The notes under the pieces are model-generated. The model searched no databases, had not been told where the DNA came from, and saw only the letters and a program-made list of their open reading frames with translations. Shown here piece by piece: positions 1 through 64,000 of a stretch of DNA of 64,000 bases. The stretch is taken from positions 62,001-126,000 of the forward strand of contig NZ_JAKHSK010000001.1 of NCBI RefSeq assembly GCF_023499215.1. Reading direction: 5' to 3'. Source of the stretch: Zunongwangia pacifica. Its GTDB lineage: Bacteria > Bacteroidota > Bacteroidia > Flavobacteriales > Flavobacteriaceae. Every line of letters begins with the position of its first letter. The first letter of the stretch is position 1. The translations under genes were made by a program, and so were the position numbers.

Positions 1-487
1 TGGTTTCAAAAGTAAATTTTAAAAACTGTTTGATGCTCCAGGGTAAATCACTGGCAGCAATAATTAAGTATATATCGGTACCATGAATTACCTGATTTAA
101 AAATGTAGTGATTTTGATGGTATTTGCGCCTGCTTTTTCCATAGCATCAATGTACATCTCATAATGACTTTGGTGTTTCCCGTAGAAATTAACATCGGTT
201 TCCTCGGCCAGTACAATTTCATTGATTAAATATCTGGTTTCAGGATTCCCAACCGGGAACCAGGGATTGGTAGTTTTGGTAAGATTTTGCTGTAAAGCTT
301 TTAGTAACGACATAAAATCCCAAACTGCAAAAATGTGGTGCTCCATAAATATTTGCAATTCCTTTGGAGTGGTTACTTTTGAATATAGCGTGTGGTTTAG
401 TAAAGTTTCTACCTGTGGTTTTAAAACTTTATTGATGTCTTTAATCATAGCTTCACTTAAATTTGCCGCAAAAATACTCGCTGGCAT
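1..487 (-). CDS. DUF3050 family protein (3' end cut by window edge)
   Basis: The minus strand reads open from an ATG at 487 to the window edge, giving about 162 residues without a stop. The start is MPASIFAANLSEAM, and further on come the segments FMEHHIFAVWDFMSLLKALQ and WFPVGNPETRYLINEIVLAE, which I recognise as conserved blocks of the DUF3050 family, a compact all-helical group resembling heme oxygenase folds. Family function is not established; the His pair in EHH and the DFM segment sit where a metal or heme site would be in related folds, but that is inference. The C-terminal part is missing because of the window boundary, not because the gene is broken. The gene upstream on the plus strand is a tiny unrelated ORF, so no operon partner is visible. 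Confidence 0.8.
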   Translation of the reverse strand, partial: MPASIFAANLSEAMIKDINKVLKPQVETLLNHTLYSKVTTPKELQIFMEHHIFAVWDFMSLLKALQQNLTKTTNPWFPVGNPETRYLINEIVLAEETDVNFYGKHQSHYEMYIDAMEKAGANTIKITTFLNQVIHGTDIYLIIAASDLPWSIKQFLKFTFET

Positions 488-645
488 GGGGATTTTAAAA
501 TTGTAACAGTCTTTTTGCAAATTGTTAGTAGCAAATTTCGGTAATTCTGGTTAAATTGAAAGATATTATGATTGGATTAACTCATTTTCATATCATTATT
601 TTTTATTCTGAAAAATCTAAAGATTTCCTCAGGGTAGAGGGGGTG

Positions 646-741
646 ATGCCCAAAAAGGAAGTGAAATTAAAAACCAAATGCTGCGAGAAATATAAAAAAG
701 GCAAACGATGTAAGCGCTGCCCTTGTTTTGATCTTTTGTAA
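646..741 (+). CDS. Small Cys/Lys-rich protein (31 aa)
   Basis: A 31-residue ORF beginning MPKKEVKLKTKCCEKY and ending in RCKRCPCFDLL. It has five cysteines and many lysines. The CC...CxxCxC arrangement suggests a small metal-binding (zinc-knuckle-like) or nucleic-acid-binding peptide, and short proteins of this style recur in Flavobacteriaceae. The frame is open upstream to an ATG at 556, but that 30-residue extension looks noncoding. The ATG at 646 is preceded by a purine-rich stretch (AGAGGGGG) that would serve as a ribosome binding site. It stands alone between a minus-strand DUF3050 gene and a minus-strand acyl-CoA dehydrogenase. Function unknown; its being a real gene rests on composition and the ribosome binding site only. 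Confidence 0.55.
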   Translation: MPKKEVKLKTKCCEKYKKGKRCKRCPCFDLL

Positions 742-771
742 CTCGATTTTATCGAATTTGGAATCTAATTT

Positions 772-1953
772 TTAAAAAGCGGGATGTCCTGTAATATCCA
801 TTCCCGTGATTAGCAGATGAATATCATGGGTGCCTTCATAAGTAATAACACTTTCAAGGTTCATCATGTGGCGCATGATGCTGTATTCTCCCGTTATTCC
901 CATCGCTCCTAAAATCTGGCGAGCTTCTCTGGCAATTTTTAAGGCCATTTCAACATTGTTTCTTTTAGCCATGGATATTTGTGCTGAAGTTGCTTTTCCT
1001 TCATTCCTAAGAGTCCCCAAGCGCCAGGCTAATAACTGGGCTTTGGTAATTTCAGTAATCATTTCAGCTAATTTTTTCTGCTGAAGTTGCTTTACCGCAA
1101 TAGGTTTTCCAAACTGAATTCGTTCTTTAGCATAACGCAATGCGGTGTCGTAACAGTCCATTGCTGCTCCAATAGCGCCCCATGCAATTCCATATCTTGC
1201 AGAATCAAGGCAGCCAAGTGGTGCGCCCAATCCGTTTTTTTCGGGTAAAAGATTTTCTTTTGGTATTTTAACATCATTAAAAATAAGTTCACCGGTGGCA
1301 CTGGCGCGAAGGGACCATTTATTATGAGTTTCGGGCGTAGAGAATCCTTCCATGCCACGTTCCACTATAAGCCCGTGTATGCGGCCTTCTTCGTTTTTTG
1401 CCCATACTACTGCGATATCTGCAAAAGGAGCATTAGAGATCCATAATTTCGCTCCGTTTAGTACATAATGATCCCCTTTATCTTTAAAATTGGTAAGCAT
1501 TCCGCCAGGATTCGAGCCAAAATCTGGTTCGGTTAAACCAAAACATCCTATTAATTCACCAGAAGCCAATTTTGGAAGGTATTTTTGCTTTTGTTCTTCA
1601 CATCCGTATGCGTAGATAGGATACATTACCAAAGACGACTGTACCGAGGCGGTAGAGCGTATTCCGCTGTCTCCTCTTTCGATTTCCTGCATAATGATCC
1701 CGTAGGAAATCTGGTCTAAGCCGGCACCGCCATAACTTTCAGGAATGTATGGCCCAAAAGCGCCAATTTCAGCTAAGCCTTTTAGTAAACCTTTTGGGAA
1801 TTCTGCTTTCTGAGCGGCATCTTCTATAACCGGGCTTAGCTCTTTTTTAACCCAGGCGCGCGTCGCGTCGCGTACCATTTTATGTTCGTCGTTCAGTAAA
1901 TCGTCAAGATTGTAATAATCTGGTGCTGTAAAAAGATCTGGTTTCATTTGCAA
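772..1953 (-). CDS. gcdH: Acyl-CoA dehydrogenase, glutaryl-CoA dehydrogenase type
   Basis: 393 residues, normal for the family. It is predicted to oxidise and decarboxylate glutaryl-CoA to crotonyl-CoA in lysine/tryptophan breakdown, using FAD and passing electrons to ETF. The sequence shows the N-terminal helical domain (1-130), the FAD-contacting segment GLTEPDFGSNPGG near residue 140, the mid-domain LWISNA block, and the C-terminal YEGTHDIH motif whose Glu (about 373) is the position of the catalytic base. The RSTASVQSSLVM segment near 98-110 is typical of the glutaryl-CoA subgroup rather than of generic short- or medium-chain enzymes. Translation could begin at the first Met or at Met3 (MKPDLFTAPDYY), which is the more usual family start. 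It is a stand-alone gene with a 50-bp gap to trmN6 upstream. Confidence 0.9.
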   Translation of the reverse strand: MQMKPDLFTAPDYYNLDDLLNDEHKMVRDATRAWVKKELSPVIEDAAQKAEFPKGLLKGLAEIGAFGPYIPESYGGAGLDQISYGIIMQEIERGDSGIRSTASVQSSLVMYPIYAYGCEEQKQKYLPKLASGELIGCFGLTEPDFGSNPGGMLTNFKDKGDHYVLNGAKLWISNAPFADIAVVWAKNEEGRIHGLIVERGMEGFSTPETHNKWSLRASATGELIFNDVKIPKENLLPEKNGLGAPLGCLDSARYGIAWGAIGAAMDCYDTALRYAKERIQFGKPIAVKQLQQKKLAEMITEITKAQLLAWRLGTLRNEGKATSAQISMAKRNNVEMALKIAREARQILGAMGITGEYSIMRHMMNLESVITYEGTHDIHLLITGMDITGHPAF

Positions 1954-2003
1954 TGTGTAGTTTCATTAAATGTAACCAAGTTTTTAATAGGAATCAATAG
2001 AAA

Positions 2004-2726
2004 TTACATTTTCAGATAGAAGGGAGCAACTAATTTTTGATATTCGTTAGTATATTGATGTCTTTCGTGCTCAATTATTAATTCATCCTTTACGACTTCA
2101 ATGGGCTTTGCTCCCAATAAAACAAGACATCTTTTGATTGCAGAAGTAGGGGTTCCTTTTACGTAAGTGATTTTTTCAGGGAAAAGATTAAAGTTACCGG
2201 CAATTTTTAGAAAAACCTGTTCTTGATCCTTAGGGATAATAACGGCTAGTTTCCCTTCTTCGGAAAGTAAATAAGTTGATCCTTCCAATAATAATTCAAA
2301 TGGTAAAGCATCCTGAAAACGGGCCATATCCCTTTCTTCTGAAGCACTTTTGAAGTCTGAATTATAGAATGGCGGATTAGAAATGATAAGATCATATTTT
2401 TCTTCGTCCTGCATTTCTTCTACAAACTCGCCAAACTCGGCATGGTAGCAAAAAAGGCGATCGCCCCAATCACTACGTTCAAAATTTTCTACGGCTTGTT
2501 CGTAGGCGGCTTCATCAATTTCCAGAGCATCTATAAGTTGTGCAGAACAACGCTGTGCCATCATAAGAGCGATGACTCCTGTGCCGGTACCAACGTCTAA
2601 AATACTATCGGTATTTTCGCTAATATCGGCCCATGCGCCTAAAAGAACACCATCTGTGCCTATTTTCATGGCACATCGATCCTGAAGGACTTCAAATTGT
2701 TTGAATTTAAATGGTTTTTGGGACAT
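2004..2726 (-). CDS. trmN6: tRNA1(Val) A37 N6-methyltransferase
   Basis: 240 residues, normal for the YfiC/TrmN6 family, which methylates N6 of adenosine 37 in tRNA-Val using S-adenosylmethionine. The SAM-binding motif DVGTGTG is at residues 44-50, and the amino-methyltransferase motif NPPF at 117-120 marks N6-adenine chemistry. The N-terminal region with GTDGVLLGAW is the conserved family signature. It lies on the minus strand between tsf and gcdH. A palindrome-containing spacer and the tsf terminator separate it from the ribosomal-protein genes upstream, so it is probably transcribed on its own. Confidence 0.88.
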   Translation of the reverse strand: MSQKPFKFKQFEVLQDRCAMKIGTDGVLLGAWADISENTDSILDVGTGTGVIALMMAQRCSAQLIDALEIDEAAYEQAVENFERSDWGDRLFCYHAEFGEFVEEMQDEEKYDLIISNPPFYNSDFKSASEERDMARFQDALPFELLLEGSTYLLSEEGKLAVIIPKDQEQVFLKIAGNFNLFPEKITYVKGTPTSAIKRCLVLLGAKPIEVVKDELIIEHERHQYTNEYQKLVAPFYLKM

Positions 2727-2854
2727 AGATTTAAACTACCTCAGGGCAAGTCCATGAGAGATTTATTAGAAAATTATTTTTTATTTCGAAGTATCCCGAT
2801 CTTTATAGTCATTGGGACGGGCCGAGGTATTTAATCTCGGTTATTAAGTAAAAT

Positions 2855-2886
2855 AAAAAAAACCGCTTCAATTGAAGCGGTTTTTG
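2855..2886 (-). terminator. Intrinsic terminator after tsf
   Basis: A nearly perfect palindrome, AACCGCTTC-aatt-GAAGCGGTT (2861-2882), lies just past the tsf stop. Read on the minus strand it is followed by a long U tract; A and T runs flank both sides, so it could also act on the plus strand. Confidence 0.85.
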
Positions 2887-2909
2887 TCGATATATTTTTT
2901 CCGAAGAAA

Positions 2910-3737
2910 TTATTCTCCTAAAGCAACTCTTTCAAAAGCAACTACAGTAAGATCTGAATCTACAGATTTTACGTATTCTGCAACAGATAATTTGTTGTCT
3001 TTAATGAATGCCTGGTTTACTAAAGTATTGTCTTTAAAGAAACGCTTAATTTTACCTTTAGCTATATTGTCTAACATGTCTTCTGGCTTCCCTTCAGCTC
3101 TTAACTGGTCTTTTGCGATCTCGATTTCTTTCTCGATAGTCGTTTGATCTACACCTTCTTCGTTAAGGGCAACCGGGTTCATGGCAGCAGCTTGCATAGA
3201 AACGTCTTTTGCAGCTTCTTCAGCACCTTCTACGTTTTTAGAAAGACCGGTTAAAACAGCAATTTTGTTACCAGCGTGAATGTAAGATCCTACGAAAGGA
3301 GCTTCTAAAATTTTAAAAGATCCGATCTCGATTTTTTCACCTATAACTCCGGTTTGTTCAGTTAATTTATCCTGAACTGAAATCCCGTTGTAATCTGCAG
3401 CTAAAAGCTCTTCTTTAGTAGAAAAGTTAAGGGCTAACTCTGCAAAATCATTAGCTAGTTTTACGAAATCATCGTTTTTAGCTACGAAATCTGTTTCACA
3501 GTTTAAAGAAATAACAGCACCTTTAGTAGCATCTGCATTTACTTTAGCAATAGCAGCTCCTTCAGAAGATTCTCTGTCTGCTCTTTTAGCAGCTACTTTC
3601 TGTCCTTTTTTACGAAGAACTTCGATTGCTTTATCAAAATCACCATCAACTTCTACAAGAGCTTTTTTACAGTCCATCATTCCTGCTCCCGTAGCTTTTC
3701 TCAATTTATTTACTTCAGCGGCGGTTATCTTTGCCAT
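2910..3737 (-). CDS. tsf: Translation elongation factor Ts
   Basis: 275 residues, normal length. EF-Ts exchanges GDP for GTP on EF-Tu. The N-terminal UBA-like domain contains RKATGAGMMDCKKAL (about 13-27), and the signature TDFVAKND for EF-Tu contact lies at about 82-89. Two core domains follow, ending in the usual VAFERVALGE tail. It sits downstream of rpsB, the standard bacterial order, but separated by a 185-bp palindrome-rich spacer. A strong terminator follows the stop codon. Confidence 0.97.
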   Translation of the reverse strand: MAKITAAEVNKLRKATGAGMMDCKKALVEVDGDFDKAIEVLRKKGQKVAAKRADRESSEGAAIAKVNADATKGAVISLNCETDFVAKNDDFVKLANDFAELALNFSTKEELLAADYNGISVQDKLTEQTGVIGEKIEIGSFKILEAPFVGSYIHAGNKIAVLTGLSKNVEGAEEAAKDVSMQAAAMNPVALNEEGVDQTTIEKEIEIAKDQLRAEGKPEDMLDNIAKGKIKRFFKDNTLVNQAFIKDNKLSVAEYVKSVDSDLTVVAFERVALGE

Positions 3738-3756
3738 AGTTGTTTTAGTTTTTAAT

Positions 3757-3900
3757 CCCTCATGGAGGGTTTAATTCCCCGAGGCTTGCCTCGAAATTGT
3801 ATAAAAAGTTTTCAGACTCAACCTCGCTGGTTTCCCTTGAGGTTCTTGATAGTATGAGTCGTTTAGTTATTTTGTAAAGAAATAAACTAAACGACTCATA
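3757..3900. repeat. Palindrome cluster in the rpsB-tsf spacer
   Basis: The spacer holds several inverted repeats. CCCTC-atg-GAGGG is at 3757-3769, CGAGGC-tt-GCCTCG at 3780-3793, an AACCTC/GAGGTT pair at about 3820-3843, and a perfect 16-bp stem at 3853-3868 / 3885-3900 with a 16-nt loop. The large stem stands right after the rpsB stop but has no U tract on either strand. It therefore looks like an mRNA-stability or processing structure, or a repetitive extragenic palindrome, rather than a plain terminator. Confidence 0.7.
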
Positions 3901-3922
3901 GAGTTTACCAAAATGTTATATT

Positions 3923-4807
3923 TTATTCTTCTTCGTTAGAAGAGGTCGCTTTCTCTAAAGTTTCCTGTTTAGACTCTAATTTAACATCTTTCTTAGCCTC
4001 TTTCATGGCTTTTTTGTCTGATGCGTCTTTAGATGGAACTTCTCCTTCTGCTTTTGGCATTTTTGGAGCTTTCTCGCTTTTACTTTCTTTATCCTCTTTT
4101 TTAGAATCTTTGTTAGATTTTCTATCAGATAAACCTTCTACGATAGATTCTGATACATAAGATACTACTTTGTCGATGGATTTTGAAGCATCATCGTTGG
4201 CAGGAATTACATAATCCACTTCACGAGGATCTGAATTCGTGTCTACCATAGCAAAAATTGGAATGTTTAATTTTTGAGCTTCTTTTATTGCAATATGTTC
4301 ACGAGTAATATCTACTACAAATAATGCTCCTGGAAGTCTGGTCATATCTGCAATAGATCCTAAGTTTTTATCTAACTTAGCTCTTAAACGATCTACCTGA
4401 AGACGTTCTTTTTTAGAAAGAGTATTAAAAGTACCGTCTTTTTTCATTCTATCGATAGAAGCCATTTTCTTAACAGCTTTACGGATAGTAACAAAGTTGG
4501 TAAGCATACCACCTGGCCATCTTTCTGTGATGTAAGGCATGTTTGCTTTTTCAGCTTGCTCAGCTACGATTTCTTTTGCTTGTTTTTTGGTAGCAACGAA
4601 AAGTATTTTTCTGCCGCTGGCTGCTATTTTTTTAAGGGCTTCACCAGCCTCTTGCATTTTAGCAGCACTTTTATATAGGTTGATGATGTGAATACCATTA
4701 CGCTCCATATAAATGTAAGGAGCCATGTTTGGATTCCATCTTCTTGTTAGGTGTCCAAAGTGTACACCTGCATCAAGTAATTCTTTAACTTCTACTTTAT
4801 TTGCCAT
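3923..4807 (-). CDS. rpsB: 30S ribosomal protein S2 with long charged tail
   Basis: 294 residues, clearly longer than the usual 230-260. The first ~226 residues are a complete S2: DAGVHFGHLTRRWNPNMAPY near the start, the RWPGGMLTNF segment, and LPGALFVVDITREHIAIKEA. The last ~68 residues (227-294) are a Lys/Glu/Ser-rich low-complexity tail that is probably disordered. S2 assembles late on the 30S platform together with S1. It lies in the cluster rplM-rpsI-rpsB-tsf on the minus strand, 164 bp downstream of rpsI. No good promoter is visible in that spacer, so transcription from the rplM promoter is likely. Confidence 0.97.
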   Translation of the reverse strand: MANKVEVKELLDAGVHFGHLTRRWNPNMAPYIYMERNGIHIINLYKSAAKMQEAGEALKKIAASGRKILFVATKKQAKEIVAEQAEKANMPYITERWPGGMLTNFVTIRKAVKKMASIDRMKKDGTFNTLSKKERLQVDRLRAKLDKNLGSIADMTRLPGALFVVDITREHIAIKEAQKLNIPIFAMVDTNSDPREVDYVIPANDDASKSIDKVVSYVSESIVEGLSDRKSNKDSKKEDKESKSEKAPKMPKAEGEVPSKDASDKKAMKEAKKDVKLESKQETLEKATSSNEEE

Positions 4808-4971
4808 TTTTGTAATAGTTTACTTTCTGTTGAGATAGCAACAATTAGGTGGCTACTGTTAAGTATGGCCCTAATCGTTTAGATGCTAAACTAACTCTCG
4901 ATAACCATGACCGAGATAACAACAAAATTTTTAATTTAAATGAACTTAATCGGGTAAATACCCAATACATA
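4808..4971 (-). promoter_or_regulatory. rpsI-rpsB spacer, candidate rpsB mRNA leader
   Basis: This 164-bp gap ahead of rpsB carries a small palindrome (GGGTATTTACCC on the minus strand) and two copies of GTTATC, but no match to the TAnnTTTG promoter box on the minus strand. Because S2 commonly controls its own mRNA in bacteria, a leader function is possible. That is inference from position; no known leader class was recognised. Confidence 0.3.
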
Positions 4972-5358
4972 TTAACGTTTAGAGAACTGGAATTTCTTAC
5001 GAGCTTTCTTCTGACCAAATTTCTTACGTTCCACCATTCTTGGGTCTCTTGTAAGTAATCCTTCTGGCTTAAGAGTCGATTTGTTCTCTTCGTTAAGCTC
5101 TACCATCGCTCTAGATAAAGCAAGACGGATAGCTTCTGCCTGTCCTGTGATTCCTCCACCGTACACGTTGATTTTTACATCAAAAGTCCCCGCAGTTTCG
5201 GTAAGATTGAAAGGCTGGTTTACTTTATACTGTAATGTGCTTGTGGTAAAGTAATCGTTAAGATCTTTTTTGTTTACAGTGATGTTTCCTTTTCCTTCAG
5301 AAACATATACACGTGCAACAGCCGTTTTTCTACGGCCAATTTTGTGAATAACTTCCAT
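4972..5358 (-). CDS. rpsI: 30S ribosomal protein S9
   Basis: 128 residues, normal. It starts [19 protein letters not shown] and ends with the basic GQKKARKKFQFSKR tail, whose terminal SKR reaches toward the P-site tRNA anticodon in known ribosomes. Its ATG overlaps the rplM stop codon by one base (TAATG), so the two are translationally coupled in the universal rplM-rpsI pair. Confidence 0.97.
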   Translation of the reverse strand: MEVIHKIGRRKTAVARVYVSEGKGNITVNKKDLNDYFTTSTLQYKVNQPFNLTETAGTFDVKINVYGGGITGQAEAIRLALSRAMVELNEENKSTLKPEGLLTRDPRMVERKKFGQKKARKKFQFSKR

Positions 5359-5813
5359 TACTTAAGATCGTTTAAGTTAATAGTTTTAGGTTTTTGAGCT
5401 TCCTGATCGTGTTCTGATCCTGCATAAACCTTTAAATTACGGAAAAGAGCTGATCCTAATTTGTTTTTAGGAAGCATTCCTTTTACTGCTTTTTCAACAA
5501 GACGCTCTGGCGCTTTTGTAAATAATTCTGAAGCAGTTAAACTTCTTTGTCCACCTGGATAGCCTGTGTGACGGATGTATTCTTTAGCATCCCATTTCTT
5601 TCCAGTTAAGTTGATTTTCTCTGCGTTGATAACAATTACGTTGTCTCCACAATCAACGTGTGGGGTGAAGTCTGGCTTGTACTTACCTCTAAGGATTTTT
5701 GCAACCTTAGAAGATAGGCGGCCTAAAGTCTGTCCTTCAGCATCTACAAGTACCCATTCTTTGGTTACTGTCGCCTTGTTGGCTGATACTGTTTTGTAGC
5801 TTAATGTGTCCAC
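5358..5813 (-). CDS. rplM: 50S ribosomal protein L13
   Basis: 151 residues, normal. It contains the L13 blocks [30 protein letters not shown] and [12 protein letters not shown]13 is an early-assembling 50S protein. It is the first gene of the rplM-rpsI-rpsB-tsf group, with a good promoter 75-105 bp upstream on the minus strand. The stop codon overlaps the start of rpsI by one base. Confidence 0.97.
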
Positions 5814-5887
5814 ACTAAATAAATTTACTTAATAATTAAACATTCCATTCCTGATCCCAAAGTCGTAGCAAGGGAAATTCAGGGGTG

Positions 5888-5918
5888 CAAATGTACAATT
5901 ATAAATTTATATAGCAAA
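5888..5918 (-). promoter_or_regulatory. Promoter of the rplM-rpsI(-rpsB-tsf) group
   Basis: On the minus strand this reads TTTG, a 19-base gap, then TACATTTG. That is an exact match to the Bacteroidetes -33/-7 consensus (TTTG-N19-TAnnTTTG). Transcription would start about 70 bases before the rplM ATG. Confidence 0.75.
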
Positions 5919-6255
5919 TAGCATTTTTATTAAAAATTAGATGTAAAGATTTTGATAGTCAAATATATAAGTTTTGAATATGATGAATAGCACCAATCTT
6001 ATCATATTTAAGGCGGCTTTAAATTGGGCTACCTTTTATTTTATAGGGTAATTGATATTAAATAATTCAATTTTGTCCAATGGATTAGGATAAGATGATT
6101 CAAACTGAAAAACAATTTTTCGAGGAATGTCTGTTGGACTGCCCTTTAAAAGCTTTTCTGATCTCCTAAAACTATAGTTGCCGACTAAATGCGAGGAATT
6201 GCAGGTGAAAGGTATTAATTGATGTTAAATAATTCTTAATGTTGATTTTCGTTGT
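5919..6255. other. AT-rich spacer upstream of rplM
   Basis: No ORF with coding character, no RNA gene and no strong hairpin was recognised in this stretch. It lies between the rplM promoter and a candidate small transcript ahead of polA. Confidence 0.5.
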
Positions 6256-6263
6256 TATATTTG
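6256..6263 (+). promoter_or_regulatory. Candidate -7 promoter box for a small transcript
   Basis: TATATTTG matches the Bacteroidetes -7 box TAnnTTTG. No convincing TTTG lies 19 bases upstream, but TTG occurs nearer (6242-6244). It points into a 22-codon ORF followed by a hairpin. Confidence 0.4.
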
Positions 6264-6273
6264 TGCTTTGAAA

Positions 6274-6342
6274 ATGAATTACATACCATTTTTAGAAAGT
6301 ATAATTTTTAGTGTTAGTCTGGGAGCCTCGTATGCAATGTAG
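6274..6342 (+). CDS. Candidate 22-aa small ORF
   Basis: ATG at 6274 opens a 22-residue frame beginning MNYIPFLESIIFSV and ending at TAG (6340-6342). The peptide is hydrophobic and could be a tiny membrane peptide or a leader peptide. It starts 11 bases after a good -7 box, and its end runs into the hairpin at 6321-6363. I do not recognise it, and the transcript could equally be a noncoding RNA. Confidence 0.25.
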   Translation: MNYIPFLESIIFSVSLGASYAM

Positions 6343-6370
6343 GGTAAAGCAAACGAGGCTTCCTTCTTAT
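6321..6370 (+). terminator. Hairpin, possible terminator
   Basis: AGCCTCGT (6324-6331) pairs with ACGAGGCT (6353-6360), and the stem can extend to 11 pairs with one G-U. The tail TTCTTATT on the plus strand is only moderately U-rich. On the minus strand it lies just after the polA stop but lacks a U tract. Confidence 0.4.
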
Positions 6371-9198
6371 TAATGTGCTTCTAACCAATCCTGCCCAACG
6401 CCTAAATCTACGTCTAAAGGCACTTTTAGCTGATATGCATTTTCCATTTCAGATTTAATGAGTTTTTTTACCTTTTCCAATTCTGGTTTATAAACATCAA
6501 ACACCAATTCATCATGAACCTGAAGCAGCATTTTGGTCTGTAGCTTTTCTTCTTCCAGTTTTTTATGAATATTGATCATGGCGATCTTAATAATATCTGC
6601 GGCACTTCCCTGTATGGGTGCGTTTACCGCGTTACGTTCAGCAGCACCTCTAACCACCGCATTTTGGGAATTTATATCTTTTAAATATCTTCTTCGGCCT
6701 AAAATAGTGGAGACATAGCCATGTTCTCTGGCATACGCTACCTGATCTGCGATATAATTACTGAGTTTTGGATAAGTTTTGTAATAAGTGTCGATCAATT
6801 CTTTAGATTCAGATCTGCTTAAACTTGTTTGATTGCTTAAACCGAAAGCGGATACTCCATAGATGATTCCGAAGTTTACCGTTTTTGCGTTACTACGTTG
6901 CTCGCGCGTTACTTCTTCTAATGGGACATTGAAAACCTGAGAAGCGGTAGAGGCGTGAATATCTTTCCCATCTTTAAAAGCTTTAATCATGGTTTCTTCT
7001 TCACTTAGGGCAGCGATAATACGCAATTCGATTTGCGAATAATCGGCAGCGAGCAATACATAGTCCTCATTTCTTGGAATAAAAGCTTTTCTTACCTGTC
7101 TTCCACGTTCGGTACGTATCGGGATGTTTTGCAGGTTTGGATTGTTGGAGCTCAACCTCCCTGTCGCTGCAATGGTTTGTACATAATCGGTATGAACGCG
7201 ACCGCTGGATTCTTCTACCTGCCCCGGTAAGGCATCTACATACGTATTTTGAAGCTTCACGAGTCCGCGGTAATCTAAAACATGCTGAACAATTTCATGT
7301 TCTGGCGCCAGATAAGAAAGTACATCTTCACTGGTAGAATACTGGCCGGTTTTGGTCTTTTTGGGTTTTTTAACTAAAGCCAGCTTTTCAAAAAGAATAA
7401 TTCCCAGTTGTTTGGGCGAGCTAATTTTAAATTCCTCACCGGCTGTTTCATAAATTTTAGCTTCTAATTCTTTAATATCACGATCTAAAGCTTCAGAAAG
7501 TTTTTTTAGGAAATCAAGGTCCAGATTAATGCCTTCGATCTCCATATCGGCTAAGACTTCAACCAATGGCATTTCAATTTCATTAAAAAGCTTGCGTGTT
7601 TTAGCCTCGTCCAACTCTTTCTCGAAAAATTCTTTAAGCTGAAAAGTAATATCGGCATCTTCCGCAGCATATTCGGTTTGTTCGGCTAAAGGAACATCTC
7701 GCATACTTTTCTGATTTTTGCCTTTTTTGCCGATTAATTCTGAAATAGGTTGCGGAGTATAATTAAGGTATGTTTCCGCTAAAATATCCATATTATGTCG
7801 CATATCGGGATTAATTAGATAATGCGCGATCATGGTATCGAAGGTAGGCCCTTCCACTTTAATTCCGTATTTATCTAAAACCTTAATGTCATATTTTAAA
7901 TTCTGACCTATTTTTTCAATTTCGGGAGATTCAAAAAATGGCCTTAGCAACTCGATAAGTTGCTGTGCTTTTTCTTTATCCTCTTCAAACGGTAGGTAAT
8001 AGCCTTTTCCGCCTTCCCAGGAGAATGCGATCCCTACTAATTGCGCTTCAAGCGGATTCAAACTGGAGGTTTCAGTATCAAAGCAAACCGATTTTTGTTT
8101 CATTAATTTCTGAATGAACAAGCGTAAGCCCAAACCGGTGTCTACTTTTTGATAAACGTGTGACGTATCCTTTAGTGTTTTTCGACTATTGGTGCTTTCA
8201 ATTTTTTCTGAAGTATCGCCGCCAAACAACGAAAACTGACCTGCACCGGCAGTTTGTGCATTTTTCTTGGCAGAAGGGGAATTGGTTACCTGTGTTTGGG
8301 TGCCGTCTTCTTCGCCGCTAAATAGTTTTATAAATTGATCTTTTAAACGTCTAAATTCAAGTTCGTCAAAAAGTTCCTGTACTTTTTCAGAATCTGGCAT
8401 CGAAAGTTCATAATCTTCCGCATGAAATTTCACATCACAATCGATAATTATCCTCGCTAGTTTTTTAGAAAGTATTCCCTGTTCGGCATTGGCTTCAACT
8501 TTCTCTCTCATTTTCCCTTTTAGCTTATCGGTATTCGCTAAAAGCTCTTCCATCGAGCCAAACTGCTTCAGGAATTTTTTAGCGGTTTTTTCTCCAACAC
8601 CTGGTAAGCCAGGAATGTTATCTACCGCATCGCCCATCATTCCTAAAAAGTCGATTACCTGTTCTGGTCGCTGCACTTCAAATTTTTTCTGCACCTCGGG
8701 AATTCCCCAAATTTCAATTCCGTTGCCCATTCTGGCCGGCCGGTACATAAAGATATTTTCAGAAACTAACTGTGCAAAATCCTTATCTGGGGTTACCATA
8801 TATACCTGGTAATTTTCTTTTTCAGCCTGCTTTGCCAATGTCCCGATAATATCATCGGCCTCGCAACCCGGTAGTTCTACCACCGGAATATGCATGGCTT
8901 TCAAAATATTTTGAATATATGGAATGCCCTGCATGATAGGCTCTGGCGTAGCATCCCTATTGGCTTTGTAATCTGAAAATAGTTCGGTTCTTACCTCGCT
9001 ACCTTCTTTATCAAAACAAACCGCTAAATGATCTGGTTTCTCCCTGCGGATCACATCGAACAGCGAATTCATAAAACCCATGATTGCCGAAGTATCAAAA
9101 CCTTTAGAGTTTATTCTTGGGTTTTTGATGAAAGCATAGTATCCACGGAATATTAACGCATAAGCATCTACTAAAAACAGTCTTTTTTGAGCGGCCAT
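6370..9198 (-). CDS. polA: DNA polymerase I
   Basis: 942 residues, normal. All three domains are present. The 5'-3' exonuclease occupies about 1-300 (LFLVDAYALIFRGYYAF, then CEADDIIGTLA, GLPGVGEKTA). The 3'-5' exonuclease domain (about 350-540) keeps the acidic pair in CFDTETSSL, so proofreading is probably active. The polymerase domain has motif A DYSQIELRIIAALS, motif B RSNAKTVNFGIIYGVS and motif C QVHDELVFDV. The enzyme removes RNA primers and fills repair gaps. It is a single gene, with a candidate promoter at 9228-9255 and a shared terminator hairpin separating it from the upstream transporter gene. Confidence 0.97.
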   Translation of the reverse strand: MAAQKRLFLVDAYALIFRGYYAFIKNPRINSKGFDTSAIMGFMNSLFDVIRREKPDHLAVCFDKEGSEVRTELFSDYKANRDATPEPIMQGIPYIQNILKAMHIPVVELPGCEADDIIGTLAKQAEKENYQVYMVTPDKDFAQLVSENIFMYRPARMGNGIEIWGIPEVQKKFEVQRPEQVIDFLGMMGDAVDNIPGLPGVGEKTAKKFLKQFGSMEELLANTDKLKGKMREKVEANAEQGILSKKLARIIIDCDVKFHAEDYELSMPDSEKVQELFDELEFRRLKDQFIKLFSGEEDGTQTQVTNSPSAKKNAQTAGAGQFSLFGGDTSEKIESTNSRKTLKDTSHVYQKVDTGLGLRLFIQKLMKQKSVCFDTETSSLNPLEAQLVGIAFSWEGGKGYYLPFEEDKEKAQQLIELLRPFFESPEIEKIGQNLKYDIKVLDKYGIKVEGPTFDTMIAHYLINPDMRHNMDILAETYLNYTPQPISELIGKKGKNQKSMRDVPLAEQTEYAAEDADITFQLKEFFEKELDEAKTRKLFNEIEMPLVEVLADMEIEGINLDLDFLKKLSEALDRDIKELEAKIYETAGEEFKISSPKQLGIILFEKLALVKKPKKTKTGQYSTSEDVLSYLAPEHEIVQHVLDYRGLVKLQNTYVDALPGQVEESSGRVHTDYVQTIAATGRLSSNNPNLQNIPIRTERGRQVRKAFIPRNEDYVLLAADYSQIELRIIAALSEEETMIKAFKDGKDIHASTASQVFNVPLEEVTREQRSNAKTVNFGIIYGVSAFGLSNQTSLSRSESKELIDTYYKTYPKLSNYIADQVAYAREHGYVSTILGRRRYLKDINSQNAVVRGAAERNAVNAPIQGSAADIIKIAMINIHKKLEEEKLQTKMLLQVHDELVFDVYKPELEKVKKLIKSEMENAYQLKVPLDVDLGVGQDWLEAH

Positions 9199-9227
9199 AT
9201 TTTGTGTAAAATTTATATGTATCTTCC

Positions 9228-9255
9228 CAAAACTACGAAGATAATGTTATACAAA
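9228..9255 (-). promoter_or_regulatory. Candidate polA promoter
   Basis: The minus strand reads TTTG, 16 bases, then TAGTTTTG, matching the -7 box exactly with a slightly short spacer. It begins about 30 bases before the polA ATG. Confidence 0.45.
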
Positions 9256-9290
9256 AAGAAAACCGTCCATAAAAATGAACGGTTTTTATA
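9250..9290. terminator. Terminator after the sugar transporter gene
   Basis: AAAACCGT (9259-9266) pairs with ACGGTTTT (9279-9286) around a 12-base loop. On the minus strand the stem is followed by CTTTTTG, so it would end transcription of the transporter before polA. Confidence 0.75.
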
Positions 9291-9312
9291 TAGAATATTG
9301 ATCTTATTCAGT

Positions 9313-10635
9313 TTAAATTTCTACCTGTCTTTTTCGGTTTATAAATCCGTAGAAGAAAATATAGGCATAGGCAACCATTACTAAAACAAAGGCAACACTA
9401 AAGCCAAATCTATCGGTTAGGAAGCCAAAAGAAGGAGGTAAAACAGCCCCGCCAACGATCATGGTACATAAAACACCAGATCCTTGTGGTTTATCGTCAC
9501 CCAAACCGTCTAAAGCCAAACTGAAAATCGTAGGGAACATAATGGAGTTGAATAAACCAACGGCAATGATCGTCCACATCGCGATTACCCCAATAGAAAG
9601 GTTAGAAATATTTACCATAATAATGGCAAATGCCGCAAAAGCGCATAAAACAACCGCAGGGTTGAAGATCTTAGTTAAATAAGAACCTATAAATCTACCA
9701 ATCATAGCACCCGTCCAGTAGAAAGTTACAAATACTCCTACTACCGCCATATTACTTGCGTTTTCTAAACCGGTGTCTAAGATCCACTGGGCGATATTAC
9801 GTAAATATGGAGTTGATTTTATAATTTCTGAAAGTTCTAAGGTTAAGAAGTAGTTTACCATATAACTTCCTAAGGCAACTTCAGCCCCAACATAAAAGAA
9901 CAATCCCACTGCTCCCAGCATTAGGTTTTTATTTTTAAGAACCCTTCCGTAGTCGTTAGATGCTGCGGTATTGCCAACTTTAGGTAGGTTTACAAATGCA
10001 AAAACCAGTGCGATAACAGCAATAAAAATAGCAATGCCTAAAAACGGTTTTTGTACCGCTCCGGCTTCAGCAATGTAATAGGCTTTTTGTTGAGCTGCGG
10101 ATAAAGCTTCAATTTCTTCGGTGCTCATTACTTTATCTCTAAGGATAAATAAAGCACCAATTGCCGGAGCAATGGCTGTACCTAACGAGTTGAACGCCTG
10201 TGAAAGGTTAAGCCTACTTGATGCCGATCGTTCTGGTCCTAAAATGGTAACATAAGGATTGGCGGCAACCTGAAGAATGGTAATTCCTCCCGCTAATACA
10301 AAATATCCAAGCATAAACACCCAGAATACCCTAAAGGATGCTGCGGGCCAAAATAGTAAACAGCCTGCTGCCATGGTGCTTAATCCTAAAATAATACCTT
10401 TTTTATAGCCAATTTTAGATAGAATATATCCTGCCGGGATCGATAGTAAGAAGAATGCTCCAAAAAAAGCAAACTGTACCATCCCTGCCTGAAAATAACT
10501 AAGTGTGAATACTTCTTTTAATCTTGGGATTAATGAATCTACAAGTACCGTAATAAACCCCCATAAAAAAAACAGAATCGTTAAAAATAGAAATGCGGTG
10601 CGGTAAGATTTATTCGTATTGTTTTCTGTGCTCAT
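9313..10635 (-). CDS. Sugar MFS transporter, FucP/GluP type
   Basis: 440 residues with about 12 predicted membrane helices. The opening helix LTILFFLWGFITVLVDSLIP and the segments FGAFFLLSIPAGYI and GYFVLAGGITILQVAANPYV are characteristic of the fucose/glucose-galactose:H+ symporter branch of the major facilitator superfamily. It lies 19 bp downstream of a glycosylasparaginase gene on the same strand, so the two probably form an operon. The pairing suggests uptake of a sugar released from glycoproteins, such as an amino sugar, but the substrate cannot be read from the sequence. A hairpin terminator follows. Confidence 0.85.
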   Translation of the reverse strand: MSTENNTNKSYRTAFLFLTILFFLWGFITVLVDSLIPRLKEVFTLSYFQAGMVQFAFFGAFFLLSIPAGYILSKIGYKKGIILGLSTMAAGCLLFWPAASFRVFWVFMLGYFVLAGGITILQVAANPYVTILGPERSASSRLNLSQAFNSLGTAIAPAIGALFILRDKVMSTEEIEALSAAQQKAYYIAEAGAVQKPFLGIAIFIAVIALVFAFVNLPKVGNTAASNDYGRVLKNKNLMLGAVGLFFYVGAEVALGSYMVNYFLTLELSEIIKSTPYLRNIAQWILDTGLENASNMAVVGVFVTFYWTGAMIGRFIGSYLTKIFNPAVVLCAFAAFAIIMVNISNLSIGVIAMWTIIAVGLFNSIMFPTIFSLALDGLGDDKPQGSGVLCTMIVGGAVLPPSFGFLTDRFGFSVAFVLVMVAYAYIFFYGFINRKRQVEI

Positions 10636-10654
10636 AAATTATTGAACCTGTAGA

Positions 10655-11629
10655 TTACAGGTAGCTTTTACATTTTACATTTTCGTTTTTGCTGTCCTGG
10701 TATTTGGCATAAGAGAATCCGTCGTGAATACTGTATCCGCCAACTTCCCCATCTTTGTTAATCGCGATAAAACAAGCCTGGAAGTCATTATAGTTGTCAT
10801 TCCTTTTTACAATTCGTTCTATAGCTTCTTTACAGGCTTCCTGCGGAGACCTGCCGTTTCGCATAAGTTCTACCACTAAAAAACTACCCACACTTTTCAT
10901 AATGGCTTCGCCCATTCCTGTGGCTGCTGCTGCTCCAACTTCATTATCTACATATAATCCAGAGCCTATAATAGGAGAATCGCCAACACGGCCATTCATT
11001 TTATAGGCAAGTCCAGATGTTGTGCAGGCGCCTGCGATGTCACCATCCTTATCGATACATAGCATGCCAATAGTGTCATGATTTTCGATATTGATAATTG
11101 GCTTGTATTTTTTTTCTTTAAGCCATTCTTTCCAGGCTTTTTCGGATTCTTCGGTGAGCAGATTTTGCTTTTTAAATCCGTTTTGTAAAGCAAACTGTAA
11201 TGCCCCTTCACCGGCAAGCATTACGTGAGGAGTGTCTTCCATTACTTTTCGGGCAACAGCAACCGGATGTTCTATGTTTTTAAGATAAACTACAGATCCC
11301 GCGTTTCCATTAGGGGCCATGATGCAGGCATCTAAAGTAACATTACCATCGCGATCTGGTGCGCCGCCATTCCCTACAGTAGTGTTTTTTAAATTAGATT
11401 CTTCTACCATTACGCCCTGTTCCACCGCATCTAAAGCTGATGTACCTTTATCCAAAAGTTCTCCGGCTCTTAGGGTAGCTTCGTGAAAATTCCAGGTGGC
11501 GATTGCAATGGGGAGCGAAGATTTTTTCAGGTTTGAGATTGCCGAAATGTTCTTTGCAAAAATGGAAGGTGTGGTTCCTAGCACAGCTCCCGTTATTCCT
11601 GCTTTTTTTATAAAATTTCTACGTTTCAT
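10655..11629 (-). CDS. Glycosylasparaginase (N4-(GlcNAc)-L-asparaginase)
   Basis: 324 residues, close to the flavobacterial enzyme family. It cleaves the bond between N-acetylglucosamine and asparagine in N-glycopeptides. The Ntn-hydrolase signature HDTIGM has its Thr at residue 186. Autoproteolysis before this Thr would create the alpha and beta chains and free the N-terminal nucleophile. GNGGAPDRDGNVTLDA and GRVGDSPIIGSGLYVD are the other conserved blocks. The N-terminus (MKRRNFIKKAG, hydrophobic stretch, then SIFAKN) looks like a twin-arginine signal, so a periplasmic location is likely. It is the first gene of a pair with the sugar transporter downstream. Confidence 0.9.
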   Translation of the reverse strand: MKRRNFIKKAGITGAVLGTTPSIFAKNISAISNLKKSSLPIAIATWNFHEATLRAGELLDKGTSALDAVEQGVMVEESNLKNTTVGNGGAPDRDGNVTLDACIMAPNGNAGSVVYLKNIEHPVAVARKVMEDTPHVMLAGEGALQFALQNGFKKQNLLTEESEKAWKEWLKEKKYKPIINIENHDTIGMLCIDKDGDIAGACTTSGLAYKMNGRVGDSPIIGSGLYVDNEVGAAAATGMGEAIMKSVGSFLVVELMRNGRSPQEACKEAIERIVKRNDNYNDFQACFIAINKDGEVGGYSIHDGFSYAKYQDSKNENVKCKSYL

Positions 11630-11831
11630 GATTCGTAGCTATAAGGTTTTAGCTGAGTATTTTGCGTGAAAGGTATAGTTTAAAGCGTAAACTCGCAATT
11701 TTATGCTTGTTAATTTTATGATTTTATAATGATTTGCCTAGTGTTTACGGGCGTTATTACGTTAAATTAGTTGTAAAAGTACCCATTAAAGATTTGATTA
11801 AAAGTACCTTCGCCAAATAAATTACTTTGCT

Positions 11832-13046
11832 ATGCGTTGGCTGCTGTTTATTGCCTTCTATTTGCTTGTCGATATTTATGCTTTTCAGGCCTTAAGAAAT
11901 CTTAATCGGTCCTGGTGGGTTGCGGGTGTTTATTTTTTTATTAGCCTGTTGGTGATTGGTAATTTTATTTATCAATGGCAAAGCTCTGGAGGGACATTTT
12001 TTAGTGCGATAGGATTTGCTTTTGGGATTGTCCTTGCGTTTTTACTTGCCAAGATTGTACTGGTTATTTTTATGTTTGCAGAAGATATTGTACGCTTTTT
12101 TATAGGGATTTTCAATGCTGTTTCAGGTTCAGGATATAAGGCGCCGGGAAGAAGAAAGTTTGTAAGCCAGATTGCACTTGGATTGGCGGCGATTCCTTTT
12201 GTTTCCGTTTTATACGGAATGTTTAAAGGGAAATACGATTTTAGGGTGTTGAATTATGCACTTTATTTCGAAGATTTACCCGCTGCGTTTGACGGATATC
12301 GTGTAGGGCAAATAAGTGATGTGCATAGCGGAAGTTTTGATAATCACGAAAAGGTAGCTTATGGGGTAGATCTGCTAAATAAGCAAGAGGCCGATGTGGT
12401 ATTTTTTACCGGTGATCTGGTAAATAACAAAGCTGTCGAGATGAAAAATTGGAAATCACTTTTTAGTACTGTAAAAGCAAAAGATGGTGTTTATTCTATT
12501 CTGGGAAATCATGATTATGGAGATTATGTAAATTGGAATAGTGCCGAAGAAAAAGAAAATAACCTGGATCAGTTAAAATCAATTCATGCTGAAATGGGTT
12601 GGGATTTATTATTAAATGAACATCGCTATTTAGAAAAAAATGGTGAAAAAATCGCCATTGTTGGTGTTGAAAACTGGGGAGGCGGACATTTTAAAAAGGC
12701 AGGTGATCTGGATGCCGCTGGTAAAAATGTAGACGATAAAGACTTTAAAATACTTTTAAGTCATGATCCTTCACATTGGCAGGAAAAAGTGAAGCAAAAT
12801 GATAAATTTTATCATTTAACTTTAAGCGGGCATACACACGGTATGCAATTTGGAATAGAAATCCCTGGTTTTCTAAAATGGAGTCCGGCGAAATATCGTT
12901 ATAAGAACTGGGCAGGAATTTATAAAGAGAACAATAGATATATTAATGTGAATAGAGGTTTTGGATATCTGGCTTTTCCGGGAAGAGTAGGGATGTGGCC
13001 AGAAATTAGTGTAATAGAACTGCGTAAAGGTAACGCTCCTACTTAA
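11832..13046 (+). CDS. Membrane-anchored metallophosphoesterase
   Basis: 404 residues. The first ~140 residues form about four membrane helices; the rest is a calcineurin-like phosphoesterase with all metal-ligand motifs visible: QISDVHSG, FFTGDLVNN, SILGNHDYGD, LLSHDP and LSGHTHGMQFG. This arrangement matches the YkuE/YaeI-like group of membrane phosphoesterases, some of which act on lipid pyrophosphates such as UDP-diacylglucosamine; the substrate here is unknown. It is transcribed divergently from the glycosylasparaginase gene across a 202-bp gap and stands alone. Confidence 0.87.
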   Translation: MRWLLFIAFYLLVDIYAFQALRNLNRSWWVAGVYFFISLLVIGNFIYQWQSSGGTFFSAIGFAFGIVLAFLLAKIVLVIFMFAEDIVRFFIGIFNAVSGSGYKAPGRRKFVSQIALGLAAIPFVSVLYGMFKGKYDFRVLNYALYFEDLPAAFDGYRVGQISDVHSGSFDNHEKVAYGVDLLNKQEADVVFFTGDLVNNKAVEMKNWKSLFSTVKAKDGVYSILGNHDYGDYVNWNSAEEKENNLDQLKSIHAEMGWDLLLNEHRYLEKNGEKIAIVGVENWGGGHFKKAGDLDAAGKNVDDKDFKILLSHDPSHWQEKVKQNDKFYHLTLSGHTHGMQFGIEIPGFLKWSPAKYRYKNWAGIYKENNRYINVNRGFGYLAFPGRVGMWPEISVIELRKGNAPT

Positions 13047-13060
13047 TTGTAATTTATTGC

Positions 13061-13068
13061 TATATTTG
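13061..13068 (+). promoter_or_regulatory. Candidate -7 promoter box
   Basis: TATATTTG exactly matches the Bacteroidetes -7 box, just after the metallophosphoesterase stop. It would give a transcript through the 33-residue ORF and the thioredoxin-like gene. Confidence 0.45.
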
Positions 13069-13073
13069 GTTAT

Positions 13074-13175
13074 ATGGCATTTGTGATTGCAAAAAAGGCA
13101 AGATTTTTTCTAGCAAAAAATAATGTGTACTTGAATTCGAAAGAATTGAAGTGTAAAACCTCAAATATCGAGTAA
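13074..13175 (+). CDS. Candidate 33-aa small ORF
   Basis: ATG at 13074 opens a 33-residue frame (MAFVIAKKARFFLAKN...) ending in TAA at 13173-13175, 11 bp before the thioredoxin-like gene. It has Lys/Ala-rich, weakly amphipathic character. The frame starts only six bases after a good -7 box, which would make it nearly leaderless. It is probably either a chance frame within the leader of the next gene or a small peptide. Not recognised. Confidence 0.2.
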   Translation: MAFVIAKKARFFLAKNNVYLNSKELKCKTSNIE

Positions 13176-13186
13176 AGCTCAATTTT

Positions 13187-13483
13187 ATGTCAAAATTTGG
13201 AGAATTAGTAGGTTTAAATATACCCGTACTTATCGATTTTTATACCGAGTGGAATGAAGCTTCGGTAAAAATGCATCCGGTGTTAAGGGATGTGGCTTCG
13301 GCTATTGGTGATAAAGCTAAAGTGATTAAGATCGATGTAGATAAAAATACGCAACTGGCCGAGGCTCTTCGGGTAAAAGGGTTGCCAACGCTTATGATCT
13401 ATAAGAAAGGAGAAATGCTTTGGCGGCAAAGCGGAGAGCAAAATGCAGCATCTATTATCGCTATTTTAGAGAAGTATTCTTAG
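13187..13483 (+). CDS. Thioredoxin-fold protein lacking the active-site cysteines
   Basis: 98 residues, the length of a classical thioredoxin. The fold is recognisable from VLIDFYTEW (about 15-23), KVIKIDVDKN, and the cis-proline block RVKGLPTLMIYKKGE. Where thioredoxin has WCGPC this protein has WNEAS, and there is no cysteine anywhere in it. It therefore cannot do dithiol chemistry and more likely serves as a binding or scaffold protein. It lies downstream of the membrane phosphoesterase and overlaps the convergent deacetylase gene by four bases at the stop codons. Confidence 0.85.
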   Translation: MSKFGELVGLNIPVLIDFYTEWNEASVKMHPVLRDVASAIGDKAKVIKIDVDKNTQLAEALRVKGLPTLMIYKKGEMLWRQSGEQNAASIIAILEKYS

Positions 13484-14127
13484 GTTAAAGCTTTAAACTT
13501 CCAGCCCTTTTGTGTGTATTTTTCCAGCAATTTTGGGAGCACGTATTTTAAATTCTTTTCAGCTTTCAGGCTATCGTGAAAAACAATAATACTGCCCGAT
13601 TTTATCAAATTTAGGGCATTTTGCAAGCATTTTTCAGCATCATAATTCTTGTCATAATCCCCGGTAATCACATCCCACATCACAATGGTATAGCCCAGAT
13701 TGGAGATTTTAGCGGCCTGTTTATTTTTAATTTTTCCGTAGGGAGGTCTAAATAATTTTTCTTCGGAAGTCAATGTTTTCTGAAGCTGAAATTCGATAAT
13801 TTCTTCTGTTTTTTTGAAGTTTTCCAGGTACGCTGAAGTAGCCGTTTTCCAACCGTTTAAATGATTGAAGGTGTGATTGCCAATAGCATGGCCTTTTGCT
13901 TCTACTTGTTGAAAAATTTCAGGATATTTTCGAATATTGTCGCCAATACAAAAAAAAGTAGCTTTTGCCGAGTATTTTTCCAGCTGTTCTAAAACCCAGG
14001 GTGTGACTTCAGAAATGGGACCGTCATCAAAGGTTAAAAACAATGTTTTTTCCGCAGTAATCCTGGAAAGCCTTTTGGGATAGAGCTTTTTTAAAATCCA
14101 CGGATATTTAAGAATAAAGCGGTTCAT
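13480..14127 (-). CDS. Polysaccharide deacetylase (NodB homology domain)
   Basis: 215 residues, almost entirely one NodB domain. Catalytic motifs are visible: LFLTFDDGP (catalytic and metal Asp), HAIGNHTFNH (two metal His), FRPPYG, and IVFHDS near the end. Enzymes of this fold remove N- or O-acetyl groups from chitin-like or peptidoglycan sugars. No signal peptide is obvious in MNRFILKYPWILKKLY, though the basic-hydrophobic N-terminus could be peripheral to the membrane. The gene is preceded by a terminator belonging to the DUF2723 gene, whose U tract reaches to its own start codon. Confidence 0.88.
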   Translation of the reverse strand: MNRFILKYPWILKKLYPKRLSRITAEKTLFLTFDDGPISEVTPWVLEQLEKYSAKATFFCIGDNIRKYPEIFQQVEAKGHAIGNHTFNHLNGWKTATSAYLENFKKTEEIIEFQLQKTLTSEEKLFRPPYGKIKNKQAAKISNLGYTIVMWDVITGDYDKNYDAEKCLQNALNLIKSGSIIVFHDSLKAEKNLKYVLPKLLEKYTQKGWKFKALT

Positions 14128-14130
14128 AAA

Positions 14131-14170
14131 AACAAGGCCTTAGAATATCGATTTTCGATATTCTAAGGCC
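14131..14170 (-). terminator. Terminator after the DUF2723 gene
   Basis: A perfect 16-bp stem (14136-14151 / 14155-14170, GGCCTTAGAATATCGA and its complement) with a 3-base loop. On the minus strand it is followed by TTGTTTTT. The U tract abuts the ATG of the deacetylase, so any read-through transcript would place that start right after the hairpin. Confidence 0.85.
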
Positions 14171-14178
14171 AGATTATT

Positions 14179-17100
14179 TTATTGATCAGCATCAATAGAA
14201 ATTGAATCCTGTGCGGCTTGCCCCTGATTAAGTTCTTGCTCTAATTGTTGTTGTCGCAATTGTTCTTCAGGAGAAACTTCAGGCTCAATGCCTTCCTCTT
14301 CAGAATAGAAATGCTGGAATTTTTTCAGGTAATTATTAAATTCTTTTGCCTTTTCTTTTACGATCTTTTCATCTTGATTTCTAACAAGAAGATCTACGAG
14401 TCCGCGATAACGTTCAACATCGGTAAAAATTTCTTCCGCATAACGGCGCTGTCTCTGGAAATCCCAGCTACTATACCAGTCTAAATTTTGCTGATATTTT
14501 TCCGCTACTTTATTCCAAAGTTGCCTTGCCTTTTCATCTTCGCCAACTTTATAATAACCATCAATAAATGGTTCTAAAAGGGTGTAATATCCATAATAAT
14601 CTACTGGCATGTTTTTCATGCCTAAATCAAGGATTTCTTTAGCGCGCTCTTTATCACCTTCATTAAGAAGGTTTTCGACCAGGCGGGCAAGGTTGCTCCT
14701 GTAGGTGATTGAGTTTTTGCGGGTTTCTGGATCGTGATAAATATTTGGATCGCCCATGTTGCCCCAATCCCAATGCGTTACGATCTCGTACATTTTATCG
14801 GTGTTTACCCTTCCCATATCAAATGGATTTCTTGGGTTAACAGGCGTTTTAATGGGGACAAGTTTGTAAGCAACACCTTCTAATTGAAGGTAATCTTTCA
14901 TCCATAAATAATCATCATCGCCATAGCTGCCACCGGTAAAGTAAATTGGGCGCTCCCAGTTATTATTGGCAATAATATCTAACATTAATAGTCGATTTTT
15001 ATAGATAAGGTTCGAGCCAATTTCGATATCGATGTGATCTACGATTAGATCGGCTTCGCTAGGATCTACAATGCCATTTTTTAAAACGGTTTGTTTATCT
15101 ACCGGGATTCTAACATGTTTAGATGGGTAGGTATTGAAGGTTTCGTCTTTAGAATATTCCAGTTTGGTTCTTGGATCGTCACTTTCAATATAATTCATCC
15201 ATTGTTTGATATTTAAGGTATCCTGAGTGATTTCTCGGCCAACTACAATATCGTTTCTGCCGCTATAAAAATCATGTTCTAATTGCGAAGGGATTGGATC
15301 ACTATCAAAAGCTTTGCGTTTCATCTGGTCAATATACCAATCTGTCGCAAATAAGCTGGTGTTTATAATTCTAACATCAAGCCTGTAGCGTTCAATTTGT
15401 TGTGCATACCAAAGCGCGAAAGTGTCATTATCCCCAATAGTAAAAATAATTCCGTTTTGGTCTACAGAGTCGAGATACATCTTCGCCATCGCTAAAGCTG
15501 AATATTTATCTGAACGATCGTGATCGTTCCAGTTTTCTGCTGCCATAATTCCCGGTACAATTAGCGAGGCAATAATTACAATTGGTGCAGCCAGTTTGGG
15601 GGATAGATAATTTTTTAACTTATCATAAATCGCATAAACCCCAAAGCCAATCCACATCGCAAACACATAGAAAGAGCCTACCAGTGCATAATCCCTTTCA
15701 CGAGGCTCGAATGGTCGCTCATTTAGGTAAATTTTCAATGCAATTCCTGTAAACAGGAAGAAGACTAAAAGTACCCAAAAATTCTTTTTATCCCGATTAA
15801 GATGAAAAAAGAAGCCAATAAAGCCTAAAAGGAAAGGTAAGAAATAATAAGTGTTTCTTGCCGGGTTGTTTTTTACATCATCTGGTAAATTATCCTGTGG
15901 GCCCAGATGCCATTCGTCTATCGGTTTAATCCCGCTTAACCAGTTACCATGTAAATCGGTATATTTTCCCTGAATATCATCCTGTCGTCCTACAAAGTTC
16001 CACATAAAATAACGCCAGTACATATAACCAATCTGGTATTCTAACAGATAGGAGAAATTAGCGGAAGCACTTGGTTTTTCAACATCGATATAATCGCTGA
16101 ATTGTTGAAGGAATTTATGGTAATCGGAATTATCAAGTTCGCCACTGGAATACCGTTGCTTAAATTGAGAAATAGCCTGCATTAAACGTTCCTCGCCCTG
16201 ATATTCCTGCTTAACGGTAAATTTAAGTGGGCCGGTAAGGTCCATGTAATTTGCAGCGTGTTCTGTACTCCACATTCTTGGTAGAAATGTTTTATGAGCA
16301 TCATCAAGGTTTTGCTTGGTGTTTTTCCAGTCGTTTACAATAATATATTTGCCAAGCTCTTCGTTTTTCTCGTATTTAGGTTTTTTATCGCTGTACGGGT
16401 TTTCTTCATCTAAACCAGCATACATCTCAGACCATTGCGGTCCATAAAAAAGATGGGTTTCGCCATATTGTTCCCTATTGTAATAAGCTAGTAATTCTCT
16501 GGCATTATCTGGGCTGTTTTCGTTAATTACCGTAGGCGCGTTAGATCGAATAGGTAGCATGATCCAACAAGAGAAACCTATTAAGATAAAAAGGATACAA
16601 TGTAGCAGGGTATTTATTTCGATTTTTTTGTTTTTGATGCTCCAATTAATTCCGAAGTAAAAAATAGCGATTACCGCTAGAAAAGCCACTATTGTCCCTG
16701 TGTTGAAAGGCATTCCCAGTGAGTTGGTAAAGAAAACCTCTGAAGCAGAGAAAAAGGTAAGCGTATAAGGTAATAACAGTTTGAAAATAAATAATAGCAC
16801 GGCTACCACTACAATATTGGCAATGATAAAATTCTTAATAGTAACTTTTGGGTAGTTTTTAAAGAAATATAAAAATCCGATTGCAGGGATAGTAAGAAGT
16901 CCCATAAAGTGGATCCCAAAAGTAAGTCCTGTTACAAGCGAAATGAGAATTAACCATCGATTGCCACGTGCTTTGAACATATCGCGCTCCCAAAGCAAGC
17001 CGAGGTAAAACATGATAGACATTAAGCAGGCCGCTGCTGCGTAGACTTCAGCTTCTACAGCGCTAAACCAAAAACTATCGGTAAACGTAAAGGCTAATGA

Positions 17101-17484
17101 GCCAACTGCGGCACTTCCCAGAACAGCAAGTTTTCCTGAAAAGCTAAGACTTTCAGCGGGGCCAGAAATTTTTCTTACCAACAGTGATATCGACCAAAAC
17201 ATAAAAAGAATCGCAAATGCACTGGCCAGGCCAGACATGAAGTTTACCATTAATGCGATATTCGAATTATCCGGGGCAAAAGTTGAGAAAAAAGCACCTA
17301 ACATTTGATAAAGTGGGGCTCCCGGAGGGTGTCCCACTTCCAGATTAGAAGAAGTTGCAATGTATTCTCCCGCATCCCAAAAACTTGCGGTAGGCTCTAA
17401 GGTCGAACTATAAGTAAAAAGCGCGATTGCAAAAACCACCCAACCGGTGATAATGTTCCACTTTTTAAAGCTGAATTCTGTCAT
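14179..17484 (-). CDS. DUF2723 membrane glycosyltransferase (POMT-like, GT117 type)
   Basis: 1101 residues. The N-terminal half is rich in membrane helices and carries the DUF2723 signature, with SFWDAGEYIATSSNLEVGHP at residues 35-54 just inside the first helix; the acidic DAGE segment is the expected catalytic loop of GT-C fold glycosyltransferases. The second half is soluble, with an IGDNDTFALWYAQ block and helical repeats resembling TPRs around residues 950-1040, and a Glu/Gln-rich tail. Related eukaryotic TMEM260 proteins are protein O-mannosyltransferases. A role in protein O-glycosylation on the periplasmic side is therefore likely but not shown for bacteria by sequence alone. It stands alone and ends in a strong terminator. 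Confidence 0.85.
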   Translation of the reverse strand: MTEFSFKKWNIITGWVVFAIALFTYSSTLEPTASFWDAGEYIATSSNLEVGHPPGAPLYQMLGAFFSTFAPDNSNIALMVNFMSGLASAFAILFMFWSISLLVRKISGPAESLSFSGKLAVLGSAAVGSLAFTFTDSFWFSAVEAEVYAAAACLMSIMFYLGLLWERDMFKARGNRWLILISLVTGLTFGIHFMGLLTIPAIGFLYFFKNYPKVTIKNFIIANIVVVAVLLFIFKLLLPYTLTFFSASEVFFTNSLGMPFNTGTIVAFLAVIAIFYFGINWSIKNKKIEINTLLHCILFILIGFSCWIMLPIRSNAPTVINENSPDNARELLAYYNREQYGETHLFYGPQWSEMYAGLDEENPYSDKKPKYEKNEELGKYIIVNDWKNTKQNLDDAHKTFLPRMWSTEHAANYMDLTGPLKFTVKQEYQGEERLMQAISQFKQRYSSGELDNSDYHKFLQQFSDYIDVEKPSASANFSYLLEYQIGYMYWRYFMWNFVGRQDDIQGKYTDLHGNWLSGIKPIDEWHLGPQDNLPDDVKNNPARNTYYFLPFLLGFIGFFFHLNRDKKNFWVLLVFFLFTGIALKIYLNERPFEPRERDYALVGSFYVFAMWIGFGVYAIYDKLKNYLSPKLAAPIVIIASLIVPGIMAAENWNDHDRSDKYSALAMAKMYLDSVDQNGIIFTIGDNDTFALWYAQQIERYRLDVRIINTSLFATDWYIDQMKRKAFDSDPIPSQLEHDFYSGRNDIVVGREITQDTLNIKQWMNYIESDDPRTKLEYSKDETFNTYPSKHVRIPVDKQTVLKNGIVDPSEADLIVDHIDIEIGSNLIYKNRLLMLDIIANNNWERPIYFTGGSYGDDDYLWMKDYLQLEGVAYKLVPIKTPVNPRNPFDMGRVNTDKMYEIVTHWDWGNMGDPNIYHDPETRKNSITYRSNLARLVENLLNEGDKERAKEILDLGMKNMPVDYYGYYTLLEPFIDGYYKVGEDEKARQLWNKVAEKYQQNLDWYSSWDFQRQRRYAEEIFTDVERYRGLVDLLVRNQDEKIVKEKAKEFNNYLKKFQHFYSEEEGIEPEVSPEEQLRQQQLEQELNQGQAAQDSISIDADQ

Positions 17485-17743
17485 TTGTTATATTCTTGAG
17501 TCTTGTGTGGCGAATTTAATAATAAAAATATTGAACGCCTTAATAACGCAAGTGTAAAGTATTTTATTTTTTGTAATTTAAGCTTGTTATAAATATTGAA
17601 ATTGGTCTTTTTAGAGCTCTTTTTAAAATAAACATGGAGAAAATATTTGAATCAATAGCGTATTGATATACTGTAATTTGGATAATTTCTTATTTGCGAC
17701 AGATGAAAAAAATAAGGTTTGGATGAAATTTTTCTCAAAAATA

Positions 17744-17774
17744 TTTGTGGGAATGAAACTTTGTTTTAAATTTG
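17744..17774 (+). promoter_or_regulatory. Promoter of tRNA-Gln
   Basis: TTTG (17744-17747), a 19-base gap, then TAAATTTG (17767-17774): an exact match to the Bacteroidetes consensus. The mature tRNA begins 18 bases downstream. Confidence 0.8.
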
Positions 17775-17791
17775 CATCCGCATTACAGCAA

Positions 17792-17864
17792 TGGCCTATG
17801 GTGTAACTGGCAACACGTCTGGTTTTGGTCCAGAAGAGTCTAGGTTCGAGCCCTAGTAGGCCAA
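17792..17864 (+). tRNA. tRNA-Gln (anticodon TTG)
   Basis: The 73-base sequence folds as a cloverleaf. The acceptor stem is TGGCCTA / TAGGCCA, and the D arm is closed by GTGT/ACAC. The anticodon stem TCTGG/CCAGA has loop TTTTGGT, which puts TTG in the anticodon. The T arm is CTAGG-TTCGAGC-CCTAG. The discriminator base is A and CCA is not encoded. It has its own promoter and terminator, so it is a single-gene unit. Confidence 0.95.
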
Positions 17865-17865
17865 C

Positions 17866-17904
17866 AAAAAAAGCCCTCAAATTTTTTGAGGGCTTTTTTG
17901 TTTT
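17866..17904 (+). terminator. Terminator after tRNA-Gln
   Basis: AAGCCCTCAAA (17870-17880) pairs with TTTGAGGGCTT (17885-17895) around a 4-base loop, followed by a T run. It directly abuts the tRNA 3' end. Confidence 0.9.
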
Positions 17905-17931
17905 GATCAGGGATTGGATTAATTATCTTTG
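17902..17931 (+). promoter_or_regulatory. Promoter of the SLC13 permease gene
   Basis: TTTG (17902-17905), 18 bases, then TATCTTTG (17924-17931). This near-consensus promoter starts inside the T run of the tRNA terminator and lies 35 bases before the permease ATG. Confidence 0.7.
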
Positions 17932-17966
17932 ATTTTTTTGAAATACTCACTGTAACCTGAAATTTC

Positions 17967-19760
17967 ATGTCTGTAGAGGCAATTATTACACTATGTGTTA
18001 TAGTTTGTGCAATTATACTTTTTGCAACAGAACTTTTATCTATTGACCTAGTAGCTTTATCGGTTATGTTGGTTTTAATTTTGACCGGGGTCATTTCTCC
18101 TCAGGAAGGAGTGAATGGTTTTAGTAATAAAGCAACCATGACTGTGGCATTTATGTTTGTGTTAAGTGCAGCCTTATTAAAAACAGGTGCTTTGCAGGTA
18201 ATGGCGCATCGATTATCCTCAATTTTTAGGCATCGTTTTAATATGGGCATCGTCTTAATGATGGTTTTAATTGCAGGGATTTCAGCTTTTATAAATAACA
18301 CCCCGGTTGTTGCCGTTTTTATTCCGGTCGTTATTCAGATCGCTCATTCTTCAGGACAAAGTCCGTCTAAAATGTTGATTCCACTTTCGTTTGCTTCGAT
18401 TTTTGGAGGTACCTGTACTTTAATAGGGACTTCGACTAATATTCTGGTGAGCAGTATTTCTGAAGCTGAGGCGGGTATTACTATTTCAATGTTCGATATG
18501 ACTCCGCTTGGTTTGATTTTTATGATCGTGGGGGTATTATATATGATATTTATTGGGGTCAAACTTTTACCAGATAGAAAAACGAATAAGGATTTAAAGG
18601 CGAAGTTTCAAATGAGTGGTTATTTAACCGAAATTGAACTTTTAGAAGATTCGGGATCTATTGGTAAAAAGATCATGGATTCTGGTTTGGTAAAGGAATT
18701 GGAGATGGATATTATCGAGATTCGGCGTGGCGATCAGAAATTTACATTACCTGCCGGGGATTTTATACTAGAGAAAGCAGACATCTTAAAAGTGAGGTGT
18801 GATGTAGAAAAGATAAAATCTTTAAAGGACAGGGCGAAAATTGTTGTTGGTACTTCGGTGAAGATTGGGGATGATGATCTTAAAGGAACTAATTCTACTA
18901 TAGTAGAGCTGGTGTTAACGGCAAATTCTGAAATTGACGGGAAAACCCTGAAATCTATGGATTTTAGACGGAGATACAGGGCTATTCCATTAGCAATTAG
19001 ACATCGGGAAGAAGTTAGGCACGATCAGCTTTATGATGTGAAATTAAAGGCGGGAGATGTGGTTTTAGCTGAGGTTAAAACGCATTATGTTAAAGAGTTA
19101 AGGAAGAAAGGGAGTGCTCAAAATGCTCCTTTTATAGTACTTTCTGAAGATGTGATTACAGATTTTGACAAGAAGAGATTTTATACCGTGATTAGCGTGA
19201 TATTAGGAATTGTGTTGTTGGCTTCTTTAAATATTTTGGATATTATGGTTGGTGCTATAACGGGTGTTACGCTTTTAGTGCTGCTTAAAACCATATCCAT
19301 GAAGGAAATGTACCAGGCGATTAACTGGAAAATCATTTTTCTTTTGGCAGGGGCTTTAAGTATGGGGACCGCAATGAATAACACCGGTTTAGATTTAACC
19401 ATTGCAAATACATTGGTGAATAGTTTGGGCAGTTGGGGTCCAGTAGCTATTGTTTCTGGGCTTTATTTAGTGACTTCTATGCTTACTGAAATAATGTCTA
19501 ATAATGCAGCTGCGGCCTTGCTGACTCCTATCGCTATTGCAACTGCTGTTAATTTAGAGCTTAGTCCTATGCCGTTTTTAATGGCGATTATGTTTGCGGC
19601 TTCTGCAAGTTTTATGACTCCGGTTGGATATCAAACCAATACAATGGTTTACAGTGCTGGACAGTATAAATTCTTTGATTTTATAAAAGTGGGGACGCTA
19701 TTAAACATTTTATTCTGGATCATCGCAACTCTATTGATTCCGTTGCTTTATAAATTCTGA
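17967..19760 (+). CDS. SLC13-family anion permease with internal TrkA-C domains
   Basis: 597 residues. Membrane helices fill residues 1-200 and 405-597; between them lie two soluble TrkA-C (RCK C) domains, around 215-290 and 300-385, a common layout for bacterial SLC13/DASS permeases. The conserved substrate/sodium-site motifs are present: [15 protein letters not shown] and IGTSTNILV in the first half, and [14 protein letters not shown] and [12 protein letters not shown] in the second. Substrates in the family are sulfate, di- and tricarboxylates or arsenite. A sulfate-activation cluster lies 5 kb downstream, but not in the same operon, so sulfate is only a possibility. Confidence 0.87.
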
Positions 19761-20044
19761 AAAAGGCTTACTCGAGACCATTATTTATTATAAGTCGCTT
19801 CGTTATTTTAATCAAGCGTCATCATGTGCATGCAAAACTGCGGTTTATGATTGAAAAAAGATTTCGGAACTCTTCTTTGAAATAAATACTGTTTTGTAAT
19901 AGAAAAATTTCAGATGATGATAGTGGATTAATTTACTTTCTAAATAGAATTTCAGTTTTTATTACACCATATTTTTATTCTTCAGTTAATAGAAAAATTG
20001 TTTATGGCGCCGACTGATGACTGACTGTTTTCCGCTCACAGAAG

Positions 20045-20614
20045 TTAACTTTTAAAGTACAAATCGAATTCAATTTGTATCTCTTCTTTTACTTTTATTA
20101 AGCCAAAAACCTTTTTAGGTGGTTCGAGTTTAAAATCATTAATATTTAAATTGATAATGCCAGTATAATTAGACTTTGAATCATCAATTTTCACGAGGAC
20201 TTTGTATGGTTTTTCAATTCCGGCAATTTCAATGTTTAAGGTGACTAAAGCCGAGTTTGGAGCGGTAAGTTTAAGTTCTTTGAGATCTAAGAAAATATAC
20301 GGGTATTTTTCAGCTTTAATTAAGTCTTTAAAGTCCCTGTTTATTGGGCGGCTTCCACAATCGAATGCTTTAGCGCGTAGTTTTAGTGAAGTGTTTTTAA
20401 AAATAAGGGTTTGTTGCTTTCTTTCGAATCTCGCTATTAATTTTTCAGGTAACTCTTGTGGGTTAAAAACACAATTAAAACTATTAATATTGGTGTCCCC
20501 ATTTATTTTTAGTTGAGATTCTTTAGAAATCAGTAACGTTTTTTGTTCTAGTTTTTGAGAAAAGAGGGCTGTGCTGATAAACAAAAATATTGAAAGAATG
20601 GCTGTAGTTTTCAT
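20045..20614 (-). CDS. YceI-like periplasmic protein (divergent)
   Basis: 189 residues with a clear signal peptide (MKTTAILSIFLFISTALFSQ). The rest has the layout of a YceI-like beta-barrel: INGDTNINSFNC near the N-terminus, a middle segment on deviations from linear acyl-binding families (DLKELKLTAPNS), and alternating strands to the C-terminus. YceI proteins are small lipocalin-like carriers of isoprenoid or lipid molecules. This copy is divergent, lacking the usual GTSNIHDWE form of the entry motif seen in the neighbour at 22010. It is the last of three genes on this strand (YceI, porin, YceI), after a hairpin that probably lowers its expression. Confidence 0.7.
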   Translation of the reverse strand: MKTTAILSIFLFISTALFSQKLEQKTLLISKESQLKINGDTNINSFNCVFNPQELPEKLIARFERKQQTLIFKNTSLKLRAKAFDCGSRPINRDFKDLIKAEKYPYIFLDLKELKLTAPNSALVTLNIEIAGIEKPYKVLVKIDDSKSNYTGIINLNINDFKLEPPKKVFGLIKVKEEIQIEFDLYFKS

Positions 20615-20649
20615 CGTCTGGGGATTTAATGAAAAAAAGGAGAAATATA

Positions 20650-20689
20650 AGAAAAATAAAAGGAGAGCGAATTATTTTATCGCTCTCCT
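20650..20689 (-). terminator. Terminator or attenuator after the porin gene
   Basis: AGGAGAGCGA (20661-20670) pairs with TCGCTCTCCT (20680-20689) around a 9-base loop. On the minus strand it is followed by TTTTATTTTTC. It lies between the porin and the last YceI gene of the group, so it probably reduces read-through. Confidence 0.8.
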
Positions 20690-20706
20690 AAAGTAATTGA
20701 ATTTAT

Positions 20707-21987
20707 CTAAAAGCTAATTACGGCTTCAATTGTTGCACCATTAAATTTACCTTCATTTAAAATGCTTGTTTGGCCAAAATCATCATAATTTTGAACTACG
20801 TATTCCGCTTTTAGTAGGATGTTCTTTGTCATAAACCATCCTGCGGCAGCTTGGAATCTGTCGATGTTTACGTCTTGTCCTGAAGGATCTTCGGCATCAA
20901 CCACATTGTAACGAGCACCGATATACATGTTTTCATCAAGTCCAAATCTGTAAATTAACTCACCTGCATATTGATTGGCAGTTCGATCATCTACTTCAGC
21001 GCTGCTTTTCCCTGTAGAAGTTTCAATAGTTCCGAAGAATTCAAGACCTCTATATTTTACGAAAGGATTAATCATAATAGCAGTTATTTCGTTAGATAAC
21101 TTAGGATCATATCTAGAAGCTCTAAAATCGTCACTAGTGCTTTCTAATGCCTGCATTACATTATAGTATCTGGCACCTGCTCTATCTGCGCTGTATAAGT
21201 AAGTGTTTGGAATATAACCAGTATTATACATAGAACCAGTAAGACGAACACGCAAATCGTTATTAATTTGTTTATCGTATCCTAACTTTGCTAAGAAAGA
21301 AGCTCCGCCGGTTTTGTTGTATTCATTTTCGGTTACAGATTGGTTTAATTTACCATTGGTGAAACCTACCATTCCTATAAATCCGTTACGACGGTAGTAT
21401 AGTTCGGCTCCTACTTCAGTAGTAAACGCGTCCATGATTAAGTTCCCTACAAATGGATTGTAAATGGCTTGTGCATTATCAGATCTACGGAAGTGAGCAT
21501 CACCATAGTTATTTTCCATGTGGCCTATTTTAATGGTGGTGTATTTCATAAGATCCTCTAAAAATCCTTCATGAACAAAGTTTAATTTATCTACCACTAA
21601 ATACCCTCCTTTTACGTAAGGTTCGTGGTGGTGTCTTGAGGACAGATAAGTACGAAGGTGCATTCTAACTCCATCATAAAGAGCTACGTCTATATCAAGG
21701 TTGGCAGTGGGTAGATTAAAGTTTTCACCAACAGCTTGTATTTGATAATTCTCTAAATTTGCATTTTCGTTATCTATAGCTTGGAACTGTAAAGCGAAAG
21801 CTCCACCAATTCTAACTTTTAATCCATCAAAGGTAGATTCATTATCTTTTGGAGCTTCAAAAACATTTATACCATCCTTGTCAGGTTCGCGATAATTATC
21901 AAGACTTCTATCTTCTTGTGCTTGAAGAGTGTTTATTCCAAGGAATAAAAAGGAGGCAATAGCGGAGATTTTAAATATAGTTCTCAT
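20707..21987 (-). CDS. Outer-membrane porin-like beta-barrel
   Basis: 426 residues with a signal peptide (MRTIFKISAIASFLFLGINT, then LQAQ). The mature part shows alternating hydrophobic strands and turns of a porin. It contains VRIGGAFALQFQAIDNEN early, KIGHMENNYGDAHFRRSDNA in the middle, and ends in an aromatic strand (GATIEAVISF) with the C-terminal Phe typical of BAM-assembled barrels. It most resembles porins of the OprO/OprP type, but no specific substrate can be assigned. It lies 22 bp downstream of a YceI gene and is likely in its operon. Confidence 0.75.
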   Translation of the reverse strand: MRTIFKISAIASFLFLGINTLQAQEDRSLDNYREPDKDGINVFEAPKDNESTFDGLKVRIGGAFALQFQAIDNENANLENYQIQAVGENFNLPTANLDIDVALYDGVRMHLRTYLSSRHHHEPYVKGGYLVVDKLNFVHEGFLEDLMKYTTIKIGHMENNYGDAHFRRSDNAQAIYNPFVGNLIMDAFTTEVGAELYYRRNGFIGMVGFTNGKLNQSVTENEYNKTGGASFLAKLGYDKQINNDLRVRLTGSMYNTGYIPNTYLYSADRAGARYYNVMQALESTSDDFRASRYDPKLSNEITAIMINPFVKYRGLEFFGTIETSTGKSSAEVDDRTANQYAGELIYRFGLDENMYIGARYNVVDAEDPSGQDVNIDRFQAAAGWFMTKNILLKAEYVVQNYDDFGQTSILNEGKFNGATIEAVISF

Positions 21988-22009
21988 ATTATTATAATTA
22001 TTTTGTGGA

Positions 22010-22549
22010 TTATTGGTTTATTTTAAAATTGAAATTTATAGTTACTTCTTCTCCTGTTCTGATAGTTCCCATAAGTGCTGTAGGAGGTTCAACACCATAA
22101 TGGGCCATGTTAAGTTTATATTTACCTGAGATTTCTATGCTGTCACCAGATTTTTTGGTGCTTACAGGTATAGAAACTGTTTTGGATTTTCCGTTAATTA
22201 TAAGATTACCTGTTATTTTGTTAGAGCTTATTTCTGTTGAACTGAATTTTATAGTGGGATAATCATCTTCGTTAAGCGCTTTGTAGGCATTCTTGTCCAT
22301 TCCGCCTTTTCCGCTTTCTAGGGATTTAACAGGAATTTCTAACGAGATTTTAGAAATAGCACCGTCGTTACTTTGAAAGGTTCCTACTGCTTTTTCTGAG
22401 GTCATTTCCCAATCATGAATGTTGGAAGTTCCTTCAACAAGAATCTCGGTTTTAATTGGTTTTAGGTTTTGACTGTTTACTGATGCTCCTACAAAAAGAA
22501 AAGCTAGTAGGGCGAATACTGCATAATAGTTAAGGGATTTTGTTTTCAT
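22010..22549 (-). CDS. YceI family periplasmic protein
   Basis: 179 residues. The signal peptide is MKTKSLNYYAVFALLAFLFV followed by GASVNS. The mature domain carries the YceI entry motif EGTSNIHDWEM, the KSLESGKGGMDKNAYKALN helix region and the strand NLIINGKSKTVSIPV. YceI proteins bind isoprenoid-type lipids in the periplasm; the ligand here is unknown. It is the first gene of the YceI-porin-YceI group. Two palindromes in the upstream spacer (22603-22616 and 22655-22672) could be operators. Confidence 0.88.
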   Translation of the reverse strand: MKTKSLNYYAVFALLAFLFVGASVNSQNLKPIKTEILVEGTSNIHDWEMTSEKAVGTFQSNDGAISKISLEIPVKSLESGKGGMDKNAYKALNEDDYPTIKFSSTEISSNKITGNLIINGKSKTVSIPVSTKKSGDSIEISGKYKLNMAHYGVEPPTALMGTIRTGEEVTINFNFKINQ

Positions 22550-22863
22550 GGCTTTATTGATTTTGTTTGGTACAAATTTCCCTTAATAGGCCAGTTTAAA
22601 TTATGACTATTGTCATGTTTCGTAAAAAATGCGGTTAATTCTTGAGAAGTTGCTAACTATAACGCTATAGTTTTGTTATGATTTAAGGATATCCGTAAAT
22701 CTTTGTAATTAATTTTCACGTGACGATAAAATCGGGCTAAAACATTTACCTTTACACCTTCAAAAATTCAGATAAACTAAATTGTTTTAAAAGAACTCCC
22801 CAAATTCTTTTTTAAAGTTTCTTGCCCCAATTAGTTTTGAATATTTAAGTTAAAGTTATTGGT
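22550..22863. promoter_or_regulatory. Divergent control region between yceI and upxY, with two palindromes
   Basis: This 314-bp spacer between divergent genes holds two operator-like inverted repeats. The first is ATGAC-tatt-GTCAT at 22603-22616, about 55 bp upstream of the YceI start. The second is AACTATA-acgc-TATAGTT at 22655-22672. The first has the spacing of Crp/Fnr-family sites, but the half-site is not a clear match to a known member. A weak -7-like TACCTTTA occurs at about 22749-22756 on the plus strand for upxY. Nothing else was recognised. Confidence 0.45.
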
Positions 22864-23343
22864 ATGCCCTGGTATGTGATTTATACAAAACCAAAATCAG
22901 AGATAAAAACAGCAAGAATGCTGGAGAAGATTGGGGTGGAAGTTTTTTGTCCGGTTAAGAAGGAAATAAGACAGTGGAGTGATCGCAAAAAACAGTTTGT
23001 CGTCCCCTTATTTACCTCTTATGTTTTTGTGAGGCTAGAAGAAAAAGATCGTGCGATAGTTTTCGATGTGCCAGGGGTTAGTAGCTATTTATTCTGGTTG
23101 GGTAAACCTGCCATGGTTCGTCAATGTGAAATCGATGCTATAAAAAGCTGGATGACAAATGAGGTAATTAATGATATACAAATAGGTCATTTAAAACCTG
23201 GGGATCATCTTATTATCAAAAAAGGAGCTTTTAAAGATAAAAAAGCGGTAGTGCAGAAAATAGGAAAGAGAAAATGTAAACTTGTTTTACCTAGTCTGGG
23301 GATATTTTTAGAAGCTAAAATAGATGAGGTTTGTAAGTTGTAG
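22864..23343 (+). CDS. upxY: UpxY-type NusG-like transcription antiterminator
   Basis: 159 residues. An N-terminal NusG-type (NGN) domain begins MPWYVIYTKPKSEIKTARML and includes VPLFTSYVFVRLEE and VPGVSSYLFWLGKP. A short KOW domain follows near 108-135 (LKPGDHLIIKKGAFKDKKAV). Specialised NusG paralogs of this type stand first in Bacteroidetes capsule loci and let RNA polymerase read through the long operon. Here it is the first gene of the 26-kb polysaccharide locus. A 341-bp gap with its own promoter-like box and an ops-like sequence separates it from manC, which fits action on that leader. Confidence 0.88.
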   Translation: MPWYVIYTKPKSEIKTARMLEKIGVEVFCPVKKEIRQWSDRKKQFVVPLFTSYVFVRLEEKDRAIVFDVPGVSSYLFWLGKPAMVRQCEIDAIKSWMTNEVINDIQIGHLKPGDHLIIKKGAFKDKKAVVQKIGKRKCKLVLPSLGIFLEAKIDEVCKL

Positions 23344-23380
23344 AAATTGCTAATTGTTAAAAAATGAATCGGCGTTATTG

Positions 23381-23410
23381 TATTAACAATATTAAAGTTA
23401 ATAATTTTTT
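23381..23410 (+). terminator. Weak AU-rich terminator after upxY
   Basis: TATTAAC (23381-23387) pairs with GTTAATA (23397-23403) around a 9-base loop, followed by ATTTTTT. The stem is AU-rich and therefore weak; it may end the upxY transcript or be overridden. Confidence 0.4.
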
Positions 23411-23684
23411 GAAATTAAGATAATAGTAACGAAGGCTTAAATTTTGTCTTGGCTAAATTAACATTTATTTATAGATTAGTGGTCTGTAATTAAATAGATT
23501 TGGTCTTTTGATTTTAGAAAAAAATAAAAATGTTCGTGAAGGTTCAGGGAGTTCGTGAAGAGCAATATGAGCTTTTTATTTTTTATTGACCTTAAAATAG
23601 ACTATTGGGAGATTTTATATGTGACTCCTGTGGCGGAGCCGTGAAAAATTTTATCTTTAGTGCAAGAAACTAACTAAACAAAAT
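23411..23684 (+). promoter_or_regulatory. Leader of the polysaccharide operon (promoter box, GTTCGTGAAG repeats, ops-like element)
   Basis: No gene lies here. TAGATTTG at 23495-23502 matches the -7 promoter box and would give a leader of about 175 bases before manC. Two exact copies of GTTCGTGAAG lie at 23532-23541 and 23551-23560, with a related GTTCAGGGA between them, so similar units recur about every 9-10 bases. GGCGGAGCCGTG at 23632-23643 matches 9 of 12 positions of the enterobacterial ops element GGCGGTAGCGTG used by RfaH, and it sits in a CTCC/GGAG mini-hairpin. Function as an UpxY recruitment leader is inference. Confidence 0.5.
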
Positions 23685-24686
23685 ATGAGTGCGAATTATC
23701 ATGTAATTCTTACTGGAGGCGTAGGTAGCCGTTTATGGCCATTTTCCAGAAAATCACAACCTAAACAATATTTAGAGATTTTTAAGAATGATTCTTTATT
23801 TGAACTGGCCATAAAAAGAAATCAGAAGTTTTCTGATGGATTAATTGTCGTAGGGAATAAGGATAACAGGAATTTGTCTATTAATAGTTTAGATAAACTT
23901 GGGATAAATAGCTATCATGAAATTGTAGAGGCAACACCCAGAAATACTGCACCGGCGATCGCTTTTGCAGCTTTTCAGGTAAAGCCAGAAGATATTTTAG
24001 TGGTGACTCCCGCCGATCATATTATTAAAGCTGATGAGAATTATGATGATGCGGTTTCTAAAGCCATAAAATTAGCAGAAGAAGGTAACATCGTAACTTT
24101 TGGCGTTAAGCCAACACGACCAGAAACAGGATATGGCTATATAGAGAATGAGGGACAAAATGTAGTATCCTTTAGAGAGAAACCTAATTTAGAGACCGCA
24201 AAAGATTTTTTATATAGAGGTAATTTTCTATGGAATAGTGGAATGTTTTGTTTCAAGGCAGGTGTTTTTCTTTCTGAATTAGAAAAGTACGAGCCAAAAG
24301 TTTATACAGCGTCGAAAGAGGCTTTTGAAAAGGCGGAAAAAGGGAAGTTAAATGAAACCTTGTCTATGGAAATTCCTTCCATAAGTGTAGATTACGCAGT
24401 AATGGAACGTAGCGACCTTATTAAGGTTGTAAATGCTGAATTTGAATGGAGTGATATGGGGAGCTTTGAGGCTGTTTACGATTACTTTGTGGAATCTGGC
24501 TATCCGGTAGATGATGATGGAAATATGGTGATAGGATGTGATAAATTTACGGCCTTTGTAGGTTTAAAGAATACTATTTTTGTAAATACCGATGATGCCA
24601 TATTGGTTTTATCCAAGGAGGCTTCTCAAGATGTAAAAGGAGTCTATCAACAATTGGTAGATGAAAACTCACCTTTAATCCAATAG
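23685..24686 (+). CDS. manC: Mannose-1-phosphate guanylyltransferase
   Basis: 333 residues; a stand-alone nucleotidyltransferase without the isomerase domain found in longer ManC/AlgA proteins. The nucleotide-binding start is VILTGGVGSRLWPFSRKSQP followed by KQYL. VTPADHIIK and FREKPNLETAKDFLYRGNFLWNSGMF (in parts) are typical of GDP-mannose pyrophosphorylases. It makes GDP-mannose from mannose-1-phosphate and GTP. It is the first enzyme gene of the locus after the long leader. No phosphomannomutase is visible in the window, so that step must come from elsewhere. Confidence 0.92.
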   Translation: MSANYHVILTGGVGSRLWPFSRKSQPKQYLEIFKNDSLFELAIKRNQKFSDGLIVVGNKDNRNLSINSLDKLGINSYHEIVEATPRNTAPAIAFAAFQVKPEDILVVTPADHIIKADENYDDAVSKAIKLAEEGNIVTFGVKPTRPETGYGYIENEGQNVVSFREKPNLETAKDFLYRGNFLWNSGMFCFKAGVFLSELEKYEPKVYTASKEAFEKAEKGKLNETLSMEIPSISVDYAVMERSDLIKVVNAEFEWSDMGSFEAVYDYFVESGYPVDDDGNMVIGCDKFTAFVGLKNTIFVNTDDAILVLSKEASQDVKGVYQQLVDENSPLIQ

Positions 24687-24745
24687 ATTTATTTAATTCT
24701 GCTTTTGTTTTTAAGCTGCGAACTTTTTGAGTAGAATAAATTAAT

Positions 24746-25336
24746 ATGAGTAATATTATTCCGCATACATATGAAATCACAGCCAAGAAAAGAGCTTTGC
24801 AGAAAAAGCAAAAACCTCTTGTGGTTTGGTTTAGCGGACTCTCAGGTTCTGGTAAGTCAACTTTAGCAAACCTTCTAGAAAAGAAGTTGTTTGCAGAAGG
24901 ATATCATACTTATGTATTAGATGGAGATAATATTCGTTTAGGACTCAATAAAGATTTAGGCTTCGACCAAAATTCAAGAAATGAGAATATTAGGAGAATT
25001 GCCGAAGTTTGCAAGTTATTTTTAGATAGTGGATTGATTGTTATAGCGGCATTTATTACGCCTAAAGAAATAGATCGCCGGATTATAGAGTCTGTTTTAG
25101 GAGATCAATATATAGAGGTTTTTGTAGATACTGCTTTGGAAGTCTGTGAAAAAAGGGACGTTAAGGGACTTTATAAAAAAGCCAGAAGTGGAGAAATCGC
25201 TAATTTCACCGGTGTGTCTTGTGTATTTGAAAATCCTGTTAATCCAGATCTACGTATTAAAACCGATTTGGAAGAGGCCGAAGAAAGTATTGGTAGAATA
25301 TTTAAGTATATTCACAACCGAATTAATGAAAATTGA
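24746..25336 (+). CDS. cysC: Adenylylsulfate kinase
   Basis: 196 residues, normal. The Walker A motif GLSGSGKS is at 31-38, followed by LDGDNIRLGLNKDLGF, the adenylylsulfate-binding segment, and FITPKEIDRR. It phosphorylates APS to PAPS, the donor used by sulfotransferases. It is placed four bases before cysD in the order cysC-cysD-cysN-cysQ. Because CysC is specific to making PAPS, and no PAPS reductase is near, the cluster looks aimed at sulfation rather than cysteine synthesis. Confidence 0.95.
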   Translation: MSNIIPHTYEITAKKRALQKKQKPLVVWFSGLSGSGKSTLANLLEKKLFAEGYHTYVLDGDNIRLGLNKDLGFDQNSRNENIRRIAEVCKLFLDSGLIVIAAFITPKEIDRRIIESVLGDQYIEVFVDTALEVCEKRDVKGLYKKARSGEIANFTGVSCVFENPVNPDLRIKTDLEEAEESIGRIFKYIHNRINEN

Positions 25337-25339
25337 ACA

Positions 25340-26245
25340 ATGAAAAAGTATTATCTGAATTATTTAGATGAACTTGAATCAGAAGCAATATATGTATTGC
25401 GAGAAGTTTGGGCACAATTTGAGAATCCTGTGATCCTTTTTTCTGGAGGGAAAGATTCCATTTTAGTAACTCATTTGGCTAAAAAGGCTTTTTATCCCAG
25501 TAAAATACCTTTTTCTTTATTACATGTCGATACAGGCCATAATTTCCCAGAAACTATTGCTTTTAGAGATGATCTAGTTGAAAAACTTGGAGTTAAGCTT
25601 TTAGTTGGCTCTGTTCAGGAGTCTATCGATGAAGGCCGTGTTCAGGAAGAAAAAGGAAAGAATGCAACTAGAAATGCTTTGCAAATTACGACGCTTTTAG
25701 ATGCGATTGAAGCGAATAAAATAGATTGTGCCATTGGAGGTGGCCGTAGGGATGAAGAAAAAGCTCGTGCGAAAGAGCGTTTCTTCTCTCATAGAGACGA
25801 TTTTGGGCAATGGGATCCTAAAAATCAGCGTCCGGAATTATGGAATCTCTTAAATGGTAAATATTTTGAAGGAGAACATTTTAGAGCCTTTCCTATAAGT
25901 AACTGGACAGAAATGGATGTTTGGAACTACATTAAACGTGAAAATATTCAGATTCCATCTTTATATTTTGCTCATCAAAGAGAGGTGGTCTGGAGAAATA
26001 ACTCATGGATTCCGGTTTCAGACTTTCTGAAATTAGATGAAAGCGAAGAGGTTTTTTCAAAGAAAATTAGATTTAGAACACTTGGGGATATTACTATTAC
26101 CGGAGGAATCGAATCTGATGCCGATACTTTAGAAAAGATTGCTGAAGAGGTTTCCACCATGCGTAAAACCGAAAGGGGAGATCGTTCTGACGATAAACGA
26201 TCGGAAACGGCCATGGAAGACAGAAAAAAACAAGGTTATTTTTAA
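25340..26245 (+). CDS. cysD: Sulfate adenylyltransferase subunit 2
   Basis: 301 residues, normal. It has the PP-loop SGGKDS at 35-40 (ATP pyrophosphatase fold) and the conserved blocks HVDTGHNFPE and GGGRRDEEKARAKER. CysD performs the adenylation that converts sulfate and ATP to APS, driven by GTP hydrolysis in CysN. Its start codon is three bases past the cysC stop, and cysN follows after 36 bp. Confidence 0.95.
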   Translation: MKKYYLNYLDELESEAIYVLREVWAQFENPVILFSGGKDSILVTHLAKKAFYPSKIPFSLLHVDTGHNFPETIAFRDDLVEKLGVKLLVGSVQESIDEGRVQEEKGKNATRNALQITTLLDAIEANKIDCAIGGGRRDEEKARAKERFFSHRDDFGQWDPKNQRPELWNLLNGKYFEGEHFRAFPISNWTEMDVWNYIKRENIQIPSLYFAHQREVVWRNNSWIPVSDFLKLDESEEVFSKKIRFRTLGDITITGGIESDADTLEKIAEEVSTMRKTERGDRSDDKRSETAMEDRKKQGYF

Positions 26246-26281
26246 ATAAACAGGTCCCTCGACCTTAAGATACAAATTACA

Positions 26282-27538
26282 ATGGAAATTAGTAATAATC
26301 AGTTATTACGATTTACAACGGCGGGTAGTGTAGATGATGGGAAAAGTACTTTGATTGGAAGACTTTTATATGACTCAAAGTCCATTTTTGAAGATCAGTT
26401 AGCATCGGTTACCGCTACGAGTTCTAAAAAAGGACATGAAGGTGTAGATTTAGCTCTTTTTACAGATGGATTAAAAGATGAAAGAGAACAAGGGATAACC
26501 ATCGATGTAGCTTACCGATACTTTACCACTCCCAAAAGAAAATTTATTATTGCAGATACTCCTGGGCATATTCAATATACTAGAAATATGGTAACAGGAG
26601 CTTCAACGGCTAATGCGGCAGTGATCCTTATTGATGCTAGAAATGGTGTCATCGAACAGACTAAAAGACATTCTTTTATTGCTTCTCTGTTGAATATCCC
26701 ACATTTAGTAGTCTGTGTAAATAAAATGGATCTGGTAGAGTATTCAGAAGGCGTTTTTAATAAAATTACAGCGCAGTTTGAAGAATTCAGTAGTAAATTA
26801 TTGATGAAGGATGTTCGGTTTATTCCAATTAGTGCTTTGGAAGGTGATAATGTGGTGAATAAATCAAAGAACATGGACTGGTATGCTGGTGGGACGTTAT
26901 TGAATGTTTTAGAAACACTGCATATTAGTAGTGATATCAATAAGATTGATGCCAGATTTCCGGTGCAAACTGTTTTAAGACCCCAATCTGAAGAATTCAG
27001 GGATTATAGAGGGTATGCAGGTAGGATCGCCAGCGGAATTTATAGAAAAGGAGATGAAGTTGCTGTTTTACCTTCAGGCTTTACTTCAAAAATTAAATCA
27101 ATCAATACGGGGGAAGTTGAAATCGAGGAAGCATTCGCGCCGATGTCGGTTGCCCTTACTCTTGAAGATGATATAGATATAAGCCGCGGGGACATGATTG
27201 TAAAGAAAAACAATCAACCGGAGCCCTCTCAGGAATTTGATGTGATGCTTTGTTGGTTAAATAATGATGCCGCAAAACCCAGAGCTAAGTATGTGATTCA
27301 GCATACCTCGAATGAAGAAAGAGCCATGATTAAGTCGGTTGTTTATAAAGTAGATATCAATTCTTACGAACGTGAAGAAGGAGATGATAGTTTGCAGATG
27401 AACGATATTGCACGAGTGAAAATTCGTACTACAAGAAGGTTGATGATCGATTCTTATCGGGATAACCGAAATACTGGGAGTATTATTTTAATCGATGAGG
27501 GCACAAACGAAACGGTAGCAGCCGGAATGATTATTTAA
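26282..27538 (+). CDS. cysN: Sulfate adenylyltransferase subunit 1 (GTPase)
   Basis: 418 residues, the length of the single-function CysN without a fused CysC. GTPase motifs: GSVDDGKST at 15-23, DTPGHIQYTRNM, and NKMDLV. EF-Tu-like beta-barrel domains fill the C-terminal half. It powers APS formation by CysD. The gene ends two bases before the GTG start of cysQ. Confidence 0.95.
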   Translation: MEISNNQLLRFTTAGSVDDGKSTLIGRLLYDSKSIFEDQLASVTATSSKKGHEGVDLALFTDGLKDEREQGITIDVAYRYFTTPKRKFIIADTPGHIQYTRNMVTGASTANAAVILIDARNGVIEQTKRHSFIASLLNIPHLVVCVNKMDLVEYSEGVFNKITAQFEEFSSKLLMKDVRFIPISALEGDNVVNKSKNMDWYAGGTLLNVLETLHISSDINKIDARFPVQTVLRPQSEEFRDYRGYAGRIASGIYRKGDEVAVLPSGFTSKIKSINTGEVEIEEAFAPMSVALTLEDDIDISRGDMIVKKNNQPEPSQEFDVMLCWLNNDAAKPRAKYVIQHTSNEERAMIKSVVYKVDINSYEREEGDDSLQMNDIARVKIRTTRRLMIDSYRDNRNTGSIILIDEGTNETVAAGMII

Positions 27539-27540
27539 TT

Positions 27541-28335
27541 GTGGAGTTAAAAAATAATTATTTAGATATTGCACTTCAGGCTTGTTTTAAAGCTTCTGAA
27601 GCTGTTATGAATATTTATAAAAAAGATGATTTTGGAGTTCAATGGAAAGTTGATGATTCTCCACTCACAAAAGCAGATCTAGAGGCTCATAATATTATAA
27701 AAATGGAGTTATCCCAAACAGGATTGCCTATTTTATCAGAAGAGGGACGCGATATACCTTTCGAAGAACGAAAATCATGGGAAACATTATGGATAGTAGA
27801 TCCTATTGATGGAACGAAAGAATTTATAAAAAGAAGTGGAGAGTTTACTATAAATATTGCCTTGGTTACTCGAAAAAATCCAGTTCTTGGAGTAGTGTAT
27901 GCACCAGCTTTAGGAATTATTTACTGGAATGATTGTTATCAAAATGCCTATAAACTTCAAAATGTGTATAGCAATGCTGATTTTAATGCAGCAGTTGATA
28001 CAGCTAACGTGTTGCCGCTTAAAAAAGCTCATCATAACTATATAATCGCAACTAGTAAATCCCATCTTTCAGAAAAAACAAAAGATTTTATAAAACAGAA
28101 ATCAGAAAATACCAAAGTTGAAATTTTAGCTAAAGGAAGTTCTCTTAAAATGTGTATGGTAGCAGAAGGAGCTGTAGATTGTTATCCACGTTTAGGGACT
28201 ACTATGGAGTGGGATACTGCAGCTGCACACGCAATTTGTTTAAGTGCAAAAAAAAATATAAGGAATTATACCACAAATTTGGAACTGTCGTATAATAAAG
28301 AAACCTTGAAAAACGATTGGTTTTTGGCAAAATAA
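27541..28335 (+). CDS. cysQ: 3'(2'),5'-bisphosphate nucleotidase
   Basis: 264 residues, in the inositol monophosphatase superfamily. The metal-binding signature DPIDGTKEF begins at residue 87, the first-metal Glu is in LSEEGR at about 67, and the second signature EWDTAAAHAI lies near 224. It hydrolyses PAP (the by-product of sulfotransferases) to AMP, and so completes a sulfation cycle with CysC/D/N. The start is a GTG two bases after the cysN stop. No ATG nearby would keep the conserved N-terminal helix. Confidence 0.92.
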   Translation: MELKNNYLDIALQACFKASEAVMNIYKKDDFGVQWKVDDSPLTKADLEAHNIIKMELSQTGLPILSEEGRDIPFEERKSWETLWIVDPIDGTKEFIKRSGEFTINIALVTRKNPVLGVVYAPALGIIYWNDCYQNAYKLQNVYSNADFNAAVDTANVLPLKKAHHNYIIATSKSHLSEKTKDFIKQKSENTKVEILAKGSSLKMCMVAEGAVDCYPRLGTTMEWDTAAAHAICLSAKKNIRNYTTNLELSYNKETLKNDWFLAK

Positions 28336-28371
28336 TTTTGAATATAAATTTATCTAACTAAAAAAAATAAT

Positions 28372-29766
28372 ATGAAAGTAAAAAACATCTGTTGTATAGG
28401 TGCTGGATATGTTGGTGGCCCCACAATGGCCGTAATTGCTCAGAAATGTCCGGAAATTAATGTAACTGTGGTAGATCTTAATGAAAAGAGAATTGCAGCC
28501 TGGAATGATGAAGACGTTGAGAATATTCCAATTTATGAACCTGGACTTTCGGTAGTAGTAGAAGAAGCAAGAGGGCGTAATCTCTTTTTCTCTACAGATG
28601 TCGATGAAGCCATCGATAAAGCAGATATGATTTTTATTTCTGTGAATACACCGACCAAAACTTATGGTATTGGAAAAGGGATGGCAGCAGACTTAAAATA
28701 TATTGAATTATGTGCACGCCAAATTGCTAGAGTAGCCAAAAATGATAAAATTGTAGTTGAAAAATCTACATTACCAGTACGAACAGCCCAAGCTCTTAAA
28801 AATATTTTAGACAATACAGGAAATGGTGTGAATTTTCAAATTTTATCTAATCCTGAATTTTTAGCTGAAGGTACTGCTGTTACTGATTTATTGGCTCCAG
28901 ATCGTGTGCTTATTGGTGGAGATATTGATACAGAAAAAGGTCAAGAAGCGATGCAAACGCTTGTTGATGTCTATTCACATTGGGTTAAGCCTGATCATAT
29001 TTTAACAACTAACGTATGGTCATCAGAATTATCTAAATTAACTGCGAATGCATTTTTAGCGCAACGAGTTTCTAGCATCAATGCCATGTCAGAACTTTGT
29101 GAAGTTACTGGGGCTGATGTTAATGAAGTTTCAAAAGCAGTAGGGATGGATACTCGAATCGGGCCTAAATTCTTACAAGCTTCAGTTGGTTTTGGTGGTT
29201 CTTGTTTCCAAAAGGATATATTAAATTTAGTATATATTGCTAAATCTTTTGGGCTGAATGAAGTAGCAGATTATTGGGAGCAAGTTATTCTGTTAAACGA
29301 TCATCAAAAACGTCGTTTTGCAGCTAATATTGTAAAGACTTTATTTAACACAGTATCAGGTAAAAAGATAGCTATGTTAGGTTGGGCTTTCAAAAAAGAT
29401 ACTAATGATACTCGTGAAGCAGCTTCAATTTATGTAGCAGATTATCTATTAAATGAGCAAGCCGAAATTGTAGTTTATGATCCTAAGGTAACGGCGGAAC
29501 AGATTTATGCAGATTTAGATTATTTGGGTACTAGAAGCTCAGAAGAAAATAGAAAATTAATAACTGTCGTTAATGATCCAGAAGTTGCTTGTGAAAAATC
29601 TCACGCAATTGCTGTTATGACTGAATGGGATGAATTCTTAGAATTAAATTGGGAAAAGATCTATGATTCCATGTTAAAACCTGCATTTTTATTTGATGGT
29701 AGACGTCTATTAAATAAGAAACAAATGAAAGATCTAGGTTTTAAATTATATACTATAGGAAATTAA
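28372..29766 (+). CDS. ugd: UDP-glucose 6-dehydrogenase (animal-type)
   Basis: 464 residues, longer than the ~390-residue enterobacterial Ugd and close to eukaryotic UGDH. The NAD-binding motif GAGYVGG is at 10-16, and the catalytic Cys278 lies in [33 protein letters not shown] and [14 protein letters not shown] are typical. It oxidises UDP-glucose to UDP-glucuronate, which the epimerase encoded at 31126 would turn into UDP-galacturonate. A 36-bp gap follows cysQ; downstream lies an AT-rich gap and a dead rmlA gene. Confidence 0.94.
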
Positions 29767-30148
29767 ATTTTCAATAAAAAAAGAGTACGAAAGTTTAAAT
29801 AATATGCATTAATTATTTTATCGTTTTAATTGAAGTTTATATTAAATAATTTTAACCTAAAAAAGAAACATTTATAATTAAAAATTTTAGAGTAAGATGA
29901 CTTAATTATTCTTTATAAAAAATGATATTTATTTTTATAAACTTTTTAAAAGACTGTAATTATAAAAACTTATTTGCTGCTGATAATAATAATTGGTAGT
30001 AAATAAGTTTTGCATATCAGTCAAATAATATAAGTAATAAGCTGACTTTTGTATATAGAAAGTTAGTTAGATTTTGAGTCTTAATTAATGGATTCTTAGT
30101 ATCTAAACGGTTAATAAAGTCTTGATGGTTTCAACTGACTAATAAATA
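29767..30148. other. AT-rich noncoding gap with an 11-bp inverted repeat
   Basis: About 380 bases of very AT-rich sequence with stops in all frames. AAAACTTATTT (29965-29975) is matched by its exact complement at 30001-30011 around a 25-base loop. It may be a weak terminator after ugd or a remnant; nothing else was recognised. Confidence 0.4.
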
Positions 30149-31034
30149 TGAAAGGAATAATTTGAGTGGGAGGTTCAGGTACGAAATAATATCCCATAAC
30201 AAAAGGTGTTTCTAAGCAATTGCTAAATATTTATGATAAGCCCATGATTTATTATCCGCTATCGGTTTTAATGTTAGCAGGAATAAAAGAAGTTTTGGTT
30301 ATTTCCACTCCTTATGGTTTAGATAATTTGGTAAACTTTTGGGTGATGGTAATATCGGGATGCATCTTGAATATAAACAGCAACCCTGTCCAGAGGGTTT
30401 AGCACAAGCATTTATAATTGGAGAAGAATTTATAGGTAATGATGATGTATGCTTAATATTGGGAGATAATATATCTTATAGGGGTTAACAGAATTACTCA
30501 CGAATTCTTTAAATAGATTGAGAGATAATAAAGAGGCTACTTACTGTATTTGGTTATTATGTTACCGATCCTGAGCGCTATGGTGTAGCTGAGTTTTATA
30601 AAGAAGGAAATGTGACATCAATAGAAGAAAAACCAGAAATTCCTAAAAAGTAATTATGCTATTGTAGGTCTGTATTTTTATCCTAATTCTGTAGTAGATA
30701 TTGCTAGATCTATACAGCCAAGCGATAGAGGAGAATTAGAAATAACTTCAATTAATGAAGAGTATTTAAATAGAGGAAATTTAAAAGTTGAATTAATGGG
30801 TAGGGGATATGCATGGCTAGATACAGGAACTCATGAGTCTATTTTAGAGGCCTCTAACTTTATCCAGACTATAGAAAAATGACAAAGTTTAAAAGTTGCT
30901 TGTATAGAGGAAACAGCTTACGATAAAGGTTTTATTGATGAGATGAGGAACAGTTAATAAAGGTAGCTCGTGAGTATAATAAAAATGATTACGGAAAGTA
31001 TTTATTGAAAAAAGGATTTAATAAACAAGGTTAG
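30149..31034 (+). pseudogene. Decayed glucose-1-phosphate thymidylyltransferase (rmlA/rfbA)
   Basis: The 886-bp stretch has the length and order of an rmlA gene (about 290 codons) but is riddled with lesions. From ATG 30149 it reads MKGII[27 protein letters not shown], where the living enzyme has leucines at both stop positions. [20 protein letters not shown] follows intact, then a lost base near 30330 shifts the frame into [20 protein letters not shown]. Further shifts follow near 30483 and 30660 (an extra A). A TACT duplication lies near 30540, a TGA in IEK-stop-QSLKV near 30880, and another shift near 30945. The enzyme would make dTDP-glucose; no rmlB, C or D is present. The multiple independent lesions argue against a sequencing error. 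Confidence 0.92.
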
Positions 31035-31125
31035 TTTAAAAAAACTTAATTAATAAATTTTTAATTTCTTACAAGCATTAATAATGAGTGTTTGATTTTA
31101 TTAAGATATATAAAAATTATAAACT

Positions 31126-32148
31126 ATGAAAATATTGGTTACAGGAGCTGCAGGCTTTATAGGTTTTCATTTATCAAAAAAATTACTAGAAAAAGGTCAT
31201 ACTGTTGTTGGGCTTGATAATATAAATGACTATTATGATACTAATTTAAAATACGCAAGATTAAATGAGTTAGGCATATCAAAGGAAAATGCTCAAAATT
31301 GGAATGAAAAAAAGAGCTCGGAACAACAAATCTCTGAAAAGTTTTCTTTCATTAGAATGAACTTAGAGAATAGAATAGCTTTGCCGGAATTATTTGATCT
31401 GGAAAAATTTGATATAGTATGTAATCTAGCCGCTCAAGCAGGAGTTCGATATAGTATAGAGAATCCAGAAAGTTATATTGATAGTAATGTTGTTGGCTTT
31501 TTAAATTTATTAGAATGTTGTCGACACCATAAAATTGATCATTTATTGTATGCTAGTAGTTCTAGCGTTTATGGTGAAAGTACGAAAAAAGTTTTTTCTG
31601 TAGAAGATAGAGTGGATCACCCGATAAGTTTATATGCCGCTACAAAGAAGAGTAATGAATTGATGGCATTTACTTATAGTCATCTTTATGGTATTTCAAC
31701 TACAGGTCTTCGATTTTTTACAGTTTACGGTCCTTGGGGACGTCCTGATATGGCATTATTTTTATTTACTGAAGCAATATCTAATGGTAAACCTATAAAA
31801 ATATTCAACAATGGAGAAATGAGTAGAGATTTTACTTATATTGATGATATTGTATCTGGAATCGAAATTTTAATAGATAAAAAACCACAGGAAAATAAAG
31901 AAGTACCATATTTTTTAGCAAATATAGGAAATGGAAAGCCTCAACCTTTGATGGCATTTGTTGAAGCAATAGAAAATAGTCTCGAAAAAACAGCTGAAAA
32001 AGATTTTTTACCTATGCAGCCAGGAGATGTCCCTAGAACTTCAGCTGATGTACATGAATTAGAATTATTGGGTTATAAGAGTACAACTGAAATAAAAGAA
32101 GGAGTTCAAAAATTCGTGGAATGGTATAAAAAATATTATAAATCTTAA
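31126..32148 (+). CDS. UDP-glucuronate 4-epimerase type SDR
   Basis: 340 residues, extended short-chain dehydrogenase fold. The NAD motif GAAGFIGFHLS lies at about 7-17 and the catalytic triad is visible as SSSSVYG and YAATKKSNE (Y-x3-K). The segment GLDNINDYYDTNLKYARL and the RFFTVYGPWGRPDMALFLFT block are typical of UDP-glucuronate/galacturonate epimerases rather than of UDP-glucose 4-epimerase or dTDP-glucose dehydratase. It fits directly downstream of ugd in metabolism, giving UDP-galacturonate. Base composition is strongly AT-rich from here to about 40.7 kb. Confidence 0.87.
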   Translation: MKILVTGAAGFIGFHLSKKLLEKGHTVVGLDNINDYYDTNLKYARLNELGISKENAQNWNEKKSSEQQISEKFSFIRMNLENRIALPELFDLEKFDIVCNLAAQAGVRYSIENPESYIDSNVVGFLNLLECCRHHKIDHLLYASSSSVYGESTKKVFSVEDRVDHPISLYAATKKSNELMAFTYSHLYGISTTGLRFFTVYGPWGRPDMALFLFTEAISNGKPIKIFNNGEMSRDFTYIDDIVSGIEILIDKKPQENKEVPYFLANIGNGKPQPLMAFVEAIENSLEKTAEKDFLPMQPGDVPRTSADVHELELLGYKSTTEIKEGVQKFVEWYKKYYKS

Positions 32149-32167
32149 GACGATTAATAATTCCTTT

Positions 32168-32722
32168 ATGATTAAGAAAATTGTAAAAAAAATACGTCAC
32201 TTAAAGTGGATTTTTTTCTCCTTAGAAAAACAAGCTTGTTCAGTAGGTGTTCAGATGGGAAAAAATAATTTTATAGCTTCTAAATTCTGGAGTACTGAGC
32301 CATATTTAATTACAATCGGAAGTAATTGTCAGATTACCAATGGTGTTAAATTTTTTACACATGGGGGAGCGGGAGCAGTGAGAAAGTTTTATCCTGAATT
32401 TGATTGTTTTGGGAAAATAAAGTTAGGAGATTATGTTTATATAGGGAATAATTCACTTATTATGCCCGGAGTTTCAATAGGGGATAATGTTTTAATTGCA
32501 GCAGGGAGTGTAGTGGTTAAATCTATACCTGATAATTGTGTTGTTGGAGGTAATCCCGCTAGTTTTATTTGTACAATAGATAGTTATATAAATAAAAATA
32601 AAAAATTCAACCTTAATACGAAAAAAAATAGTGCAAGCGAAAAGAAAAAAATACTTCTTTCACTTTCTACAGAAAAGTTTATAAAAAAGAGAGATATAAA
32701 AATAAATAGTATTGATTTATGA
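32168..32722 (+). CDS. Hexapeptide-repeat acyltransferase
   Basis: 184 residues with left-handed beta-helix hexapeptide repeats (ITIGSNCQITNGVKFFTHGG, then IKLGDYVYIGNNSLIMPGVS and IGDNVLIAAGSVVVKSIPDN). The HGG segment supplies a plausible catalytic histidine. The C-terminal ~50 residues are Lys/Asn/Ser-rich. Enzymes of this kind O- or N-acetylate sugars on nucleotide-sugar or lipid-linked precursors. The last codons overlap the next gene by four bases (ATGA), indicating coupled translation. Confidence 0.82.
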   Translation: MIKKIVKKIRHLKWIFFSLEKQACSVGVQMGKNNFIASKFWSTEPYLITIGSNCQITNGVKFFTHGGAGAVRKFYPEFDCFGKIKLGDYVYIGNNSLIMPGVSIGDNVLIAAGSVVVKSIPDNCVVGGNPASFICTIDSYINKNKKFNLNTKKNSASEKKKILLSLSTEKFIKKRDIKINSIDL

Positions 32723-33825
32723 AAAGAAGAATTTCAGCTTTAGATAGTTTTAGAGCTTTAGCTATATTGGCTGTTTTACTTTATCACTATTTTTCTCGGT
32801 GGACTTATCCAAAAAATGACATATCACTATATCCTTATGATGATGCATATGATTATTTTGGATATGCATATTTAGGAGTTGAGTTTTTTTTTATAATTAG
32901 TGGATTTGTGATTTTTTTTACTCTTGAAAAAACTTTGAACTTAAAAGTATTCTGGAAAAAAAGATTTATTAGGCTTGTGCCTCCTATTATTTTTGCCTCA
33001 GTTACTACATTTATTTTTGTTAAACTTCTAGATGATGAATCTTTATTTTTAAATTCAAATCAATTTAAAAACTTTATACCTAGTATTACTTTTATATCTC
33101 CTCAGATATTAAAAACAATTTTTAAAGGAAATTGGGGATATATTGATGGATCTTATTGGAGTTTATGGCCAGAAATTCAATTTTATGCATTATCAAGTAT
33201 ATTATATTTTTTAAATAAAAAGAGATTCGTTTTTAATTATATAGCAGTATCTTCTGCTATTATTTGTTTAAATACACTAGTTAAATTTTTTAAACAAACT
33301 CCTAAGTTTAATTTGCTACCTGAAAGCTTTTTCCATTACTACCAAATTATATTTGATAAAGGTTTTAATTTAGTCAACTACATTCCTTTTTTTAGTTTAG
33401 GTTTTATATTTTATATTTTTTACAAAAATCATCACGATAATGTAAAAACATGCTTGATAAATAAATTATATTTGGCATTTCTTATTTTATATGTTCTATT
33501 TATATATGGAGGAATTGATGAATCTTTTATTATAAGAATTATTTATGCTTGCATGCTAGTTCTTTTTTATGTATTTATATATCATCCAGAATATTTACGT
33601 TTTTTTGAAAATAAATTTTTAGTTAGGATAGGTGTTTCTTCTTACTTTTTATATTTAATCCATCAAAATATCGGAGTTTTAATTATTCATTATTGGGGAA
33701 GCAACAATTATGGCTTTATAGTTCCATCACTTTTGGTTTTGAGTTTGATTCCTTTAAGTATATTTTATTCTGAAAAAATAGATAGACCAGTTGGGAAGTG
33801 GTTACGTAATAGATTGATTAAATGA
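32719..33825 (+). CDS. Membrane acyltransferase 3 (OafA/YrhL family)
   Basis: 368 residues with about ten membrane helices. It opens with the family signature MKRRISALDSFRALAILAVL followed by LYHYF, and has GVEFFFIISGFVIFFTLEK and RFIRLVPPIIFAS, where the Arg-rich loop is typical. Such integral membrane proteins transfer acetyl or other acyl groups to surface polysaccharides. It is translationally coupled to the preceding hexapeptide acyltransferase. It lacks the extra C-terminal SGNH domain seen in some relatives. Confidence 0.87.
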   Translation: MKRRISALDSFRALAILAVLLYHYFSRWTYPKNDISLYPYDDAYDYFGYAYLGVEFFFIISGFVIFFTLEKTLNLKVFWKKRFIRLVPPIIFASVTTFIFVKLLDDESLFLNSNQFKNFIPSITFISPQILKTIFKGNWGYIDGSYWSLWPEIQFYALSSILYFLNKKRFVFNYIAVSSAIICLNTLVKFFKQTPKFNLLPESFFHYYQIIFDKGFNLVNYIPFFSLGFIFYIFYKNHHDNVKTCLINKLYLAFLILYVLFIYGGIDESFIIRIIYACMLVLFYVFIYHPEYLRFFENKFLVRIGVSSYFLYLIHQNIGVLIIHYWGSNNYGFIVPSLLVLSLIPLSIFYSEKIDRPVGKWLRNRLIK

Positions 33826-33836
33826 TATTAGTATAG

Positions 33837-34391
33837 ATGATAAAATCCAAAAAAGATTTAAAAAGATATTTAAATGAGGACTTGAAAGAATATCCCTCAA
33901 AAAATTTATTTTTATTATGGTTGAAGGGTAGCGAGAGTCTTTTAATTGTATCATTTATGATTTTTCTTAGACATTATGAGTATTATTATAATGTAAAAAG
34001 TAAATCAATAATCCATATTTTCAAAAAGCAAGTTTGGAGATTCTTATACAGACATGCTCAATTAAAATATTCATTTTATGTAGGTGTGAATGTAGCAGGT
34101 CCAGGTTTTAAATTAATACATCCTGGTTTTCGTCATTTAATGAAAGTAGGAAGTATAGGTAAAAATTGTACTGTTTTACCTATGGTGCTTATAGGAAAGA
34201 AAAAACCAAATACAAATTCCAAAATAACTATAGGTGATAATTGTTATATAAGCACTGGGGTTACTTTGTTAACACCTTTAAAAATTGGTAATAATGTTAC
34301 TATAGGAGCTGGAGCTGTTGTAACTAAAGATGTACCTGATAATTGTACAGTTGCTGGAATTCCGGCTAAAGTGATAACTGTAAATAAATGA
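33837..34391 (+). CDS. Serine acetyltransferase-like hexapeptide acyltransferase
   Basis: 184 residues. A helical N-terminal part (1-85) precedes a beta-helix with [38 protein letters not shown] and [20 protein letters not shown]; the His in IHPG is the usual catalytic position. It resembles CysE-type acetyltransferases used in polysaccharide loci to decorate sugars, not a housekeeping CysE. Its last four bases overlap the flippase start (ATGA). Confidence 0.82.
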
Positions 34392-35821
34392 ACTCATTAT
34401 TAAAAAGTAAGTTATTATCTAATTTACTAGCATCACTATCCGGTAAATTTGGAACAATGCTCATCCAGTTAATAACCACAATGGTTTTATCTAGATTTTT
34501 AGCTCCATCTGCATTTGGTATTGTAGCAATGTGTACAATTTTCTTGAGTATTTCGGAAATGTTGATTGATTCGGGTATGGCTGGTTCTATAATTTATCAT
34601 AAAGATGTTGAAAAGATAGAACTTCATACTCTTTTTTGGACGAATATATTAATTAGTGTTGTAATCTATGTGATATTATATTTTACATCTGGATTTATTG
34701 CTGATTTTTATGACACTCCGGTATTAGCAGATATTATAAAAGTAATAGGTCTATCTAGTATAATACATTCTTTTTGCCTTATACAGAGCGCTTTGCTATC
34801 TAAAGAATTAAAGTTCAAATTACAGAGTAAGATTTTAGTTTATGCTGCAATTATGGCATCGTTAGGTGTGGTGGTTTTAGCTGTTTTAGATTATGGCGTA
34901 TGGGCTTTGGTGGCACAGCCAATTTTATTAAAAATATTTCAAGTAGTTTTCTATTATATTTTTGGTGGCTATACTCCACGTTTATCATATTCTTTGAAAT
35001 CACTAAAAAGGCATTGGAGTTTTGGTTCAAACTTATTGGGGAGCTCTATGTTAAAGTTAGTATATGATAATATATATGTACAGATAATAGGTAAAGTGGT
35101 TAATATAAATGATGCGGGATATTATTCACAAGCTAAACGTTTTAATGATATACCTACAAAGCTTATAGCATTTCCTTTAGAAAGAGTTATTTTTCCTAAT
35201 CTTTTACAGTCATCAGATATTGTTGCTAAAATGAAAAAAATTAGTAAAGTTTTTTCATTTTTTATTATACCTATATTGTTTTTAGCTGCATTAGTTTCTA
35301 AGGAGTTGATTGTGATATTGCTAGGGTCTAAGTGGTTAGATTCGGGGTGGATGTTGTCATTTTTATTTTTAGGAAGTATAGGGGCTTCACTTGAAGCTTT
35401 AAATCGGAATTATATAAAAGCTAGTGGGAAAACAAATATTTTATTAAAGTTTGATGTTTATAAAAGAATTTTGAATTTCATAATTCTTTTTATAGGTATT
35501 TATTGGGCCATGTGGGGGATTTTGGTAGCTTTTATTGTTAATGGTATTATAGGATGGTTAATTAATTGTTACGCATTAAGTCTTTCTTTAGATTATAATT
35601 TTAAACATCAAATAAAGTATGTTTTTGAAATTACAATCTTGGCTATTATACCTTATTTTTTAGTTTACTTTTTTTTAGAGATAACAGATTTCAATGCTTT
35701 TCTAAACATTGTTGTTAAATCTACGGCTTATATGCTATCTTATATAATGCTACTAATCCTATTTAAGAGGAAAGAATTAGTATCTTACTTAGAAATGATT
35801 CGCAATAGAAATGCTAGATAG
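34388..35821 (+). CDS. wzx: Lipid-linked oligosaccharide flippase, Wzx/WzxC type
   Basis: 477 residues with about 12-14 membrane helices of the MOP/MVF superfamily. The start [20 protein letters not shown] and [16 protein letters not shown] is typical of the WzxC/TuaB branch. It would flip the undecaprenyl-linked repeat unit to the periplasmic face. Start overlaps the preceding gene by four bases, and its end overlaps the polymerase gene by 11 bases, so these genes are tightly coupled. Confidence 0.88.
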
Positions 35822-37019
35822 TGTAAAAACATATATAATTGATAGATGGATAATTATTTTATTATTTATCTTACCTCCTATTTTTGCTGTAGTTAATTTA
35901 CCCGGTAAGTATGCTGTTATTTCTATTATGTTTTTGGTAGCTCTAATATACTATCTTAAATATAATGCATTAAGAACTTTAGCTTTATCATATCCATTAT
36001 TTTTATGGTTAATTCTAACTTTATACCACTGGGGTAATGCGGTTAATAAAAAAGTCCCTGGGGTTGATTTCGTAGATTTATTGCACGGTATAAAAATTTA
36101 TTCTTGTATTCTTATTTTTACATACTTAGCGCGAAAGAATTTTGAACAAACAATAAAATCTTTGTTTATATGTTTTATGGGGTATCTTCTTTTAAGTTTT
36201 GTGGTTAATGGAGGGGCTTCAAATGATGAATTTCATGGTAGAATGTCAGGTGTTATATTTGCTACAGAGCTAGGGCAGACAGCAGCTTTATCGGCTGTTT
36301 ATATAGCTTATTATTCTTTGATTAAGAATTTAAGTAAATTGAAATCTGCATTTTACTATATGTTACCTTTATTAGTAATTTTATTTACACAAAGTCGAAA
36401 TTCACTAGCTATGTTTTTTATTTGTATTATTGGACATGGACTAGCATATTCATATTTAAAAGGTAAACGAGTTAGAAATATAATTTTTGTACTTCTATTT
36501 TTTTCGATGTTAGGTTTTTTTGTTTTTGATCTAATTATAAAAGAAACAGATTTAGGAGAAAGATTAACCGATACCGAATCTGTAAGAGAATCACAAAAGA
36601 AGAATGATCTCGCAACAGGTACTCTCTTCGATACTGTTGTTGGAGATAGATTAAAGTATTATGTGTTAGGTTGGGAATATTTTACTGAATCTCCTTGGAC
36701 AGGAATAGGGATGTGGAACTTTAAATTCAAAAGTAATGGGGATTATCCACTACATTCAGAATATATGGTTCACATAACAGAAGGAGGTATAATCGCTTTT
36801 GTTTTATGGGGACTTTTTTTGATATCACTCGTAAGAGGGGTAATGAGATCTAAACAGCCAAAATACTTAAAAGTTTTAGCACTTTTTTCTATAGCTGAAA
36901 TTCTTTTTTGTGGTATTTATGCAAGAGTTTTCTTTTATGAGTTCTTTTATCCTGTAATAGGAGTTGCTTTATCCTTTTCGTCTTTTGGTAAACCTAAAAC
37001 TGTATTAATAAATGAGTAA
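35811..37019 (+). CDS. wzy: O-antigen ligase/polymerase-like membrane protein (Wzy)
   Basis: 402 residues, about ten membrane helices and a large periplasmic loop. The LFTQSRNSLAMFFI segment (near 195) and WTGIGMWNFKFKSNGDYPLH (near 297) with HSEYM resemble the Arg- and His-containing loops of the Wzy/WaaL superfamily. It sits directly after the flippase and before glycosyltransferases, the expected place for the repeat-unit polymerase. Sequence divergence is normal for Wzy, so the assignment leans on topology and context. Confidence 0.8.
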   Translation: MLDSVKTYIIDRWIIILLFILPPIFAVVNLPGKYAVISIMFLVALIYYLKYNALRTLALSYPLFLWLILTLYHWGNAVNKKVPGVDFVDLLHGIKIYSCILIFTYLARKNFEQTIKSLFICFMGYLLLSFVVNGGASNDEFHGRMSGVIFATELGQTAALSAVYIAYYSLIKNLSKLKSAFYYMLPLLVILFTQSRNSLAMFFICIIGHGLAYSYLKGKRVRNIIFVLLFFSMLGFFVFDLIIKETDLGERLTDTESVRESQKKNDLATGTLFDTVVGDRLKYYVLGWEYFTESPWTGIGMWNFKFKSNGDYPLHSEYMVHITEGGIIAFVLWGLFLISLVRGVMRSKQPKYLKVLALFSIAEILFCGIYARVFFYEFFYPVIGVALSFSSFGKPKTVLINE

Positions 37020-38073
37020 AAAGAAAAAGGTTATTTTTTTTGTTAATTATTATGCGGGTGGAGCCGAAAAAATGACTTTAAATATAGCCAGTTTTTTAGA
37101 TGATACTACATATGAGAAAATTTTTTATATAGTAGGAAAAGATTTAGGACTTATTTCTAAATTTATACCAAAAACCTCAACGATTAAGTTTATAAAAGTA
37201 AAATCTTATAAAGATTTTTTAATTTTCAAAATATTTAAAGTAATAAAAAATGAAAAGCCCGATTTTGTATTTTCTTCATTAATGCCCATAAACTGGAGAG
37301 TTTGTATGGTCGGAGCTTTTTTTTATAGAGTAAAAATAATTATAAGGATCAATAATTATTTATATACACAATCCTTAATTCAAAAGATAAGGTTATTTCT
37401 AGCTTATAGATTTGCAAAAACTATTATTGTCCAAACTGATGAGATGAATAATGAGCATATTACCACTTTAAAGTTAAATAAAAATAAAGTTGTTACGCTT
37501 GCAAATCCTATAAATAAAAAAGCAATAGATAAAAAAATTGCTGTTTCAAATTGTTCACCATTTCCAGAGTCAACCATTAATTATGTGTTTGTAGGGAGAA
37601 TAGATCCTGTAAAAGGTATAGATGTACTGCTGCAATCTTTCTCTAAAATTTTATCTACACAATTAAATGCCCATCTGTATATTTTAGGAGATACAGAAGG
37701 GATTTTTGAACCTTATTATCTCGAATTATTAGAATTGGCTCAGCGTTTAAAAATACAAAGTAAGGTTTTTTTTATGGGTTTTCAAGATAATCCATATAAA
37801 TTCATGAAGTATGCAGATTGCTTAGTGTTGCCTTCTAAAAATGAAGGATTACCAAATGTAATTTTAGAAGCATTATATTTAGGAACACCAGTTGCGGCCA
37901 CAGCTTCTATTCCGGTAATAAGCAGAATAATAAATAATGGTGTTGAGGGCTTTGTAGTTCCAGTAGATGATTATGATGCTTTAGCTGATGCAATGCTATC
38001 CTCAGTTAAATTAGGTAGAGTAGTTTGTGAATATACTTCAGCCACTAAGCAAGATTTTAGAAATTTATTTTAA
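37012..38073 (+). CDS. Glycosyltransferase, GT4 type
   Basis: 353 residues with a GT-B fold. The N-terminal Gly-rich loop YYAGGAEKMTLNIASFL, the hinge segment FVGRIDPVKGIDVLLQSF and the E-x7-E donor-site motif in SKNEGLPNVILEALYLGTP are all present. It would add one sugar to the lipid-linked repeat unit on the cytoplasmic side; donor and acceptor cannot be deduced. Start overlaps the polymerase gene by eight bases. The C-terminal helix is short relative to many GT4 enzymes. Confidence 0.88.
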   Translation: MSKKKKVIFFVNYYAGGAEKMTLNIASFLDDTTYEKIFYIVGKDLGLISKFIPKTSTIKFIKVKSYKDFLIFKIFKVIKNEKPDFVFSSLMPINWRVCMVGAFFYRVKIIIRINNYLYTQSLIQKIRLFLAYRFAKTIIVQTDEMNNEHITTLKLNKNKVVTLANPINKKAIDKKIAVSNCSPFPESTINYVFVGRIDPVKGIDVLLQSFSKILSTQLNAHLYILGDTEGIFEPYYLELLELAQRLKIQSKVFFMGFQDNPYKFMKYADCLVLPSKNEGLPNVILEALYLGTPVAATASIPVISRIINNGVEGFVVPVDDYDALADAMLSSVKLGRVVCEYTSATKQDFRNLF

Positions 38074-38075
38074 AT

Positions 38076-38597
38076 ATGATGTCAGTAAGTAGAGATTTTA
38101 ATGCATTGGCAGAACATTGCGGAAGTAAATTAAAAGTATTCGCTAAAATAATGTTTTATGTGGCTCTTTTTTTTAGAATAAGTCATTTTTTATATAAAAT
38201 TAAGCTTGTTCCATTTAGTAGATTATTTTGGTTATTAAATAGAGTATTGTTTTCTATAGATATCGATCCTAGAGCGGTAATAAAAGGAGGGTTGGTTATT
38301 TTACATGGAGCAGGAATTGTTATTGGAAAATCTGTTATAATAAATGGAAATGTCAAAATTTATCAAGGTGTAACTTTAGGAGGTAACAATGGAAAGAAAA
38401 GAAAAGTTGGTGGGAGTTTTTTCTCTCAGCCCATTATAGAGGAAAATGTGGTAATAGGGATTAATGCTGTGGTTTTAGGTCCAGTAATTTTAGAGAAAAA
38501 AGTGAATATAGGAGCAAATGCAATTGTAACTAAAGATGTACCTGCTAATTCTACTGTGGTTTCCAATAATAAAATTTTAAATAAAAATAATTTATAA
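38076..38597 (+). CDS. Serine acetyltransferase-like protein (EpsC/CysE type)
   Basis: 173 residues. An N-terminal helical region is followed by a beta-helix with IDIDPRAVIKGGLVILHGAG, VKIYQGVTLGGNNGKKR, and VVIGINAVVLGPVIL. The His in ILHGAG matches the catalytic position of serine acetyltransferases. Similar proteins in exopolysaccharide loci are thought to acetylate sugars. It lies two bases after the preceding glycosyltransferase stop, and ATGATG offers two adjacent start codons. Confidence 0.82.
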   Translation: MMSVSRDFNALAEHCGSKLKVFAKIMFYVALFFRISHFLYKIKLVPFSRLFWLLNRVLFSIDIDPRAVIKGGLVILHGAGIVIGKSVIINGNVKIYQGVTLGGNNGKKRKVGGSFFSQPIIEENVVIGINAVVLGPVILEKKVNIGANAIVTKDVPANSTVVSNNKILNKNNL

Positions 38598-38651
38598 ATT
38601 TAAGGTGTAATAGAGCTATATATCACATCTATATATTTCGGATAAAGAGTT

Positions 38652-39740
38652 ATGAAAGTATTTTTTGTAATAAATTCTTCTAATAATGGGGGTGCTCCTA
38701 AAATGATAGTGACGCTGTATCAGGAGATGAAAAAAAAAATTCCTGAAAGTGAAATTATTTTTTTGAAAAAAATAGAATCGCAATATTCTCAAATAGCTGG
38801 AGCTAGATACCTAAGTAATAGATTAAATACACCAGTAGATTATATTAAAGTTTTTAGGAAGCTTTACAATATATTAAAAAAAGAAAAACCTGATGCTACT
38901 ATTAGTTTTTTACCCTTAGCAAATATTTTTTCCAATGTTATCGGTAAACATTTAGGAATACCTATTCGTATTGCCTCTCAAAGAAATCCTCCATACATAT
39001 ATGGTAAAATTGTCCGTGTTATAGATAGGTATATTGGTGCTAACGGGTATTATACTCATAACATATGCAATTCAGTAGCAGGCATGAAGGCTTTTTATGA
39101 TTATCCAGAATCATATAAAAAATTACTTGATGTAATTCGTAACTGTGTAGAACCAGCAGATTTTTCTATATCTAAAGAATCTGCAGTTAATAAACTTAAT
39201 TTACCAAAAGATAAGCTTATTTTAACTTGTGTAGGTAGATTACATGATCAAAAAAATCATGATGTTTTGATAAAGACAATGCAATATTTAGAGAATACAG
39301 TTTTGTATTTGGCCGGAGATGGACCACTTCGAGAAAATATTATTTCCTTAATAAAGGATTTTAATGTTGGCGATAAAGTTGTCTTGTTAGGAGATTTAAA
39401 TAGGGAGGACATTCGCTTATTGCTAAGAGCTACAGATATATTTGTTATCCCTTCTAAATATGAGGGACTTAGTAATTCTTTGATCGAAGCTATGTCTTAT
39501 GGATTGCCTGTTATTTGTAGTGATATACCTAGTTTTACTAATTTCTTGAAAATTGAAGGAACTGATAGTTATGCAGGGATAATTGTTGAAAGTAACGACG
39601 AAAAAGATTGGAGTTATGCAATTGAAAGCTTAAAAGAAGACGTGAATTTAATAGAGCACTATCAAACTCTTTCTTTAGATAAAGTTAAAGATTTGACAGC
39701 TGAAAAAATGACGAATAAATATATTAATTTATTAAAATAA
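38652..39740 (+). CDS. Glycosyltransferase, GT4 type
   Basis: 362 residues, GT-B fold. The N-terminal NSSNNGGAPKMIVTLYQEM, mid VGRLHDQKNHDVLIKTM and donor-site SKYEGLSNSLIEAMSYGLPV with the E-x7-E pattern support retaining GT4 chemistry. RIASQRNPP is a typical acceptor-domain block of N-acetylgalactosaminyl or galactosyl transferases, but specificity is uncertain. It follows the EpsC-like gene after 54 bp and precedes the Alg14-like gene by two bases. Confidence 0.88.
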   Translation: MKVFFVINSSNNGGAPKMIVTLYQEMKKKIPESEIIFLKKIESQYSQIAGARYLSNRLNTPVDYIKVFRKLYNILKKEKPDATISFLPLANIFSNVIGKHLGIPIRIASQRNPPYIYGKIVRVIDRYIGANGYYTHNICNSVAGMKAFYDYPESYKKLLDVIRNCVEPADFSISKESAVNKLNLPKDKLILTCVGRLHDQKNHDVLIKTMQYLENTVLYLAGDGPLRENIISLIKDFNVGDKVVLLGDLNREDIRLLLRATDIFVIPSKYEGLSNSLIEAMSYGLPVICSDIPSFTNFLKIEGTDSYAGIIVESNDEKDWSYAIESLKEDVNLIEHYQTLSLDKVKDLTAEKMTNKYINLLK

Positions 39741-39742
39741 TT

Positions 39743-40186
39743 ATGAAAGTATTAGCGATTGCTTCTGTGGGAGGTCACTGGATTCAGCTACTTCGGTTAA
39801 TACCTGCTTTTAAAGGATCAGAAGTTGTTTTTGTTAGCACTAAGCAAAGTTTTGGTAAAATGGTTTCTAATGAAAAATTTTATGCAATTGCTGATGGTAA
39901 TCGATCTGATAAAAAAGGACTTTTCAAAGCGATAATGCAATTACGCAAGATTTTTTTGTTGGAGAAGCCCAATGTTGTAATAACGACAGGAGCTGCGCCA
40001 GGTTTAATGGCAATATTTATAGGAAAGCTTTTTAAAGCTAAAACAATTTGGGTTGATAGTATTGCAAATTGTGAGGAGCTCTCGATGAGTTGTAAAATTG
40101 CAAAAAAAGTAGCGGATCATGTCTATACTCAATGGCCCCATCTAGCTGACGATAAGGTTAAATTTAAAGGAAATGTTTTAAAATGA
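39743..40186 (+). CDS. Alg14-like glycosyltransferase subunit (PssD/EpsE type)
   Basis: 147 residues. It starts MKVLAIASVGGHWIQLLRL, has VVFVSTKQSF and ITTGAAPGLMAIFIGKLF, and is the acceptor-binding and membrane-recruiting half of a split GT1/GT28-like enzyme. In yeast Alg13/Alg14 and in bacterial PssD/PssE-type pairs, both halves are needed. Its stop overlaps the start of the Alg13-like partner by four bases. Confidence 0.88.
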   Translation: MKVLAIASVGGHWIQLLRLIPAFKGSEVVFVSTKQSFGKMVSNEKFYAIADGNRSDKKGLFKAIMQLRKIFLLEKPNVVITTGAAPGLMAIFIGKLFKAKTIWVDSIANCEELSMSCKIAKKVADHVYTQWPHLADDKVKFKGNVLK

Positions 40187-40668
40187 TATTTGTTACAATA
40201 GGAACTCAAGAGCCATTCGATAGGCTGATAAAGAGTATGGATGAAATAGCTGAATCTGTAGGAGAAGAGGTAATAGCACAAGTTTCAACTAAAACGAAAC
40301 TTAATGTAGAACATATGACTGTTTTGGATTTTCTTCCTCCCCAAGAATTCAATAAATTATTTGAAAGAGCTGATTTGATAATAGCACATGCTGGGATGGG
40401 AACTATAATTTCTTCATTAGTAAAATCGAAAAAAATTATAGTTTTTCCAAGAGAAAGAAAGCTTGGAGAACACAGAAGTGATCATCAAATTGCAACTGCT
40501 AAATATTTTGAAGAATTAGGTTATGTTGATGTAGCAAAATCTAAAGAAGAATTATATGAAAAAATAAAAATAAAGCAGCGAGACGAAAAAGAAATAAAAT
40601 TAAAGATTGGTGATTATGCTTCTGAAAATTTAATTGACGATTTGAAAAAGAATATACAATCAAACTAA
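40183..40668 (+). CDS. Alg13-like glycosyltransferase subunit (PssE/EpsF type)
   Basis: 161 residues. The GT28 C-terminal domain is clear: MIFVTIGTQEPFDRLIKSMD at the start and LIIAHAGMGTIISSLVKSKK in the middle, with IVFPRERKLGEHRSDHQ as donor-binding site. It is the catalytic, donor-binding half of the pair with the overlapping Alg14-like protein. Together they would add a single sugar, often glucuronic acid, galactose or GlcNAc in related systems. Confidence 0.88.
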   Translation: MIFVTIGTQEPFDRLIKSMDEIAESVGEEVIAQVSTKTKLNVEHMTVLDFLPPQEFNKLFERADLIIAHAGMGTIISSLVKSKKIIVFPRERKLGEHRSDHQIATAKYFEELGYVDVAKSKEELYEKIKIKQRDEKEIKLKIGDYASENLIDDLKKNIQSN

Positions 40669-40696
40669 TAGCTTTTAAAAATCGCAAAGAAATACT

Positions 40697-42040
40697 ATGA
40701 GAAAGTCTTCTTTAATTGTACCAATTTCTATTTTAGTTCATTTATTTATTATAAATGCATCATTATATTTTCTCACCGCATCAACTTATTTAAGTCTGGT
40801 CTCTATTACGTATTATAATATAAGTTGGTTGTTAATTTCTTTTGCCCTTAACTTTTACCCTACTAAGAGGACTGAACGGTTTTTTACAAATTTTCATAAG
40901 CTACTTTATTTATTTATGATTTATACGTTAGCTTATTTTTCTAATTTAGCTTTTCGAGTAATAGATTATAGTGCTATTTATCAATTGAAGGTTCTATTGG
41001 TGGTTTTTGGTTCAATTACGGTATATCGTTGGATCTTTTATTATTTGCGAAATATCTACCGTGCAGAAGGAGGGAATTTAGCTAGTGTCGTTGTAATTGG
41101 TCGAGATCGAAAATTAAAAAAAATTAGACAAGTTTTCGATATGCCAGAACTTGGTTATAGGTATCTGGGGTATTTTGATAACAATAGCTCGAAGAGTATA
41201 ACTTATCTAGGCAAAATAGAAGATTGTATTCCGTACTTACGAAAAGAAAATGTCGAAGAAATATATTGTATGGCCTCCAGACTTACTTCCGAAGAACTCA
41301 GTAGTTTAATTAATTATGCCGATAACAATCTTAAACGTATAAAAATTATTCCGGATAATAAAGAGATTTATACTAGAGCTATGAATGTTGAGTTGTTTGG
41401 AAGTGTGCCGGTTTTGAATCTAAGAAAATTACCTTTGGATACGGATGTTGCTAAATATTCCAAGCGGGCATTTGATATTGTTTTTTCTTTATTGGTATGT
41501 ATTTTTATTCTTTCATGGTTAGTGCCTATTATTGGTGTCTTGATAAAGATAGAATCTAAAGGGCCTGTTTTTTTTAAACAAAAAAGACATGGTTTTAATA
41601 AAGAATCTTTCTTCTGTTATAAATTTCGGTCGATGGCGGTTAATAAAGAAGCGAATACCAAAATGATGACCAAGAATGATACCCGTTTGACTAAAATAGG
41701 TAAGTTTATTCGAAAAACGAGTATCGATGAATTACCTCAATTTATTAATGTGTTTAAAGGAGATATGAGTGTAGTTGGGCCGAGACCTCATATGGAAGCT
41801 CATACTAAAGAGTACCAACATTCCGTTGATAAATATTTAGTTCGTCATTTTGCTAAACCGGGTATTACAGGATTAGCTCAGGTTAAGGGGTATCGAGGAG
41901 AGATTGTACAGCAGTCTGATATTATAAATAGAACACGTTTAGATATTTTTTATGTTGAAAAATGGTCCCTGTTGTTAGATATAAAGATAATTGTTAAAAC
42001 CGTTCTAAACGCAATTAGAGGAGAAGAAAAAGCATATTAA
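40697..42040 (+). CDS. Polyprenyl-phosphate sugar phosphotransferase (priming enzyme, WcaJ type)
   Basis: 447 residues. Four N-terminal membrane helices lead into a Rossmann-like CoA-binding domain (SVVVIGRDRKLKKIRQVF), then the bacterial sugar transferase domain from about 255: KRAFDIVFSLLVCIFILSW, VFFKQKRHGFNKESFFCYKF, SIDELPQFINVFKGDMSVVG, RPHMEAH, and KPGITGLAQVKGYRGE. It transfers a hexose-1-phosphate to undecaprenyl phosphate and starts each repeat unit. Placed just ahead of the export genes. Confidence 0.92.
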   Translation: MRKSSLIVPISILVHLFIINASLYFLTASTYLSLVSITYYNISWLLISFALNFYPTKRTERFFTNFHKLLYLFMIYTLAYFSNLAFRVIDYSAIYQLKVLLVVFGSITVYRWIFYYLRNIYRAEGGNLASVVVIGRDRKLKKIRQVFDMPELGYRYLGYFDNNSSKSITYLGKIEDCIPYLRKENVEEIYCMASRLTSEELSSLINYADNNLKRIKIIPDNKEIYTRAMNVELFGSVPVLNLRKLPLDTDVAKYSKRAFDIVFSLLVCIFILSWLVPIIGVLIKIESKGPVFFKQKRHGFNKESFFCYKFRSMAVNKEANTKMMTKNDTRLTKIGKFIRKTSIDELPQFINVFKGDMSVVGPRPHMEAHTKEYQHSVDKYLVRHFAKPGITGLAQVKGYRGEIVQQSDIINRTRLDIFYVEKWSLLLDIKIIVKTVLNAIRGEEKAY

Positions 42041-42100
42041 GAAAACTGAATTTATTTTACCGTATTAAAAAAACTATATTAGCCAAAAATACTACAGATT

Positions 42101-42889
42101 TTGAAATTAAGTTTATTTTATTTTTTATTGATAGGTGTTCTTGTCACCTCTTGTGTGTCTCGAGAAGAAATTGTTTACTTCCAAGATATGGAAAATTTAC
42201 AAGTGCAAACTAATTCTACACAAACTTTTAATAACTTACAAATAAAGCCTAATGATAGGCTGGCTATTACTGTGTCTGCAGAAGAAATTGAAGCAACTAT
42301 GCCATTCAATTTACCATATCTAGGTAATAGCGTAGGAAGTCAGAATGGAGAAATTCGAGTAAGTGGTACACCAACTTTGCAAACCTATTTGGTAAATAGT
42401 GATGGAGAAATACAATTTCCGGTATTAGGTTCTTTAAAAGTAGCTGGTTTAGATCGGAAAGAAGTTTCTAAGAAATTAGAAAATGAAATAGCAGAATATG
42501 TACAAAACCCGATAGTGAATGTTCAAATAACAAATTTTCAAATTAGTGTGTTAGGAGAAGTGAATCGTCCCGGTACATTTGCTATTACCGATGAATATGT
42601 TAGTTTGCCTAAAGCATTGGGGCTAGCGGGTGACATGAGTATCTATGGAAAGCGTAAAAATGTTTTGGTAGTTAGAGAAAAAGAGAATGGGCAGAAAAAA
42701 TATGCTTATTTAGACTTAACAGATGCCAATGTCATCAATTCTCCATATTATTATTTACAACAAAACGATGTTGTATATGTTGAACCTAATGGACCACAAA
42801 GACAGTCTGCTAGTTACAACCGAAATGCTTCTGTATATATATCTATAGCTTCGGTTTTGGTTTCACTTGTCGTATTAATAACCCGATAA
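42101..42889 (+). CDS. Polysaccharide export lipoprotein (Wza family)
   Basis: 262 residues. The TTG start gives a lipoprotein signal peptide (LFYFLLIGVLVTSC, Cys18), which an internal ATG would lose, so TTG is preferred. The Poly_export domain follows (NDRLAITVSAEE, TYLVNSDGEIQFPVLGSLKV) and one SLBB domain (ISVLGEVNRPGTFAITDEY). A C-terminal hydrophobic helix (SVYISIASVLVSLVVLITR) would span the outer membrane as in Wza. It forms the export channel, working with Wzc encoded four bases downstream. Confidence 0.9.
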   Translation: MKLSLFYFLLIGVLVTSCVSREEIVYFQDMENLQVQTNSTQTFNNLQIKPNDRLAITVSAEEIEATMPFNLPYLGNSVGSQNGEIRVSGTPTLQTYLVNSDGEIQFPVLGSLKVAGLDRKEVSKKLENEIAEYVQNPIVNVQITNFQISVLGEVNRPGTFAITDEYVSLPKALGLAGDMSIYGKRKNVLVVREKENGQKKYAYLDLTDANVINSPYYYLQQNDVVYVEPNGPQRQSASYNRNASVYISIASVLVSLVVLITR

Positions 42890-42893
42890 TTTT

Positions 42894-45284
42894 ATGAACG
42901 AGAATACTAATTTCCAGGAAGAAGAAATTAACATTCGAGAAGAACTCGAGAAATATTTAAAATATTGGCCTTGGTTCGTAATGTCTGCTGGGATAGCGTT
43001 AATTCTGGCTTTTTTCTATTTAAAATTAGCAACACCAATTTATTCGACAACTGCTAGTATTATCATAAAAGATGAGGATACTAAATCTCCAGCAACTTCT
43101 GGTCTGTCTTCTTTTGCTGATTTAGGAGTACTCGAAGGTTTAAAAACAAGCAGTATCGAGAACGAGATTGGGTTGTTGGAATCTAAGCGGATGATGACTA
43201 AAACTATCAAATCTTTAGATTTAAATATTCAATATTATTACTCAGATTTTTTAATTACAAAAGAACTCTATAAAAATAACCCTTTTAAAGTTAGTATTTT
43301 AAGTCTTAATGATGAAGATTTAAATAAAGCTGTAGAAAATGAAATTAATTTTTTTACCATTAAAGAGAATAAAGAAGGTTTTGAAATTTATTCTGAAAAT
43401 ATTGATAAAAAGTTAAAGGGTAAATTTGGAGATCCTTTAAATATAGGTTTTGCGGATATAGTTATTCGAAAAAATACTAATTACATACAACCAGAAAAAG
43501 ATAGTGGGGAGTTTAGTTTTAAGATTTCCAACCTTGAAAATATCGTTGCGGTGTACAAATCAAAATTAAAAGTTGCATTGGTCGATGATAATTCAACTTT
43601 AATAGATCTAAGTTTAGATGATCATATTCCTGCAAAAGCTCAAGATATATTAGATCAATTAATAGTAGAGTATAATAAAGAAGCAATAATCGATAAAAAT
43701 TTAGTAGCTTCTAATACCGCTGAATTCATTGATGAACGCTTAAAAGTAATTAATTCAGAGTTAGATTCAGTTGAAATAAATAAAGAAGAATTTAAAGAAG
43801 ATAAAAAGCTAACTGATATAAAGGCTGAATCTGAGATTTTTTTAAATAACGCAAGTGATTTTAAAAAAGAGCGACAAAGAGTTACCACTCAATCGCAATT
43901 AGCAAAGGCGATGTTGGATTTTTTACAAAAAGGAGATAATTCGGATCTATTGCCTATGAATTTAGGAATAGAAGGAGAAGGTGTCAACCAACAGATTTCA
44001 GATTATAACGAATTAGTCTTACAGCGTAATCGAATTTTAGAATCCTCTACAGAAAAGAACCCAGTTATTAAAAATTTAGATCGTCAGATTAATCAAACAC
44101 GTTCTGTGGTTACGCAAAGTTTACAACGCTTAAAATCCAATTTAGATATATCGTTAAATGAGCTAGAAAATGAGTCAGAATTAATCCAATCTAGAATTTC
44201 TGATGTTCCATCTATGGAACGTACTTATCGAGGAATAGATCGTCAGCAACAAATTAAAGAAGCACTATATTTATTCTTACTGCAAAAAAGAGAAGAAAAT
44301 TCGTTATCATTAGCTGTCACGGCACCCAAAGCAAAAATTGTGGATAATGCTTATACTAACGTGAATCCCGTAGCTCCAAAATCTAAATTGGTATTGTTAG
44401 GAGGATTGGTAATAGGTTTGTTAATTCCATTTGGAATTATTTATGGTAAAAATCTTCTTAATAATAAGGTGAAGAATAGAGGGGATTTAGAAAGAAAAGC
44501 AAAACAAATTCCAATAGTTGGTGAAATTCCCAGAATTGATAAAAAAGAGAATCATTTAATCACCGAGGCAGATCGTTCGGTGTTAGCCGAGTCCTTTAGG
44601 ATTGCAATTACCAACATGCAGTATTTACTGATTAATAAAACTGATAAGCAAAAGGGGATTAAAATGTTGGTTACATCCACGGTTAAAGGAGAAGGGAAGA
44701 CGTTTACTTCTATAAACTTAGCATTGACTCTTGCGAATATGGGCAAAAAAGTAATTGTGGTAGGAGCAGATTTACGTAATCCTCAGCTGCAGCGGTATGA
44801 TGTGGGATCAAGGAAACACTTGGGGGTTAGTGATTATTTAATTAATGAAGATTTACAATTAAATAATCTTATTGAGCAAACGAAATTTAATAAGAATTTA
44901 GACTTTTTGACTTCAGGGAGCATACCTCCAAATCCTTCAGAATTATTAAGGCATCGTAGACTCGGGGAGATGTTGGGTATGCTAGAAGAGCAATACGATT
45001 ATATAATTCTTGATACAGCACCTTGTATGCTTGTCGCTGATACTTTCTTGATCAGCCAGTATGCTGATATTACGCTTTACGTGGTAAGGGCCTCATACAC
45101 AGAAAAAGCTTTATTGCAATTCCCAATTGATTCTAAGGAGGCAGGAAAGTTGCATGACATTAGTTTTGTGTTGAACGATGTGGACACCGCGAACTTTGGG
45201 TACTATGGGAATAAATATGGCTATTCGTATGGATATTCTGAGGATGAAAGTTTTATAGATAAAATCAAGAAGTATTTTGATTAA
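42894..45284 (+). CDS. Chain-length regulator and tyrosine kinase (Wzc, BY-kinase)
   Basis: 796 residues. The Wzz domain has membrane helices near 30-50 and 500-520 and a long coiled-coil periplasmic segment. The cytoplasmic kinase has Walker A VKGEGKT at about 597-603, Walker A' VVGADLRNPQ near 622 and Walker B IILDTAP near 703. The tail YYGNKYGYSYGY is the tyrosine cluster for autophosphorylation. It controls polymerisation and export with the Wza-like lipoprotein. No partner phosphatase gene is visible in the window. Confidence 0.92.
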   Translation: MNENTNFQEEEINIREELEKYLKYWPWFVMSAGIALILAFFYLKLATPIYSTTASIIIKDEDTKSPATSGLSSFADLGVLEGLKTSSIENEIGLLESKRMMTKTIKSLDLNIQYYYSDFLITKELYKNNPFKVSILSLNDEDLNKAVENEINFFTIKENKEGFEIYSENIDKKLKGKFGDPLNIGFADIVIRKNTNYIQPEKDSGEFSFKISNLENIVAVYKSKLKVALVDDNSTLIDLSLDDHIPAKAQDILDQLIVEYNKEAIIDKNLVASNTAEFIDERLKVINSELDSVEINKEEFKEDKKLTDIKAESEIFLNNASDFKKERQRVTTQSQLAKAMLDFLQKGDNSDLLPMNLGIEGEGVNQQISDYNELVLQRNRILESSTEKNPVIKNLDRQINQTRSVVTQSLQRLKSNLDISLNELENESELIQSRISDVPSMERTYRGIDRQQQIKEALYLFLLQKREENSLSLAVTAPKAKIVDNAYTNVNPVAPKSKLVLLGGLVIGLLIPFGIIYGKNLLNNKVKNRGDLERKAKQIPIVGEIPRIDKKENHLITEADRSVLAESFRIAITNMQYLLINKTDKQKGIKMLVTSTVKGEGKTFTSINLALTLANMGKKVIVVGADLRNPQLQRYDVGSRKHLGVSDYLINEDLQLNNLIEQTKFNKNLDFLTSGSIPPNPSELLRHRRLGEMLGMLEEQYDYIILDTAPCMLVADTFLISQYADITLYVVRASYTEKALLQFPIDSKEAGKLHDISFVLNDVDTANFGYYGNKYGYSYGYSEDESFIDKIKKYFD

Positions 45285-45416
45285 AATATAGATTTTATTA
45301 ATCTTATTATTTTTTTTATTTAAAGTGTGAACTTTTTAATTTTATTTTTTATATGTTATTAATTTAAATGAATTTGATAAAACTTTAAATTAGATTCAAA
45401 GATTTGTGGTTAAATG

Positions 45417-45446
45417 TTTTAAATACAAGATATTTTTTTATCTTCG
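45417..45446 (+). promoter_or_regulatory. Candidate promoter of the lipoprotein-YjbH genes
   Basis: TTTT (45417-45420), 18 bases, then TATCTTCG (45439-45446), a near match to TTTG-N19-TAnnTTTG, lying 55 bases before the lipoprotein ATG. AAATGTTTTAAAT occurs twice around it. If used, the terminal three genes could be expressed apart from the main operon. Confidence 0.35.
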
Positions 45447-45501
45447 ACAAATGTTTTAAATGAATTTACAACTTAACAGATAATTATATTAACTTAAACC
45501 A

Positions 45502-46593
45502 ATGCTTATGAAAACGAATTTTAACAATTCATGGCGAAGAGCGGCCTTTTTCGCTTTTTTAATTTTGACATCAGTTACATTGTATAATTGTAGTGATGAT
45601 GATGATAACCCTGGGCCAGTTATTACTGGAGAAGAAGTAAAAAAGGAATTTGAGGAAGGTGTTGAAGAAATGCCTGAATTAGAGGATGAGGATCCTACAG
45701 TAACTGAGCCTGATGTTGAAGCTGAGGTTGCTACCCCTGAGGCAACAACTACTGCAGCGGCAGATTTTAAAGCAGCAACAAGTACTGATGATTTGAGTGC
45801 AGAAAGTAAGGCAATTTATAATAGTCTTCAAACAACTAATGCAAATGTTCCTCAAAGTGCAAAAACTGTTGCTTCTACTTTGACAGAAGATCAGATTGCA
45901 GGGATGTTAGATATTGATCAGGATTTACCTTCTGATGTTCAAGCTGATGTTGATGCTATCATTGCGGCTATACCGGCTGATATTATGGCTTTGTTACCAG
46001 AAATCACCTTTGATTTTGGAACTAGCGCAACGGCTTCTGTATATGGGAAAGATGGTATTCAAGTATTGAATGTAGGTGTTGAATTGGATCCTGTAGCTCA
46101 GGTTGTGGATGCACCTTGTGAAGATATATATCGTGAGGCTTATGATGAAATAATTGCTACCCGTCAAGCAACACGTGATGATCAATTAGCAACCATTTTA
46201 GCTAACTTTAATAGAAGAATGGAAGCTGCAGGTACTAGATATACAACAAGAATAGCGGAAATTGATGGTGATGCTGATGCCTTCGCTGCTGAAATTGAAA
46301 TAGTTGCTGATGAATTTTTAGCCGCTGCAGCAGGTTTAGACGTTGCTGAGGAAGAATTAAAGTTGATGGCATTTTTAGTTGCTTTGGAAGGAAGAATGGA
46401 AATTCAGACTTGGTATGATGCTGCTGAAACTGTTATCAATGCAGCAAAAACTACTGAAGAGGCTGCTACTCAGACAAGAAAAGACGAGAAGGATGCTGCT
46501 GTGACTGCCAATTATCAGATAGCTAAAGAAGATGCAGATGCTATTTTAGCCGATGGTTTGGCCAACTGTCATAATCAGGGATCTGGTTCTTAG
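45502..46593 (+). CDS. Probable surface-exposed Ala-rich lipoprotein
   Basis: 363 residues, not recognised as a known family. A signal peptide ends at LYNC (Cys30), and the next residues are SDDDD, the acidic pattern described in Bacteroidetes as a signal for moving lipoproteins to the cell surface. Residues 40-110 are acidic and Ala/Thr-rich, low complexity; about 215-350 looks alpha-helical with many Ala, Glu and Asp (coiled-coil-like). Two further cysteines (PCEDIY and NCHNQ) could form a disulfide. Start may be the ATG at 45502 or at 45508. It stands between wzc and the two YjbH halves, suggesting a role in polysaccharide export or anchoring, which is inference. Confidence 0.75.
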   Translation: MLMKTNFNNSWRRAAFFAFLILTSVTLYNCSDDDDNPGPVITGEEVKKEFEEGVEEMPELEDEDPTVTEPDVEAEVATPEATTTAAADFKAATSTDDLSAESKAIYNSLQTTNANVPQSAKTVASTLTEDQIAGMLDIDQDLPSDVQADVDAIIAAIPADIMALLPEITFDFGTSATASVYGKDGIQVLNVGVELDPVAQVVDAPCEDIYREAYDEIIATRQATRDDQLATILANFNRRMEAAGTRYTTRIAEIDGDADAFAAEIEIVADEFLAAAAGLDVAEEELKLMAFLVALEGRMEIQTWYDAAETVINAAKTTEEAATQTRKDEKDAAVTANYQIAKEDADAILADGLANCHNQGSGS

Positions 46594-46627
46594 TCAATAA
46601 TATAGAAGCATAATTATATTAAAATAT

Positions 46628-47458
46628 ATGTTACAAGAAAACCTGTTGTTTAAATCTTTTATTAAAACAACAGGTTTTTTGTTTTTATTGCTTTTGTCTA
46701 TTTACGGATATAGTCAGAACAATTTTTTAGGTAAGCCAGGCTACATGACCATCCCTACCGCAGATTGGAAGGATGGTCATGAACTTGGCTTTTCTTATGG
46801 TTTTATACCAGCGGCCTATTCAGATGATACTTTTAGTCCAGGATCGGAAGAAAACGATGTTGATGTTTATAGTGTTAGAGTTAAGCTTACCCAGTTTATG
46901 GAGGTTAATTTTGGGATTTTTTATCGGTCCGAAATTTCTGATAAGATTGGAGTGGGGGATCGTCAGTTAGATTTTAGGTTCAGGATACTAAAAGAAAAGC
47001 AGTATTGGCCTGCCATTGTTTTAGGGTGGACACCTCCCGGGTCTAGGTCTCCTGTTATTTCACATGATTATTTAGTGGCTACTAAGAATTTTCAATCCTC
47101 ATTAGGGAAATTTCAGGTTTCTTTAGGTTATGGTTCTCCTTATTTTCTTTATAGAAATTTAGAAGATGATAACAATTTTTGGGAAAGTCTGCAGTTTAGA
47201 AAAAAGCAATCGTTTGGCAATAATACATATTTAACAGGTGTTTATGGTGGGGTTTCTTACGAACCTTTACATTTTTTAGGAGCGAGTCTGGAATATAATA
47301 CTTCTACCTTTAATGCCGGTGTGTATGCAAAACTATGGAATGAGCACATTATGTTGCAAGCCTATACTTTTGAAGGAAAAGAGCTAGCTTTTAATATTAA
47401 CCTGCAATTTTCACTACATTTTTTACCCAGATCATTAAGAAGATATGAAAAGAAATAA
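46628..47458 (+). CDS. YjbH/GfcD-like outer-membrane barrel, N-terminal half
   Basis: 276 residues with a signal peptide (FLFLLLLSIYGYSQ). The first mature block NFLGKPGYMTIPTADWKDGH matches the N-terminal signature of the YjbH family (a 'G...TPTA...DG' pattern), and the rest is alternating beta strands (FRFRILKEKQYWPAIVLGWT, FQVSLGYGSP, INLQFSLHF). In proteobacteria this is only the first half of a single ~700-residue protein of Yjb and group 4 capsule systems. The downstream gene supplies the second half and overlaps by 14 bases. Confidence 0.78.
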   Translation: MLQENLLFKSFIKTTGFLFLLLLSIYGYSQNNFLGKPGYMTIPTADWKDGHELGFSYGFIPAAYSDDTFSPGSEENDVDVYSVRVKLTQFMEVNFGIFYRSEISDKIGVGDRQLDFRFRILKEKQYWPAIVLGWTPPGSRSPVISHDYLVATKNFQSSLGKFQVSLGYGSPYFLYRNLEDDNNFWESLQFRKKQSFGNNTYLTGVYGGVSYEPLHFLGASLEYNTSTFNAGVYAKLWNEHIMLQAYTFEGKELAFNINLQFSLHFLPRSLRRYEKK

Positions 47459-48578
47459 TGTCCTTTTTGTTTTATTCTTTCTGATCACCTTGGCATTTTC
47501 AGGTCAGGAGCTGGAAAAAGCACTCTATGATGAGGGTTTTGAAAATGTGCTTATAGAAGAAAAAGAAGATACTCTAAAAATATTTTTTGAGTTCAGGGAG
47601 TTCAGGAGTCCATATCATAGTATGCGCTTTGCAAATGATATAGTCTCAAGCTTTGTAGAGGGAAAGCATATAGAATGGATTCCGTTGCACCATAATGTGC
47701 CTATTGGGAAATATAATGCAGATTCCTATAATTTTAATACCCTATCTTCTGCGGATTTAGAATTTTATAATGCAAATAATAGACCCTTTAAAAATTATCG
47801 ATTTAATATTAGGATAAGGCCTTTTGTGGCTGCCAGGTTTGGATATTATTCGAGTCCATTTCAAACGGTGTTTGATGCTATTGTAGATACTCGAATTTAT
47901 CTGGCCAAAGGGTTAAGCGCACAAACCGGTTTGGTTATTCCTATTCAAAATTCTTTAAATAATACGAGTATGGAGTCTCGTGTTGCTCCTAGTATGATTA
48001 GTTATTTTACCCAATTTAAGCCTGGGCATTTCGCTAATATTTCCTATGGCACCTATCATAACGATCGCTACGGTCTGGATGTGCAATATCGATATGGGCT
48101 GCCCTCTAAAAATTGGAGTGTAGGTATAGAAGCTGGTTTAACGGGATTTTATTATGAGGATGGGTTTAGGGATGTTATATTCTCAAATATGAGTAAAGTA
48201 CATTTTTTGGCAGACATCGAGTATCATTTACCGATAGAAAACCTTAATGTGAGGGCAAGTGTAGGTCGATTTATTTATGAGGATTTTGGCGGTCGGGTAG
48301 ATCTTATAAAACAATTTGGACTTGTTGATGTAGGTCTTTTTGGTACGTATACCCAAAATGGGGCTACGGCTGGTTTTCAATTTGCGATCCCTATTTTTCC
48401 TGGTAATATTTTTAAAACTAAAAAAGTTCAGCTTAGAACTACCGAGGAGTTTCGATGGGAATACACCTATAATAACGAAGATCGTGTAGGTCTTAAATAT
48501 AGAATGGGAGCTCCAAGGCTGGTAGATGTCTTGAGGCAATATCGTGTTGATTTTATTCAGTCTTTAAAGGAGCAGTAG
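47445..48578 (+). CDS. YjbH/GfcD-like outer-membrane barrel, C-terminal half
   Basis: 377 residues. It has its own signal peptide (MKRNNVLFVLFFLITLAFSG), then a short alpha/beta segment (1-110) and a beta-rich domain resembling the C-terminal half of YjbH: RIRPFVAARFGYYSSPFQ, GLSAQTGLVIPIQNS, SYGTYHNDRYGLDVQYRY, ADIEYHLPIENLNVRASVGR and GFQFAIPIFPG. The own signal peptide shows that this is a separately secreted protein and not a frameshifted gene. It probably pairs with the preceding barrel in the outer membrane. Confidence 0.75.
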   Translation: MKRNNVLFVLFFLITLAFSGQELEKALYDEGFENVLIEEKEDTLKIFFEFREFRSPYHSMRFANDIVSSFVEGKHIEWIPLHHNVPIGKYNADSYNFNTLSSADLEFYNANNRPFKNYRFNIRIRPFVAARFGYYSSPFQTVFDAIVDTRIYLAKGLSAQTGLVIPIQNSLNNTSMESRVAPSMISYFTQFKPGHFANISYGTYHNDRYGLDVQYRYGLPSKNWSVGIEAGLTGFYYEDGFRDVIFSNMSKVHFLADIEYHLPIENLNVRASVGRFIYEDFGGRVDLIKQFGLVDVGLFGTYTQNGATAGFQFAIPIFPGNIFKTKKVQLRTTEEFRWEYTYNNEDRVGLKYRMGAPRLVDVLRQYRVDFIQSLKEQ

Positions 48579-48585
48579 CTTTCTT

Positions 48586-49209
48586 TTATAGCTCAACAAT
48601 ACTTATTCCATTAATCAGTCTATTTTTGCTATCCATTACGGCTGAATTTATAAATAGAGTAGGCCCAATGTTTTTCTTTCCGAAGTCATCGTGAACATGG
48701 CCAAACAAATGTAATTGCGGTTTTATGTCTACTATTTGCTTTAATAATTCTTCACAGCCAATATTCTTATACGTTTTACTTTCATCTAAAATCCCGTAAG
48801 GAGGTGTGTGGGTAATTAGGATATCAGTATTATGTGGAATTAGGTTCCATTTTTTCCGAATCGTCCTTCCTCTTTCAAGGTTAAATGCCCAATTTCCATT
48901 CCCAGGCGTGTAAGGACTTCCCCAAATTTTTAAGCCTTCAATTGTAATTCCTTGATCTTTTAAATAATGAATGTTTTTTGGAATAAGGTCTTTTAGGTGA
49001 TTACGATGTTTTTCTAAAAAGAAATCATGATTTCCGGCAACTAAAATTTTATACCGATGTGGTTGTTTTGAAAACCATTGTAGAAAATTTAAGGTTTCCA
49101 GTCTTGTGCCGCCTTCTGTAAAGTCTCCACAGTGAATAAGAAAGTCTCCTTTGGGGATTTCTAAATTCTTATGCTTGTTATGAGTGTCTGAAATTGAAAT
49201 TAAGCGCAT
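48586..49209 (-). CDS. Metallophosphoesterase (calcineurin-like, soluble)
   Basis: 207 residues, cytoplasmic, without signal peptide. Metal-binding motifs: SISDTHNKH, IHCGDFTEGG, VAGNHDFFL, ITHTPPYG and HLFGHVHDDFG. The compact form and the motifs fit the small class of MPPED1-like or class III phosphodiesterases. Substrate unknown. It is convergent with the YjbH gene (7-bp gap) and follows a two-helix membrane protein after nine bases on its own strand, forming a small operon. Confidence 0.87.
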   Translation of the reverse strand: MRLISISDTHNKHKNLEIPKGDFLIHCGDFTEGGTRLETLNFLQWFSKQPHRYKILVAGNHDFFLEKHRNHLKDLIPKNIHYLKDQGITIEGLKIWGSPYTPGNGNWAFNLERGRTIRKKWNLIPHNTDILITHTPPYGILDESKTYKNIGCEELLKQIVDIKPQLHLFGHVHDDFGKKNIGPTLFINSAVMDSKNRLINGISIVEL

Positions 49210-49218
49210 AGGCCAATT

Positions 49219-49443
49219 TTATTCGCCATCAACAACACCATCTTCCTGCTCTTGGGAAATATAATCTTTATCTACCGGTAAAAATTTATTAGTGATTTTG
49301 GTAAGTGCGAATGCAATAATTACTGCAGTAAAGGCAAAAAAGATGAACTTTACCAGTAAGCTATCGCTCATAGCAAAACTGTAAAATGCTAAGAAAATCT
49401 CAGCAATAATAAACAGTATTTTTATAGATAGCTTTAAAATCAT
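49219..49443 (-). CDS. Small two-helix membrane protein
   Basis: 74 residues with two predicted membrane helices (LSIKILFIIAEIFLAFYSFA and VKFIFFAFTAVIIAFAL) and an acidic tail (SQEQEDGVVDGE). Not recognised. Gap of nine bases to the phosphoesterase downstream makes it the first gene of a two-gene operon; the acidic C-terminus probably faces the cytoplasm. Confidence 0.6.
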   Translation of the reverse strand: MILKLSIKILFIIAEIFLAFYSFAMSDSLLVKFIFFAFTAVIIAFALTKITNKFLPVDKDYISQEQEDGVVDGE

Positions 49444-49625
49444 TGGTTATTTAGTTAATAATTGCAAATATATATCCTAATCCCGGTTATTGTGTAACAA
49501 ATTATCAGCTTTGACTTAAATTTAACGTGTCCATTTTATTCAAAATCGACTTTTTAGTTAAATATTCTTAATCTTACGTACCGCTGGGTTTAAGTATCGT
49601 AAATTTCAATTAAAAGCCTTTTATT

Positions 49626-51152
49626 TTGAAAAAGAAAATTAAAGTATTTATACCAATATTGGTCGTTTTAATCTTGCTTTTTATTGTTGGATTATTTCTC
49701 AATTCTTTTGTCGAGAAAAAGGCTGTAAGCTTACTTCAGGAACAGTTGCCAGAATTAAAATTCGATAGACTCCAGGTGCAGGTTTTTAAAAATAGTGCTG
49801 AATTATCGAAAATTCGTTTAAAGCGAGGAGAGGTGAATATCCGTTCAGAGAAATTAGAAGTTAGCGGATTGGATTACTGGGAATTTCTCATTGAAAACAA
49901 TATTGAACTTAATACTATCGAAATTAGTGATCCCGAAATAATCTATCGCGCTGAAAAAAATAAGTCGAAGGAAAAAGACGCTATTGCGACAAAGGGGAAC
50001 TCGACTTCAAAAGAGCTTAATAAGCGTATTTCAGTTGAAAAGATTATGCTGAATCATGGGAATTTTGCTTTGTTGGATAGTGTTTCTGAAGAAAAAATGA
50101 AGGTGAAAACTTTCCATTTTCAGCTTAATAATTTACAAATAGATGGTGTTAGTATTCAAAAAAAGATTCCATTTGAGTTTGAAAATTTCAACTTAGATGC
50201 GGATTCAATTTCCTTGAAGGTGGACGAAAGACATATCATGCAGGTGGCTAAAGTTGAGCTTCAGAAAAGAAAAAGTTTGGTAAAAGGACTGTTGTTAAAA
50301 TCGGTTTATTCGAAAGAAGAATTTCAACAAAATACGCCTATCGAGAAAGATCGTTATGACTTAACCGTTGATAGTCTTGCGATTGAAGATCAGGATTTCG
50401 GTTTTAAAAACGATAGTCTTTTGTTTATGGCCTCAAGATTTTTAATTCATAAAGCAGATTTTCAGATATACAGGGATAAAACCCTGCCCGATGATACCAG
50501 CATAAAACCGATGTACAGCGAAATGTTAAGAAAATTGCCATTTTTGCTTAAACTGGATACTTTAAAGGTAGGAAATACAAGGATAGTTTATGAAGAGCGT
50601 ATAAAATTAGATCGGCCGCCGGGCAATGTTGTATTTAAAAATGTACAGGGAGAAATATCTAATCTTACTAATTTTAGTAATAAAGCCGAGTTTCCTACGA
50701 CCAGGGTTATTGCGAATGCCGATTTTATGAACCAGGCACAGTTGCAAATAAATTGGGGCTTTAAAGTGAACAACCTAAGTGATTGGTTCTCGATTTCTGG
50801 AAAAATGGGGACGCTATCAGCTAAAAATATGAATGGCTTTTTAAAATCGGGGATGAATGTGAAAGCAGAAGGTGATATTACTAATATGGATTTTAATTTT
50901 TCGGGGAATCGAAATGTGGCTACTGGTGGAGTGGATATAGCTTATAAGGATTTTAAAATCGAAGTACTAAAAAAAGATGGCACCCAAAAAAGTGGAATAT
51001 TAACCACCATCGCCAATGTTTTTGTAAAACATAATGGCGAAAGTGGTGAAAATGTAAATAAGGGTTTAGAGATAACCCGAGATAGAACTAAATCTTTTTG
51101 GAATTACTTTTGGTCCTGTATAAAAAAAGGAGCGCTTAAAACCTTTACCTAA
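49626..51152 (+). CDS. AsmA-like/DUF748-type membrane-anchored protein
   Basis: 508 residues. A TTG start gives an N-terminal signal anchor (KKKIKVFIPILVVLILLFIV). The long periplasmic part is rich in short beta strands separated by polar turns, with LKFDRLQVQVFKNSAELSKI, IELNTIEISDPEIIYRAEKN and PPGNVVFKNVQGEISNLTNF. These resemble the repeating beta-groove structure of AsmA and DUF748 proteins that bridge inner and outer membranes. A lipid-transport role is possible by analogy only. It converges on the universal stress protein gene with a four-base overlap. Confidence 0.6.
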   Translation: MKKKIKVFIPILVVLILLFIVGLFLNSFVEKKAVSLLQEQLPELKFDRLQVQVFKNSAELSKIRLKRGEVNIRSEKLEVSGLDYWEFLIENNIELNTIEISDPEIIYRAEKNKSKEKDAIATKGNSTSKELNKRISVEKIMLNHGNFALLDSVSEEKMKVKTFHFQLNNLQIDGVSIQKKIPFEFENFNLDADSISLKVDERHIMQVAKVELQKRKSLVKGLLLKSVYSKEEFQQNTPIEKDRYDLTVDSLAIEDQDFGFKNDSLLFMASRFLIHKADFQIYRDKTLPDDTSIKPMYSEMLRKLPFLLKLDTLKVGNTRIVYEERIKLDRPPGNVVFKNVQGEISNLTNFSNKAEFPTTRVIANADFMNQAQLQINWGFKVNNLSDWFSISGKMGTLSAKNMNGFLKSGMNVKAEGDITNMDFNFSGNRNVATGGVDIAYKDFKIEVLKKDGTQKSGILTTIANVFVKHNGESGENVNKGLEITRDRTKSFWNYFWSCIKKGALKTFT

Positions 51153-51985
51153 ATTTTAAAGGTAATCACAGGTCGTTTAGCGTGGTTTACCAGGTCTTCG
51201 CTAATGCTTCCGTTAAAAAAATGAGCTAAACCTTTGCGACCATGTGTACTTATGCCTATGAGATCGGCCTTAATTTTCTCGGCAAAATTTAAAATCCCCT
51301 TTTCCACACTAATATCATTATAGATATGTTTTTTGATGGTGGTAAGTCTCATTTCTTGTAGAAACTCCTCTAAATCTGCATAAGCTTGCTTGGTGGTTGT
51401 GAAATTGTTTGGTGTATTTACAAAAAGCAGATGTAATTCGGCCTCAAAAAGCTTCGAAAATTCAATGGCTTTTAAAAGCGTTTTTCTGTTATTGATTTCA
51501 GTATCGGTGGCAAAAATGAACTTTTCAATTTTAAAATCTTTCGACTCTTCTTTAATTACTAATACTGGTATTTCAGATTGACGAATCACTTTTTCTGTAT
51601 TCGATCCTATAAACATTTCCTGAAATCCGCTGCTTCCGTGAGATCCCATAACGATAAGGTCGCACTGATTGTTTTTGGCAAATTCTGTAATCCCTTTAAA
51701 TGCGTAATTAAATTGCACCGCTTCGTTAACCGGAATATCGTTTAGGTATTCACTTTGTTTGATTTTACTGAATTGAAGATGAGCCAGCTTCATAAAATAT
51801 AATGCTTCAGGAACATTTTGGCTGTTTCCCTGCACAGGATCAATTAGGTTTAAGGGGAGATCCAGCATATGAAGCAAATAAATTTCAGCTTCAAACTTTT
51901 TGGCAAGTATTGCGGCGGTTTTTAAAGCATTTTCAGCTTCTTTGGAGAAATCTGTAGGTACAAGAATTTTTTTCATTTCGGGCAA
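51149..51985 (-). CDS. Universal stress protein, tandem domains
   Basis: 278 residues with two Usp domains. The first (1-150) ends in MGSHGSSGFQEMFIGSNTEK and the second in STHGRKGLAHFFNGSISEDL; both have the G-2x-G-9x-G[ST] pattern of ATP-binding Usp members. The start MKKILVPTDFS (Met4) is the usual form and may be the true start, at 51976. Tandem Usp proteins respond to growth arrest or stress in many bacteria; no partner is visible. Confidence 0.9.
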   Translation of the reverse strand: MPEMKKILVPTDFSKEAENALKTAAILAKKFEAEIYLLHMLDLPLNLIDPVQGNSQNVPEALYFMKLAHLQFSKIKQSEYLNDIPVNEAVQFNYAFKGITEFAKNNQCDLIVMGSHGSSGFQEMFIGSNTEKVIRQSEIPVLVIKEESKDFKIEKFIFATDTEINNRKTLLKAIEFSKLFEAELHLLFVNTPNNFTTTKQAYADLEEFLQEMRLTTIKKHIYNDISVEKGILNFAEKIKADLIGISTHGRKGLAHFFNGSISEDLVNHAKRPVITFKI

Positions 51986-52043
51986 AATTTAAATTTTTTG
52001 GTTCGTATCTTAAATTTACAAAGTTTTTTGCCTAAATGCCTGG

Positions 52044-52074
52044 TTTTCTTTCTCGGGAATTATTATTATATTTG
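52044..52074 (+). promoter_or_regulatory. Promoter of rimP-nusA-infB
   Basis: TTTT (52044-52047), 19 bases, then TATATTTG (52067-52074), close to the Bacteroidetes consensus. Transcription would start near 52080, giving a leader of about 55 bases that contains a terminator-like hairpin before the rimP ATG. Confidence 0.65.
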
Positions 52075-52100
52075 CAACGTTGAAACTAAAAAAGTACAGC

Positions 52101-52126
52101 GAGGGGACATAAAGTCCCCTCTTTTT
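52101..52126 (+). terminator. Terminator-like hairpin in the rimP leader (attenuator candidate)
   Basis: GAGGGGAC (52101-52108) pairs perfectly with GTCCCCTC (52114-52121) around loop ATAAA, followed by TTTTT. It stands between promoter and rimP start, the classic place for an attenuator. The operon encodes NusA, a protein acting on hairpin-induced pausing and termination, so feedback control is plausible. Confidence 0.65.
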
Positions 52127-52135
52127 ATAACCAGT

Positions 52136-52600
52136 ATGAAGTTGAAGGAGAACGTAGAAAAGTTGCTACAAGAAGCATTTGAAGAGAATAATTCATTATT
52201 TTTGATTGATCTTATTGTAACACCAGATAATCAGATAAGAGTGGTTATCGATGGCGATAAAGGTGTCTCTGTTGAAGATTGTATGTATGTTAGCCGTAAG
52301 GTAGAGCATAATTTAGACAGGGAAGAAGAAGATTTTTCTTTAGAAGTAACGTCGGCCGGAGTATCTGAGCCACTACAAATTCCCAGACAGTATAAAAAAA
52401 ATATTGGCAGAAAGTTGCAGGTTAAAACTGAAAATGAAAAATTTGAAGGAAATTTAATCGATGCTACAGAAACTGATATTAAACTTCAATGGAAAGCACG
52501 TGAACCGAAACCTGTTGGAAAAGGAAAGGTGACGGTAGAGAAAGAAGCTGTATTAGAATATTCAGCAATTGTTGAAGCAAAAGTTATGATAACATTTTAA
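52136..52600 (+). CDS. rimP: Ribosome maturation factor RimP
   Basis: 154 residues from the ATG at 52136; the frame is open further upstream to 51998 but that extension runs through the promoter and hairpin and is not coding. The N-terminal domain contains DLIVTPDNQIRVVIDGDKGV and SVEDCMYVSRKVEHNLD, and LEVTSAGVSEPL is the family signature; the C-terminal SH3-like domain follows. RimP helps assemble the 30S subunit. It is the first gene of the rimP-nusA-infB operon, 10 bp before nusA. Confidence 0.93.
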   Translation: MKLKENVEKLLQEAFEENNSLFLIDLIVTPDNQIRVVIDGDKGVSVEDCMYVSRKVEHNLDREEEDFSLEVTSAGVSEPLQIPRQYKKNIGRKLQVKTENEKFEGNLIDATETDIKLQWKAREPKPVGKGKVTVEKEAVLEYSAIVEAKVMITF

Positions 52601-52610
52601 TTGTTTTAGT

Positions 52611-53843
52611 ATGGAAAATCTCGCCTTAATAGATTCATTTTCAGAGTTTAAGGATGATAAGTTGATAGATCGTGTCACTTTGATGGCGATCTTGGAAGAT
52701 GTTTTTAGAAATGCTTTAAAAAAGAAGTATGGTGAGGATGATAACTTTGATATCATTGTAAACCCTGATAAGGGAGATTTGGAAATCTGGAGAAACCGTG
52801 TGGTAGTTGCCGATGGTGAAGTTGAAGATCCAAATCAGGAAATATCACTTACGGAAGCACGTAAAATTGAACCAGATTTTGAAGTTGGGGAAGATGTTTC
52901 TGAAGAAGTTAAATTAAAAGATCTTGGGCGTAGAGCGATTTTGGCATTAAGACAAAACCTTATTTCTAAGATTCATGAACATGATAATACAAATATCTAT
53001 AAGCAGTTTAAAGATCTTGAAGGAGAGATTTATACGGCTGAAGTTCATCATATAAGACACCGTGCAATTATTCTTTTGGATGACGAGGGGAACGAGATTG
53101 TTTTGCCAAAAGACAGGCAGATTCCTTCAGATTTCTTTAGAAAAGGAGAAAATGTACGTGGTGTTATTGAGAGTGTTGAATTAAAGGGGAATAAGCCGAG
53201 TATCATTTTATCCAGAACAGCACCAGCATTCTTGGAGAAATTATTTGAGCAGGAAATTCCTGAGGTTTTTGATGGTTTAATTACCATTAAAAAAGTAGTT
53301 CGTGTACCTGGCGAAAAAGCAAAAGTAGCGGTAGATTCTTACGATGATAGAATCGATCCTGTAGGAGCTTGTGTTGGGATGAAAGGATCAAGAATTCATA
53401 GTATTGTACGCGAACTTGGTAATGAGAATATTGATGTGATCAATTATACAAATAACGACCAGTTATTTATTACAAGGGCGTTAAGTCCGGCAAAAATCAC
53501 ATCGATAAAAATTGATGAAGAAAACAAAAGGGCTGAAGTAATGCTAAAGCCTGAAGAGGTTTCTAAAGCTATTGGCCGTGGAGGGCATAATATTAGACTT
53601 GCTGGCCAGTTAACAGGTTACGAAATAGATGTATTTAGAGAAGGTGTAGAAGAAGATGTTGAATTGTCTGAATTCTCTGATGAAATCGAAGATTGGGTAA
53701 TCAAGGAATTTGCAAAAATTGGTTTAGATACTGCTAAAAGTATTTTAGAGCAGGATGTGAATGACCTTGTAAGACGTACCGACCTGGAAGAGGAAACCGT
53801 TCGTGAAGTGATGAAAGTGCTTCGCGAAGAATTCGAAGAATAA
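52611..53843 (+). CDS. nusA: Transcription termination/antitermination factor NusA
   Basis: 410 residues. The N-terminal RNA polymerase-binding domain occupies 1-125, followed by S1 (EGEIYTAEVHHIRHRAIILL) and two KH domains (GACVGMKGSRIHSIVRELGN and EVSKAIGRGGHNIRLAGQLT). It lacks the C-terminal AR repeats of E. coli NusA, but has a ~60-residue helical end. NusA modulates pausing, termination and antitermination, and could act on the hairpin in the leader of its own operon. infB follows after 46 bp. Confidence 0.96.
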   Translation: MENLALIDSFSEFKDDKLIDRVTLMAILEDVFRNALKKKYGEDDNFDIIVNPDKGDLEIWRNRVVVADGEVEDPNQEISLTEARKIEPDFEVGEDVSEEVKLKDLGRRAILALRQNLISKIHEHDNTNIYKQFKDLEGEIYTAEVHHIRHRAIILLDDEGNEIVLPKDRQIPSDFFRKGENVRGVIESVELKGNKPSIILSRTAPAFLEKLFEQEIPEVFDGLITIKKVVRVPGEKAKVAVDSYDDRIDPVGACVGMKGSRIHSIVRELGNENIDVINYTNNDQLFITRALSPAKITSIKIDEENKRAEVMLKPEEVSKAIGRGGHNIRLAGQLTGYEIDVFREGVEEDVELSEFSDEIEDWVIKEFAKIGLDTAKSILEQDVNDLVRRTDLEEETVREVMKVLREEFEE

Positions 53844-53889
53844 TTTATTGTAGTTAATAAACAAAAGAGGTTAATTTAGAGGGCAATTT

Positions 53890-56697
53890 ATGGCTGAAGC
53901 AAAAACAATGCGATTAAACAAAGTATTACGTGAATTCAATATTTCGCTAGATCGGGCTGTAGAGTTTTTAAATTCTAAGGGGCATGATATTGAAGCACGT
54001 CCTACTGCTAAAATCTCTCAGGAGACTTATCAGGTTCTTTTTGATGAGTTCCAGACAGACAAAAGCAAAAAAGTAGCTTCTAAAGAAGTAGGGGAAGAAA
54101 GGAAAAAGGAGAAGGAAGAGCTGCGTTTAGCCCGCGAACGCGAGCAAGAGGAAAAGAGAAAAGAACAGGAGAAAAAGGAGCAGGAAAAATTAAGGGAAGA
54201 GCAAGAGCGAAAAAAGCAGGAGCAGGAAACCCTAACTTCCCGCACCAAACTTTCTGGTCCTAAAACTGTTGGAAAAATAGATCTGGATAAGCCTCAGGTT
54301 GAGAAGAAGAAAGAGGAGCCTAAGAAGGAAGAAAAGCAAGAGGAAGCCAAGCAGGAGAAGCCAGCCCAAAAACCTGTGGAAGAAAAGCCAAAGCCAAAGC
54401 CTGAGGTGAATAAAAACCAGGATAATGCCCCTAAAGATCAACCTAAGCAAGAGCCTAAGAAAGATAAAGATGAAGCTCAGGTGAAAACTGAGACTTCTGA
54501 AAAAGGAGAGGATTCTAACCGTATAAAAACTAATTATACAAAATTAGATGGCCCTAACTTTACAGGAGAAAAGATCGACCTGTCTAAATTTAAAAAGCCT
54601 GCTAAAAAGAAAGACGATAAGAAAACTGCGGCATCTAATGATGATAAGAAAGGAAACCGTAAGAAACGTCGTAGAAGAATTAGCAAGGATGTAAAGGGCG
54701 GCCCTAATCAGGGTGGAGGAAATAACAATAATAACAACCGTAAAGGTCGTAATAATAAACAGCGTAGCAGGCCTATCACCAAAGAAGAGCCTAGCGAAGA
54801 AGAAGTACAAAAGCAGGTAAGAGAAACTCTGGAAAAACTTCAGGGTAAATCTAGTAAAGGTAAAGGTGCTAAATATCGTAGAGATAAAAGGGATCAACAC
54901 CGCCAGCGATCAGAAGAAGATCTTGCAAAACAAGAGTCAGATTCTAAGGTGCTTAAAGTTACCGAGTTTGTGACCGTTAGTGAAGTTGCAACCATGATGG
55001 ATGTTCCGGTAACGAAGGTAATTTCAGCTTGTATGTCTCTTGGTATGATGGTGACAATGAATCAAAGACTAGATGCAGAGACCCTTTCTATTGTTGCAGA
55101 TGAATTTGGTTATGAAGTGGATTTTGTAACGGCAGATGTAGAGGAAACTGTAGAAGTGCAGGAAGATGCTCCAGAGGATTTACAAGAAAGAGCGCCAATC
55201 GTTACTGTTATGGGGCACGTAGATCATGGTAAAACATCACTTCTGGATTACATTCGTAAAGAGAATGTAATTGCAGGCGAAAGTGGTGGTATTACGCAGC
55301 ATATTGGGGCTTATGGAGTAAAATTAGATGGAGGCCAAAAAATAGCCTTCTTGGATACTCCGGGTCACGAAGCCTTTACAGCAATGCGTGCTCGTGGTGC
55401 ACAGGTGACAGATATCGCTATTATTGTTATTGCTGCAGATGATGATGTGATGCCTCAGACTAAAGAGGCGATTTCACATGCTCAGGCCGCAGGAGTGCCT
55501 ATAGTATTTGCTATTAATAAGTCAGATCTACCAACTGCTAACCCAGAAAAGATTAAAGAGAAGTTAGCTTCTATGAATCTTTTGGTTGAAGATTGGGGAG
55601 GTAAAGTACAGTCACATGATATTTCTGCTAAAACAGGAATGGGTGTGAAAGAGTTATTAGAAAAAGTACTTCTTGAAGCCGAGATTCTTGAGCTTAAAGC
55701 GAATCCTAATAAAATTGCTAATGGTACAGTAGTAGAGGCATTCTTGGATCGTGGTCGTGGATATGTGGCTACAATACTTGTACAGGCAGGTACACTTAAG
55801 ATTGGTGATTATGTACTGGCAGGTCGCCATAGTGGTAAGATAAAAGCGATGCACGATGAGCGGGGTAATGAAATTAAAGAAGCTGGACCATCAACTCCGG
55901 TTTCTATCTTAGGTCTGGATGGTGCGCCACAGGCCGGTGATAAGTTTAAAGTGATGTTAGACGAGCGTGAAGCAAAAGATATTGCTGCTAAACGTACACA
56001 ATTACAGCGAGAGCAGAATGTTAGAACTCAGCGCCATATTACTTTAGATGAAATTGGACGTCGTATCGCATTAGGTGAATTTAAAGAATTGAATATTATC
56101 CTGAAAGGTGACGTGGATGGTTCTGTAGAAGCCTTAACAGATAGTTTCCAGAAACTTTCTACTGAAGAAATTCAGGTGAATATTATTCATAAAGGTGTAG
56201 GTGCGATTACTGAAAGTGACGTGTTGTTAGCTTCGGCTTCAGATGCGATCATTATCGGATTTAATGTTCGTCCTGCAGGTAATGCAAGACAGGTTGCTGA
56301 TAAAGAAGAAATAGATATCAGAACGTATTCTATCATCTATGATGCGATCAATGATCTTAAAGATGCGATGGAAGGAATGCTTTCTCCAGAGCTTAAGGAA
56401 GAGATTACTGGTACTGCTGAAATCAGAGAAACCTTCAAAATTTCTAAGGTTGGTACAATTGCTGGTTGTATGGTTACTTCCGGTAAGATTTATAGAAATG
56501 CAGGGGTGCGTTTAATTAGAGATGGTGTTGTTGTCTATACTGGTGAACTAGCTTCACTTAAGCGCTTTAAAGATGATGTTAAAGAGGTCGCTAAAGGCTA
56601 TGACTGTGGTATGCAGGTTAAAAATTATAATGATATCAGAGAAGGAGATGTTATCGAAGCATTTAGAGAAGTGGAAGTTAAGAAAACGCTTAAATAG
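53890..56697 (+). CDS. infB: Translation initiation factor IF-2
   Basis: 935 residues. The first ~350 residues are a short N-terminal IF2N domain and a long low-complexity Lys/Glu/Gln/Pro-rich and Asn/Arg-rich region, common in Bacteroidetes. The G domain begins near 435 with GHVDHGKT at 442-449, DTPGHEAF and NKSDL, followed by domains II-IV. It recruits fMet-tRNA to the 30S subunit. It is the last gene of rimP-nusA-infB and ends in a strong terminator. Confidence 0.97.
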
Positions 56698-56717
56698 CAA
56701 AGAGATTTTATAAATTG

Positions 56718-56746
56718 AAAAAGGCCGCATTTGCGGCCTTTTTTTG
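56718..56746 (+). terminator. Terminator after infB
   Basis: AAGGCCGCA (56721-56729) pairs with TGCGGCCTT (56732-56740) around a minimal loop, followed by TTTTT and preceded by A's. It is typical and could work in both directions. Confidence 0.9.
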
Positions 56747-56856
56747 TTCTAGTAGTCATCTTCTTGTTTCTATGCCATAGTAAGAAAAATGATGGCTTAT
56801 AATGATTAATATCATATTAAATTAACCTCCTTTTGACTCGTGCTAAATTGAAGAAA

Positions 56857-57246
56857 TTACTTTCTTTCTGGTTTAGGGATAAAAGCAGATGGATAAGTCT
56901 CTTTAATCACTAAAAGTGCTCTGTCGGCTTCTAATCGATTTCTGAAATTTCCCACCCAAACCTTATAATTAGGAGCTTCATATTTAATGCGAGCCGGGTA
57001 TTCATATAGGGCTTCATAATCCTTTATTCTATTACTGGCATCCCCATTACTCCCACTAAATAGCTGAATTACATATCGGTCGCCTATATTATGCGATTTT
57101 TGTAGCTCTGTTTTTGTTTGGGATAATTCATTAATCATATCGTTTTGGGAGATGTTAATTTTTGCGGAATCGTCTTGGCTAAAGGCTGCGTAGGAAAGAC
57201 AAAGCGTTGTGCTAAGTAATAAGTTTTTAAGGCTTAAAATATTCAT
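56857..57246 (-). CDS. SPOR-domain periplasmic protein
   Basis: 129 residues with a signal peptide (SLKNLLLSTTLCLSYAAFSQ). The C-terminal part (about 56-129, RYVIQLFSGSNGDASNRIKD and APNYKVWVGNFRNRLEADRA) is a SPOR domain, which binds peptidoglycan stripped of stem peptides, usually at division sites. There is no other domain, so it may be a structural or targeting protein. It is transcribed divergently from the alternative complex III operon, with a TACATTTG box on the minus strand at 57264-57271. Confidence 0.87.
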   Translation of the reverse strand: MNILSLKNLLLSTTLCLSYAAFSQDDSAKINISQNDMINELSQTKTELQKSHNIGDRYVIQLFSGSNGDASNRIKDYEALYEYPARIKYEAPNYKVWVGNFRNRLEADRALLVIKETYPSAFIPKPERK

Positions 57247-57263
57247 AGTTATGTTTTTATAAA

Positions 57264-57271
57264 CAAATGTA
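57264..57271 (-). promoter_or_regulatory. -7 promoter box of the SPOR gene
   Basis: The minus strand reads TACATTTG here, an exact -7 match 18 bases before the start codon. No good -33 TTTG lies upstream. Confidence 0.45.
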
Positions 57272-57369
57272 AAACTAAATAACTCTAATTCTATATAAAA
57301 TATTATTTAGAACTAATATAAATTAAGTATTAACGCTTCTCTAACATAAACAAAATCCAACTTAAGTAT

Positions 57370-57377
57370 TACTTTTG
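57370..57377 (+). promoter_or_regulatory. Candidate -7 box of the alternative complex III operon
   Basis: TACTTTTG matches TAnnTTTG; the start codon of actA is 95 bases downstream. No clear -33 element was found, so activation by a regulator would be expected. Confidence 0.4.
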
Positions 57378-57471
57378 TGCCTGAATTTAATGGTGCGATT
57401 CTAAAGTTTTTACGTACAGATTTTAATCTTAAAAACCGTACCAAAGTTTAGACGTTAATTCAACTTATAAT

Positions 57472-58821
57472 ATGAAAAAGGTGAAATACCGCCACTCAAC
57501 TTCGCGACTGCTCTTAATTGTAGCACTTTTTCTTTCGTTTACTGTAACGGGTTTTGCTCAGGATTCTACAGCTGTAGATGCTGGAACGCCAGAGACAGCT
57601 GCCGATAAGGCAGATGCATCTGCCTCGGCTGAATTAGGTGATCCTGCTGCTGGTAAAGGTTTATTTAATTCTTTATGTGCAGCCTGCCACAAGCCGTATT
57701 CGGCTAGTATTGGTCCTGCTCTAAATGGGGTTACTTTAAGACATGATAAAGAATGGATTTATGCATGGGTTAAGAATAACGCTGAGTTAAGAGCTTCTGG
57801 TGATGCAGATGCTGAAGCAATTTATCAGGAATACAATGGTACTGCGATGCCAGCTTTTCCTCAATTGTCTAATGAAGATATAGATAATATTCTTGCTTAC
57901 GTAGAGCAACCTAAACCAGAGCCGCCGGCAGCTACAACTGCAGGTGCCGGTGCAGAAGGTGAAGGTGGATCTGGTGGGGGTGTTTCCGTAAATATCATTC
58001 TGGGTATTCTTGTTTTCGTTTTAGTGATGTTGCTAGTCGTATTGTTCTTGGTGAACAAGACGTTGAAAAACTTTGCAGCGGCTAGTGGAGTAACATTACC
58101 AGAGAAGCCATCCAGAAAGCCAATTTGGAAAGCATTCGTAGAAAACCAATTTTTAGTTTTGGTGTTTTCTATAGTAGTGCTACTTGGTGTGGGTTATTTT
58201 GCTTACGGATACTTAATGCAGGTAGGTGTAGACCAAGGGTATCAGCCAATACAGCCAATACATTATTCGCATAGAATTCATGCTGGGGATAACGGTATTG
58301 AATGTAAATATTGTCACTCTTCTGCCAGAGTTTCTAAAACTTCAGGAATCCCATCTTTAAATGTATGTATGAACTGTCATAAAGCAATTTCAGAAGTTGC
58401 TCCAGAGACCGCTACTGCAGAACATTCAAAAGAATTTTATGATGGTGAGATTGCCAAGTTATATGATGCGGTTGGTTGGGATCCTTCAACCAGAACCTAT
58501 TCAGGCGAGCAAAAACCGGTAAAATGGGTTAGAATTCATAATCTTCCAGATTTTGTGTATTTTAATCACTCTCAGCACGTATCTGTAGCTGGAGTGCAGT
58601 GTCAACATTGTCATGGTCCTATCCAGGAAATGGAAGTAGTTCACCAGGAAGCTCCACTTACTATGGGATGGTGTATTAACTGTCACAGAGAGACTGGTGT
58701 TCAAATGGAAGGTAACGAGTATTATGAAAAGATACACGAAGAGCTTTCTAAAAAGTATGGTGTAGAAGAACTTACCATTGCAGAAATGGGAGGTCTTGAA
58801 TGTGGAAAATGCCACTATTAA
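57472..58821 (+). CDS. actA: Alternative complex III subunit ActA (multiheme cytochrome c)
   Basis: 449 residues. A signal peptide (LLLIVALFLSFTVTGFAQ) is followed by a monoheme cytochrome c domain (C69AACH), a Gly-rich linker, a membrane helix (NIILGILVFVLVMLLVVLFL, about 178-200) and a second helix near 225-245. Five more heme sites follow: C278KYCH, C299MNCH, C377QHCH, C401INCH and C444GKCH. The last five form the pentaheme ActA core. The complex oxidises menaquinol and passes electrons to cytochrome c or an oxidase. It is the first gene of actABCD. Confidence 0.93.
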   Translation: MKKVKYRHSTSRLLLIVALFLSFTVTGFAQDSTAVDAGTPETAADKADASASAELGDPAAGKGLFNSLCAACHKPYSASIGPALNGVTLRHDKEWIYAWVKNNAELRASGDADAEAIYQEYNGTAMPAFPQLSNEDIDNILAYVEQPKPEPPAATTAGAGAEGEGGSGGGVSVNIILGILVFVLVMLLVVLFLVNKTLKNFAAASGVTLPEKPSRKPIWKAFVENQFLVLVFSIVVLLGVGYFAYGYLMQVGVDQGYQPIQPIHYSHRIHAGDNGIECKYCHSSARVSKTSGIPSLNVCMNCHKAISEVAPETATAEHSKEFYDGEIAKLYDAVGWDPSTRTYSGEQKPVKWVRIHNLPDFVYFNHSQHVSVAGVQCQHCHGPIQEMEVVHQEAPLTMGWCINCHRETGVQMEGNEYYEKIHEELSKKYGVEELTIAEMGGLECGKCHY

Positions 58822-58868
58822 TAACTGCGGTTGCAGATATAAATTAAGAAGTTAATATCTAGATATAT

Positions 58869-61800
58869 ATGTCATCAAACAAAAAATACTGGAAAAGTGT
58901 TGAAGAGCTAAAAGGTAGTTCTGTTGTTGAGACGCTAAAACAAAAAGAGTTTGCTGAAGAAATTCCCGTGGATGAGTTTCTTGGGGATAAGGATTCCCTA
59001 AGTAATTCAAAAACATCTAGAAGGGATTTCTTGAAGTATGTTGGATTTAGTACTGCTGCAGCTTCGTTAGCTGCATGTGAGGGGCCGGTTGTGAAATCTA
59101 TTCCTTATGTGGTGCAGCCAGAGAGAATTGTTCCTGGTGTTGCTAACTATTATGCTTCAACCATAGCTAATGGATTTGATTTTCAAAGTGTTTTGGTGAA
59201 AACCCGTGAAGGTAGACCCATAAAAATTGAAAATAATGACCTTGCTAAGGTAAAAGCTGGTGGAGGTGCTCGTGTTAACGCTTCAGTTCTTTCGTTGTAT
59301 GATAAAAAGAGGGTGAAGCGCCCAATGATTGATGGGAAGAATGTTTCTTGGGAAGAATTCGATCGTCAGGTTGGTGCTGCAATTAATGGTGTTTCAGGAG
59401 ATATTGTTCTATTAACACAAACATTTGCAAGCCCAAGTACAACTAAGTTGATTCAGGAATTTAGTGCTAAATATCCAAATGTTAAACATGTGGTTTATGA
59501 TGCGGTTTCTGAAGATGCAGCCCTTTCTGCTTTTGAATCTAGATATGGAAGAAGGGCATTGCCAAATTATGATTTTACCGAAGCTGAGACTATAGTTTCT
59601 ATAGGAGCTGATTTTCTTGGTGATTGGCAAGGTGGAGGGTATGATGTAAGCTATGCTAAAAGTCGTATCCCAAAAAATGGAAAAATGTCAAGACACGTGC
59701 AATTCGAATCAAACTTGTCTTTGGCAGGTGCGAAAGCCGATAAACGTGTTCCTGTAAAACCATCTCAGCAAAAAGCGATTCTTGCTTCTTTGTATGGTTA
59801 TATTGTAGGTGGTAGTTCTACAAGTGAGCTTCCCTCAAATATAGATGATGCTGTAGTTAAGGCGGCAAGTCAGTTAAGAAAATCGGGGAGTAAAGGAGTT
59901 GTTGTTTCTGGTATTCCAGACGCAGATGCTCAGTCACTGGTGTTAGCTATAAATGAAGCATTAGGTAGTTCAATAATGGATACCAATAATGCACGTATGA
60001 CGCGCCAGGGTAACAGTGCTCAGGTGGCTGAATTAGTAAAGCAAATGAACTCTGGTAGTGTAGGTGCACTTATGATGGTTGGCGTAAACCCAGCGTATAG
60101 TTTGCCTAATGCAACTGAGTTTGTTGAAGGATTAAAAAATGTTGAAGTGTCGGTTTCATTTACTATGAAAGAAGATGAAACTGCCAAACTTTGTAAATAT
60201 ATAGCTGCTACTCCTCATTATTTGGAGAGCTGGGGGGATATTCAATTTACGGATAACCAATTTAGCTTAATGCAGCCAACGATTAGACCATTATTTGATA
60301 CACGCCAGTTTCAGGAATGTTTGTTAAAATGGTCAGGAAATAGCCAGTCGTACCATGATTATATTAAAGAAACATGGTCTGGTAATTTAAATGGTGGTTG
60401 GAATCAAGCTTTACATGATGGAGTTTTTGAAGGTTCTAGCCCTGTAGCTGTGACATCAGCTGAAGGTATTACAGCTTCTAATAATGATGCATCATCCTTA
60501 AGAAAACTTAGTGCTTCTTCACAGGAAGAAAGTGAGTTTGAACTTACACTTTATACCAAAGTTTCTATGGGTGACGGGGAACAGGCTAATAACCCTTGGT
60601 TGCAAGAGCTTCCAGATCCTATTACCAGAACAACATGGGATAATTACTTAATGATTTCAAAGGTAGATGCCGATAAGCTTGATCTTGAAAATGAAATTGT
60701 TTCTAATGGAGCTTTAAACGGTAGTTATGTAAATGTTACTGTTGGAGATACTACTGTAAAAAATGTTCCTGTTATTATTCAGCCAGGTCAGGCTAAAGGT
60801 TCTGTAGCATTAGCTTTAGGATATGGTAAGAAAGAGGGAATGCAAAAAGAAATGCAGGTAGGAGTGAATGCTTACCCGCTGTATAAAAACTTTAGTGCAT
60901 TTCAAAATGTTAGTATATCGAAAGCAGAAGGTGTTCACGAATTCGCTAGTGTGCAAATGCAAAGTACCTTAGCTGGTCGTGATGATATTGTTAAAGAAAC
61001 CACCCTTTCTGTTTTAACTTCTAAGAGTAAGCATGAGTGGAACAGTGTTCCTGAAGTAGACTATAATCATCAGGAAATTCCTGTTAGTGATAAAAAAGCT
61101 GATATCTGGAGATCTTTTGATCGTAGTATTGGTCATCACTTTAACCTGTCAATTGATCTTAATGCCTGTACGGGTTGTGGAGCATGTGTTATATCTTGCC
61201 ATTCTGAAAATAACGTACCTGTTGTTGGTAAGGATGAAGTTAGGAAGTTTAGAGACATGCACTGGTTAAGAATCGATAGATATTATTCTGCAGGAGACAC
61301 GTTTGTAGAAGAGCAAGAAAAGCTTAAGAATCTTCCTGCTTTTGATACTTACGATGTTATCGAAGATCCGTCTTATGATAACCCTCAGGTTGCTTTTCAG
61401 CCTGTAATGTGTCAGCACTGTAACCATGCACCATGTGAAACAGTATGTCCGGTTGCGGCAACTTCTCATGGTCGCCAGGGGCAAAACCAAATGATTTATA
61501 ACAGATGTGTCGGTACAAGATATTGTGCTAACAACTGTCCTTATAAAGTAAGAAGATTTAACTGGTTTAATTACGCTCAAAACGAAGAATTTGATTACCA
61601 CATGAATAACGACCTAGGTCGTATGGTGTTGAACCCAGATGTTGTAGTTCGTTCTCGTGGGGTTATGGAGAAATGTTCTATGTGTATTCAAATGACGCAA
61701 AAAACAATTCTTGATGCGAAGCGTGAAGGAAGACCTGTTAAAGATGGTGAATTCCGTACAGCTTGTTCAGCGGCTTGTGATACTGGAGCAATTGTGTTTG

Positions 61801-61934
61801 GAGACGTTAACGATGAAGAGTCTAAAGTTTCTAAATTACAAAAAGATGATAGAACTTATCATTTACTTGAAAGTATAGGTACAAAGCCAAACGTAATGTA
61901 TCAGGCTAAGATTACCAATACCGCTGAAGCATAA
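58869..61934 (+). CDS. actB: Alternative complex III subunit ActB (molybdopterin-like and Fe-S)
   Basis: 1021 residues. A twin-arginine motif (SRRDFLKYVG, Arg51-Arg52) and a lipobox-like LAAC (Cys70) suggest Tat export and lipid anchoring. The long middle (75-700) resembles the molybdopterin oxidoreductase fold, which in ACIII holds no cofactor. The C-terminal domain has ferredoxin-type Fe-S motifs starting CTGCGACVISC (Cys767), then CQHCNHAPCETVCP, CVGTRYCANNCPYK and CSMCIQM with CSAACDTGA. Electrons from menaquinol run through these clusters to the ActA hemes. Confidence 0.94.
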   Translation: MSSNKKYWKSVEELKGSSVVETLKQKEFAEEIPVDEFLGDKDSLSNSKTSRRDFLKYVGFSTAAASLAACEGPVVKSIPYVVQPERIVPGVANYYASTIANGFDFQSVLVKTREGRPIKIENNDLAKVKAGGGARVNASVLSLYDKKRVKRPMIDGKNVSWEEFDRQVGAAINGVSGDIVLLTQTFASPSTTKLIQEFSAKYPNVKHVVYDAVSEDAALSAFESRYGRRALPNYDFTEAETIVSIGADFLGDWQGGGYDVSYAKSRIPKNGKMSRHVQFESNLSLAGAKADKRVPVKPSQQKAILASLYGYIVGGSSTSELPSNIDDAVVKAASQLRKSGSKGVVVSGIPDADAQSLVLAINEALGSSIMDTNNARMTRQGNSAQVAELVKQMNSGSVGALMMVGVNPAYSLPNATEFVEGLKNVEVSVSFTMKEDETAKLCKYIAATPHYLESWGDIQFTDNQFSLMQPTIRPLFDTRQFQECLLKWSGNSQSYHDYIKETWSGNLNGGWNQALHDGVFEGSSPVAVTSAEGITASNNDASSLRKLSASSQEESEFELTLYTKVSMGDGEQANNPWLQELPDPITRTTWDNYLMISKVDADKLDLENEIVSNGALNGSYVNVTVGDTTVKNVPVIIQPGQAKGSVALALGYGKKEGMQKEMQVGVNAYPLYKNFSAFQNVSISKAEGVHEFASVQMQSTLAGRDDIVKETTLSVLTSKSKHEWNSVPEVDYNHQEIPVSDKKADIWRSFDRSIGHHFNLSIDLNACTGCGACVISCHSENNVPVVGKDEVRKFRDMHWLRIDRYYSAGDTFVEEQEKLKNLPAFDTYDVIEDPSYDNPQVAFQPVMCQHCNHAPCETVCPVAATSHGRQGQNQMIYNRCVGTRYCANNCPYKVRRFNWFNYAQNEEFDYHMNNDLGRMVLNPDVVVRSRGVMEKCSMCIQMTQKTILDAKREGRPVKDGEFRTACSAACDTGAIVFGDVNDEESKVSKLQKDDRTYHLLESIGTKPNVMYQAKITNTAEA

Positions 61935-61967
61935 TAATTAAGTAATAAGAATCAATTTTAAAGAAAT

Positions 61968-63785
61968 ATGTCGTCACATTACGAAGCACCTATAAGAGAA
62001 CCTCTTGTTACCGGAGAGAAAACTTATCATGATATAAGTGTTGAAGTAGGAGCGCCTGTACTTGGTAGAGCTAATAAGACCTGGTACATTGTATTTACAC
62101 TTGCCTTAATTGCATTTTTGTGGGGATTAGGTTGTATTATTTACACCGTTTCAACAGGAATCGGAGTTTGGGGATTGAACAAAACCATTGGTTGGGCCTG
62201 GGATATTACCAACTTCGTTTGGTGGGTAGGTATTGGGCACGCCGGAACGTTGATATCTGCAGTATTATTGTTATTTCGTCAAAAATGGAGAATGGCAGTA
62301 AACCGTTCTGCAGAGGCCATGACAATTTTTGCGGTGGTTCAGGCTGGTTTATTCCCTATTATCCACATGGGACGTCCTTGGTTAGCCTATTGGGTATTAC
62401 CAATTCCTAACCAGTTTGGTTCTTTATGGGTTAACTTTAACTCGCCACTGTTATGGGACGTGTTCGCAATTTCAACCTATTTATCGGTATCACTTGTTTT
62501 CTGGTGGACTGGTTTACTTCCAGATTTTGCAATGCTTCGTGATAGAACAACAAATGAATTTCAAAAGAAAATATACGGCATACTAAGTTTTGGATGGAGT
62601 GGTCGTGTAAAAGACTGGCAGCGTTTTGAAGAAGTTTCTTTAGTACTTGCTGGTTTAGCAACGCCTTTGGTACTTTCTGTACACACCATTGTATCGTTTG
62701 ACTTTGCCACATCAGTAGTTCCTGGTTGGCACAGTACCATTTTCCCACCTTATTTCGTTGCCGGTGCGATTTTCTCAGGATTTGCGATGGTACAGACCTT
62801 ACTTATTATCATGAGAAAAGTGGTTAACCTTCAGGACTATATTACGTTACTTCATATTGAATATATGAACAAAGTAATATTGTTAACCGGAGGTATCGTA
62901 TCTGTAGCATATATTACTGAATTTTTTATAGGTTGGTACTCTGGGACCAGTTATGAAAATTATACTTATTTGTCTTTCGGTGCAGCAACAGGGCCTTATG
63001 CCTGGGCATTTTGGGCATTAATTATATGTAACTTTGTAGTGCCATTAACATTGTGGGTTAAGAAACTTAGAAGAAATATTCTTTGGACGTTTATCGTGGC
63101 GCTGGTAATTAATATCGGGATGTGGTTTGAGCGTTTTGATATTATTGTGATCGATTTAAGTAAAGGTAGAACGCCTTCTTCTTGGGCGATGTTCTCTCCT
63201 ACTTTTGTTGATATTGGAGTTTTTATCGGTACTATAGGTTTCTTCTTTGTATTGTTCCTTCTTTATGCAAGAACGTTCCCTGTGATTGCTCAGGCTGAAG
63301 TAAAAACAATTTTGAAGTCTTCCGGAGAGTATTATAAAAATTTAAGAGCTAAACATGGTGATGATGTAGCCCATCATGTAGATAACGATCCAACTGCAAA
63401 AGAGCCTTCAGCAAATATTGAAGGGAAAAAAGATTTTTTTGGGGATACATCAACAGAAAAAGAGCCAGGTTCAGAGCATGTACCTACTGTTAATGCAGAT
63501 GCTCTGGGATTAACCGAAGCACAGAAAGATCGATTGGATGCAATGCTTGCCAGAATAGGTACCTATAATCCTAAACTGGAGAGTGCTGATAATTTACAAA
63601 AGCTAAATGGTGTAGGTCCTTTATTGGAGCAGCATTTACATCAGGTTGGTATTTACAAATACGATCAGGTAGCTAATTTAACCAAGGATGATTACATATT
63701 GCTTGATGAAGTTATTGAAAACTTCCCTATTATCGAAAACAGAGGTGATTGGAATACTCAGGCAACTGAATTAAAAAATAAATAA
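61968..63785 (+). CDS. actC: Alternative complex III subunit ActC (NrfD-like) with C-terminal HhH extension
   Basis: 605 residues. The NrfD-like quinone-binding membrane domain of about ten helices fills residues 1-450 (FVWWVGIGHAGTLISAVLLL, QAGLFPIIHMGRPW, SVHTIVSFDFATSVVPGWHS, MWFERFDIIV). The remainder is a soluble tail: an acidic linker (470-520), then a helix-hairpin-helix-like module at about 537-600 (LQKLNGVGPLLEQHLHQVGI and YKYDQVANLT). The tail faces the cytoplasm if the last helix has the usual orientation. Its role is unknown. The gene follows actB by 33 bp and precedes actD by 5 bp. Confidence 0.93.
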   Translation: MSSHYEAPIREPLVTGEKTYHDISVEVGAPVLGRANKTWYIVFTLALIAFLWGLGCIIYTVSTGIGVWGLNKTIGWAWDITNFVWWVGIGHAGTLISAVLLLFRQKWRMAVNRSAEAMTIFAVVQAGLFPIIHMGRPWLAYWVLPIPNQFGSLWVNFNSPLLWDVFAISTYLSVSLVFWWTGLLPDFAMLRDRTTNEFQKKIYGILSFGWSGRVKDWQRFEEVSLVLAGLATPLVLSVHTIVSFDFATSVVPGWHSTIFPPYFVAGAIFSGFAMVQTLLIIMRKVVNLQDYITLLHIEYMNKVILLTGGIVSVAYITEFFIGWYSGTSYENYTYLSFGAATGPYAWAFWALIICNFVVPLTLWVKKLRRNILWTFIVALVINIGMWFERFDIIVIDLSKGRTPSSWAMFSPTFVDIGVFIGTIGFFFVLFLLYARTFPVIAQAEVKTILKSSGEYYKNLRAKHGDDVAHHVDNDPTAKEPSANIEGKKDFFGDTSTEKEPGSEHVPTVNADALGLTEAQKDRLDAMLARIGTYNPKLESADNLQKLNGVGPLLEQHLHQVGIYKYDQVANLTKDDYILLDEVIENFPIIENRGDWNTQATELKNK

Positions 63786-63790
63786 TCAAG

Positions 63791-64000
63791 ATGGCATCAA
63801 AGACAATACACGCTATTTATAACGATGATGATCTGCTTTTACATGCAGTAAAGCAGGTTCGTGAAGCGCGCTATCATATTGGTGAAATTTATACACCTTT
63901 TCCTGTGCATGGCCTTGATAAGGCAGTAGGGGAGGCACCAACACGATTAGCTATAACTTCATTTTTGTACGGTATAACTGGATTATCAGTTGCTGTTTTG
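63791..64000 (+). CDS. actD: Alternative complex III subunit ActD (3' end cut by window edge)
   Basis: The first 70 codons are present from ATG 63791 (MASKTIHAIYNDDDLLLHAV, then KQVREARYHIGEIYTPFPVH). This is the DUF3341 signature; a membrane helix begins at ITSFLYGITGLSVAVL. ActD is a membrane subunit that contacts ActC at the inner face. It is translationally close to actC (5-bp gap). The rest of the gene lies outside the window. Confidence 0.9.
   Translation, partial: MASKTIHAIYNDDDLLLHAVKQVREARYHIGEIYTPFPVHGLDKAVGEAPTRLAITSFLYGITGLSVAVL

Follow-up and report, generated by a model that had tools for sequence, protein, structure and literature searches.

The window analysed here is a stretch of 64,000 nucleotides from the marine bacterium Zunongwangia pacifica. 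An OPX gene, a wzc-like gene and a pair of genes related to yjbH sit at the end of an exopolysaccharide locus, with a lipoprotein gene (LP) directly before the pair. The features considered below are:

42101-42889, + strand: OPX (Wza-like) polysaccharide export lipoprotein, 262 aa, with Poly_export and one SLBB domain
42894-45284, + strand: Wzc-like polysaccharide co-polymerase / tyrosine autokinase, 796 aa, recognised by Pfam and NCBIfam models
45502-46593, + strand: LP, lipoprotein of an undescribed family (A5, n = 27), 363 aa, AlphaFold pLDDT 87.4
46567-46581, + strand: codons of the CHNQG motif, LP residues 356-360, near the LP C-terminus
46628-47458, + strand: YjbH-N, 276 aa, the YjbH half with the FapF-like beta-barrel; signal-like N-terminus of its own, PF06082 match
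47445-48578, + strand: YjbH-C, 377 aa, the YjbH half with the alpha/beta domain and the C-terminal beta-barrel; signal-like N-terminus of its own, PF06082 match
47445-47458, + strand: 14-bp overlap of the YjbH-N and YjbH-C genes, in different frames, the same in Zunongwangia atlantica

Two adjacent genes match the two halves of YjbH

The original prediction described two adjacent ORFs, overlapping by 14 bp, as the N- and C-terminal parts of the outer-membrane protein YjbH/GfcD. The ORFs lie at 46628-47458 and 47445-48578, in different frames, and both match the YjbH family profile PF06082 above the Pfam gathering cut-off of 24 bits. YjbH-N aligns to profile positions 3-245 of 658 (58.7 bits, E 6.4e-16) and YjbH-C to positions 479-598 of 658 (28.8 bits, E 7.6e-7). 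Profiles of the two half-families, each with the window sequence first (A6, 35 N halves; A1, 18 C halves), cover complementary regions of E. coli K-12 YjbH: the N profile aligns to residues 28-276 (prob 98.5, E 1.7e-15) and the C profile to residues 303-655, with the alpha/beta part included (prob 98.2, E 2.9e-14). Residues 277-302 and both ends of the E. coli protein fall outside these alignments. In the window's 5.1-Mb genome, PF06082 has two matches at E <= 0.001, YjbH-N and YjbH-C. A single chain carrying both barrels, as in YjbH/GfcD, is absent from the window, which has two ORFs in different frames. On this profile evidence the double-barrel protein YjbH/GfcD is encoded in the window as two separate proteins, one per half.

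The split is not a frameshift

A slight overlap of ORFs in different frames would also result if the pair were a degraded or mis-sequenced single gene, the split then being biologically meaningless. However, Zunongwangia atlantica has the same gene pair with the same 14-bp overlap, with protein identities to the window of 81% (N) and 83% (C). Between the two species dN/dS (Nei-Gojobori) is low, 0.095 for the N and 0.057 for the C gene (0.27 for the upstream lipoprotein), and by this computation both halves are under purifying selection. The second protein has a signal-like N-terminus of its own, as had been predicted. We looked for such N-termini in the named loci, 37 loci in 35 genomes obtained by scanning species genomes with four close C halves as queries. 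The N-terminus carries a hydrophobic run (mean Kyte-Doolittle value >= 1.9 over 12 residues, an uncalibrated threshold and not a signal-peptide predictor) in 33 of 34 unfused N halves and 29 of 35 unfused C halves. Two of the six C halves that miss the threshold (L112, L115) have over-extended mechanical ORF starts. The junctions of two natural fusions, described below, reach only 0.46 and 0.65, below the threshold. The halves are unfused in 35/37 named loci, and their order and strand vary elsewhere in the phylum. The shared overlap, the dN/dS values and the N-terminal hydrophobic runs rule out a frameshift or pseudogene, and we leave that reading next to no weight.

Predicted structure of the two barrels

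The model was made for the Fibrella fusion (633 aa) from 63 aligned rows, both window halves among them; the window proteins themselves were not folded, and a few ends of half-length rows are misplaced in the alignment. The model (mean pLDDT 88.7, pTM 0.79) runs from a barrel (residues 48-255) through a linker (261-276, pLDDT < 50) to an alpha/beta domain (285-369), followed by a second barrel (379-599). The barrel-alpha/beta-barrel fold of YjbH/GfcD is thus predicted for this fused homologue. By our own count from the DSSP line, the N barrel has 14 strand elements, about 12 of them long, and the C barrel 15, with 12 of >= 7 residues.

The closest solved structure to the N barrel of the fusion is FapF (5o68; Z 17.0, rmsd 4.4, 202 residues), with KdgM next. 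The C part, which was barely tested, matches OmpG (Z 10.7), CymA (9.8), PelB (9.2) and BcsC (8.7). PgaA is not in the best 50 structural matches listed for the fusion and may still match. A sequence-profile search found no solved relative of the C half at E <= 10.

It had also been suggested that the split may reveal a domain boundary of the family. That boundary is not new: the layout of the fused homologue is that already proposed for GfcD. The AlphaFold model of GfcD by Larson et al. has a barrel, a linker, an alpha/beta domain and a barrel (PMC8592465), so the linker between two barrels had been put forward there, and the barrel-alpha/beta-barrel layout of GfcD/YjbH was proposed from contact maps and AlphaFold (PMC8592465, PMC9603273). 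A single 26-stranded barrel is given as a topology of GfcD too (PMC8592465). Limited proteolysis of GfcD yielded two stable fragments of ~30 kDa, possible support for two barrels (PMC8592465).

Distribution of the halves in Bacteroidota

A profile search of 395 Bacteroidota genomes found the C half in 20, of which 17 had supplied profile rows and three were new; one match (G366) is a contig-end fragment. In none of these 20 genomes do the N and C halves form a single open frame. They share a frame in G436, where a stop separates the two and the C half starts independently. The N half is also found in 20/395 genomes at >= 30 bits (single-stretch Pfam score), a line set after the scores were seen (lowest above, 30.8; next below, 25.6). 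One genome with a member of a single-barrel subgroup (G151) reaches 30.1 bits only with stretches summed and was left out of this count. Both halves are present in 18 genomes against 1 expected by chance (hypergeometric, 6e-27, uncorrected for kinship). The C half occurs without an N half at >= 30 bits in G077 and G366, the latter with the contig-end fragment, and the N half without a C half in G197 and G416. Among near relatives of the window's host, the family is present in 2/60 genomes, the window's own included.

The arrangement of the halves in the 18 shared genomes varies. N precedes C in five (G000, G246, G305, G267, G436), C precedes N with 1.2-1.3 kb between them in three (G064, G145, G236), and the halves are convergent in two (G298, G349). 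In the remaining eight they are on different contigs or far apart (G093, G105, G294, G295, G389, G417, G449, G244). The clear unlinked case is G244, with the halves ~0.98 Mb apart on one contig. In G417, G449, G389 and G093 the distance, judged from contig ends, exceeds 10 kb; in G105 and G295 the halves are on separate draft contigs and may really be linked. In G294 (L057) YjbH-N directly follows Wzc and OPX genes, and YjbH-C is on another contig.

A further N-half survey with a larger alignment (A2; 109/395 genomes) was dropped, as A2 by eye includes a related but distinct single-barrel subgroup of ~260 aa; one locus with undetermined bases (L063) was kept in A2 only. By eye, L067, L069, L060, L072 and similar loci encode this distinct protein, which is weakly YjbH-N-like. 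It is present in many Bacteroidota, mostly as one copy per genome; its scores are close to the YjbH cut-off or slightly above it, and it is liable to be annotated as YjbH.

Split is the usual state of YjbH in the sampled Bacteroidota. The proposal of a Bacteroidetes version of the protein holds to this extent, but the form it takes differs between genomes: the halves vary in order and strand, and there are unlinked pairs as well as two fusions.

Fused forms and possible joint action of the halves

The named loci come from Flavobacteriaceae, Cyclobacteriaceae, Spirosomataceae and related Cytophagales. The halves are separate genes within the locus in 34 of the 37, and the ORFs as called overlap in 27 of these 34 (four of the 27 with over-extended starts). 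In Lunatimonas (L092) the N half is on another contig. A fused YjbH is encoded in two loci, of Fibrella forsythiae (633 aa) and of a record titled Flavobacterium sp. SUN052 (648 aa), and a Pfam search found no second YjbH copy in either genome. The survey of split versus fused forms that had been suggested for the phylum thus gives 0/20 C-half genomes with the halves in one frame and 2/37 named loci with a fusion.

On the C-half tree (n = 54) the two fusions do not group together: each is nested within split relatives, and starred branches separate them. By parsimony this nesting implies two re-fusions, and secondary re-fusion is the simplest reading of both; repeated splitting of a fused ancestor is a possible alternative. 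E. coli YjbH has a very long branch and an unsure placement on this tree, which bears on the ancestral state. The SUN052 gene (L105:9086-11032) clusters with Spirosoma validum; the title of the record may be a misidentification, or the gene may have been transferred. On plasmids, 194 records match E. coli YjbH, mostly from Rhodobacterales-type hosts and enterics. Among the 30 of these 194 that were listed, 29 are uninterrupted matches with >= 94% cover, that is, fused, and one has 19% cover.

Do the separate halves work together? They might be independent, YjbH-C serving an exopolysaccharide and YjbH-N exporting or displaying a protein, linked only via a common extracellular matrix. The genomes in which N and C are apart (by ~0.98 Mb in G244), the N half placed beside Wzc and OPX with its C half on another contig (G294), the resemblance of N to the amyloid secretion barrel FapF, and the separate roles raised for the two barrels of GfcD (PMC9603273) all suit this reading. 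However, the 18 genomes common to the sets of 20 N and 20 C halves favour joint action, as do the two separately placed N-then-C fusions. Also, no FapC-like substrate was identified here, although no dedicated profile search was made for one, and LP is predicted to be helical. We consider independent halves rather doubtful. A putative physical two-part complex of YjbH-N and YjbH-C, supported by their co-occurrence and by the fused forms nested among split ones, is the reading carried forward.

A coiled-coil lipoprotein encoded before the pair

Two features were missing from the original prediction, namely the lipoprotein at 45502-46593 and the absence of GfcB/GfcC. The LP gene is 34 bp upstream of YjbH-N. 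An HMM of the LP family, made from the 27 members of A5 (26 loci and the window), finds LP in 35 of the 37 named loci, 26 of them by construction and nine new. Of the two loci without it, L087 is truncated by the end of its contig, and the flank of L105 contains no LP. Full-length LP is found in 3/395 genomes of the phylum draw (G000, G246, G305), all with a C half, and 17 of the 20 C-half genomes are without it. Five weaker partial matches in the 395 genomes, one in a C-half genome, are probably due to chance.

In LP a lipobox-like Cys30 precedes SDDDD; the protein further comprises a helical domain, a disordered segment (176-202) and a two-helix hairpin, whose helices are ~75 residues each in the AlphaFold model (pLDDT 87.4). 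The SDDDD stretch resembles surface-export signals of lipoproteins in Flavobacteriia. Residues C356, H357, Q359 and G360, together with Cys206, are invariant in the 27 aligned members. A disulfide between Cys206 and Cys356 is plausible, as both are invariant and the model places them at the hairpin's open end. The motif CH[ND]QG lies within 25 residues of the C-terminus in 33 of the 35 LP sequences, and the other two end in CEEQHDQG; the DNA pattern for CHNQGxxG occurs once in the window's genome.

In searches against Pfam and NCBIfam, no member was seen over a curated Pfam cut-off and no listed model matches more than 1/27 members at E <= 0.01. The LP model has no Foldseek match in the PDB at E <= 0.001, and the sequence profile has weak matches of coiled-coil type only (best E 0.006); neither result is proof of a new fold. 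The possibility that LP is a FapC-like amyloid substrate of the N barrel was considered and is disfavoured by the helical model.

Neighbouring export genes

The window OPX matches PF02563 (E 1.5e-18) and PF22461 (E 2e-7), with nothing else over the Pfam cut-offs. At E <= 10 no Wza_C was reported in it, in a search whose HMMER filters remove the majority of weak matches. Its other features are a lipobox-like LVTSC and a hydrophobic stretch at the C-terminus, which could be membrane-spanning in its own right. With Poly_export and SLBB only, and no Wza_C or GfcC domain credible at E <= 10, it has the composition of a Class 3 OPX, and its 262 aa compare with a Class 3 median of 256 aa (PMC9603273). 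Class 3 proteins are without a membrane-spanning part and are thought to pair with a barrel porin; the table in PMC9603273 lists no GfcD/YjbH homologue near their genes. The Wzc-like kinase has Wzz, GNVR and AAA_31 over Pfam cut-offs and the NCBIfam model eps_fam (TIGR01007) over its own. The same exopolysaccharide locus contains a sugar transferase gene (40697-42040) and, by eye, glycosyltransferase- and flippase-like ORFs.

The pair had been predicted to work with Wza- and Wzc-like neighbours. Such neighbours are present in the window and, within the fetched flanks, in 15/37 named loci, where many flanks end at contig ends, but in only 2/40 fetched phylum loci (L038, L057; queries, the window's proteins). 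In the 15 named loci, the OPX ORF starts <= 30 bp after the C gene in six and overlaps it in one (mechanical starts). GfcC (YjbG, PF06251) and GfcB (YjbF, PF11102) have 0 matches at E <= 0.001 in the window's genome, with a positive E. coli control. A protein of ~235 aa, barrel-like by eye, is encoded in 20/37 named loci (L098:8278-9000, L101:8344-9039, L080 from 8517, and others). Its gene usually lies between those of the lipoprotein and YjbH-N, where the window has none; two members tested have no Pfam match at E <= 0.01.

These neighbours bear on the route of the polymer. The pair and LP may instead be an outer-membrane assembly or capsule-anchoring module, the polymer leaving through an OPX ring or another porin. 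The C-terminal hydrophobic stretch of the OPX fits such a role, as do the presence of the C half in only 20/395 Bacteroidota and the case of E. coli, where the Class 1 protein GfcE is the presumed portal and the role of GfcD is open (PMC8592465). Against it stand the lack of a reported Wza_C in the OPX at E <= 10 and the OPX ORFs that closely follow or overlap the C gene in seven of the 15 loci. We regard an anchoring module as improbable and favour export through YjbH-C.

A model for polymer exit in the window's branch

We propose that YjbH-N and YjbH-C act together in trans in the outer membrane, as part of what would be an exopolysaccharide export system of the Wzx/Wzy type. Wzc, together with the short OPX lipoprotein, would in the window's branch bring the polymer to the outer membrane, where the alpha/beta domain of YjbH-C would dock on the OPX and the YjbH-C barrel would form the exit pore. 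YjbH-C is the candidate exit because no outer-membrane-spanning Wza_C helix was detected in the OPX. YjbH-N would be an accessory barrel, and LP may stand in for the missing GfcB/GfcC. Because LP is found in 3/20 C-half genomes and OPX and Wzc in 2/40 phylum loci, this mechanism could apply at most to the window's branch. We give the explanation as a whole, with the split halves acting in trans, the C barrel as exit and N and LP as accessories in that branch, a probability of about 0.55. A stronger version is tentative and falls well short of even odds: YjbH-C and YjbH-N, in trans with LP and its CH(N/D)QG motif, would replace GfcBCD and supply the exit pore of a Class 3 OPX, in a phylum that shifts between split, unlinked and fused states.

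What is known of double-barrel outer-membrane proteins in the YjbH family comes from prediction, and GfcD/YjbH has no settled function (PMC8592465). The natural splitting, unlinking and fusion of YjbH appear to be new; our literature searches found nothing on a split YjbH or on the C-terminal tail of LP. As each barrel is kept as a protein of its own, each can be deleted, purified and solved alone. Paired with an OPX of Class 3 type, YjbH-C becomes a testable candidate for polymer exit where the OPX is without a membrane-spanning helix, and LP, with its nearly constant C-terminal motif, is an unstudied part with a testable role.

Comparison with known systems

Among solved structures, the plugged barrel of FapF, from the functional amyloid system of Pseudomonas, shares its fold with the fused homologue's N barrel (Z 17.0), a fold likeness only. 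The alignment starts at FapF residue 93, within the plug (89-101; PMC5557850). Unlike FapF, the fused-homologue model is without a periplasmic coiled coil before the barrel; identity is 11-17%, and no Fap partner was identified here (no profile search was made for one). The exopolysaccharide exit barrels of PelB and BcsC align to the C barrel with middling scores (Z 9.2 and 8.7). PgaA-like homology is reported for the C-terminal halves of GfcD and YjbH (PMC9603273). Wzp barrels have 18 strands (PMC9603273), whereas the modelled C barrel has ~12 long ones. In Bacteroides thetaiotaomicron, the consecutive tags BT0292 and BT0293 are both annotated as YjbH domain-containing (PMC10434189), and by annotation alone they are possibly the same split pair.

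With E. coli YjbH/GfcD there is homology over both barrels and the alpha/beta domain, and the fused homologue has the layout of the GfcD AlphaFold model (PMC8592465). As in the E. coli group 4 capsule locus, a Wza-like OPX and a Wzc-like kinase are encoded nearby (window 42101-45284). The systems differ in that the GfcB and GfcC partners of the E. coli Yjb and group 4 capsule systems were not found in the window's genome, a new lipoprotein family is linked to the pair in the window's branch, and E. coli GfcE is a Class 1 OPX (PMC9603273) whereas that of the window is Class 3-like. They also differ in the number of genes, one in E. coli and two in the window. One chain in E. coli versus two proteins here and in most of the relatives in which YjbH was found suggests that the two barrels are separable and re-joinable parts. 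The conclusion we regard as most secure is that of a modular YjbH double barrel, whose barrels are kept separate, co-occur unlinked and are also joined.
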